Positions 1-33,910 of a stretch of 33,910 nucleotides of DNA are shown piece by piece. Both the position numbers and the translations under genes were made by a program. The stretch's first letter is position 1. Every line of letters begins with the position of its first letter. A model generated the notes under the pieces. It was not told the DNA's origin. It saw nothing but the letters and a program-made list of their open reading frames with translations, and did not search any database. Source of the DNA: Methanofollis sp. Lineage in GTDB: Archaea; Halobacteriota; Methanomicrobia; Methanomicrobiales; Methanofollaceae. The DNA lies in assembly GCF_028702905.1 (NCBI RefSeq), contig NZ_JAQVNX010000013.1, forward strand, positions 2,522 to 36,431, read 5' to 3'.

Positions 1-569
1 GTCGTCGTGATGATCCCGGCGACGGTGAGGCCGATGACGAGGCCTGCAAAGCCGGGCGGCGCCCTCTTGTCCACGGCCACCCCCATGATCGCGAGCATCA
101 GGAGGAAGGTGCCGATCGCCTCGACCAGGACCGCCTGCGAGAAGGAGATGCCCGGGAAGGGTGCGGTCGCGCCGAGACCGCCGATAGTGACGGCGTCCAT
201 GCCTGCGCAGGCCGCAAAGGCGAAACTCGCGCCGGCCGCGCCGATGAGTTGGGCGGCGATGTAGGGGACGACCTCCCGCGCCGGGAACATCCCGGCCGCC
301 CAGAGGGCGATCGTCACCGCGGGGTTGATGTGCGCCCCCGAGACCCTGCCGAGGGCATAGATCACCGCGGCGATCGCGATGCCGAAGGCGAGACCGATCG
401 CAAGCCAGTCCCCGAGGCCGCCGAGGGCGCCGATCCCGATGTTGAAGGGGTTCGGCGTCTCCGCACCATGGGCGATCATCAGGGTGACGGCCGCGGCCCC
501 GGCACCGAAGAAGACCAGGACGAATGTCCCGATCAGTTCGGCGACGCTTCTTTTCAGGAGGGAGACCAT
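1..569 (-). CDS. aqpM: AqpM-type aquaporin (MIP family), 3' end cut by window edge
   Basis: Membrane channel for water and possibly small neutral solutes or gases. The minus strand reads open from an ATG at 569 to the window edge, giving 189 residues of a family usually near 245. Visible: TM1 with the ELIGTFVLVFFGAG start, the first half-helix signature SGAHINPA with NPA at residues 82-84, then further hydrophobic helices. Phe62 and Ile187 fall where I recall the selectivity-filter residues of Methanothermobacter AqpM; the second NPA and the filter Arg lie beyond the window. A Shine-Dalgarno AGGAGTGA precedes the start. The upstream DUF2180 gene ends 7 bp away, so it is the last visible gene of an operon with DUF2180 and DUF2193. 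The family call is secure; the AqpM subtype is likely from length and residues. Confidence 0.93.
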   Translation of the reverse strand, partial: MVSLLKRSVAELIGTFVLVFFGAGAAAVTLMIAHGAETPNPFNIGIGALGGLGDWLAIGLAFGIAIAAVIYALGRVSGAHINPAVTIALWAAGMFPAREVVPYIAAQLIGAAGASFAFAACAGMDAVTIGGLGATAPFPGISFSQAVLVEAIGTFLLMLAIMGVAVDKRAPPGFAGLVIGLTVAGIITT

Positions 570-576
570 TGGTCTC

Positions 577-783
577 TCACTCCTGAAGGGCGGCATGGCA
601 TTCCGGACAGAGGATCCTCGGGAGGGCCCTCTTCATCTTCTGTGCCGGGAAGGGGTATCCCCCCTCCCAGAGGTCCACATCGCTCCGGATCATGTGGTCG
701 GTGCAGAGGCCCATGCCGCAGACGATGCAGATCCCCGCGGCCTCGGTCGTCTTCCCCTCCTGTGCGCAGATATAGCATTTCAT
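577..783 (-). CDS. DUF2180-like small zinc-binding protein
   Basis: A 68-residue cytosolic protein with regularly spaced metal ligands: CxxC at C3/C6, CxxC at C19/C22, C27 with H30, and CxxC at C59/C62. That is enough for two zinc sites in a B-box or zinc-ribbon-like fold. This layout matches the DUF2180 family known from methanogens, for which no function is established. I chose the ATG at 783 rather than the longer frame reaching 825 because GGGTGAG lies just upstream and the cysteine pattern starts immediately. It sits 23 bp after the DUF2193 stop and 7 bp before the aquaporin start, so the three genes are probably co-transcribed. A role as a regulator or metal-dependent adaptor for its neighbours is only a guess. 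Confidence 0.85.
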   Translation of the reverse strand: MKCYICAQEGKTTEAAGICIVCGMGLCTDHMIRSDVDLWEGGYPFPAQKMKRALPRILCPECHAALQE

Positions 784-806
784 CGCACTCACCCGCGGCG
801 ATGCCC

Positions 807-2306
807 TCAGACCGCCTCTCTCCACTGACAGTACTCGTGCCTGAAGTCGACCATCGAGGCCGAGGCGCAGTCCTTGCAGGCCCGCACCGGGGCTGCGATC
901 TGCTCCGGGTGAAGGGCGATGATGTTCGTCATCATCGTCGCCGTCACCGGTTCGCTCGTCAGCAGACAGGGGTAGTCGGCGAGGCGCATCAGGGCCGAGT
1001 AGCGTACGGTGATCGCCGAGGCCGGATAGGCGTAGCGCTGCGGGTTCATGATCACCTCACTCTCATGGATGGGCGCGAGGTCCACAGGGAAGCCCGCAGC
1101 CTTTGGAGTCAGCAGGTCGCCGGACCCGTTCCTCTTCCTCCGTGCGGCGTCGAGCATCCGCCAGCCGCGCCAGATCATGTCCATGAAGTCGCAGTTGTGG
1201 AGTTCGGCCGCGGCGCCGCGGGTCGGGTACAACTGCACGAAGTTGTGGAAGCGCTTCGTGAGGAGGTCGACGACCATCGGGGCGTTGAAGCCGTCGAGTT
1301 CGAGGATGTACTCGGTCGCCGCCGCCGACGACCCCGTGGCGATGGAGAGGAGCTGGTACTCACTTTTGACTGTGTCCAGGGCCGCCCGCACGCTCCTGTC
1401 CATCACTTCGGTCACCGCCTCGATGATGCCCATCACCACGTCGTCCTTGCACATGTTGAAGGTGGACTGGGCGATGTGGTGCGCGATGTCGCCGACACAG
1501 TAGGCCGGGACGGTGACGATGTTGCCGTAGTGGACCCCGCCGTCGATCGCGGCCTTCACGAAGGGTTCGATGTCCTTTTTGTACCCTTCCATGTACTTCG
1601 CCGGGTCGAAGGAGGTCATCCCTGCCTTTTCCATCAACTCGACCTGCGCCCGGACAGGGTGGTCGTAGATCGCCTGGAGTTGTTTGACCTCCTGCTTCGT
1701 GGCGTCGGCAAGGGTCTCCCCTGCCTCCACGGCCTTGGCGAAGACCTCGCCGATGCCGTAACTGGTGTTCATGCCCCAGGACTTTGCCGCCAGGATCGCC
1801 TGCCTGTGCTCTGTCGGGATCTTGACGGTCTGGAGGATCTGGTTGACGACATTGGACGTGCTGCCCGGTATCAGGGCGAAGTCGACGACACAGGTCGGGC
1901 CGTAGAACCCGGCATACCGCCTCGCCGCCTCGCGGCCGATCAGGGCTTCGGACTTCCCGATTGCCTTGATAAAGGCGTCCATGCTCTTCCTGAATTTCGG
2001 GTCCTCGGCATAGAGGACTTCGAGGACGGCAGGCGTCTGGTAGTGCTCGACAAAGGGGTCGTCCTCTGGCCTGACATAGTCGGTGAGCGCGGAGAGGTTC
2101 CTGTAATGGGCCTTCACAGACTCCACATGGAGGTCGATCACCGCCTTGCTCTGTCCTTCGCTGGCCTTCATCTTCGCCGCGGCGTCGACGTAGGCCTTGC
2201 CGTCCTTCACCTTGAATGCCGTGCCGCGCTTCTTTTTGATCGTCTCCACGTCGGCGCGCTGCGCCGCCATGGCCTCGTCAAGGATTTTCGTATAGATCTC
2301 TTTCAT
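807..2306 (-). CDS. DUF2193-like methanogen protein of unknown function
   Basis: A 499-residue soluble protein without signal peptide or membrane segments. Length and sequence character fit the DUF2193 family of methanogen proteins, which has no assigned function; this is from memory, not a search. Notable are scattered cysteines in conserved-looking motifs (GPTCVVDF, PAYCVGDIAHH, NMCKDD, LHNCDFMDM) and a C-terminal ACKDC followed twelve residues later by another Cys close to the C-terminus, so metal or Fe-S binding is plausible. The start at 2306 is preferred over the longer frame to 2357 because a GGAGGAG Shine-Dalgarno lies seven bases upstream. It is the first gene of an operon with a zinc-binding DUF2180 protein and an aquaporin, and has a long upstream leader. 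Confidence 0.7.
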   Translation of the reverse strand: MKEIYTKILDEAMAAQRADVETIKKKRGTAFKVKDGKAYVDAAAKMKASEGQSKAVIDLHVESVKAHYRNLSALTDYVRPEDDPFVEHYQTPAVLEVLYAEDPKFRKSMDAFIKAIGKSEALIGREAARRYAGFYGPTCVVDFALIPGSTSNVVNQILQTVKIPTEHRQAILAAKSWGMNTSYGIGEVFAKAVEAGETLADATKQEVKQLQAIYDHPVRAQVELMEKAGMTSFDPAKYMEGYKKDIEPFVKAAIDGGVHYGNIVTVPAYCVGDIAHHIAQSTFNMCKDDVVMGIIEAVTEVMDRSVRAALDTVKSEYQLLSIATGSSAAATEYILELDGFNAPMVVDLLTKRFHNFVQLYPTRGAAAELHNCDFMDMIWRGWRMLDAARRKRNGSGDLLTPKAAGFPVDLAPIHESEVIMNPQRYAYPASAITVRYSALMRLADYPCLLTSEPVTATMMTNIIALHPEQIAAPVRACKDCASASMVDFRHEYCQWREAV

Positions 2307-2535
2307 GCTTTTCTCCTCCTGCAAAATGGTCGCATCTTGCTTCCGCTCTGGAAGCATTGTTCCCTGGCATGTGCCGGTATCAAACAGATTGAATCAACGC
2401 GAGCGAACGACTGAGAGAAACTGAATGCCGGATGGTGTCTCTGTGCCGGCCCCCTGCCGCTCGCTTCGGGGTCTGGCCTGTGGTGACGCCTGCCTTTTCG
2501 TGCAGCCGCCCTGTACTTTCACCTCCTTACAAAGC

Positions 2536-2571
2536 GTGAATGGTTCAGCCATTCACATAATAGTTTCTATT
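2536..2571 (-). promoter_or_regulatory. Putative promoter/operator of the DUF2193-DUF2180-aquaporin operon
   Basis: A perfect inverted repeat (GTGAATGG, 5-nt loop, CCATTCAC; 2536-2556) abuts a second one (AATAG-TTT-CTATT; 2559-2571). Read on the minus strand, an AT-rich box near 2558-2566 would place transcription start about 25 bp on, inside the first repeat. A third GTGAATGG half-site lies at 2584-2591. The arrangement suggests a repressor operator overlapping the start site and would imply a leader of roughly 230 nt before the DUF2193 ATG. Promoter assignment is inferred; the repeats are read directly. Confidence 0.4.
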
Positions 2572-2637
2572 GTGGTATTATCCGTGAATGGGCTCTTCTG
2601 CGATGAAAATACGAGGCAAAATCCAGACAATTTCCAG

Positions 2638-2683
2638 CCCCTCTCCCTCCCCCTCCCCGATACCAGGGGGGCCGGGAGAGGGG
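2638..2683. repeat. C-rich/G-rich inverted repeat
   Basis: CCCCTCTCCC at 2638-2647 is the exact reverse complement of GGGAGAGGGG at 2674-2683. The 26 bases between are themselves C-rich then G-rich, so the stem can extend. It can form a strong hairpin on either strand. No T-run follows, so it is not a plain terminator. Confidence 0.6.
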
Positions 2684-2964
2684 ATGACATTACCTTCAAT
2701 CATATGTGGGCTCAGAGGGGGTTGAGTCCTGCCGGATTTCACCCTGTTCCGCACACGGACTCCGGTATGCCCGGATCTCCGGATCTCCCCGATATGGCCC
2801 AGAACGAGAGGTTTGATCCCCTGATTAGAGGCAGATAAAGGCGTATTTGATCCGGGCGTGTCCCGAGGATCCCCACCCTCACGCCGACATGCAGGCACCA
2901 CAGGGATAGGATGAGAGGGATTTTTACAGGCCTGATTTTCTCTGTTATCCTCGCAGCTTCGATC

Positions 2965-2996
2965 AAAAAAGAGGTGGATGGCCCCTTTTCAGGGCC
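2965..2996 (-). terminator. Likely terminator of the methyltransferase/ATP-grasp fusion gene
   Basis: On the minus strand, downstream of the stop at 3017, a GGCCC/GGGCC hairpin with 7-nt loop (2980-2996) is followed by a run of six T (2965-2970). Confidence 0.55.
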
Positions 2997-3016
2997 TCAG
3001 TATCTACGGAGAGTGC

Positions 3017-4942
3017 TCACGCCCGTTTTTCGCCGATCCGGCCTTCCGCGGCCTTCAGGACCATGCCGATCATCCCGGGATATGAGACCCCGGCGATCTT
3101 CGCCATCTTGGCAAGGTGGCCGTCCCAGCACCATCCTGGATTCGGGTTCACTTCAAGGAGTTTCGGTTCGCCGTCGGTCGAGAGCCGCCAGTCGAGGCGG
3201 GTATAGTCGCGGCTGCCGAGCCTTCTCGTCATCTGCACGCTCCACTCGATGATCTGTTTCTCGGTCTCCTCAGGGAGGTCGGCCTTGATGGAGGTGATCT
3301 TCCAGTACGGCGAGTCCTGAACCCACTTTGCCTCGTAGCCGCAGATCCTCGGAAGTTCGGGCGGGAGGGCAGAGTAGTCCTCTTCGATGATGGGCAGGAC
3401 CGTGTACGATTCAGGCGGGTTGCCGATGATCCCGACAGAGAGGTCGGGGCCGGTGAGGTACTCCTCGACCAGGATCGGCTTCTCGAACCCGAAACGCGAC
3501 CTGATCGACGAGATCGCACGCGTCAGATCTTCGAACGAATACGCGACACTCTTCTCGGTGATGCCGAAACTCGAGTCCCCTGAGTTGGGCTTCACGATCG
3601 CGGGCAGCCTGAAGGGGATCTCGTAGGCGATCTCTTCGCCGCGGACGAGCACCGCCTCGGGCACCGGGATGTGCATCTCCCGGGCCACGCCCCTGACAAG
3701 CGACTTGTCGTAGCAGAACGCGAGGCACTGGGGGGCCGACCCGGTGTACGGGATCCCCATGACCTCAAGGAGGGCGGGGACATGCAGTTCCTTCCAGGGG
3801 TCGTTGAGGAAGCCCTCGTCGCAGAGGTTGAAGACGTAGTCGGTCTTGCTGCGCAGCCTTTCCAGGTCGGCGACAAGGGTCTGGTGGTTGTCAAGGAAGG
3901 CGAAGCGGTATCCTTTCAACTGCTTCAGCGCCTCTTTGAGCCGGTTGATGGTGTCATAGTCGTCCTCGTCGAAGACACAGTCCGGCTTGACGTCGTCCCT
4001 GAGGCGCGGATCGCCGAAGATGACCGTCACCTGCCGCACGTCAGAGGCCGCACCCTTCGCAGGCTCTGCCCATGCCTTGGCGATCGTGCCGGTGACGACG
4101 ATCCGCCTCTCCATCATGCCGAGGTCCTGGTTCCGTGCCGACTCGGTCGCGATCTCGCCGTGCCTGCCGATGTCGGAGAACCCGGCCGAAGAGATGAGTT
4201 CTTCGATTTTTTCTCCGGTGTACAGCCGCTCTGCATAGAACTGGTCGGCGATCACCCCCTTCTCCACATGGGTGATCACCTCCCGGGAAATGAGCCGCGC
4301 CCCGTCTGCCGAGAGGGACCGCTCCCTGCATACGAAGTGTTTTTTATCGATCCATTCCCAGGAACGCTTCTGGAAGTTGTCCCTGAGATATCCGCCGTCA
4401 GAGATGTCGATGAGCACCCTGCCATCCGGTTTGAGCACCCGTGCAACCTCGGCGAGCACCAGGCGGTCGTCCTCCCCGCTCTCGAAGTAGCCGAAACTGT
4501 TCCCGAGAATCATGACGGCGTCGAAGGTGTCGGTGCGGTACGGGAGACGCCGTGCGTCCCCTTCCTTGAACCTGACATCCAGCCCCTCCTTCTTTGCGGA
4601 GGCCCGCGCCTTCTGGACCAGGTAATGAGAACGGTCGAGCCCTTCGGCGGTGAAGCCGCGCCTGGCCAGTTCGAGGGTGTGGCGCCCCTGTCCGCAGCAG
4701 ACATCGAGGATACGATCGTCCTTCCTGAGGCCGGCCGCTTCTGAAAAGAGGTCTATCTCCTTTACCGTCAGGGTGTCGTCGCCGACCACGTCGCCGTCTG
4801 TCTTGAGGTAGAGGTGGTTGAAGATCCCCCGCCACCACTCCGGCGGGACATGGGCTTCGAGGTTGTTCACCGGACCAAGCGACCGCTCCTGCACTTTTTT
4901 CTTCTTCCCGTCCGAAATGGAGGTTGGCTTTCGTTTGTTCAT
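3017..4942 (-). CDS. Fusion protein: SAM-dependent methyltransferase + D-Ala-D-Ala-ligase-like ATP-grasp
   Basis: A 641-residue soluble two-domain enzyme. Residues about 35-270 form a class I SAM methyltransferase with motif I ILDVCCGQGRHT (78-89), a GDARRLPY segment and LKPDGRVLIDIS. Residues about 300-641 form an ATP-grasp ligase of the D-Ala-D-Ala ligase type: VPALLEVMGIPYTGS, KPNSGDSSFGI, LVEEYLTGPDLSVGIIG and the metal/ATP motif EVNPNPG near the C-terminus. ATP-grasp enzymes of this type join a carboxylate to an amine through an acyl-phosphate. Methanomicrobiales have no peptidoglycan, so true D-Ala-D-Ala synthesis is unlikely; a methylated peptide-like or amino-acid conjugate is a better guess. 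It stands alone, followed by a terminator-like hairpin and facing away from the DUF2193 operon. A lysine-rich N-terminal 20 residues precedes the folded part. Domain calls are firm; the substrate is unknown. Confidence 0.85.
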   Translation of the reverse strand: MNKRKPTSISDGKKKKVQERSLGPVNNLEAHVPPEWWRGIFNHLYLKTDGDVVGDDTLTVKEIDLFSEAAGLRKDDRILDVCCGQGRHTLELARRGFTAEGLDRSHYLVQKARASAKKEGLDVRFKEGDARRLPYRTDTFDAVMILGNSFGYFESGEDDRLVLAEVARVLKPDGRVLIDISDGGYLRDNFQKRSWEWIDKKHFVCRERSLSADGARLISREVITHVEKGVIADQFYAERLYTGEKIEELISSAGFSDIGRHGEIATESARNQDLGMMERRIVVTGTIAKAWAEPAKGAASDVRQVTVIFGDPRLRDDVKPDCVFDEDDYDTINRLKEALKQLKGYRFAFLDNHQTLVADLERLRSKTDYVFNLCDEGFLNDPWKELHVPALLEVMGIPYTGSAPQCLAFCYDKSLVRGVAREMHIPVPEAVLVRGEEIAYEIPFRLPAIVKPNSGDSSFGITEKSVAYSFEDLTRAISSIRSRFGFEKPILVEEYLTGPDLSVGIIGNPPESYTVLPIIEEDYSALPPELPRICGYEAKWVQDSPYWKITSIKADLPEETEKQIIEWSVQMTRRLGSRDYTRLDWRLSTDGEPKLLEVNPNPGWCWDGHLAKMAKIAGVSYPGMIGMVLKAAEGRIGEKRA

Positions 4943-5164
4943 TGAGGCAGCACTCCAGCATGCACATATGGTCGATCCAGCCCGGATTTTTCCGGGTACA
5001 GGTGGTATGCCCGGTGCGGTACTGAAGATCCCATCTGCTATCGTGGTGGATGGTACTACATAGGGTTTTGCCGGAGGCCTGGAGGCGAACCCCTCATAAT
5101 GCCGCTTCCTGGCCCGTGCAGGCAGGCCCCCGGCAAGAGCGCGTTCCTGGAAAAAAGGGAGCGA

Positions 5165-5698
5165 TCAGGGCGCGCCCTGACCGCTGCTTCCGGCAGGTGC
5201 CGGCGGAGTGAAGACCCTCATGCCGAGTTCTTTGTCGAGCATGAGAAGGGCGTTCGTGTCGGTGCCGACTCTCTTCAATTTGCCCAGGATATCGGTGTCG
5301 TTCTCCTCCTCCTCGACCTGCTCGTCCACGTACCACCGCAGGAGGTTGGAGGTGGCGTGGTCTTTCTCTTTTGCGGCAATATCGACGAGGTCGTAGATCA
5401 TCTTCGTCACCTTCTGCTCGTGGGCATAGGTGGCCTCGAAGACGGCGAGGGGGGAGTCCCAGGTGTTTGGCGGCGCCTCGATCTGGAGCATCGTCAATCT
5501 CCCTCCCCGTGCAGCACAGTAATCGAAAAATTTCATCGCGTGGAACTGTTCCTCCTGCACCTGGACCCGCATCCAGTTCGCAAAGCCGGGCAGGTTCTCC
5601 GCCGAGAACCAGGCCGCCATCGAGAGGTAGAGGTAGGCCGAGTAGAGTTCCCGGTTGATCTGCCGGTTCAGCGCCTCAAGCATCGTGTGCGAGATCAT
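5165..5698 (-). CDS. ftn: Ferritin (iron storage, non-heme)
   Basis: Cytosolic ferroxidase and iron-storage subunit that oxidises Fe2+ and mineralises it in a 24-mer shell. The 177-residue sequence has all ferroxidase ligands at the numbering of E. coli FtnA: E17, E50, H53, E94, Q127 and E130 (segments NRELYSAYLYLS, QEEQFH, THE-like AHEQK, WYVDEQVEEE). The last 10-15 residues (PAPAGSSGQGAP) are a low-complexity tail. A clear TATA box (5731-5738) lies 33 bp upstream, so the transcript has a very short leader. It is monocistronic, with a T-run on the minus strand near 5154-5159 after the stop. It may protect the oxygen-sensitive ferredoxin-dependent enzymes and manage iron supply. Confidence 0.96.
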   Translation of the reverse strand: MISHTMLEALNRQINRELYSAYLYLSMAAWFSAENLPGFANWMRVQVQEEQFHAMKFFDYCAARGGRLTMLQIEAPPNTWDSPLAVFEATYAHEQKVTKMIYDLVDIAAKEKDHATSNLLRWYVDEQVEEEENDTDILGKLKRVGTDTNALLMLDKELGMRVFTPPAPAGSSGQGAP

Positions 5699-5730
5699 GA
5701 CATCACCAGACTCCCCCTGGGAGAGACAGG

Positions 5731-5738
5731 ATATATAG
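5731..5738 (-). promoter_or_regulatory. TATA box of the ferritin gene
   Basis: Minus strand AACTATATAT preceded by A-rich sequence, centred about 36 bp upstream of the ATG at 5698. Predicted start of transcription is a few bases before the ATG. Confidence 0.6.
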
Positions 5739-5785
5739 TTTTTGAAGGGGCCGATCCCCCTGAAGGGCGATTGTCGCCGGTATCT

Positions 5786-6625
5786 CTATGTCCTCTCCTG
5801 AAGAATGGCCCTGATCGTGCGTTCCCGCTCCTCAGGCCCGGCCCCCCCCATCGCGGGCCAGGGGTCGACGGGTACCTCCTCCTCGTAGAAGACGCCGAGG
5901 GCGATGGGTGCGTCGGTCGAGTAGTCCCATTCTCTCGCCTTAGCCGTCGCCCCGCTCAGGTCGCCTGTCTCGTGCCCTTCGAGCAGATAGACCCGGTCGT
6001 CGTAGTACTCCGTCAGGTTGTTGTAGGTGGCGCAGATCTGGAGCACGTCCACGAAGGAGAAGCCGCGGTGGAGGACCGCCGCCTTCAGCACCTCCCTGAG
6101 GTGGTCCATCTTCCGCGTGTATGTCCGGGCGACGAATGTCGCTCCCGATGCGAGCATCAGTGCGACCGGGTTGATCGGCCGCTCCCTGATGCCGCCTGGC
6201 GTCGAACGTCCCCTGAAGCCCTCGTACGAGGTCGGAGTGTACTGGCCGGTGGTCAGGCCGTAGACCCGGTTGTCGTGGATGATGGCGGTGATGCCCTGGT
6301 TCCTCTTCGCCGCAAAGACGAGGTGGTCGAGCCCTTCGGCATAGGCGTCGCCGTCGCCGGCACAGGCGATGACGGTGAGGCCGGGGTTTGCGAGTTTGAT
6401 CCCGGCCGCCACCGGGAGGGTCCGGCCGTGGATGGCATAGAAACTGTTGACCGCGAGGTAGTCGGCGATCTTGGCATGGCAGCCGATGCCGCTGACGAGC
6501 ACGAAGTCCTCGGCCCGCCTCCCCTCCTCTGCGAGGTCGGCGAGGACGTCCTTGAGGGCGTGTTCGATGGCGAAGTTCCCGCAGCCCGGGCACCAGGTGT
6601 TCTTCGCCCCGGTGATCCAGATCAT
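5786..6625 (-). CDS. 2-oxoacid:ferredoxin oxidoreductase, beta subunit
   Basis: Thiamine-pyrophosphate-binding subunit of a 2-oxoacid:ferredoxin oxidoreductase, which decarboxylates a 2-oxoacid to acyl-CoA and passes electrons to ferredoxin (reversible, carboxylating in methanogen biosynthesis). The 279 residues carry WCPGCG (C12, C15), GIGCHAKIADY (C49) and ICATYNN (C198), the four-cysteine set for a [4Fe-4S] cluster, and the TPP motif GDGD at 90-93 followed by the NRVYGLTTGQ substrate loop. Its start overlaps the stop of the alpha subunit by 4 bp (ATGA, 6622-6625), showing translational coupling. No separate ferredoxin-like delta subunit is nearby, so this is the two-subunit type. Substrate (2-oxoglutarate, pyruvate or another 2-oxoacid) cannot be fixed from sequence alone. 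Confidence 0.93.
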   Translation of the reverse strand: MIWITGAKNTWCPGCGNFAIEHALKDVLADLAEEGRRAEDFVLVSGIGCHAKIADYLAVNSFYAIHGRTLPVAAGIKLANPGLTVIACAGDGDAYAEGLDHLVFAAKRNQGITAIIHDNRVYGLTTGQYTPTSYEGFRGRSTPGGIRERPINPVALMLASGATFVARTYTRKMDHLREVLKAAVLHRGFSFVDVLQICATYNNLTEYYDDRVYLLEGHETGDLSGATAKAREWDYSTDAPIALGVFYEEEVPVDPWPAMGGAGPEERERTIRAILQERT

Positions 6626-8268
6626 GCGGTCACCTCCTGCAGGCGCCTCTCCAGCTCTTCGAGGGCGAAGGGTCGGCCGTCGTACTTCCCGACGACGGCG
6701 TCGGCCCTGATGCCGTGGAGGGACGCAAGACGGGCGAGCTGGCCGGTGACATTCTCCTCCACCGCGACGATCCGCCCGGCCCCGGCAAGTGCGGCCTTCA
6801 CCTGCGCCTCAGGGAAGGGCGAGAGGACGACCGGCCTGACCACCCTGAGGCCGCGGCGCCCTGCGACCTCGGTGCAGACGCCGGCCGTCGAGCCCCAGCA
6901 CAGGAGGGCGGTTTCTGCGCCGGAGTCGCCGGCGGTCGCCACGCAGGGGTAGCCTTCGAGCACCCGTGCGGCTGTCGTCCCTTTCTCCTGGAGTTTTTCT
7001 GCCATCCGCGCAATGACTGCCGCGTCTTCGGTGGTGATGCCGCGGTCGTCGTGGGCATAACTGTTCACCTTCACCATCGCTCCCGCGGTGCCGGGGAAGG
7101 CGAGGGACGAGACCCCGCCTGTCCCGGCCAGGTATCGCCTGTACTCCCCCTCCCCGTCCCAGAGGGACGGCCCCAGCACCGGCCTTTTCTCCGTCTCCCC
7201 GAAGGAGAAGATCCCCTCGCCGAGGTTCTTGTCGGTGAGGAGGACTGCCGGAGTCTGGAACCGCCAGGCAAGGTTCATCAGGGCGCCGGCCCAGTACCAT
7301 GCCTCCTCGGGCGTGCTTGGCGCGGCGACGATCCGCGGGAACTCGCCCTGCCCTGCGGAGAGGGCAAAGAGGAGGTCTCCCTGGCCTGAGTATGTCGGCA
7401 CGCCCGTGCTCGGGCCAGGCCTCTGGGCGAGGACGACGAGCACAGGTATCTCGGCCATGCCTGCCAGGGAGAAGCCCTCTGTCATGAGGCAGAACCCGCC
7501 GCCCGAGGTGCCGACAGCCACGCGCCGGCCAGCATAGGCGGCGCCGAGAGCCGTGAGCATCACTGCGATCTCGTTTTCAGGGTGGACGACGCTGATGCCG
7601 AAGCGGTCGGCAAGTCCTGCGAGAGTGTGGAGGATGCTCGACGAGGGTGTCATCGGGTAGGAGACATACCCCTCCAGGCCGGCGTCGAGGAGGCCGAGGG
7701 CGATCGCTTCGTTGCCGGTGAGGGCCGGGAGAGGTCTCTTGCCGGTCGCGGGAAGGCGCAGCACCTCCCGTGACACATCGTAGCCGCGGCGTGCGACCCG
7801 CAGGTTCGCCTCCTGCTCTTTCGGGATCGCCCGTGCAAAGACCTCTTCGACCGTTGTCCAGGGGATCCCGCAGGCCCTGCAGAAGGCCCCGATGATCGCG
7901 GAGTTCCGGGTGATCGGCGGGGCCCTTTCCTCTGTCACGATGGCGTCGAGGTCCACGCCGATCCCGTCGCCCTTCACGACGCCCGCGTCATGGATGACCT
8001 CGCCGCCCTCCCTGAGCCGGTCTGCATGGCGCCGCACCGTTTCCTGGTCCATTGCAAGGATGAGATCGACTTTCTCCCTGTGGCAGTGGACCTCTTCCTC
8101 CGCCGCCCTGATGACCGCAAAATTATGCCCCCCCTTGATGAGAGAGGGGTAGTCGTAGTACATGTACGCCCGCAACCCGCATGCCGAGAGGATCCGGACG
8201 ACGACCGAACCCGCGATATTGATCCCTTCCCCTGCCTTTCCACCGATGAGTATGGAGATCTCCTGCAT
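6622..8268 (-). CDS. 2-oxoacid:ferredoxin oxidoreductase, fused gamma-alpha subunit
   Basis: Partner of the beta subunit. Of the 548 residues, about 1-180 are the gamma domain (ILIGGKAGEGI at the N-terminus, YYDYPSLIKGGHN) and about 190-548 the alpha domain (GNEAIALG, YPMTPSSSI, HPENEIAV, TSGGGFCLMTEG, QRPGPSTGVPT, then the C-terminal transketolase-like domain). The gamma-alpha fusion with a separate beta is typical of the compact KorAB-like or halobacterial-type enzymes. I chose the ATG at 8268 over the longer frame to 8328 because the gamma-domain signature begins there and a TATA box (8302-8309) would place transcription start around 8280, inside the longer frame. GGTGGGG may serve as ribosome site. 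The gene is divergent from the lipoprotein gene. Confidence 0.92.
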   Translation of the reverse strand: MQEISILIGGKAGEGINIAGSVVVRILSACGLRAYMYYDYPSLIKGGHNFAVIRAAEEEVHCHREKVDLILAMDQETVRRHADRLREGGEVIHDAGVVKGDGIGVDLDAIVTEERAPPITRNSAIIGAFCRACGIPWTTVEEVFARAIPKEQEANLRVARRGYDVSREVLRLPATGKRPLPALTGNEAIALGLLDAGLEGYVSYPMTPSSSILHTLAGLADRFGISVVHPENEIAVMLTALGAAYAGRRVAVGTSGGGFCLMTEGFSLAGMAEIPVLVVLAQRPGPSTGVPTYSGQGDLLFALSAGQGEFPRIVAAPSTPEEAWYWAGALMNLAWRFQTPAVLLTDKNLGEGIFSFGETEKRPVLGPSLWDGEGEYRRYLAGTGGVSSLAFPGTAGAMVKVNSYAHDDRGITTEDAAVIARMAEKLQEKGTTAARVLEGYPCVATAGDSGAETALLCWGSTAGVCTEVAGRRGLRVVRPVVLSPFPEAQVKAALAGAGRIVAVEENVTGQLARLASLHGIRADAVVGKYDGRPFALEELERRLQEVTA

Positions 8269-8301
8269 CTTCAGCCCCACCCGGAGAGGTGAAGAGTTCC
8301 A

Positions 8302-8309
8302 GATATAGT
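8302..8309 (-). promoter_or_regulatory. TATA box of the oxoacid oxidoreductase operon
   Basis: Minus strand AAACTATATCTG, centred 37-38 bp before the ATG at 8268. It resembles the ferritin promoter (AACTATATAT) in sequence and spacing. Confidence 0.55.
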
Positions 8310-8360
8310 TTTGCCCGTTCTGGCACAATGCTCAAATAGAGGAAATTCAAAGATGAAAGC

Positions 8361-8858
8361 ATGAAACGCGTTGCTCTTATGCTTGTTCTGGCAGTACTGG
8401 CAGTTTTTGCCCTCTCTGCCGGATGCACCGGATCGTCGCCCGCGGCGACCCCGACCCCGACCGCCACACCTGCGACGACCGTGCCCGTGACGACTCAGAC
8501 GGTCTCCCTCGAACCGTCTGGAACCGATGTCATCCCTGCCAACTACTTTGTCAAAGCCGAGGCGGCGAAGGACCCGATCTACCGCGGCATCACCGTTACG
8601 TTCAGCGGCGGCCTCGGCCAGGAGAATGTGAAGGAGTTCACCGCCACCGTCACCCGCTCTGACGGCAAGACGGAGACGAAGTCCCTCACCAAGCCCTCGG
8701 GCCGCTCCCTCTCCAGGGGGCAGAGCCTTGAGTTTAACGGAACGGCCGGCGACGACCGCGTCCAGGTCTGGGTCGTGATGGACCGGCCGCTGGGCACGGA
8801 CGCACAGACGAAGTTCAAGATCTGGGACAATGTCCTCGGTGCCAAGGGGACGAAGTAA
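8361..8858 (+). CDS. Secreted lipoprotein, function unknown
   Basis: A 165-residue exported protein. Residues 1-21 are a lipoprotein signal peptide with lipobox LSAGC and lipid-accepting C22, followed by a Thr/Pro-rich linker (about 24-45: PTPTATPATT) that would hold the folded part off the membrane. Residues about 55-160 form a beta-rich domain (YRGITVTFSGG, KEFTATVTRSDGK, DRVQVWVVMDR), probably immunoglobulin-like. Such lipoproteins are frequent in Methanomicrobiales, and I know no defined function. It is divergent from the oxoacid oxidoreductase genes (92 bp apart) and convergent with arfC, only 6 bp between stops. T-rich runs at 8859-8876 may end both transcripts. Confidence 0.8.
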   Translation: MKRVALMLVLAVLAVFALSAGCTGSSPAATPTPTATPATTVPVTTQTVSLEPSGTDVIPANYFVKAEAAKDPIYRGITVTFSGGLGQENVKEFTATVTRSDGKTETKSLTKPSGRSLSRGQSLEFNGTAGDDRVQVWVVMDRPLGTDAQTKFKIWDNVLGAKGTK

Positions 8859-8864
8859 TCCTTT

Positions 8865-9548
8865 TCACTCCTTTTTTCTGACCGTCCACCTGAGCAGGAC
8901 GCCGTCGTCGATCTTTTCGACACCCACAAGTTCAAGGCGCGGAAACGCGTCCTCCGCGACAAAGCCCTCCCCGTCCGCAGGTGTCGGTGCGTCCCTGCCG
9001 CCGATGACGACCGATCCGACATAGGTGATGAGTTCGTCGACAAGGCCTGCCCTGAAGAGCCCCCAGATGAGTGTCCCCCCTCCCTCGACCATCAACCGAC
9101 CGATGCCGAGGGCGCCGAGTTCGTCCATGAGTCTCCCGAGGTCGACCCACTCCTCCCCTGCGACGATCACCTCTGCCTTCTCCCTGAGGGTGCTGACTCT
9201 GTCTGCGGGTGCGGACGCAGAGACCGCAATGATCCTCAGCCCCTCTCCCTTCATGAGGATGTCGGCGTCAGGCGGCGTCCGTGCCGCCGAGTCGACGATG
9301 ATCCGCACCGGGTGTTCATCACGCCCTCCCTCTCTGCGCGCGGCCCTCAGGTCTGCAGACTTGACTGTGAGGGATGGGTTGTCAGAGAGGATGGTGCCGA
9401 TTCCCACCATGATGCCGTCGGCGACGGCCTTGAGTCGGTCGACACGCTGAAAATCGTCTGTTCCTGAAATCTTCACCTGGCGCCGCTCTCGTGTCGAGAT
9501 CTTCCCGTCGGCGCTCATTGCAAGGTTGACAAAGACATACGGACGCAT
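8865..9548 (-). CDS. arfC: 2,5-diamino-6-(ribosylamino)pyrimidinone 5'-phosphate reductase
   Basis: NADPH-dependent reductase of archaeal riboflavin/F420-precursor synthesis: it reduces the ribosyl side chain of the diaminopyrimidine to ribityl. The 227 residues match the RibD C-terminal/dihydrofolate-reductase-like family: YVFVNLAMSADGKIS at the N-terminus, DGIMVGIGTILSDNPSLTV (cofactor and substrate loop), PVRIIVDS, and LMVEGGGTLIWGLFRAGLVDEL. Methanogens need this pathway for F420 and FAD. The deaminase half found in bacterial RibD is absent, as in archaea. A TATA box at 9572-9579 sits about 25 bp from the ATG, so the mRNA is probably leaderless. No other riboflavin gene is in the window. 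Confidence 0.93.
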   Translation of the reverse strand: MRPYVFVNLAMSADGKISTRERRQVKISGTDDFQRVDRLKAVADGIMVGIGTILSDNPSLTVKSADLRAARREGGRDEHPVRIIVDSAARTPPDADILMKGEGLRIIAVSASAPADRVSTLREKAEVIVAGEEWVDLGRLMDELGALGIGRLMVEGGGTLIWGLFRAGLVDELITYVGSVVIGGRDAPTPADGEGFVAEDAFPRLELVGVEKIDDGVLLRWTVRKKE

Positions 9549-9571
9549 GTTCTGAGGTTTTGATCCGCTCT

Positions 9572-9579
9572 GATTTATT
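9572..9579 (-). promoter_or_regulatory. TATA box of arfC (leaderless)
   Basis: Minus strand CAATAAATCA, centred about 27 bp before the arfC ATG at 9548, leaving no room for a 5' leader. Confidence 0.5.
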
Positions 9580-9630
9580 GTGCGCGTTTTCTTATTTCAA
9601 CGCCGTTATTTTTTGAAATAAAAAGAAGGC

Positions 9631-9640
9631 AATATATAAT
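9631..9640 (+). promoter_or_regulatory. TATA box of the histidine kinase operon
   Basis: AATATATAAT preceded by A-rich bases (AAATAAAAAGAAGG, a plausible BRE region). Its centre lies 23-32 bp before the candidate starts at 9659, 9665 and 9668, so the transcript is leaderless or nearly so. Confidence 0.6.
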
Positions 9641-9658
9641 CGTTGGATTCACATTTCT

Positions 9659-11098
9659 GTGCGCATGATGTCGAGGGATTGGAATGCCCCCATGATCTCC
9701 CCCTGGGACCTGAGGCGGTGGCTGTACCTGATCGGGATCAACGGTCCGCTCTTCGGCCTTCTCTTCCTTATCGTCCTCTATTCCCTCATGCACACTGCGG
9801 GGTTCGCCATATCCTATCTCTACTATATCCCCCTCGTGGTCGTGGCAACCTGGTACTCGAACAGGTCGATATGGACGGCCGCGGCACTCTCCTCCGGGTA
9901 CACGGCAGTGACACTCTTCCTCGCCTTCGGCGGCTATGCCGTTGACCCGGTCATTCTCTTTCTCTTCACCATGCTCTATCTCTGGGGGATGACGGCTGTC
10001 ACCCTCTTTGGCGCCGGGTCAGGCAGAATTCCAGGCTCGATCCTGAAAAAAGGCCCTTCCTTTTTTTTCGACGCAAAAAGCCTCCAGATCACCCGGGCCG
10101 ATCCCGCCCTCGCCGGGATCCTGGGTCTGTCGGTTCACGAGATTTCAGGCATGCCCCTTGCCTCGGTCTGGGAAGATCACACTGATCTGAAGACCTTCTG
10201 CGGGGTGCTGGAGAGGGGGGCCGCGGTTCTCCACTACGAGACCTTTTTCCATGATCCTTCGGGACGACCGGTGCCTGTGCTTCTCTCCTGCGTTCCCGGC
10301 ATGCCCGAGCACCGGTGTTCGGTCCTTGATGTCGCCTCCCTGAAGGCGTTCAGGGATGCACGTTCGGCCGGGGAGGCCGCGGTCAGGATGTGTGCCGCAG
10401 AGGCCGAAAGGCGGCAGGACTTTATCACCACGGCGGCCCACGAACTCAGGACTCCTCTCCAACCGGTCTTCGGCTACCTCTATCTCCTCCTTGAGGATAG
10501 GCAGAAGTACGGTCTCGATGACGAGGTCTGCCGTATTCTCGGGATCTGTATGGAGAATATCAGCCGCGAGAAGAATGCCGTGAACAGGATGCTGGAACTG
10601 AGCCTTCTTGAGGGGGGGAAAGTATGGTGCGACCGTGCCCCTGTCGACCTTGCGGGTATTGTCGGCGAGGTGCTCGCCTGTCATGACTCTGGCGACGATG
10701 TGTCGATAACCCTCAGGATCCCGGAAAATACGGTGATCGATGTGGACCATGACCAGTTCTTCATCGTTCTTGAGAGCCTCATCACCAATGCCGTCCGGTA
10801 CAGCGAACCCCCGAAAGTCGTCGAGATCTCGTACGCCGAGGACGGGGCCGCCCGGTACGTCATGGTGAAGGACAATGGCATCGGGATCGAGCCCGGGAAG
10901 ATCAGGACAATCTTTGAACCATTTTATCTTGCCGACGGGGAGAGGACGACTCGCACCTTCAACAGGATGGGGCTCGGTCTTTCCATCGCCGAGAGATATG
11001 CCCGCCTGAATGGGGGAGAGATCCGGGTCGAGAGCGTGCCTGGTGAGGGAAGCACATTTACGATCGTCCTGTGGCAGGGATGCGATCATGGGGCGTAG
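9659..11098 (+). CDS. Membrane sensor histidine kinase
   Basis: A 479-residue sensor kinase. Residues about 20-120 hold four hydrophobic helices (LYLIGINGPLFGLLFLIVLY; SYLYYIPLVVVATWY; AALSSGYTAVTLFLAF; VILFLFTMLYLWGMTAV), a compact membrane sensor like those called MASE- or MHYT-free 4TM inputs. Residues about 135-235 look like a PAS domain (DPALAGILGLSVHEISGMP). The HisKA box is AAHELRTPLQP with phospho-acceptor H261. The ATPase domain follows: N box ESLITNAVRYS, G1 VKDNGIGI, G2 MGLGLSIAERYARLNGG. GTG 9659, ATG 9665 and ATG 9668 are all possible starts and the promoter does not separate them. The stop overlaps the response regulator start by 11 bp, so the pair is coupled. The signal sensed is unknown. 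Confidence 0.93.
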   Translation: MRMMSRDWNAPMISPWDLRRWLYLIGINGPLFGLLFLIVLYSLMHTAGFAISYLYYIPLVVVATWYSNRSIWTAAALSSGYTAVTLFLAFGGYAVDPVILFLFTMLYLWGMTAVTLFGAGSGRIPGSILKKGPSFFFDAKSLQITRADPALAGILGLSVHEISGMPLASVWEDHTDLKTFCGVLERGAAVLHYETFFHDPSGRPVPVLLSCVPGMPEHRCSVLDVASLKAFRDARSAGEAAVRMCAAEAERRQDFITTAAHELRTPLQPVFGYLYLLLEDRQKYGLDDEVCRILGICMENISREKNAVNRMLELSLLEGGKVWCDRAPVDLAGIVGEVLACHDSGDDVSITLRIPENTVIDVDHDQFFIVLESLITNAVRYSEPPKVVEISYAEDGAARYVMVKDNGIGIEPGKIRTIFEPFYLADGERTTRTFNRMGLGLSIAERYARLNGGEIRVESVPGEGSTFTIVLWQGCDHGA

Positions 11099-11453
11099 GA
11101 TCCTGGTCGTCGACGACGACCGTCCCACCCTTGAGATGGTCTCGCTCCTCCTTGAGCGAGGCGGGTACGAACCGGTCGTCTCAGGGAATGCTGCAGAAGC
11201 CCTCGGGATCGCCCGTGTTTCCAGGCCTGACCTGATCCTCCTCGACGTGCTGATGGAACCTCTCAACGGATGGGAGTTCCTCGACGCACTCCTGGCCGAT
11301 CCCGCCCTCTCATCCCTTCCGGTGATGCTCTTCACCGCCTGCCCCCTCCTCAAGGGGGAGCGCGAGAAATATCGCGGACATGTCATGAAGGTTCTCCAGA
11401 AGCCCGTGTACCCGCCTGAGTTGATGAGTGCTCTGGACAGGTTTTTTGCCTGA
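11088..11453 (+). CDS. Receiver-only response regulator
   Basis: A 121-residue CheY-like receiver domain without output domain. Acidic pocket D9-D11 (LVVDDD), phospho-acceptor D53 (LILLDVLM), conserved T83 (MLFTA) and K105 (QKP) are all present. It is fed by the kinase encoded directly upstream, which it overlaps by 11 bp. ATG 11088 is preferred to the earlier frame start because the receiver fold begins immediately. Stand-alone receivers in methanogens usually act through protein contact or in phosphorelays rather than on DNA; its target is not visible here. A hairpin with T-run follows. Confidence 0.93.
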   Translation: MGRRILVVDDDRPTLEMVSLLLERGGYEPVVSGNAAEALGIARVSRPDLILLDVLMEPLNGWEFLDALLADPALSSLPVMLFTACPLLKGEREKYRGHVMKVLQKPVYPPELMSALDRFFA

Positions 11454-11476
11454 AGTGTGTTAGCACCTCATTTAAG

Positions 11477-11502
11477 GTTACGAAAAGCGTTTTTTCCGTA
11501 AC
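11477..11502 (+). terminator. Hairpin with T-run after the two-component operon
   Basis: GTTACG (11477-11482) pairs with CGTAAC (11497-11502); inside, AAAA can pair with a run of six T. Located 24 bp after the response regulator stop. Confidence 0.55.
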
Positions 11503-11537
11503 ATCCTGCCCCCGATCTACGAACCGCGAGATCCTTA

Positions 11538-11545
11538 TTTATATT
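11538..11545 (+). promoter_or_regulatory. Orphan TATA box
   Basis: TTTATATT in an AT-rich patch. Transcription would start near 11566 and run into the palindromic element and ORF remnant; no intact protein gene follows, so the product could be a non-coding RNA or the message of a decayed gene. Confidence 0.4.
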
Positions 11546-11629
11546 CAAACTGTCTTTTCCAGATCGTCAAGGGGGTGACGGGTCGCGGTGCTGTCATGGG
11601 GTGATGTCGTCGTCCGCATGCTCTCTGAT

Positions 11630-11690
11630 GAATCGCTCATGAAACGAAGTTTCAGGCGGTTCTATGAAAAATATCGGGGGTGTTTTTCAT
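11630..11690 (+). repeat. Palindromic element, copy A
   Basis: Shares GAATCGCTCAT and ACGAAGTTTCAGGCGGTT with copy B at 27275-27330; copy A has an extra GAA between the two blocks. Copy A forms two hairpins: TGAAAC-GAA-GTTTCA, and ATGAAAAA pairing with TTTTTCAT. The right-hand hairpin is kept in copy B with different bases, so structure rather than sequence seems conserved. Confidence 0.6.
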
Positions 11691-11725
11691 GGTAATCTTT
11701 GTTGTGAAAACAGGAGAGATAGAAG

Positions 11726-11885
11726 ATGAAATCTGTGCTCTGTACTGCCCTGGTGCTCCGCTCCCTGCGGCCCCTATCAGGAGTAGAGCGCCTGGGGGGC
11801 GATGGGCGACCCGCTCATCTGTCCATTTCCATGGAAGGACTGGGCGACCTATATCGTCTATACCGTGAACAGCAATGCTGATTGA
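11726..11885 (+). pseudogene. Possible remnant of a small secreted-protein gene (frameshifted)
   Basis: An AGGAGAG Shine-Dalgarno lies about seven bases before ATG 11726. That frame (51 codons, stop 11879-11881) starts like a signal peptide, MKSVLCTALVL, but then loses coding character. In the frame ending with TGA at 11883-11885 the text WGAMGDPLICPFPWKDWATYIVYTVN has G/C-rich third positions and reads like a real protein C-terminus, and a third frame bridges them. Two frameshifts in a small exported protein would explain this. I do not recognise the family. Alternatively only the 51-codon ORF is real, or none. Confidence 0.25.
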
Positions 11886-12035
11886 ACTCTGTGCGGCCGG
11901 GTGAGGTCTTCCCGGCCATCTTCTCTTTTCTGGTGGATGCGCGGGGGTGCCGCCCCAATGGTAGGTGCTTCCTCCTTTCCTGCCCGGGATCCGAGAGTTC
12001 TTATCGCTCGGTCGCACACCTGATACAAACGGGAT

Positions 12036-12692
12036 ATGTCGATGGATTTCAGTGCACTGTTCATGGATGCCGCGGCGTACACACAGGGTGCGTTCTGGGG
12101 CCGGTGGAAGGATGCGCTCGCGTTGCTGGTCAGTCTTGTCCTCTTCCCCGTCTTCTTCGGGCATATCACGCGGATACTGCGCGGGGAGGAGCCTGCACCG
12201 CCGGTGGAGTGGTCGTTGCGGTCGTGTGTGGACGGGATAAAGCTCCTCGTGATCTGGTTCGTCTACACCACCCCGGCGTTTGTGGCCGGCATTCTGCTCT
12301 TCGGGTACGTCGCCGTCGTGTACGAGATTGAGGGCGTGAATGCGATCGAACCGGTCCTTCCCGAGATCATCGGTGGTTTTCTTGTCGTCTTCGTCGTCTA
12401 TCTCTTCACGGCCCTGATGGCAAACCTTGCAGGGGTCAGGTTTGCACGGGAGCGGAGATTTTTTGCCGCATTTTCCGTGAGGAAGATCTGGGGGCTGATC
12501 GATCGCCTCGGCTTCTGGGACTATGTCATTGCGGTGGTGCTCATCTCGGCCTTTATGAACGCGATCGTTGCCGTCATCGCGCTCATCCCCCAGGACGCTG
12601 TCGTGTTCGTCCTTGAAGTGCTGGCTTTCATCCCTCTGTTCATCTTTCAGGCGCGGTATTTTTCCCGCATCTATGACCTGGCGACGGAGTGA
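12036..12692 (+). CDS. DUF4013-like integral membrane protein
   Basis: A 218-residue membrane protein with about six hydrophobic segments: ALALLVSLVLFPVFF, LLVIWFVYTTPAFVAGILLFGYVAVV, IIGGFLVVFVVYLFTALMA, DYVIAVVLISAFMNAIVAVIALI and VFVLEVLAFIPLFIFQARYF. The start (ALFMDAAAYTQGAFWGRWKD) and the conserved GI/P segments resemble the DUF4013 family of archaeal membrane proteins, function unknown. An in-frame ATG two codons on (12042) is equally possible as start; GGGAT lies close upstream of the first. It ends 69 bp before the next gene, which has its own promoter. A transport or stress role is not supported by any motif. Confidence 0.75.
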   Translation: MSMDFSALFMDAAAYTQGAFWGRWKDALALLVSLVLFPVFFGHITRILRGEEPAPPVEWSLRSCVDGIKLLVIWFVYTTPAFVAGILLFGYVAVVYEIEGVNAIEPVLPEIIGGFLVVFVVYLFTALMANLAGVRFARERRFFAAFSVRKIWGLIDRLGFWDYVIAVVLISAFMNAIVAVIALIPQDAVVFVLEVLAFIPLFIFQARYFSRIYDLATE

Positions 12693-12719
12693 GGGGGCCC
12701 CTCCCTCCTCCATGTCAAG

Positions 12720-12727
12720 TTATATTA
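12720..12727 (+). promoter_or_regulatory. TATA box of the DUF2178/XRE operon
   Basis: TTATATTA, centred about 38 bp before ATG 12762; predicted short leader of around 14 nt. Confidence 0.5.
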
Positions 12728-12761
12728 ACATGGGTCGCGAACACATGTACTTACACAGTCC

Positions 12762-13166
12762 ATGGATCGAAGCCGTTTTTTCCTCTGTATTGCGCTGATC
12801 GCCCTTGCAGAGGCGGCTGTCTTCGGGGTAGCCCTGGTTGCTGGCTATGACAACCTTGCCGAGTTATCCTTCTATGTCGCCCTCCTCCTGATGTTTGTCT
12901 GTCGGCAGCGGGTGAAAGGCGTGCTCTGGGACGAGCGCCTGGCGAGACTCGACGAGCAGGTGGCCCTGAAGACCCTGCGGGTCGCCCTGTTTTTGATGCT
13001 CTTTTTCGGGGCAGGTTTTGTGGTCTCCGGTCTCCTGCTTCAGCTGGAGCAGGCCGTCAATGACGGGTTCTTCCTGCTCTCCCTCTCGGGCGGGATCATC
13101 CTTCTGTACCTGATCTTCTGGATCCTGGCGATGAAACCGTACTGGAGCGAGGGTGAGGATGAATAA
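12762..13166 (+). CDS. DUF2178-like small membrane protein
   Basis: A 134-residue protein with four predicted membrane helices in two pairs (LCIALIALAEAAVFGVALVAG, LSFYVALLLMFVC; VALFLMLFFGAGFVVSGLLL, FFLLSLSGGIILLYLIFWILA) joined by a charged cytosolic loop (RQRVKGVLWDERLARLDEQ). The pattern, and an immediately following XRE regulator, match the DUF2178-type membrane protein plus HTH pairs common in archaea and bacteria. The WDER and DE motifs in the loop are typical. The stop overlaps the regulator gene by 8 bp. The membrane protein may sense the envelope state and influence the regulator, or be its target; this is inference from pairing only. Confidence 0.72.
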   Translation: MDRSRFFLCIALIALAEAAVFGVALVAGYDNLAELSFYVALLLMFVCRQRVKGVLWDERLARLDEQVALKTLRVALFLMLFFGAGFVVSGLLLQLEQAVNDGFFLLSLSGGIILLYLIFWILAMKPYWSEGEDE

Positions 13167-13365
13167 CCGGGTCAAGGTTTTCAGGGCGATGCACGACCTC
13201 ACCCAGGAGCAGCTAGCCCTGGAGCTGGGGGTGACGAGGCAGACGATCATCGCCATCGAGAAGAAAAAGTACGACCCCTCCCTTGACCTCGCCTTCAAGA
13301 TCGCCCGTTATTTTGGTGTCACCATCGAGGATGTCTTCAGCCCTGACACTGTCGCCGGGGACTGA
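13159..13365 (+). CDS. XRE-family HTH transcriptional regulator
   Basis: A 68-residue DNA-binding protein consisting almost wholly of an XRE/Cro helix-turn-helix: LTQEQLALELGVTRQTIIAIEKKKYDPSLDLAFKIARYFGVTIEDVF, with recognition helix TRQTIIAIE. It resembles the YozG/MJ0272-type minimal regulators. ATG 13159 overlaps the stop of the upstream membrane gene by 8 bp; a GTG at 13153 is in frame but begins inside the SD-like GGGTGAGG. It is probably an autoregulator of the two-gene operon, as in other DUF2178/XRE pairs. A T-rich stretch at 13400-13418 likely ends the transcript. Confidence 0.9.
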   Translation: MNNRVKVFRAMHDLTQEQLALELGVTRQTIIAIEKKKYDPSLDLAFKIARYFGVTIEDVFSPDTVAGD

Positions 13366-13585
13366 GGAGCATCCGGTTCCGGCGGTGTCGGTCCGTCTTT
13401 TTTTGAAAATTTTTGCTCTGAAACATTTGCCTGCTCAGAGAGTCTTTGGTTCTCTGTCTTCTCATGCTCGCTATCGTTCGCACCTCGAAGAGTCCGGTCC
13501 ATTGTATATCCGCGGCCTGACAGGGAACGGGGTCGTTTCGAAACAAAAAAAAGCGATAAAAAAAGTCATGCGCCGAAAAACCGGG

Positions 13586-13640
13586 CCGCCCGATCGCCAC
13601 GCAAGTGAAGTGGTGATGTGCGTGCGGTGCGGTCGGGCGG
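13586..13640. ncRNA. Large imperfect stem-loop, possible structured RNA
   Basis: CCGCCCGA (13586-13593) pairs perfectly with TCGGGCGG (13633-13640), and nested within it CACGCA (13598-13603) pairs with TGCGTG (13619-13624), leaving an asymmetric internal loop and a 15-nt apical loop. Two nested perfect stems in a non-coding stretch suggest a folded RNA or complex terminator. Strand and promoter are not evident; poly-A tracts (13550-13562) lie just upstream on the plus strand. Confidence 0.3.
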
Positions 13641-13665
13641 AAATCCATCTCTGGTGATGACGGAC

Positions 13666-13688
13666 CAGGCGGTCCCCACGACCGCCTG
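13666..13688. terminator. Perfect 9-bp hairpin
   Basis: CAGGCGGTC, loop CCCAC, GACCGCCTG. Lies 25 bp after the large stem-loop and directly before the 3' hairpin of the Yip1-like gene. No T-run follows on either strand, so the role as terminator is uncertain. Confidence 0.4.
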
Positions 13689-13731
13689 ATCTGAGGTGTG
13701 TGCAGGGAGGTGCTCTCTCCCGGCCTCAGAT
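13689..13731 (-). terminator. Hairpin overlapping the Yip1-like stop codon
   Basis: ATCTGAGG (13689-13696) pairs with CCTCAGAT (13724-13731), and nested GGGAG pairs with CTCCC. The outer arm contains the TGA stop of the minus-strand gene at 13726-13728, so the mRNA would end in a folded structure. Confidence 0.4.
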
Positions 13732-14343
13732 GAGGCCGAAGAACATGCTGATGATCGCCATGACTGCCGGGGCGATGAGGGCCTTTCCGAGGGGGAGGTC
13801 ATGGGCGTGGAGAAGGCCGTAGGCCTCGATCACGACCGACCAGATGAGGACGACGAAACTGATGATGGCGGTGACGGCCATGAAAGGGGCCATCGTGCCG
13901 AGCGCCGCCACCCCGCCCGTGACGATGGCGTCGACGTCAGGGTGGTAGATGAGAAAGACTGCGAGCGTCAGCAGGCCTGCGAAGACCTGCAGGAGACTTG
14001 CATAACCGACCGTGGAGAGCGTCGACTTGAACGACCCGGTGCCGCCGAGGAGTTTCACGATCCCGTGCATGACGAGGGACCCGATCGCCCAGGCGAAGAG
14101 CGTCATGAAGACGGCGACAAGAGCAGCGCCGGCGCCGGCGATCATCTGCATGGTGGCCGGGTCGACGTCGGGGACATCGATCGTCATTGAAGACGCCATG
14201 AGGTAGGCTCCTGCTCCAGCGATGAGTGCTGAAACGAGGACAATCAGTGCAGGGAGACCGATTCTCTCCCTTCCTGCACCCAGCGCTCCGAAGAAGCGGT
14301 TCGGAGCGATGAGAACGTTAATCAGGGAAGTGTCATTATCCAT
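13726..14343 (-). CDS. Yip1-family integral membrane protein
   Basis: A 205-residue membrane protein with five or six helices, of the YIP1/DUF1282-like type. It starts with a short soluble N-terminus (INVLIAPNRFFGAL, the typical 'P-x-R-FF' opening), then hydrophobic segments LPALIVLVSALIAGAGAYLMA, AALVAVFMTLFAWAIGSLVMHG, STVGYASLLQVFAGLLTLAVFL, MAPFMAVTAIISFVVLIWSVVIEAYGL and the C-terminal ALIAPAVMAIISMFFGLI. Function in archaea is unknown. AGGTGA lies eight bases before the ATG. It is divergent from the COG1361/ABC operon; a TATA-like ATATAG box sits at 14412-14417. Divergent placement suggests possible shared regulation with that operon, unproven. Confidence 0.85.
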   Translation of the reverse strand: MDNDTSLINVLIAPNRFFGALGAGRERIGLPALIVLVSALIAGAGAYLMASSMTIDVPDVDPATMQMIAGAGAALVAVFMTLFAWAIGSLVMHGIVKLLGGTGSFKSTLSTVGYASLLQVFAGLLTLAVFLIYHPDVDAIVTGGVAALGTMAPFMAVTAIISFVVLIWSVVIEAYGLLHAHDLPLGKALIAPAVMAIISMFFGLI

Positions 14344-14442
14344 TATCTATTCACCTGGAGAGGGGTCGCCTCTGCGGCCCCTGCTGCAGATCAATGTACG
14401 TCCGGTGTGACTATATGAACACTTCTATTGACAAATGGTAAG

Positions 14443-14452
14443 TTATTAAATA
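14443..14452 (+). promoter_or_regulatory. TATA box of the COG1361/ABC operon
   Basis: TTATTAAATA; predicted transcription start near 14473, leaving a leader of about 40 nt that contains the hairpin at 14481-14498. Confidence 0.5.
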
Positions 14453-14480
14453 CAAAATGTACATAGTGTTTTACACATCT

Positions 14481-14498
14481 GCGGGGCCGGTGCCCCGC
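14481..14498 (+). promoter_or_regulatory. GC-rich hairpin in the 5' leader of the ABC operon
   Basis: GCGGGGC, loop CGGT, GCCCCGC: a perfect 7-bp stem with tetraloop, only a few bases before the GGAG ribosome site (14502-14505) and ATG 14514. It would sit close to the 5' end of the mRNA and could shield it or affect translation. Confidence 0.4.
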
Positions 14499-14513
14499 GC
14501 CGGAGTTACTCAT

Positions 14514-15713
14514 ATGCATCATCGTACAGGCCTTGCCCTTATCATCGGGCTGATAGTTCTTGTCTGCGCCGCAACCGCCGGATCCACGTCTGGAGTTGCA
14601 TCGCAGGTCTCGGTTACGAAGACCAACATCGAACCCGGGTCTCTCATGCCCGGCGACATCGCCACCGTCAGCATCGAGGTGACCAATGGCGGCACCGATG
14701 CCGTCCAGATCAGTCGCGCCTTCCTTGAAGATACGATGGTCCCCTCTGTCGGCGAACAGGTCGGCAGCAATGTCGGCACCCTCGGTGCCGGTGCGAAGCG
14801 GACCTTCACCTACACTGTGAAGGCCGGGACAAACACCCACACCGGCACCTATTACCCCTGGTTCTACCTGGACTTCGGTGAGGGCGGCAGCCTGAGCACC
14901 CATATCCCTGTCCCGGTCGACGAGACCCCGGTCACCGTCCTTGTCACCTCCCGCCCTGACTCCTTTGTCGAGGGCAAGAAGGAACATATTCAACTGGTCA
15001 TCGGCAACCCCCGCTCCTCTGAGATCAGCGGCGTCTCCGTCGTGCCGGTCGGCGACGGCATCGAGGCAGTCCAGACCGGCCACTTTGCCGGTGCCATCCC
15101 GCCCTCAGGCACTGCCAATCTCACCTTCGACCTGACGGCCACGAAGGAGACCACCCTCGGGTTTGAGGTCACCTACCGCACCGGCACGAACACCCACACC
15201 ACCCGGATAGAGATCCCGGTGGTCTTTGGCGACGCCAAGACGATGGCCCACCTGGTCGTGAACAACATCGAGGTCAAGGGCGGGTTCGGTTCGTACTCGA
15301 TCGGCGGTGACGTCACCAATGCCGGTCTCACCACCGCGCGGGGTGTCGTCGTCACCACCGGCGACCCGGCCGTGCCCGAGAACCCGTACCCCGAATATGT
15401 CCTTGGCAGTCTTGAGGCCGACGATCTGTCGAGCTTCGACCTCAACTGCCGTGTCGAGAACGCCACAGAGATCCCCCTGCTGATCTCGTTCCGGGACGCG
15501 GACGGCACCCTGTACACGCAGTCGACCACCGTCTCCCTGGACAAGGCGGGAGGATACGTCCAGAAGAAGGCCCCTGAGGGTGCGGAGAATGCGGATGCCG
15601 GTCTCCCCCTGCCTGTCATCGCCATCCTCGGCGTGCTTGCCATCCTCGCCTGCGGACTGATCGTGAAGAAGACCGGTCTGATCGACGACCTGAGGAACTC
15701 ACGGAGGCCATGA
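14514..15713 (+). CDS. COG1361-like exported surface protein, ABC-system partner
   Basis: A 399-residue exported protein. Signal peptide at about 1-26 (LALIIGLIVLVCAATAGS), then three or four immunoglobulin/CARDB-like repeats (PGDIATVSIEVTNGG; EHIQLVIGNPRSSEISGV; GSYSIGGDVTNAGLTTARGV) and a C-terminal TM helix (LPVIAILGVLAILACGLIV) with a basic tail. This is the layout of the COG1361 S-layer-domain proteins often encoded with MacB-like ABC genes in methanogens. ATG 14514 is chosen because the signal peptide begins there and GGAG lies ten bases upstream; the frame is open further up. Its stop overlaps the ATPase start (ATGATG). It probably acts as an extracytoplasmic accessory or receptor for the exporter. 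Confidence 0.85.
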   Translation: MHHRTGLALIIGLIVLVCAATAGSTSGVASQVSVTKTNIEPGSLMPGDIATVSIEVTNGGTDAVQISRAFLEDTMVPSVGEQVGSNVGTLGAGAKRTFTYTVKAGTNTHTGTYYPWFYLDFGEGGSLSTHIPVPVDETPVTVLVTSRPDSFVEGKKEHIQLVIGNPRSSEISGVSVVPVGDGIEAVQTGHFAGAIPPSGTANLTFDLTATKETTLGFEVTYRTGTNTHTTRIEIPVVFGDAKTMAHLVVNNIEVKGGFGSYSIGGDVTNAGLTTARGVVVTTGDPAVPENPYPEYVLGSLEADDLSSFDLNCRVENATEIPLLISFRDADGTLYTQSTTVSLDKAGGYVQKKAPEGAENADAGLPLPVIAILGVLAILACGLIVKKTGLIDDLRNSRRP

Positions 15714-16393
15714 TGGACGAGGAGGCGGTCATCAGCCTCAGGGACGTCACGAAGATCTACCCCCTGGCCGCGGGGGACGTCACATCTCTCGACCATGTCT
15801 CCCTGTCGATACCGAAGGGGGACTTCGTGGCGATCATGGGGCCGTCGGGTTCGGGCAAGTCGACTCTCCTGAACCAGATCGGCTGTCTTGACACCCCGAC
15901 CGCCGGGGACGTCATCATCAACGGCGTAAACACGAAGGACCTCTCCGACGATGCCCTCACCGAACTGCGGCGAGACTCCATCGGGTTCATCTTCCAGAAA
16001 TTCAATCTTATTGCCGTCCTCACGGCGCAGGAAAATGTGGCGTACCCCTATATTGTCAAGAACCGGCGGCGTGACGACGGCGGGAGGGCCGCCGCCCTCC
16101 TGGAAAGGGTGGGGATCGACGCGGGCCATGCCGCCCATACCCCGAACGAACTCTCGGGCGGGCAGCAGCAGCGGGTGGCGATCGCCCGGGCTCTCATCAA
16201 TGACCCGGCGATCCTCCTCTGCGACGAACCGACCGGCAACCTGGACTCGACGACCAGCGTGCAGATCATGGACCTTCTTACCGAACTGAACCAGGGCGGG
16301 AAGACCATTGTGATGGTCACCCACGATCCCTCCACCGCGACATATGCCAACAGGGTGATCAGGATCAGGGACGGGAGGATTGAGGAGTCATGA
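15710..16393 (+). CDS. ABC transporter ATP-binding protein, MacB/LolD type
   Basis: A 227-residue cytoplasmic ATPase that powers the permease encoded next. Walker A GPSGSGKST at 44-52, Q-loop FIFQKFNLI, signature LSGGQQQRV, Walker B ILLCDEPT with catalytic Glu, D-loop NLDS and H-switch VMVTHDPS are all intact, so it should hydrolyse ATP. It belongs to the MacB/LolD/FtsE group that drives conformational change in FtsX-type permeases rather than classical import. ATG 15710 and 15713 are both possible; both overlap the upstream stop. It overlaps the permease gene by 4 bp (ATGA), so the three proteins are made in step. Confidence 0.96.
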   Translation: MMDEEAVISLRDVTKIYPLAAGDVTSLDHVSLSIPKGDFVAIMGPSGSGKSTLLNQIGCLDTPTAGDVIINGVNTKDLSDDALTELRRDSIGFIFQKFNLIAVLTAQENVAYPYIVKNRRRDDGGRAAALLERVGIDAGHAAHTPNELSGGQQQRVAIARALINDPAILLCDEPTGNLDSTTSVQIMDLLTELNQGGKTIVMVTHDPSTATYANRVIRIRDGRIEES

Positions 16394-17574
16394 TCTTTGC
16401 CGACATCTACATGGACCTGGCAAAGAGGAACGTGCGCCTCCACTTTCTCCGGTCCCTCCTTGCGGTGATCGGGATCGTCATCGGCGTCTTTGCGATCACC
16501 TCGATGGGGATCATGGGATCGGCCCTCCAGGTGGCGGTGACAAGCGACCTCGCCGAGAAGGGCGGGCAGCTGAGTATCTACCCCTCGTCGTCAGGGATGG
16601 GCGTCTTCGGGGTCTCCTCGGAGAAGAGACTCATCACCGAGCAGCAGTTCTCCAAGATCAAGAAGGCGAGCGGAAAGAACCCGGTCGTCCCGTTCCGTTC
16701 GAGTTATGTCAGGTACTCGACGAAAGGGAAGGAGAGTTTCGCCTCGATCTACAGCCTTGCGCCCGACGACCTTCCGCAGGTGGTGGAACTTGAAGACGGC
16801 GTGATGATCCGGGGCGGGAGCCGCGCCCTGGTCTCGGCCTCGATCGCCAAGGAGTACGACCTCAGGGTCGGGAGCAGGGTCAAGGTCGGGGACGAGGGAC
16901 ACGAAAAGAGTCTCCTTGTTGCCGGCATCCTGAAGGACAGCGGTTTCGGGAGCGGGATCTCCACCTACAACTCGATCATCGTTGCCGACCGCCTGTACGA
17001 CGAACTGGAGGGGAAGGCGAATGGCTACGACCAGGTGCTGGTCATGGTCAGGGACATCGACGAGATCGACGGGGTGAAGGATGCGATCGAGAAGAGTCTC
17101 AACGGCAGGAAGAAGACTGTGGAGATCATGGACCTGCGGGGCCTGATCGAGTCGATCAACTCCATCATCGGCACAGTCTCCCTTGTGGTGACCGGCATTG
17201 CCGGGATCTCCCTTGTCGTCGCCGCGGTGAGCATCTTCAATGTCATGATGATGTCGGTGAACGAACGTATCCGTGAGATCGGCATCCTCAAGAGCATCGG
17301 TGTAAAAAGAGGCGAGATCAGCCGGATGTTCCTGTACGAGGCGGCGATCCTGGGGTTCATCGGCTCGGTGATCGGCGGCATCCTCAGCCTGCTCGGCGGT
17401 GGGGTGCTGATCATGCTGGTCCTGCAGGACATCTCATTCCTCTTCGCCCCCCAGTCCCTCCTCAATGTGGTCTGGGGTATGCTGGTGGGCACGGGAGTCT
17501 GCGTCCTCTCGGGCGTGTACCCTGCCTGGAAGGCCTCGAAACTCTCCCCGATCGTGGCGCTGGCGGCCGAGTGA
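16390..17574 (+). CDS. ABC transporter permease, MacB/FtsX family
   Basis: A 394-residue permease. One N-terminal TM helix (FLRSLLAVIGIVIGVFAITSMG), a large extracytoplasmic MacB-type domain (about 50-265, with SSSGMGVFGVSSEKRLI, RGGSRALVSASIAKEY), and three C-terminal helices (IIGTVSLVVTGIAGISLVVAAVSIFNVMMM; EAAILGFIGSVIGGILSLLGGG; LLNVVWGMLVGTGVCVLSGVYPAW) with the conserved FtsX motif NERIREIGILKSIGVKRGEI. It likely acts as a mechanotransmission exporter for a peptide, lipid or envelope component, with the COG1361 protein as outer partner. No substrate gene is adjacent. A T-run near 17590 follows. Confidence 0.95.
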   Translation: MIFADIYMDLAKRNVRLHFLRSLLAVIGIVIGVFAITSMGIMGSALQVAVTSDLAEKGGQLSIYPSSSGMGVFGVSSEKRLITEQQFSKIKKASGKNPVVPFRSSYVRYSTKGKESFASIYSLAPDDLPQVVELEDGVMIRGGSRALVSASIAKEYDLRVGSRVKVGDEGHEKSLLVAGILKDSGFGSGISTYNSIIVADRLYDELEGKANGYDQVLVMVRDIDEIDGVKDAIEKSLNGRKKTVEIMDLRGLIESINSIIGTVSLVVTGIAGISLVVAAVSIFNVMMMSVNERIREIGILKSIGVKRGEISRMFLYEAAILGFIGSVIGGILSLLGGGVLIMLVLQDISFLFAPQSLLNVVWGMLVGTGVCVLSGVYPAWKASKLSPIVALAAE

Positions 17575-17782
17575 CGGCCTCAGCCCTGATTTTTTTCTGG
17601 CTCTGGAGAATTTTTGATCAGCTCACGAATGCTCGCACCCTTCACTATCAGGATAGGGGGGTGGATTGCAATTCTCCCTCTTCAGGATATCTGCTCTGTC
17701 TTCCCGGTCCCTATCCTAAGATCAGGGGACGACGAGCGATAGCGAGGAGTCCCCAGGCATAGATTGTGGGGAAGGCGGTGGA

Positions 17783-17819
17783 CACGTGCTTCTCCTCATA
17801 TGATGAGGAAGACACGTCG
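17783..17819. terminator. Long bulged hairpin between convergent genes
   Basis: ACGTG, CTTC and TCCTCAT on the left pair with ATGAGGA, GAAG and CACGT on the right, with small bulges and an ATG loop. It lies 18 bp beyond the DNA methyltransferase stop and 200 bp after the ABC permease. Upstream, AGGATAGGG (17651-17659) and CCCTATCCT (17709-17717) form another inverted repeat in the same spacer. Confidence 0.45.
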
Positions 17820-17836
17820 ACCAGAGCACGCCCCTT

Positions 17837-18847
17837 CTACTCCGCCCCTCTTTTTTTCCTCCTGCTCTCGACGCCCGCCCTCTCCAGGGCATAACTGATC
17901 GCCCACCGCCCTCTGCCGAACTCCTCGCCCAGGACTTCGACGGCCGTCTTCTTCGTTGCGCCCTTCTTCGTGAGTTGTCGGTACCTCGTCCTGAGTCTCC
18001 GGAGGTCCTCCGGCCGCCACCTCTTCCTGAGGTTTGCCGGGCCGCGGACGACCGGGCGACGCACTGTCTCCAGGAGTTCGCCTGGCTGCACCTTCACCGT
18101 CTCCCGTACCCCGGCCTCGAAGATCGTCTCCGAGACCTCGAAGCCGACACAACGCCGGTTCAGCCCGATGGCCGCGATCGCCGTCGAGAACCCGCCGAGG
18201 AAGAGGTCGCAGACGAGGTCGCCCTCGTTGCTGCTGTACTGGATCATCTTGGTGAGGAGTGCCGTCGGGAGTTCGTTCTTGTTCTTCGCCCTGCCCGGTT
18301 TGTACTCCCGGTTGATGGTCCAGACGTCTTCCCGGTCAAGGTAGTTGAGGCATCCGCCGTCCTCTGCCCTCTCCTCCCTGCCGAAGCGCGCCTCCAGATT
18401 GAAGGTCCGCTTTCCCCCGGGCTTTTCGTAGAAAAGGATGTGGTAGTGGGATGAGACATATTTTCGGCTGGTGTACACGCCGAAGGGGTACTTCCAGATG
18501 ATGTGGTTCACCTCCTCGAGGGAGGTCTGGCGGAGGGCGTGGAGGATGTGGTAGAGGTTTGTGTAGCCGGAGACGATATAGAGGGAACCGCCTGGCCTGA
18601 GGATCCGCTCGGCCTCCCTGATCCAGCCCTCGCTGAATGCCCCGTACTCCTCTTCAGGGACCTCGACGTAGCCATCCACCACGAACTCTTCGTCCCTGTT
18701 GTAGTGGCGGTCCATCCTGTCGCCATGGATCCCGTACGGCGGGTCAGTGATGAGCAGGTCGACGGAGTCCGTCTCCAGGTGCTCCGCGGCGCCGCGGATG
18801 CAGTCGCCGTTGTAGAAGAGGTTCCTGCCAATAGTGACCGATCTCAT
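17837..18847 (-). CDS. Site-specific DNA methyltransferase (N6-adenine/N4-cytosine type)
   Basis: A 336-residue methyltransferase. The catalytic motif TDPPYG at residues 34-39 comes before the SAM-binding motif DLFLGGFST at about 215, the beta-class order. DPPY usually marks N6-adenine methylation, though N4-cytosine is possible. A central NREYKPGRAKNKNELPTALL segment is the typical target and SAM region. The C-terminal 70 residues (RKRWRPEDLRRLRTRYRQLTKKGATKKTAVEVL) are basic and helical, and look like an extra DNA-binding domain. No restriction nuclease or specificity gene is adjacent, so it is an orphan methylase in this window. GTGAGG before ATG 18847 serves as ribosome site. Confidence 0.92.
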   Translation of the reverse strand: MRSVTIGRNLFYNGDCIRGAAEHLETDSVDLLITDPPYGIHGDRMDRHYNRDEEFVVDGYVEVPEEEYGAFSEGWIREAERILRPGGSLYIVSGYTNLYHILHALRQTSLEEVNHIIWKYPFGVYTSRKYVSSHYHILFYEKPGGKRTFNLEARFGREERAEDGGCLNYLDREDVWTINREYKPGRAKNKNELPTALLTKMIQYSSNEGDLVCDLFLGGFSTAIAAIGLNRRCVGFEVSETIFEAGVRETVKVQPGELLETVRRPVVRGPANLRKRWRPEDLRRLRTRYRQLTKKGATKKTAVEVLGEEFGRGRWAISYALERAGVESRRKKRGAE

Positions 18848-18979
18848 GTCCTCACGTCTGACCCGGCAGTGTATCTCTTTCCCTGTCCTGCCTCTAGTGA
18901 TGTATTCCGGTCTCTGTTTTTGCTTTTACCGGTTGCCCTGTTACACAGGATATGCCGCCCCGGCAGGAGTGCGACAGGG

Positions 18980-19010
18980 CCCGGCCCTCGCCTTTCTCTG
19001 AAGGGCCGGG
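18980..19010 (-). terminator. Strong hairpin after the PKD protein gene
   Basis: CCCGGCCCT (18980-18988) pairs perfectly with AGGGCCGGG (19002-19010), 26 bp beyond the stop of the minus-strand gene ending at 19036. A T-run lies on the stop-codon side of the stem. Confidence 0.45.
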
Positions 19011-19035
19011 AAAAAGAGTCAGGGATCTTTCTCCC

Positions 19036-20385
19036 CTATGCCGTGACGGTGATGTAGTCTTCCTTTATCTCCCGGCCAGGTGTGGCGTTCTCGCCGTACA
19101 CGGTGAGGTTGACGTCAAAGCTGCCCGGTGCGGTGTAGGCATGGGCAGGGTTCTGCTCTGTCGAGGTGTTGCCGTCGCCGAAGTCCCAGAGCCACGAGGA
19201 GATATTCACGACCGTGCTCAGGTCGGTAAACTGCACGGCCAGAGGGGTCGATCCCGACGTCCTGTTTGCGGTGAAACCGATCGTCCCTGCGGATCCGCTG
19301 ACATTGATGAAGCCTTCCGCCGATGTGTTCCAGGTGACGTTCTCCGCATCTGTCAGGGTGAGGGTGACGGCAAAGAGCCCCGGTTCATGGTAGGTGTAGA
19401 TCGGGTTCTGCCGTGTCGACATATAGCCGTCGCCGAAGTCCCAGTACCACGAGGAGATGTTCTCCACCGTGCTCAGGTCGGTAAACCGGACTGTGAGCGG
19501 GGCCTCCCCTGCGGTGACGTCCGCGGAGAAGGTCGCCGCCGACGAGGCATTTGTCGGTGTGACGTCTATCAACTCCTCTTTTGTTGCGGTCGATGTCTTG
19601 TTCTGTGCATCTGTCACGGTCAGGGAGACATTGTAGAGGCCTGTCCGGGTATAGGTGAACGCCGGGTTCTGCTCCGTCGAGGTGGCGCCGGCGATTCCGA
19701 AGTCCCAGAACCATGAGGTGACGTCCCTGACCGTGCTCGTGTCGTTGAACTGCACGGTGAGCGGCGCTGGCCCGCTCGTAGGTTCTGCCGTGAAGTTCGC
19801 TGTGTCCTCCCCAGCGAGACGGATCGTCATGTCGACGGCAATGGTTGCGCTCTCCACGGTCTGTTCGAAAGATGCTGTCTGGGGCGCGTAGATGAGCCTG
19901 ATCTCCTCGTCGTTGCGGAGCGATTTATATGTCGCGTTGTTTGTGATATAGGCTGTCGCGACGTCATAGAACCACCAGATTGTCGTTTCGTTATCCTCCG
20001 CACTCACGGCGATGTCGTTGACTTTGTTGACATAGAACCCCCACTCTGCCTCCCAGATTTCATACGAGAAGTTCCCTGCTTCTGCTGCGGCATCGAGTGC
20101 TCCGAGCGGGGTGTTGCGGTCGACCTCAACGTCGGTGTCGGTGTTGACCGGCCTGATCGTGAATGTCCCATCAGGGTCGACGGTCACCGGTCCCTCCCAG
20201 ATCGTGGTCGCCTCTGCCGACGGCACGGCGCCGGACGTCCCGGACTGCAGTGCGCCGTCATCGCCTGGTGCCCTGCTGAGTGAGAGAGGATCGATCTCCT
20301 CTGCGGCAAGCGCCCCTGCCGGTAGCAGGGCCGTGCACAGGACGATGAGCAGGACCATACCTGTTATACTGCGTGTACGCATCAT
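19036..20385 (-). CDS. Secreted PKD-repeat protein with N-terminal DUF4430-like domain
   Basis: A 449-residue exported protein. Signal peptide about 1-28 (VLLIVLCTALLPAGALAA). Residues about 60-175 resemble the DUF4430/transcobalamin-C-like domain (TPLGALDAAAEAGNFSYEI, GFYVNKVNDI, IWWFYDV). Three PKD domains follow at about 195-280, 283-366 and 368-449, each with a PLxVQF/RFxDLSTV strand and W-WDFG(DG) motif. There is no C-terminal TM or sorting signal, so it is released or held by protein contact. PKD proteins in Methanomicrobiales are surface or S-layer-associated. GGAG precedes the start; ATG at 20385 or 20382. The DNA of PKD repeats 2 and 3 is nearly identical in places (see findings). 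Confidence 0.9.
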   Translation of the reverse strand: MMRTRSITGMVLLIVLCTALLPAGALAAEEIDPLSLSRAPGDDGALQSGTSGAVPSAEATTIWEGPVTVDPDGTFTIRPVNTDTDVEVDRNTPLGALDAAAEAGNFSYEIWEAEWGFYVNKVNDIAVSAEDNETTIWWFYDVATAYITNNATYKSLRNDEEIRLIYAPQTASFEQTVESATIAVDMTIRLAGEDTANFTAEPTSGPAPLTVQFNDTSTVRDVTSWFWDFGIAGATSTEQNPAFTYTRTGLYNVSLTVTDAQNKTSTATKEELIDVTPTNASSAATFSADVTAGEAPLTVRFTDLSTVENISSWYWDFGDGYMSTRQNPIYTYHEPGLFAVTLTLTDAENVTWNTSAEGFINVSGSAGTIGFTANRTSGSTPLAVQFTDLSTVVNISSWLWDFGDGNTSTEQNPAHAYTAPGSFDVNLTVYGENATPGREIKEDYITVTA

Positions 20386-20917
20386 TCTCTTCTCCTCTCC
20401 CCGGTCAACGGGCCATGGCCTCGTGCCGGTGGATTTCGGGAAGTGTGATACATTGGAAAATATAATAATCCTCGCATTGCGCGGTATATGCTCGCAATGG
20501 CAAGGCAGGTCGAAAAAGCAGGCTCAACAGGAATGATATGACTATAACGGCCCTGCGATAGGGCGACATGCCGTCACCGTCCAGCGCCGTGCGCCGACAC
20601 CTTACGGTCACAGGTTGACCTCGAATCCCTGCGGAAGGCCAGGGAGTGGACCGGGCAGCATCTCAACCAGGGTGTGGAAGATCATAGCACGCGCCTCAGG
20701 CCGGGTCTTCCTGGCAGTGCAGGCCCTCATCGCATGACTGGCGAGATGAAGGCGAGTGCCAGAACGGAGAGGACGTGAAGGGTGGCGGCACTACCTTTTG
20801 CAGGACCAGTGTCCTCCCCGGCTCTCTGAGGAAATCTTTTAGTACCGGCACCCCCGTAGTATTACATATCATACGGGATGTCCGTGCAGGACACTCCCTG
20901 CGATCGGAGGTGGAAGT
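20386..20917. other. 532-bp region: promoter of the PKD gene and control region of the GNAT pair
   Basis: A TATA-like ATATAATAAT (20460-20469, minus strand) fits the PKD gene, and CATTGCG/CGCAATG (20475-20499) forms an inverted repeat just upstream of it. From 20610 to 20790 one plus-strand frame (LESLRKAREWTGQHLNQG...) has G/C-biased third positions but no clear start and an odd composition, possibly a gene remnant. From 20850 on lies the promoter/operator of the antitoxin-like gene. Confidence 0.5.
20853..20877 (+). promoter_or_regulatory. TATA box flanked by an inverted repeat, likely operator of the GNAT pair
   Basis: CCCGTA (20853-20858) and TACGGG (20872-20877) flank an AT-rich ATTACATAT box. 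Transcription would start near 20890, 28 bp before the antitoxin-like ATG. An operator straddling the TATA box is what an autoregulated toxin-antitoxin operon would need. Confidence 0.45.
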
Positions 20918-21064
20918 ATGGCAAAACCGATTGAACTTGGGCTCGTCCTGGAGGGGGAGGACGCGAAGCGGTTCCAGGAGTATCTGGACAACCCCACAGA
21001 CACCGATGACGGCCGCGAGTTGATCCGCGAAGCCGCCATCCTCGCACGTGAGATGCGACTTTGA
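20918..21064 (+). CDS. Small antitoxin-like protein upstream of GNAT gene
   Basis: A 48-residue protein with an excellent GGAGGTG Shine-Dalgarno six bases before the ATG. Sequence: an N-terminal strand-like PIELGLVLEGEDAKRFQEYL followed by acidic NPTDTDDGRELIREA and a helical end. The start resembles the beta strand plus first helix of ribbon-helix-helix antitoxins, with an acidic tail that could wrap a toxin. The gene's stop overlaps the TTG start of the GNAT gene by 4 bp (TTGA). Tiny gene, overlap, operator-like repeat and GNAT partner together suggest a type II toxin-antitoxin module of the GNAT class. I do not recall an established family name, and homology to DUF1778-type antitoxins is not evident. 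Confidence 0.65.
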   Translation: MAKPIELGLVLEGEDAKRFQEYLDNPTDTDDGRELIREAAILAREMRL

Positions 21065-21631
21065 ACACAAAAATACCCATCGAAAAACTCTCTTTTTCTC
21101 TTCTCAACGAGGACATTGATGTTTCATCGTTCCAGTGCGGAGAGTCGGATCTGACGGAGTTCCTGATCGAAGATGCCCTTGAGAACCAGAGTGCACGGCT
21201 GTCCGTTACGCGGGTCGTATCCTGCGAGGGTAGGGTTGCCGGCTTTTTCACGCTCACCAACGACTGCATCATCAGGAAAGGCATCAACGAAGGCGACGGC
21301 GAGGAGTGGTACCCGTATCCGCACTACCCCGCATTGAAGATCGCACGGCTGGCGACACACCAGGAGTATGAAGGTCGGGGGCGTCGGCCGGGCCATGCTG
21401 CTGAAGACGGTGGTCATCGCCATGCGCCTCTCCTGCTATGTGGGGTGCCGCATGATCACGGTCGACTCCAAACCGAACTCAGAGGGGTTCTATCTGAAAT
21501 ACGGTTTTCAGAGGGCCCTGACAAAAAAGAAGAAGGATACGATCCCTCTCTATCGTGACTTCTATCGGTCCTACCAGGAGGCCGAGAAGAACATGAGCCC
21601 GCCCTTGTCCACCTTTGATGAAAGATTATGA
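21061..21631 (+). pseudogene. GNAT-family acetyltransferase (toxin-like), frameshifted
   Basis: N-terminal part (from TTG 21061): KLSFSLLNEDIDVSSFQCGESDLTEFLIEDA, VSCEGRVAGFFTL, PALKIARLATHQEYEGRG, typical of TacT/AtaT-like GNAT toxins. The frame then shifts at a run of five G (21377-21381). Removing one G restores YEGRGVGRAMLLKTVVIAM and runs on to VDSKPNSEGFYLKYGFQ and the stop at 21631, giving a protein of about 189 residues. The break falls exactly in the RGxGRA acetyl-CoA loop, so the unshifted product would be inactive. Either a true inactivating mutation, phase variation at the G tract, or a sequencing error. TTG start overlaps the antitoxin-like stop by 4 bp. Intact members acetylate aminoacyl-tRNA or similar targets; the target here is unknown. 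Confidence 0.8.
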
Positions 21632-21819
21632 CGGGCTGTTTTTTTTACTTTATGAAGCTCCTATTTTAAAAGGGCCATTGAATCCCGGTAAACTGCTTCG
21701 GTATTTTCGAGGCGGCTGAGGAGGAACTTAATGGCGATCTTGAATGTCGAAAAACTCCCGGGGAAGAAGGGCGCAGAAGGATTCTTTTGAAAAAGGGCAT
21801 TAGGAAAGTAGGTATAAGT

Positions 21820-21892
21820 GCCCCAGCCCGGATTTGAACCGGGGACAACCAGATCTTCAGTCTGGCGCTCTCCCAGTCTGAGCTACTAGGGC
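21820..21892 (-). tRNA. tRNA-Phe (GAA)
   Basis: On the minus strand a 73-nt cloverleaf: acceptor GCCCTAG pairing with CTGGGGC (one G-U), D-arm GCTCAGACTGGGAGAGC, anticodon stem CCAGA/TCTGG with loop CTGAAGA (anticodon GAA), T-arm CCCGG TTCAAAT CCGGG. No CCA is encoded and no intron is seen. A TATA box (21917-21926, minus strand) lies about 25-30 bp upstream, and the octamer TAGTGGTC abuts the 5' end. Confidence 0.97.
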
Positions 21893-21926
21893 GACCACTA
21901 CATGTTGGTATTTCCGATTAATAAAT
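21893..21926 (-). promoter_or_regulatory. tRNA-Phe promoter: TATA box and start-site octamer
   Basis: Minus strand ATTTATTAAT (21917-21926) is a strong archaeal TATA box. TAGTGGTC (21893-21900) touches the mature 5' end and recurs 5 bp upstream of tRNA-Arg. Confidence 0.6.
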
Positions 21927-21979
21927 GATGCGGTTGCCACCGCCGCCCTTTTTATGCCTCTGCTCCCAGAATGTAGGTA

Positions 21980-22945
21980 ATGGTTAGCGTCATCGATGGC
22001 AGGAAGACTACAGACGAGGACATTGTCGCCGCGGTCGAGGGGAGGAAGGCCGGGGTTCTTCACCTCACCCACAACGATCTCGACGCCGCCGGGGCCGACG
22101 CCGTCCTCAGGATGAAGTACGGGAAGATCACGACGATCTTCTCGTCGGTCGGTCGGTATACCGCGATCCTCGCCCTCATCGCAGGCTGCAAGGGGCGGGG
22201 CGACGTCCTCTCGATCAGCGACCTCGGGTACCAGAAGGGGGTCGAGGGTATCGTGAAGAGGGCGACAGGGAATGGCTGGAAGGTCGAGTGGCGCGATCAT
22301 CACCGCTGGACCGACGCCGAGACCGCGCTCGTCGAACCGCACTGTTCTCTCCTCCACATCGACACGACGGTCTGCGCCACCGGCGTCGTCGCCCGGGATA
22401 TCATGCCCGGCGACGGGACGGCCGCGGAGGTCGCCAGGGTCGTCTGCGACTATGACCTCTGGAAGAAGGAGGACCCGCGGTCAGACGTCCTCGGTCAGGT
22501 GACCCAGCGCCGCCAGCACCTCACCTATGTGCGAAACCTCCTCATGCAGGGAAAGTTCACCGACCGCCGGGTCGAGGGGGTGTATGCCGAGATGAAGGCC
22601 GATATGGACGCCGACATCCAGGCGAGCATCAGGCAGGCGAAGATCTACGGGAAAAAATATAAGATCGCCTTCGCCCCCCTCCACGGCTACCCTTCGGAGA
22701 CGGCCCACGCGATCAGGGACGCCCTCGGGACCGACATCGAGGTGGTCGTCTCCAAAAACGGCCGTTTCTCCATCAGATCCGTGCCGCCGATCAGCCACCT
22801 CATCGCCAGGGAGTTCGGCGGCGGCGGCCACCCCAATGCCGCGGGCGGGAACTTCACCTTCTCCCTCCTCGACCGCTTCTTCTTCTGGCTCCTCAAGCGG
22901 ACCCACCACTTCGACACTCTTGTGACGGTCGCCGAGTCTATTTGA
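21980..22945 (+). CDS. DHH-family phosphoesterase
   Basis: A 321-residue soluble phosphoesterase of the DHH superfamily, which includes RecJ-like, nanoRNase and c-di-AMP phosphodiesterase types. The metal motifs are HNDLDAAGAD (D33, D35), ISDLGYQ, DHH in WRDHHRW, and DYDLW. A DHHA1 substrate-binding domain ends with GGGGHPNAAGG at about 277-287. The set is complete, so it should be an active Mn-dependent hydrolase of short nucleotides or nucleotide second messengers. A TATA-like box at 21949-21956 lies about 28 bp before ATG, suggesting a leaderless message. The 3' end overlaps the convergent unknown gene by 8 bp. Which nucleotide it cleaves cannot be told from sequence. Confidence 0.92.
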   Translation: MVSVIDGRKTTDEDIVAAVEGRKAGVLHLTHNDLDAAGADAVLRMKYGKITTIFSSVGRYTAILALIAGCKGRGDVLSISDLGYQKGVEGIVKRATGNGWKVEWRDHHRWTDAETALVEPHCSLLHIDTTVCATGVVARDIMPGDGTAAEVARVVCDYDLWKKEDPRSDVLGQVTQRRQHLTYVRNLLMQGKFTDRRVEGVYAEMKADMDADIQASIRQAKIYGKKYKIAFAPLHGYPSETAHAIRDALGTDIEVVVSKNGRFSIRSVPPISHLIAREFGGGGHPNAAGGNFTFSLLDRFFFWLLKRTHHFDTLVTVAESI

Positions 22946-23720
22946 GGATGTAGGCCTCTTCGCGGAGGGCCTTCCACCTCTCCTCCTCTCCCTCCTCTGT
23001 GTAGCCCGCGGCCGCGATCTCGTCGGGGTCGAAGTGGCCGGCGGCCGCTATCAGGTCCTCGTGGGCCGGGTGGAGGACGGCGAGTTCGCGGACCTCGTAT
23101 TCGTCGGCAAGACGCGCGGCCATGGCGATCCCGGCCGGGTCGGTGACCAGCGTCGTCTGGTGTTCGAGCAGGACTTCGAGCAGGGCCCTCTCTCTCTTCA
23201 GGGGAAAGAAGCAGACCTTCTTCCCTGCAAGCCCCTCCAGTTCGATCTCCCCGGCTTCCTCCGCGAGGAGCACATGACCGCCTGCACCCGCGTCCCGCAT
23301 CTCCCGCATCAGGCGGCCGAAGGCATCGACGACCTCCTCCTTCATCTCGTCGTCGTCGCCGTAATACGTGTCCGTGAACCTGAAGAGGGAGGGCGCGGGC
23401 AGGGCGAACCAGAGGCCCTTCTGCCGACGGGCAAGCATCCTGACATCCGCGACCGCCTCCTCCGCCCGGACGCCGACCTCCCCGGTCACCGCCGTCCCCT
23501 CGATGCCTTCAAGGCAGCCGAGCACGCGCCGCGCATAGAAGCGCCCGCCCGCGCAGGGGATGTCCACGCCCTGCTGGAGGCCGAAAGAGCGCTCTATCTG
23601 ATAGGCCGTGAGGTCGCCGCCTATCCCCCGCCTCTCCTCTATCCAGGGAGCGAGTTCGTCGACTGCCGGTTTCCCGACCTCAGCCCCGAATGAGCGTGTC
23701 CTGACAGCAATCCGCTTCAT
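22938..23720 (-). CDS. Conserved-looking protein of unknown function
   Basis: A 260-residue soluble protein that I do not recognise. Codon use and third-position GC are as in neighbours. It starts MKRIAVRTRSFGAEVGKPA; the middle contains RQKGLWFALPAPSLFRFTDTYYGDDDEMKEEVVDAFGRLM and ACF-like VCFFPLKRERALLEVLLEHQTTLVTDPAGIAMAARLADEY, ending in an acidic, helical tail. No signal peptide, TM segment or metal motif is visible. ATG 23720 is chosen because a TATA-like CTATATG box (23744-23750, minus) sits about 27 bp upstream, and the region beyond belongs to the divergent GNAT gene. A longer minus-strand frame through the GNAT gene is a shadow. It overlaps the DHH gene end by 8 bp. Confidence 0.75.
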   Translation of the reverse strand: MKRIAVRTRSFGAEVGKPAVDELAPWIEERRGIGGDLTAYQIERSFGLQQGVDIPCAGGRFYARRVLGCLEGIEGTAVTGEVGVRAEEAVADVRMLARRQKGLWFALPAPSLFRFTDTYYGDDDEMKEEVVDAFGRLMREMRDAGAGGHVLLAEEAGEIELEGLAGKKVCFFPLKRERALLEVLLEHQTTLVTDPAGIAMAARLADEYEVRELAVLHPAHEDLIAAAGHFDPDEIAAAGYTEEGEEERWKALREEAYILK

Positions 23721-23798
23721 CGGATAGTGAATCGCCCTCCTCCCATATAGGGATGATCGAAAGGAAAGGCAGATGTGCCGGTGCGGAGAGGGATCTCC

Positions 23799-24641
23799 AT
23801 GGACAGCAGGCTCTCTGTCAGGCAGATGGAGCGAAAAGACGTCGACTTCGCCATCACCCTCGCGCGGGATGAAGGCTGGAACCCCGGCCTCCATGACGCC
23901 GACGCCTTCTATGCCCAGGACCCCGAGGGCTTTTTCATCGCCGAGGCGGACGGCGACCCGGTCGCCTGCTCCTCGATGGTGCGGTACGGCGACCGCTTCG
24001 CCTTCTTCGGCCTTCTCATCGTCAGGCCGGACGTCAGGGGGCGGGGGTACGGTCTTGCTGTTACCAGGGCCGCACTCGCCCATGCAGGAGACCGGACGAT
24101 CGGCGGCGACGGCGTCCTTGCGATGCAGCAGAAGTATCACGACCGTCTCGGTTTCGACGTCATATACCGGAATATCAGGTACAGGGGGACGGGGGGCGGC
24201 ACAATGCCCGCCGGTCTGGTGCCTGCGTCCGCGGTCCCCTTCGCCGACCTCGTTGCCTACGATGCCGGCATCTTCTCCGCGGCACGGCCGAAATTCCTCG
24301 CGCCCTGGCTTTTGCAAGAGGGCGCGACCGCACTCGCTCTCTCTGGCCGCGACGGCATCGCCGGGTACGGCGTGGTGCGGCCCTGCTTCGAGGGCTACAA
24401 GATCGGCCCTCTCTTTGCCGACACTCCCGCCGCAGCGGAGGCCCTGCTCGACGGTCTGCTGGCTTCGGTCCCGGACGCCCCGGTCTTCTTCGATGTCCCC
24501 GAACCGAACCCTGCCGCCGTCTCCCTCGCCAGGGCGCGCGGCATGGTGCAGGTCTTCGAGACCGCGAGGATCTACCGCGGCGCCCCGCCTGATGTTCCCC
24601 TCGACCGTGTCTACGGCGTCACGACCTTCGAACTCGGCTGA
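23799..24641 (+). CDS. Two-domain GNAT N-acetyltransferase
   Basis: A 280-residue acetyltransferase. Residues about 1-135 form the GNAT domain with the acetyl-CoA motif RPDVRGRGYGLAVTRAAL and the LRMERKDVDFAITLARDEGWNPG opening typical of the 'GNAT plus Acetyltransf_18' proteins. Residues about 150-280 form the second half (SGRDGIAGYGVVRPCFEGYKIGPLFADTPAAAEALL, FFDVPEPNPAAVSLARARGM), which matches that C-terminal acetyltransferase-like domain. The substrate is unknown. ATG 23799 is chosen over an upstream GTG (23775) because a GAGAGGG site precedes it and the domain begins there. It is divergent from the unknown gene and ends just before metG; a hairpin lies between. It is unrelated to the toxin-like GNAT at 21 kb. 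Confidence 0.88.
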   Translation: MDSRLSVRQMERKDVDFAITLARDEGWNPGLHDADAFYAQDPEGFFIAEADGDPVACSSMVRYGDRFAFFGLLIVRPDVRGRGYGLAVTRAALAHAGDRTIGGDGVLAMQQKYHDRLGFDVIYRNIRYRGTGGGTMPAGLVPASAVPFADLVAYDAGIFSAARPKFLAPWLLQEGATALALSGRDGIAGYGVVRPCFEGYKIGPLFADTPAAAEALLDGLLASVPDAPVFFDVPEPNPAAVSLARARGMVQVFETARIYRGAPPDVPLDRVYGVTTFELG

Positions 24642-24653
24642 ACCGCTCTTTGA

Positions 24654-24672
24654 AAACCCCTTATGGGGGTTT
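24654..24672 (+). terminator. Hairpin between the GNAT gene and metG
   Basis: AAACCCC, loop TTATG, GGGGTTT: a perfect 7-bp stem 12 bp after the GNAT stop. Read with the preceding CGCTCTTTG it resembles the right-hand hairpin of the palindromic element at 27 kb, but the match is weak. Confidence 0.5.
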
Positions 24673-24686
24673 CCACGGCAAACCCC

Positions 24687-24695
24687 ATTTAAATA
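24687..24695 (+). promoter_or_regulatory. TATA box of metG
   Basis: ATTTAAATA; transcription would start near 24717. This rules out the ATG at 24700 and supports the ATG at 24730. Confidence 0.5.
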
Positions 24696-24729
24696 ATCTA
24701 TGTATATCTTCACCGCCAAGAGGATACAG

Positions 24730-26730
24730 ATGAGTGGCAAACCGTTGCTGGTGACATGCGGGCTTCCCTACACGAATGGCCCCTGTCATCTCGGGCATCT
24801 GCGGACCTATGTCCCTGCCGACTTCTATGTGCGGTATCTCAGGCGGTGCGGTGAGGACGTGGTCTTCATCTGCGGGTCTGACAACCATGGAACCCCGATC
24901 GTGATCAGCGCCGAGCAGGAGGGTGCGACCCCCCGTGTCCTCGCGGAGCGCTACCACGCGCACTTCGACGAGACCTTCAAGCGCATGGAGATCACCTTCG
25001 ACCACTTCGGCATGACAGACGACGCGGCCAATCACCGCCGCGCCCAATCGATGGTGCAGGCCCTGATCGACAACGGCTATGTCTACTCGCAGACGATCCA
25101 GCAGAGTTTCTGCACGAAGTGCAACCGTTTCCTCCCCGACAGGTACGTGGAGGGGATCTGCCCGTACTGCGGGGCGGAGGCGCGGGGCGACGAGTGCGAC
25201 CGGGGCTGCGGCCGCCACCTGGAGCCCGGCGAGATCAAGAACCCGGTCTGCAAGGTCTGCGGGTCGCCCGCGGAGATGCGTGAACAGGAGCACTTCTTCT
25301 TCAAGCTCGGCGAGTTCAAGGACTTCCTCCTCACTTATCTCGACGGCCTCTCCGGCACCACGAATGCCCGCAACTATGCCATCGGCTGGGTGAAGGACGA
25401 ACTCCATGACTGGTGCATCACCAGGACACTTGACTGGGGCGTGAAGTTCCCGGGCAGGAACGACCTGGTGGTCTATGTCTGGGTGGACGCTCCCATCGGC
25501 TACATCTCCTTCACCGAGGAGTGGGCCGAGAAGACCGGGAACGACTGGAAGCGCTACTGGTGCGGCGACGGCGAGGTCACCCACTTCATCGGGAGCGACA
25601 TCATCTACCACCACTGCATCTTCTGGCCCGCCCTCCTCCACGGCGCCGGCTACGGGACGCCCCATGCGGTGGTCGCCTCGGGCATGGTGAAGTTCGAGGA
25701 CCAGAAGTTCTCGAAGTCCCGCGGCTATGTCGTCTGGACGAACGACGACTACCTGGACCAGGGCCTCCCGGCCGACTACCTCCGCTACTACCTCCTCTCA
25801 TACACGAGCCACACGAAGGAACTGAACTTCTCCTGGAGGATCTTCCAGGAGCGGGTGAACACCGAGATCGTCAACACTCTCGGGAACTTCTTCTACCGCA
25901 CCCTCCACTTCGCCCACAAGTTCTTCGGCGGCGTCCCGCCCGGCCAGGCCGACCCGGAGGTCCTCTCCGAGATCGGGCGCTGCCTTGAGGGGCTGGACGT
26001 CTCGGTGCGGGAGTACGAGTTCAAGAACGCGGTGGACTCGATGATGGCGCTCGCGGCCTACGGGAACACCTACATCCAGAACAACGCCCCCTGGAAACTG
26101 GTCAAGACCGACCGGGCCGCCGCGGAGCAGGTGATCATCAACTGCCTCCAGCTCGCCCGCGCCCTCGCCCTCATCATCGAGCCGGTCATGCCAGACGCCG
26201 CGGGACGGGCCTGGGCGATGCTCGGCTATACGGACAGCGTCTCTACCCACCGGATCAGCGAAGCGCTCGAGTCGGTGCAGAGCGGGCCCCTGCCGGCACC
26301 CGAACCCCTCTTTGCGAAGATCGAGGACGAGAAGGTTGCCGAACTGGAAAAAATACTGGAAATGCGCGTGAGTGAAGCACGGATGAAAGAGATGAAAGCA
26401 GCAGAAGAGACCTCTGAGGTCTCCATCGACGAGTTCGCGGCGATGGACCTCCGGGTCGCCCGCGTCGTCAGCGCGGAAGCGGTGAAGGGTTCGAAGAAAT
26501 TGTTGAGGCTCATGGTCGACCTCGGCGACGAGCAGAGACAGGTCGTCTCCGGCATCGCCACGTTCTACTCCCCCGAGGAACTTGTCGGGAAGAACGTCGT
26601 CATGATCGCGAACCTGAAACCCGCGAAGATCTTCGGGATCGAGAGCCGCGGCATGATCCTGGCCGCGGGCGAAGAGGCCTCCCTTCTCATGCCCCTGCGC
26701 GATGTCGCGCCCGGCACGAAGATCCATTAA
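24730..26730 (+). CDS. metG: Methionyl-tRNA synthetase
   Basis: Class I synthetase that charges tRNA-Met, 666 residues. [13 protein letters not shown] (HIGH motif as HLGH, 20-23) and KFSKSRG (326-332, the KMSKS loop) are intact. The connective-peptide insertion has two zinc knuckles (CTKC...CPYC and CDRGC...CKVC). The C-terminal 100 residues ([34 protein letters not shown]) are the EMAP/Trbp111-like tRNA-binding and dimerisation domain, fused here as in many archaea. ATG 24730 is preferred to 24700 on promoter position, with GAGG as a weak ribosome site. A T-run (26732-26741) follows the stop. Monocistronic housekeeping gene. Confidence 0.97.
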
Positions 26731-26788
26731 ACTCTTTTTTTCTTGACGTAAGAAGGGCCGCATCCTGTGGGGGAAGAGAACGCCTTTC

Positions 26789-27238
26789 TCACTCGCCGAC
26801 CCGGACCCGCACACTGACCGTACCGGCCCCGTCGTCGATCCCGACCTCCCAGATGCCGTTGTAGGGGAAGGGTTCGACGGCGTCGAGGTAGTCGTCGGAG
26901 AAGACCATCGCCGGTTCATTGGTGATCCAGTATTCCGGGGTGCCCGCGTTGCCTGTGTCGTACCTGAAGAGGTACCATGTGGTGTTGCCACCGTCTGCGG
27001 TGGGCCTGAGGACGCCTCTGCCGACCGTGTGGCCGACACCCCCGGGGTCGGTGAGAGTGACGACCTCCGCGGCGCAGATCCCCTCGATCATGATCGCCGC
27101 CCCGTTCCCCGCGCAGACGGTTTCAGCCCGGGGGATCTGCGGGTCATGGGAGGGGGCTGTTGCGATCAGGGGGTATGCGACGAGAACGACGGCTGTAACA
27201 AAGACCAGAAGAAGGGCGATTGGCCGCGTGAAAGTCAC
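26789..27238 (-). CDS. Membrane-anchored exported protein, function unknown
   Basis: A 149-residue protein with an N-terminal signal-anchor (PIALLLVFVTAVVLVAYPLIA) and a beta-rich extracytoplasmic domain (TVCAGNGAAIMIEGICAAEVVTLTD, NTTWYLFRYDTGN, GIWEVGIDDGAGTVSVRVRVGE). Two cysteines (C42, C55) could form a disulfide. The layout resembles pilin-like or archaeal type IV pilin-associated proteins, but no prepilin cleavage motif is evident. The start is GTG 27238; a TATA box (27260-27267, minus) is centred 25 bp upstream, so translation is leaderless from GTG. Palindromic copy B lies just upstream on the other side of that promoter. Its stop is 58 bp from metG's. Confidence 0.72.
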   Translation of the reverse strand: MTFTRPIALLLVFVTAVVLVAYPLIATAPSHDPQIPRAETVCAGNGAAIMIEGICAAEVVTLTDPGGVGHTVGRGVLRPTADGGNTTWYLFRYDTGNAGTPEYWITNEPAMVFSDDYLDAVEPFPYNGIWEVGIDDGAGTVSVRVRVGE

Positions 27239-27274
27239 ACAGATGCTTCACGCTCCGGGAATATATGTTTTGTA

Positions 27275-27330
27275 GAATCGCTCATACGAAGTTTCAGGCG
27301 GTTTTCGAAAACCATTTCAGTGGTTTTCAT
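27275..27330 (+). repeat. Palindromic element, copy B (next to tRNA-Arg 3' end)
   Basis: Shares GAATCGCTCAT and ACGAAGTTTCAGGCGGTT with copy A at 11630-11690. Its right part contains GAAAACCA-TTTCAG-TGGTTTTC, a perfect 8-bp hairpin, and the overlapping palindrome GGTTTTCGAAAACC (27300-27313), so two exclusive structures are possible. It ends 12 bp from the 3' end of tRNA-Arg and lies just upstream of the TATA box of the minus-strand gene at 27238. Confidence 0.6.
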
Positions 27331-27341
27331 GATGAAGGAGC

Positions 27342-27415
27342 GGGCCTGGAGGGATTCGAACCCCCGGCATCCGGGTTAGAAGCCCGGCGCTATGTCCTGG
27401 CTAAGCCACAGGCCC
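27342..27415 (-). tRNA. tRNA-Arg (UCU)
   Basis: Minus-strand cloverleaf of 74 nt: acceptor GGGCCTG pairing with CAGGCCC, D-arm beginning GCTTAGC, anticodon stem CCGGG/CCCGG with loop CTTCTAA (anticodon TCT), T-arm CGGGG GTTCGAA TCCCT-like with GGTTCGAATC. No CCA encoded, no intron. TAGTGGTC lies 4 bp upstream (27420-27427), the same octamer as at tRNA-Phe; a TATA-like CTTAACTAC box is near 27441-27450. Confidence 0.97.
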
Positions 27416-27467
27416 CTGTGACCACTAGAGTTTGCTCTCTGTAGTTAAGAAAGTTATGAAGGAGGGA

Positions 27468-27866
27468 TCAGATGGCGTGGTAATGCGCCGCCTTTACCGC
27501 CTCCACCACGACCGGGCGGCAGATGGAACCGATCTCCACCGACTTCGCCATGGAGTTGCCGCAGTAACTGACCTGGACCCGGGCGGAGAGGCGCTCGCGC
27601 TCCTCGTAGTAGACCGGGTGGATATAGTCGATCACCCGCTTCATGTTGATGTTCACCGAGAGCACCCTGACGATGATCCCGACATCGCCGGCCGAGAGGT
27701 CTTCGAGGTCGACGCTCGTGAGAAAGAGATGGGTATCGGGACCCGGTTCGAGCGCTGCGACGGAAACGACATTGTTCGTGCTCTGCAGCTCGATGGTCCG
27801 CGGTTTTCCCTGTTTGAGTTCGGATATGACCCCCCCTGCTATCCCTGTCAATGCAGTCATTTTCAT
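27468..27866 (-). CDS. DUF473 family protein
   Basis: A 132-residue soluble protein of the DUF473 family, found in methanogens and of unknown function. Signature parts: MTALTGIAGGVISELKQGKPRTIELQSTNNVVSV, VDLEDLSAGDVGIIVRVLSVNINMKRVIDYIHPVYYEERERLSARVQV. Mixed alpha/beta, no TM or metal motif. GGGTGATG lies five bases before ATG 27866. It starts 6 bp after the PAC2 gene's stop and is co-transcribed with it, a pairing consistent with a shared role in protein quality control, though that is inference. Confidence 0.82.
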   Translation of the reverse strand: MKMTALTGIAGGVISELKQGKPRTIELQSTNNVVSVAALEPGPDTHLFLTSVDLEDLSAGDVGIIVRVLSVNINMKRVIDYIHPVYYEERERLSARVQVSYCGNSMAKSVEIGSICRPVVVEAVKAAHYHAI

Positions 27867-27872
27867 CGTGCA

Positions 27873-28598
27873 TCACCCGTACATCGGAAGGTTATCTTTT
27901 TTCTGGGGCGTCTCGGCGTTCTGGACATCTTCGGCGAGTTTGTGCATCGTCGCCTCGATCTCGGCCGCCTGTTCGAGGAGAGGTTCGACATCGACGTCCA
28001 GCCCGTACAGGGTGTTTAGCACCTTCAGCGCCGCCGCCGCCGAGCGGGGGTCGGGAGTGTTCACCGTCTCACCGAGGAACCCGTAGCCAGGGAGATTCCT
28101 GATCTTGCACTCGGTGAGGATGCTCCCCGCGATCCCGGAGATGCTCCCCATCGGGAGGATGACGGTCTCGTCCCTGATCCTCTCAAGCATCTCTTCCCGG
28201 GTGGCGACGCCGAAGACCCTCTTCTCCGGTTCGTTGGTGACGATGCCCGCGATCGTGATCACTTCCTTCACGGGATACCGGGCGAGCCAGTCGATGATCC
28301 CGTTCGCGACCTCGTAGCAGATCATCGGGTGGATCGGGATGTCGGCGACGATAGCCGCCGTCTCCGCCTTCTCATAGATCCTGACCGGGACATTGATGAC
28401 GCCCTTTGCCATCATGGCGACGGGCGGGAAGTATTTGCTCGTGATATTCCCGATCTGCTCGAACTCCATCTGCTCCACGAGGTATTGCAGGGCAATGCTC
28501 CCGACAAGGCCACTGCCCGGGAAGCCCATGAGGACGAGAGGGTTTTCGCCGCTCAGGGGCTTTGAAGTGATTTTTATCTCCGGTTCGGCCGACATCAT
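27873..28598 (-). CDS. PAC2-family protein (proteasome assembly chaperone-like)
   Basis: A 241-residue PAC2 (COG2047) protein. Landmarks: LVLMGFPGSGLVGSIALQYLVEQM near the N-terminus, FPPVAMMAKGVINVPVRIYE, ADIPIHPMICYEVANGIIDW, ITIAGIVTNEPEKRVFGVATREEM, LPMGSISGIAGSILTECKIRNLPGYGFLGET, and a helical tail. Archaeal PAC2 proteins resemble eukaryotic proteasome-assembly chaperones; some members bind the 20S core. ATG 28598 or 28595 is likely, since the TATA box on the minus strand (near 28618-28625) would leave no leader; a GTG at 28610 is also in frame. Divergent from the DUF5611 gene by only 32 bp and followed by DUF473. Confidence 0.9.
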   Translation of the reverse strand: MMSAEPEIKITSKPLSGENPLVLMGFPGSGLVGSIALQYLVEQMEFEQIGNITSKYFPPVAMMAKGVINVPVRIYEKAETAAIVADIPIHPMICYEVANGIIDWLARYPVKEVITIAGIVTNEPEKRVFGVATREEMLERIRDETVILPMGSISGIAGSILTECKIRNLPGYGFLGETVNTPDPRSAAAALKVLNTLYGLDVDVEPLLEQAAEIEATMHKLAEDVQNAETPQKKDNLPMYG

Positions 28599-28630
28599 CT
28601 TAAGATACACAGTCGACTAGATAAAGTACT
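28599..28630. promoter_or_regulatory. 32-bp divergent promoter shared by PAC2 and DUF5611 genes
   Basis: Contains the palindromes ATCTTAAGAT (28597-28606) and AGTCGACT (28611-28618), and TATA-like boxes on each strand (TTTATCTAG minus, near 28618-28625; AAGATAC plus, near 28603). The starts are too close for leaders, so both genes are probably leaderless with overlapping promoters. Confidence 0.5.
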
Positions 28631-28942
28631 ATGCAGGAATATCCGATTAAGCGGGGGTTTAAAGACGGGCTCGGGGAGCGGATGGTCGCCTCCCTCTCGG
28701 AGTGCTTCGGCGTGGAGCCGTCGGAGAAGGACGGCCGGTACACCATCTCGTACGGCGCCCTGAAGATGCTTGCCGTCTCCCTCGGCCCGAAGGGGAGCAC
28801 GGTCCTTGTGGACACGGAGTCGGACCTTGCCGCGGACGACGAGACGATCCTGGACACGAACCGCCGGTTCCGGAAGTACCTCGACGCCGTTACCGGGTAC
28901 AATTCCAAGGAACGGGCGAAGAAGATGCAGAAGGCCGAGTGA
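28631..28942 (+). CDS. DUF5611-like small protein
   Basis: A 103-residue protein: MQEYPIKRGFKDGLGERMVASLSECFG, then GRYTISYGALKMLAVSLGPKGSTVLVDTES, and a helical, basic C-terminus (FRKYLDAVTGYNSKERAKKMQKAE). This is the DUF5611 type seen in methanogens; function unknown. The basic ends and small alpha-beta core could bind nucleic acid, which is a guess. Start ATG 28631 is probably leaderless. A pyrimidine-rich (CT)n run at 28948-28968 follows the stop. Confidence 0.78.
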   Translation: MQEYPIKRGFKDGLGERMVASLSECFGVEPSEKDGRYTISYGALKMLAVSLGPKGSTVLVDTESDLAADDETILDTNRRFRKYLDAVTGYNSKERAKKMQKAE

Positions 28943-28947
28943 ACACT

Positions 28948-28985
28948 TCTCTCTCTCTCTCTCTCTTCTTCAATCGGTCTGGTCT
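28948..28985. terminator. Pyrimidine tract and hairpin after DUF5611 gene and the surface protein gene
   Basis: A (CT)n run at 28948-28968, read on the plus strand, and CTCTTT-AAA-AAAGAG-like sequence near 28985-28999 with T-runs on the minus strand suggest bidirectional termination of two convergent transcripts. Confidence 0.45.
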
Positions 28986-29007
28986 CTTTAAAAAAGAGGT
29001 TTAAGAA

Positions 29008-30099
29008 TTAATTCTGTTTCTTTTTCCAGAGATACCCGCCGACCACGATGCCTGCCCCAATGATGACGATCCCCATGATGGTCCAGGGGATGGCGGGCGT
29101 TTCTTCGCCGTCTGGTGCCGGTGTCGCGGTGGTTGTCGGCGTGACGTCGCCGCTCGCCGGGGCTCTGGCCTCGACGAAGAGGGCGAAGGTGCTGAAGTGA
29201 GATACCCGGGCGGAGACTGTCTTCTTCTCCCTGTCAACGGTGGTCTCCAGATCTTCCCATGCGCCTGTCTTCGGGTTGTACCACTTCACGGTGAGGGTGG
29301 AGATGTCTTCCTTTGCCCAGACTTCCGGCGGGATGGCGAAGGTGAGGGTGATGGCCGGGTTGAAGGTGGCGCTTGCGGGTTCGCAGATGTAGGTATAGCC
29401 TGCCGCGACAAACCCTGTCTCTCCGGTGGCCGCGGGTACTTCGGCCGGGGATGCGGGCCTGATGCTGATGCTGGTGAGGGGTGTGCCTTCTGAGGTGCGG
29501 GCCGTGGTGCCTTCAGGCACCGAGAGGGTGGCGATCCTGTCCGACGAGACGACGGCGGCGTCCCTGTCCACCGTGCCGGTGGAGGTGGTGGTCAGCGGGG
29601 TGGTGCCGACGTCCGGGGACGCCGGGGTCCTGACGTCGGGGAAGACTTCACGGGGGGACGACGGATCGCGGCCGCCACTGCCGCTACTGCCACTTCCTGT
29701 GCTGCCGCCCGGCGTGGTGCCGCCGCCTGCCTGTACGCTCAGGTCAATGTTTCCGAGTTCGCCGGGGCTGAAGACTGCGGTTTTTGCAGCTTTATTCCCG
29801 TTCACGGTGAAGGTGATGGTCTTGCCGATCACATCCCCTCCTCCCTTGACGACAAGGCGGTCGTCGTCTATTTCAACTCCACCATAGACTCCTGTGCTCT
29901 CCGTAGCGAGTTTGCCGTACGATGTACCGTCGATAAATGCTTCGATCACTGTTCCTGCTGGTGCCGGGTTTCCGTTGATGGTTACCGTCCCACTGAACTC
30001 CTGGGGGACGACCGGTGTCTCGTTGGCTGCCACGACAGTGCCGATCAGGGCTGCCATAGCGAGGATGAGCACGGTGATTGCTGTTCTGCCTTTCATCAT
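29008..30099 (-). CDS. TM-anchored cell-surface protein with Gly/Ser linker
   Basis: A 363-residue surface protein. Signal peptide about 1-24 (VLILAMAALIGTVVA). Residues about 30-125 form an Ig-like domain (FSGTVTINGNPAPAGTVIEAFIDGTSYG... ) followed by a Gly/Ser/Thr-rich linker (GGGTTPGGSTGSGSSGSGGRDPSSP). Residues about 150-315 are a second beta domain (YTYICEPASATFNPAITLTFAIPPEVW, WYNPKTGAWEDLETTVD, SHFSTFALFVEA), a Thr/Pro stalk, then a C-terminal TM helix (IPWTIMGIVIIGAGIVVGGYLW) with KKKQN. Similar proteins are common in Methanomicrobiales envelopes. Start ATG 30099 or 30096; GAGGGA just upstream. It follows the giant beta-helix gene by 14 bp, so the two are co-transcribed and it may anchor or accompany it. 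Confidence 0.85.
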   Translation of the reverse strand: MMKGRTAITVLILAMAALIGTVVAANETPVVPQEFSGTVTINGNPAPAGTVIEAFIDGTSYGKLATESTGVYGGVEIDDDRLVVKGGGDVIGKTITFTVNGNKAAKTAVFSPGELGNIDLSVQAGGGTTPGGSTGSGSSGSGGRDPSSPREVFPDVRTPASPDVGTTPLTTTSTGTVDRDAAVVSSDRIATLSVPEGTTARTSEGTPLTSISIRPASPAEVPAATGETGFVAAGYTYICEPASATFNPAITLTFAIPPEVWAKEDISTLTVKWYNPKTGAWEDLETTVDREKKTVSARVSHFSTFALFVEARAPASGDVTPTTTATPAPDGEETPAIPWTIMGIVIIGAGIVVGGYLWKKKQN

Positions 30100-30113
30100 A
30101 TTCCCTCAAAAAT

Positions 30114-33100
30114 TTAGATGCTGATGGCGGCCAGAGTGCCGCCGGTCCGCATGAAGAGCCAGTATCCCTCTCCGGGGTTGAGATCTCTCTCGTCTGTGTG
30201 CGCTCCGCTGCCCCCGTTGATGATCGAGGATTCATAGGCCTGGTCCCTGGCATCGAGGCCGATGAGGATTGCCCATGCATCTCTCACCGATACGAGTGCG
30301 TCCTTTGCGGGTGCCGGGCTGATGTCAGAGAAGCCGATGGCGTTCCATCCCGGTATGAGAGCCTTTGTGGGTGCGGTGGTGAGTTTGAGCGTGTCGAAGG
30401 TGAGGGCGACGGTCGCGGTGGTGTTGGAGTAGATCCAGATGCCGTCGAGCGGTTTGATCGGGGCACTGGTCTTGAGGACTTCCCAGCCGTTCGTGCCGTC
30501 ATAGCCGAAGATCGAGTGGCCGGCACAGTCGACGCCGCCGAAGACGGCGACGGTGTCGTTGCCGGGCCCGAGGGTCCTCGGGGTGGAGACGAAGTTCCAG
30601 CCCTTGTGGAGGGTGAGGGCCATGCCTTCATCGCTTCCCGGGAGTCCGGTGAGCCTGATCGCGTCGATGCTGCCGAGCTGCTTCTCTGCGGGGACGGAAG
30701 GCCCGACGAGTTTGAGAGGCCAGTCCCCTTCTTCGAGTGGTCGGCCGCCAATCTCGTTGGCGAGGATATAACCGTTGTTGCGCTTCACGTCGGCACTCTG
30801 GAGCTCGACGTTTCTGTCGTCGGCTGTGCCTGCGATGCCGTCTGGGCCGTAGTCGATGAGGACGATTGTATAGCCGGCGTCGGCGAGGTCGTCGCGGTAT
30901 GCCCCGGTCCCGTGCGACTGGCCGTCGTCGACCCATCCGCAGAGGAGCCAGAGGGGCATGCCCGACCAGATCTTCCCGTCGTCGGTCCACTCGGCGCTGT
31001 GTATGCCGCCGTTACACCCGACGCCGTGCTCGTAGTAGGTGCGGCTCATCTCTTCAGCGATCGCACCGTTGAGGGTGAGGATCCAGTCCTCTCTGGGTGC
31101 GGGCAGGATCTCGATAGTGTCGATCTTTGCGACCGACATCCCGGCCACTGAGGGTTTCTTCTCGTAGTAGTGCCAGTAGCGTTCCGGGAGGCACTCGTGC
31201 ATGTCCCAGTTGCCGAAGATGCCGTCCGGGGCCATGAAGAAGAGGCGGGGGCCGTCACGGTATGCCGGGACTTCACCCTGGTATTCGGTCCACCATGCGA
31301 TGATGGCTTCGCCCTGCCTGGTCGGCGGATTATAGAATGTGGAGTAGGGGAGGGCCTTCTTATATCCATCTCCCGCGGAGAGTTTGATCTCGTTGCCCTC
31401 TTCGGCACCGCCGACAAGGTTGCAGAGGTCGCGCACGGAGGTGCCTTTCACAACTTCGTTGATCTTGCCCGGGTTGGCGTTGACTGTCTCTTCGGCATCC
31501 CAGAAGTCGTAGGGTTTGCCCGGATGGGTTTCGTTCCACTCGTCGCTGAAGACCGGGCCCTGGAAGTGGAGTTCGACGCCGTTCTCCCCTCCATAAATCG
31601 GGAGGTTCTTCTTCATCCACCGCACGGTGACGGTGGTCTCGTCGGCGATGGTCCTCCCATCTTCTGCATACTTGACGATCCTGATCGTGGGGAGGTCGGC
31701 GAGGGCGATGACGGTGACGTTGGCGGTGCCCTGCACGCCGTCGCTCTCTGCGGTGAGGGTCGTGGTGCCTCCGGCGAGGGCTTCGAAGTAGCCGGTGGCG
31801 TTCACGCTTCCGACGGTGGTGTTGCTGCTCGTCCAGGTGAAGACGAGGTCTTCCATCGCCTCGCCGGTGTCGTCATACCCTGCTGCCGAGAACTGGAAGG
31901 TCTCTTTCTCTTCAAGTTCGGCGTCGGCCGGGGTGACGGCGACGGTGGTAAGCGCAGGTCCTGTGATCTCACCGTCTTTCCACTCGCCCATCATCGGGTA
32001 CTCGTCCTTGTAGACGCCAAAGGACATCGGTGTGTCGCCGATGCCGTTCTTGTCGCCGTCGATGCCGGTGTATCTACTGTAGTGGTTCCCGACGTAGCCG
32101 GTGTACTCGCCGCCGCGGTAGGTGTAGGTCACCTCTTCGGGGGAGTGGTAGGTGTTGCCGGTCAGGATCTCGACAGGACCGAGGAAGGCGTTGGCCCAGA
32201 TGGTGTTGTTTGCAGAATGATCTTTGATGCAGATCTCGGCTTCTCCGTTGTTCTCGCAGGTGTTGTTGTAGACGAGGTTGCCGGTGACCGTGTCGCGGAG
32301 GCTGAGGCCGCGTTTGGTGTTCTCGTGGCAGGAGTTCTCTTCGACGGTGTTGCCGGTGGCGTCGCCGCCGAGGTGGATGCCGTTGTAGCACCCGGCGCAG
32401 TCGTTCTTCCTGACGATGCAGTTGTCGAAGCCGACGATCTCGATGCCTGCGACGTGCTCGTCGGTCGGGCCGCGGACCGCAAAGCCTTCGACGGTCACAC
32501 CGTCGGCGTCGACGTCGAAGACCGGTTTGCCGGTGGTCGCGGCCGTGACGGTCACGGCGCCGGCGCCGTTCTCGGTGCTGATGACGAGGTGTTTGTCCAC
32601 CAGCACGTTCTCGGTGTAGGCGCCGTCGCGGACGACGATGGTGTCGCCGGCGTTCGAGGCCGCGACCGCATCGGAGATGCTGGTGAAGTCTGCTCCGCTG
32701 TCGTCGTCGACATACCGGGTCTGCGGCTCGGGCGGCGGTGCGTAGGCGTCATGCGCCGACATTAACGGTGCATAATCGGTGCCGAGGCCGTTAGGGAGGA
32801 CGTACGGGGTGTCGATGACGCCGTCGCTGTTGGTGTCGTCGCCGGTGTAGTCTGACCAGAAGTTGCCGAGGTACCCGGTGTGGGCGGTGTTGTTGTAGGT
32901 GTAGGTGATGGGGGTGGTGGAGTTCCAGATCTGGGCTGGTGATGTGGTTGAAATCACATCAGCGGCGTTGTCGATGAACTCGTTGAGATAGATTATGTTG
33001 TCGCCGCCGGACTTGTAAAATTCAAGCCCTGCTGTGGAAGAGGAACTGAATGTATTATTGACGATGGTGTTGTTTGAAGATGAACCCTTCCCCTGGAGTG

Positions 33101-33662
33101 TCAATCCGGATCCTGTACTGTTTATGAAGAGATTGTCTGAGACAACACAGTCTACTTTGTCGACCGTAACTGCAGAATATTTTGCAGTGGAATTTCTGAC
33201 GATGTTGTGAGAAAATGTGGTTTTATTTCCTCTAATATTAAGTGATTCTGTCATCCCGTCAAAGAAGCAACGTGTAAATGTTGAACCACATACGGGATTG
33301 GTAGGAGAGAAAGTAATACCAAATGTGCTGTTGGTTACCAATAATCCTTCAATCCACGTCCCGGTTGTATCTGCATCGTAGTGCTCAGTTCCCAAACCAA
33401 TATATTTACCCCCCCTGCAGTCGATCGTTACCAGATTGGCACCCTCGCCGATGATGGAGAGATGTGGTTTCTGTACGTCAAAATGAGAGTAGGTGCCGTT
33501 GTACAGGAAGATTATGTCTCCTGGTTGTGTATCTACGGCTCCTGAAATCTCTGTGTAGTCCCTGATGTTATCGCCGTCATGGAGGTACCATGTCGTCGCC
33601 GCCGTCGGTGCGATGAGGAGAGCAAGCAGAATAAGACAGAAAATTCCAATCGTTTTTTTCAT
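30114..33662 (-). CDS. Large secreted mosaic protein: two NosD-like beta-helices, Big_2, sulfite-oxidase-like and C-terminal repeat domains
   Basis: A 1,182-residue exported protein. Signal peptide about 1-22 (IFCLILLALLIAPTAATT). Residues about 25-265: first right-handed beta-helix, capped by YTYNNTAHTGYLGNFWSDY. About 315-555: second beta-helix (DDDSGADFTSISDAV... ) with a parallel cap YTYRGGEYTGYVGNHYSRY. About 560-645: Big_2 Ig-like domain. About 655-990: a fold resembling the molybdopterin domain of sulfite oxidase (VRDLCNLVGGAEEGNEIKLSAGDGYKKALP), without clear cofactor residues, so probably structural. About 1010-1182: two copies of a 'GWNFVSTP... / GWNAIGFSD' module ending the protein. 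Start ATG 33662 has GGTGAT close upstream; ATG 33674 is also in frame. The first 220 codons are AT-rich, the rest GC-rich. Likely a surface adhesin or polysaccharide-binding protein. Confidence 0.87.
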   Translation of the reverse strand: MKKTIGIFCLILLALLIAPTAATTWYLHDGDNIRDYTEISGAVDTQPGDIIFLYNGTYSHFDVQKPHLSIIGEGANLVTIDCRGGKYIGLGTEHYDADTTGTWIEGLLVTNSTFGITFSPTNPVCGSTFTRCFFDGMTESLNIRGNKTTFSHNIVRNSTAKYSAVTVDKVDCVVSDNLFINSTGSGLTLQGKGSSSNNTIVNNTFSSSSTAGLEFYKSGGDNIIYLNEFIDNAADVISTTSPAQIWNSTTPITYTYNNTAHTGYLGNFWSDYTGDDTNSDGVIDTPYVLPNGLGTDYAPLMSAHDAYAPPPEPQTRYVDDDSGADFTSISDAVAASNAGDTIVVRDGAYTENVLVDKHLVISTENGAGAVTVTAATTGKPVFDVDADGVTVEGFAVRGPTDEHVAGIEIVGFDNCIVRKNDCAGCYNGIHLGGDATGNTVEENSCHENTKRGLSLRDTVTGNLVYNNTCENNGEAEICIKDHSANNTIWANAFLGPVEILTGNTYHSPEEVTYTYRGGEYTGYVGNHYSRYTGIDGDKNGIGDTPMSFGVYKDEYPMMGEWKDGEITGPALTTVAVTPADAELEEKETFQFSAAGYDDTGEAMEDLVFTWTSSNTTVGSVNATGYFEALAGGTTTLTAESDGVQGTANVTVIALADLPTIRIVKYAEDGRTIADETTVTVRWMKKNLPIYGGENGVELHFQGPVFSDEWNETHPGKPYDFWDAEETVNANPGKINEVVKGTSVRDLCNLVGGAEEGNEIKLSAGDGYKKALPYSTFYNPPTRQGEAIIAWWTEYQGEVPAYRDGPRLFFMAPDGIFGNWDMHECLPERYWHYYEKKPSVAGMSVAKIDTIEILPAPREDWILTLNGAIAEEMSRTYYEHGVGCNGGIHSAEWTDDGKIWSGMPLWLLCGWVDDGQSHGTGAYRDDLADAGYTIVLIDYGPDGIAGTADDRNVELQSADVKRNNGYILANEIGGRPLEEGDWPLKLVGPSVPAEKQLGSIDAIRLTGLPGSDEGMALTLHKGWNFVSTPRTLGPGNDTVAVFGGVDCAGHSIFGYDGTNGWEVLKTSAPIKPLDGIWIYSNTTATVALTFDTLKLTTAPTKALIPGWNAIGFSDISPAPAKDALVSVRDAWAILIGLDARDQAYESSIINGGSGAHTDERDLNPGEGYWLFMRTGGTLAAISI

Positions 33663-33691
33663 GAAAATCACCATAGAAAAGAAAAAAAGGG

Positions 33692-33910
33692 TTAGTTGGT
33701 GTGGTGATGGGTCACCACGAGCTTTACGTAGTCAGTCGAGAGGGTTGATGATGTGTCTCTGTCGGTGGCGCCCTTCTGCTTCGCGAGCACGGTGACGTTG
33801 CCGCCGTCGACGTAGTTGCTGATGCTTGAGGTCTCCTCACCGGTGAGCGTGACCTCGCTGCTGCTTGTGCTGCCCTGCAGGAGTTCGTAACTGCTGCCAT
33901 TCCAGATGTA
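33692..33910 (-). CDS. C-terminus of another surface protein, 5' part outside the window
   Basis: The minus strand reads open from the edge to a TAA at 33692-33694: 72 residues such as YIWNGSSYELLQGS, SEVTLTGEETSSISNYVDGGNVTVLAKQKG and a Thr/His-rich end (VVTHHHTN). Ser/Thr-rich, beta-strand-like, no terminal TM. It lies 29 bp upstream of the beta-helix gene in the same direction, so it likely opens or continues the surface-protein operon. Fold and function cannot be told from this fragment. A T-rich stretch lies in the gap on the minus strand. Confidence 0.75.
   Translation of the reverse strand, partial: YIWNGSSYELLQGSTSSSEVTLTGEETSSISNYVDGGNVTVLAKQKGATDRDTSSTLSTDYVKLVVTHHHTN

Follow-up and report, generated by a model that had tools for sequence, protein, structure and literature searches.

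Ddl-like ATP-grasps, related to the D-Ala-D-Ala ligases (Ddl), are routinely annotated as cell-wall enzymes. The pathways leading to mycosporines include, besides such an ATP-grasp, a methyltransferase. The ATP-grasp MysD of mycosporine-like amino acid synthesis (PMC10384724) and PylC of pyrrolysine synthesis (PMC2933860) are both Ddl-like and both have a small amino-acid substrate outside the wall. They are encoded by separate genes within a defined pathway, and are compared with the ligase described here at the level of the superfamily. In the window, i.e., the whole stretch of 33,910 nucleotides analyzed from a Methanofollis species (the source assembly is a 2.4-Mb MAG, 96% complete), a methyltransferase and a Ddl-like ligase are joined in one gene (positions 3017..4942, minus strand), whose open reading frame starts with ATG and encodes 641 residues, the same fusion being found in its relatives. 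No description of this fusion, nor any account of it with a known substrate, was found in the open-access papers searched, so that the possibility of an already described enzyme did not materialize. Likewise, it is not mentioned where an archaeal fusion survey (PMC11237513) names ATP-grasp or methyltransferase domains. Each half is of a known kind; the fusion family itself was not found described.

The preliminary description of a single open frame joining an intact methyltransferase to an intact ATP-grasp is borne out by the frame itself, Pfam, AlphaFold2, and Foldseek, each half having a domain above its Pfam gathering score. Following a variable, unconserved tail (residues 1-21; 4880..4942, minus strand) modelled with low confidence (pLDDT below 50 over residues 1-17), the N-terminal half (residues ~22-287; 4082..4879, minus strand) contains the motifs WWxxIFN..YLKTD, LDxCCGQGRH, LGNSFGYF, SWEWID, and RNQDLGMM, with ILDVCCGQGRHT spanning residues 77-88. 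It passes the cut-offs of the Pfam methyltransferase families Methyltransf_25/11/31 (PF13649/08241/13847), Methyltransf_25 being matched at residues 78-174 with an E-value of 7.9e-22 (methyltransferase region ~78-178), and it resembles the class I methyltransferases 1wzn and 3d2l in Foldseek. With both a Rossmann core and the SAM motif, this half is a predicted class I SAM-dependent methyltransferase. It has the methyltransferase core in common with the glycine/sarcosine N-methyltransferases and the UbiE-type class I enzymes, but remains far under their cut-offs (56.8 against 350 for NF051855, and 56.9 against 158).

The C-terminal half (residues ~302-637; 3032..4039, minus strand) displays the motifs FDxDDYxT, NLCDEG, CYDKSLVRG, KPNxGDSSFGI, GYEAKW, RxDWR, and EVNPNPGWCWDGHLAKM, as well as EVNPNPG at residues 597-603, and matches Pfam Dala_Dala_lig_C (PF07478) at residues 444-628 (E-value of 1.6e-23; 83.8 bits for a cut-off of 24). 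Its best Foldseek matches are all Ddl, covered over the whole target (target TM ~0.75-0.83) including the Ddl N-domain, which is missed by Pfam. As modelled, it is thus a complete D-Ala-D-Ala-ligase-fold ATP-grasp. The catalytic motifs, said at the outset to be retained in both halves, are invariant over 67 dereplicated homologues, with the exception of the SAM motif LDxCCGxG, which is nearly so. In the AlphaFold2 model, built on a 70-sequence alignment, which has a mean pLDDT of 89, the N-terminus is disordered and a short linker (295-300) separates the two halves; their relative placement is uncertain, given a pTM of 0.56, so that the model lends no support to channelling.

How far the ligase half departs from a genuine cell-wall enzyme can be seen from an Atribacteria locus (L100), where the fused gene is adjoined by a true Ddl carrying both Ddl Pfam domains, the two proteins agreeing at 26% in the alignment. 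Eight residues (K413, K451, E493, K539, R582, D584, E597, and N599) are kept with respect to this Ddl and to VanA, and we take them, by analogy with E. coli DdlB, to have ATP and acyl-phosphate roles. The likeness to the D-Ala-D-Ala ligases of the COG1181 kind therefore extends to the whole fold of this half and to these residues. In contrast, besides the added methyltransferase, the fused protein has W540 instead of the Tyr that follows the lysine of the Ddl motif YxxKY, and, in the loop that follows PG, G608-H609 instead of the Ser and the residue next to it. W540, G608, and H609 are invariant in all 67 homologues and lie in a WCWDGH motif absent from the Ddl and VanA sequences aligned; judging from this alignment, they replace the residues holding the second D-Ala. 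Since the nucleotide and acyl-phosphate residues are kept and those for the second substrate are lost, acyl-phosphate chemistry by the ligase half is probable, and D-Ala as its second substrate improbable. Besides, none of the curated NCBIfam Ddl, Van, and methyltransferase models reaches its cut-off on the fused protein, the Ddl models TIGR01205 and NF002378 scoring 111.5 for 245.65 and 120.6 for 243, respectively. In DdlB, Glu15 holds the first substrate by its amino group; by analogy, this part may be played by the acidic FDxDDYxT stretch found early in the ligase half. The view that this half acts on something other than murein is thereby strengthened, and the fused family provides a clear case, archaeal as well as bacterial, in which the cell-wall label given to a Ddl-like ATP-grasp is wrong.

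The framing of this gene as the peculiarity of an archaeon without murein, on the other hand, has to be abandoned, the fusion being common across many bacterial phyla, peptidoglycan makers included, and able to adjoin a true Ddl; an archaeal adaptation to missing murein is ruled out by this wide bacterial distribution. Scanning of the genome collection yielded 228 loci encoding a relative, 80 of which were kept. The archaeal carriers include Methanofollis, Methanoculleus, Methanosarcinaceae, ANME-1, Jordarchaeia, and Freyarchaeota, and the bacterial ones among the 80 loci, many of which come from metagenome bins whose individual taxon labels may be wrong, include Planctomycetota, Atribacterota, Chloroflexota, Aminicenantes, Stahlbacteria, Tectomicrobia, Thermodesulfobacteriota, and Spirochaetota. 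Across the host phylum, 59 of the 394 genomes sampled, several of which are closed, encode the full-length fusion. Within Methanofollis, six genomes encode it in full length, two of these assembled in one or two contigs. The fusion, looked for in other methanogens, is thus present in Methanoculleus, Methanosarcinaceae, and closed Methanofollis genomes, and its recurrence in closed genomes rules out an assembly join of two genes. Outside the genus, homologues (one of which lies at G395:C1:5360895-5362778) are 57-67% identical to the window protein. In the tree, neither Bacteria nor Archaea stay together, and three or more label changes fall on starred branches, making gene transfer between the domains likely, although contamination of bins could mimic the same pattern.

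Divergence proceeds in parallel in the two halves (mean identity of 0.69 each; correlation of pairwise identities r = 0.82; Mantel p <= 0.001), which points to an old fusion passed on as one unit. Separated halves occur in a few genomes (G014, G227, G022, and G064), where they read as the outcome of a frameshift, stop, or deletion and not as separate functional genes. Within Methanofollis, the fused gene is flanked by ferritin and DUF2193 genes, and three genomes (G007, G003, and G005) have syntenic flanks from which it is missing without remnant; the genus varies in whether a single fixed position carries the gene.

As for its surroundings, no partner gene was found to recur across lineages in the 68 dereplicated loci compared, 33 of which show no close same-strand neighbour. 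In the window, the neighbours encode DUF2193, ferritin, and 2-oxoacid oxidoreductase subunits, and in ANME-1, glycosyltransferase/GH130-like genes (assigned by eye) lie downstream. The degree of identity retained over two domains of life, together with the lack of a common operon partner, suggests independence from any partner-encoded pathway, and the fused protein probably acts alone. More can be learnt from the nearest non-fused ATP-grasps, which are 31-39% identical and adjoin, or are fused to, a KamA-family aminomutase, a GNAT acetyltransferase, a second ATP-grasp, or a peptidase S58. An operon on a Thioflavicoccus plasmid (L154, 4536-10017) combines an SbnA-type diaminopropionate gene, an ATP-grasp, and KamA, and one on a Bradyrhizobium plasmid (L159, 3123-7888) lysine 2,3-aminomutase, gamma-glutamyltransferase, 7TM, and ATP-grasp genes. 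In Methanosarcinaceae (L141, 4953-7070; L142, 698-2815), a related ATP-grasp is fused to an S58 (DmpA-type) peptidase domain, detected by Pfam on L141. By-eye assignment of an ANME-1 operon (L176, 742-6466; L177, 2923-7520; L178, 152-5709) gives an ATP-grasp joined to an M20-type peptidase-like domain, with gamma-glutamyltransferase and N-formylglutamate amidohydrolase-like genes, as well as KamA in L176 and L178, possibly forming a beta-amino-acid peptide pathway. The theme shared by these contexts, as read from their predicted genes, is that of unusual or beta-amino acids and peptides of these.

On these grounds, the function that we somewhat favour is that of a stand-alone bifunctional enzyme making a small methylated amino-acid conjugate. 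In such an enzyme, the ATP-grasp half would convert an amino-acid carboxylate into an activated acyl phosphate and join it to an amine other than D-Ala, and the methyltransferase half would methylate, in a SAM-dependent manner, either the amino-acid substrate or the product. The fold and motifs, the loss of the Ddl second-substrate residues, the scores below every curated Ddl and Van cut-off, the lack of a conserved partner, the surroundings of the nearest ATP-grasps, and a cassette found at the gene site in ANME-1 (see below) all speak for such a conjugate. That amino acids serve as substrates is inferred from the genes accompanying the nearest non-fused ATP-grasps, namely those for lysine 2,3-aminomutase, diaminopropionate synthesis, gamma-glutamyltransferase, GNAT, or peptidase; both halves would presumably act on one molecule, and the product would be a metabolite instead of a modified protein. 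The two-step modification of one substrate initially put forward fits with the co-evolution of the halves insofar as two linked steps are concerned. In light of the conservation of the protein across many anaerobic phyla of two domains, the product is probably a metabolite that is common in anoxic environments yet has gone unseen, in methane producers and methane oxidisers as well as in others.

The site of the fused gene is taken, in three ANME-1 MAGs, by a lysine-2,3-aminomutase/ATP-grasp/GNAT cassette, with gene remnants at one or both ends and flanks 80-90% identical (L144, 4516-9178; L139, 6978-11939; L138, 1126-2316, cut off within the cassette). Compared with the reference locus L077 of genome G295, where the fused gene is intact, two MAGs of the same genus (G313 with L144, and G322 with L138) keep ~90% DNA identity in the upstream flank until the gene start, and have the cassette in place of the gene core; after the cassette of L144, the last codons of the fused gene reappear (L077 9582 onwards). 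A MAG of another genus (G144, L139) has the same cassette with a remnant of the N-terminal part of the gene on one side and of its C-terminal part on the other, after which come the same glycosyltransferase genes. Although these are drafts, misassembly is unlikely since three separate MAGs are concerned. The cassette ATP-grasp is one of the nearest non-fused relatives. Cassettes of this KamA/AblA - ATP-grasp - GNAT kind (L133-L144, L154, L159), which contain the nearest non-fused ATP-grasps and take up the same site in these MAGs, differ from the fused gene in consisting of several genes and in having an acetyltransferase and an aminomutase in place of the methyltransferase. No aminomutase or GNAT gene lies alongside the fused gene of the window, and strict mutual exclusion between the fused gene and KamA/ATP-grasp operons was ruled out, as G295 has, besides the fused gene, a different KamA/ATP-grasp-peptidase operon. 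The occupied site fits either displacement by a functional substitute or plain disruption.

AblA and AblB make the osmolyte N-epsilon-acetyl-beta-lysine, and the KamA of the L139 cassette passes the AblA lysine 2,3-aminomutase cut-off (531.5 against 525.4). In this context, the conjugate could be a compatible solute, namely an osmolyte consisting of an N-methylated (betaine-like) amino acid or dipeptide, its single gene being interchangeable in function with the beta-lysine/ATP-grasp/GNAT cassette. The appeal of such a role is that charged amines are capped by acetylation and methylation alike, acetyl-beta-lysine and the betaines being examples, and the in-place swap in ANME-1 is in line with it, as is the presence of the fused gene in all three Methanofollis genomes devoid of AblB. 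AblB also occurs more often where the fused gene is present (36 of 59 genomes) than where it is absent (62 of 335). Nevertheless, this phylum-wide association is confounded by phylogeny, the carriers include hot-spring and groundwater lineages, the insertion may inactivate the gene without taking over its function, and two of the three draft MAGs are only ~60% complete, so that the osmolyte appears rather unlikely. We also regard as unlikely the broader proposal of a one-gene pathway, widely exchanged among anaerobes, whose product would be a so far undescribed methylated amino-acid conjugate that probably acts as a protective solute; the pathway would be interchangeable with an equally undescribed beta-lysine/ATP-grasp/acetyltransferase pathway, by which it was displaced in place in some ANME-1.

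A point against a free conjugate comes from Planctomycetota, where trmD closely precedes the fused gene in at least five dereplicated loci, a linkage compatible as well with a protein or RNA target connected to translation. The ATP-grasps include protein modifiers such as RimK, and the fused protein might correspondingly ligate an amino acid to, and methylate, a protein terminus or side chain, for instance of the ribosome. This is decidedly unlikely, however, since the trmD link is limited to one phylum, the fold is that of Ddl and not of RimK according to Foldseek, and the relatives accompany free-amino-acid enzymes. The fused gene follows trmD in L066, L084, L102, L111, L124, and L130; in L084, rplS is found downstream, and in L130 the open frame continues from trmD directly into the fused gene. 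Finally, a D-Ala-D-Ala (or D-Ala-D-X) ligase serving an unrecognized wall or peptide, with the methyltransferase as an accessory, accords with the Ddl fold and the retained ATP-site residues but is highly improbable for a protein that falls under every curated Ddl and Van cut-off, has its second-substrate residues invariantly replaced, coexists with a true Ddl, and is widespread in murein-free archaea.

Carriage of the gene as viral or plasmid cargo was rejected: a viral scan with peptide patterns found nothing, a megablast DNA search of phage records gave no match, and no plasmid record matched 80% of the query. A role as a defence gene was rejected, the PADLOC matches covering the methyltransferase core only; so was MADS anti-phage defence, 150 of the 492 mad2 positions being matched and none of the adjacent genes scanned being MADS-like. 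One Methanomicrobiales genome contains two full-length copies of the fused gene with identical scores (G052:C1:2246924-2248774 and 2265588-2267438), as well as a broken third one (8771-10620). The DUF2193 protein encoded beside the fused gene in the window (807-2357; E-value of 1e-268) belongs to a family conserved in archaea; of the nine Methanofollis genomes searched, three have its frame interrupted and one lacks it.
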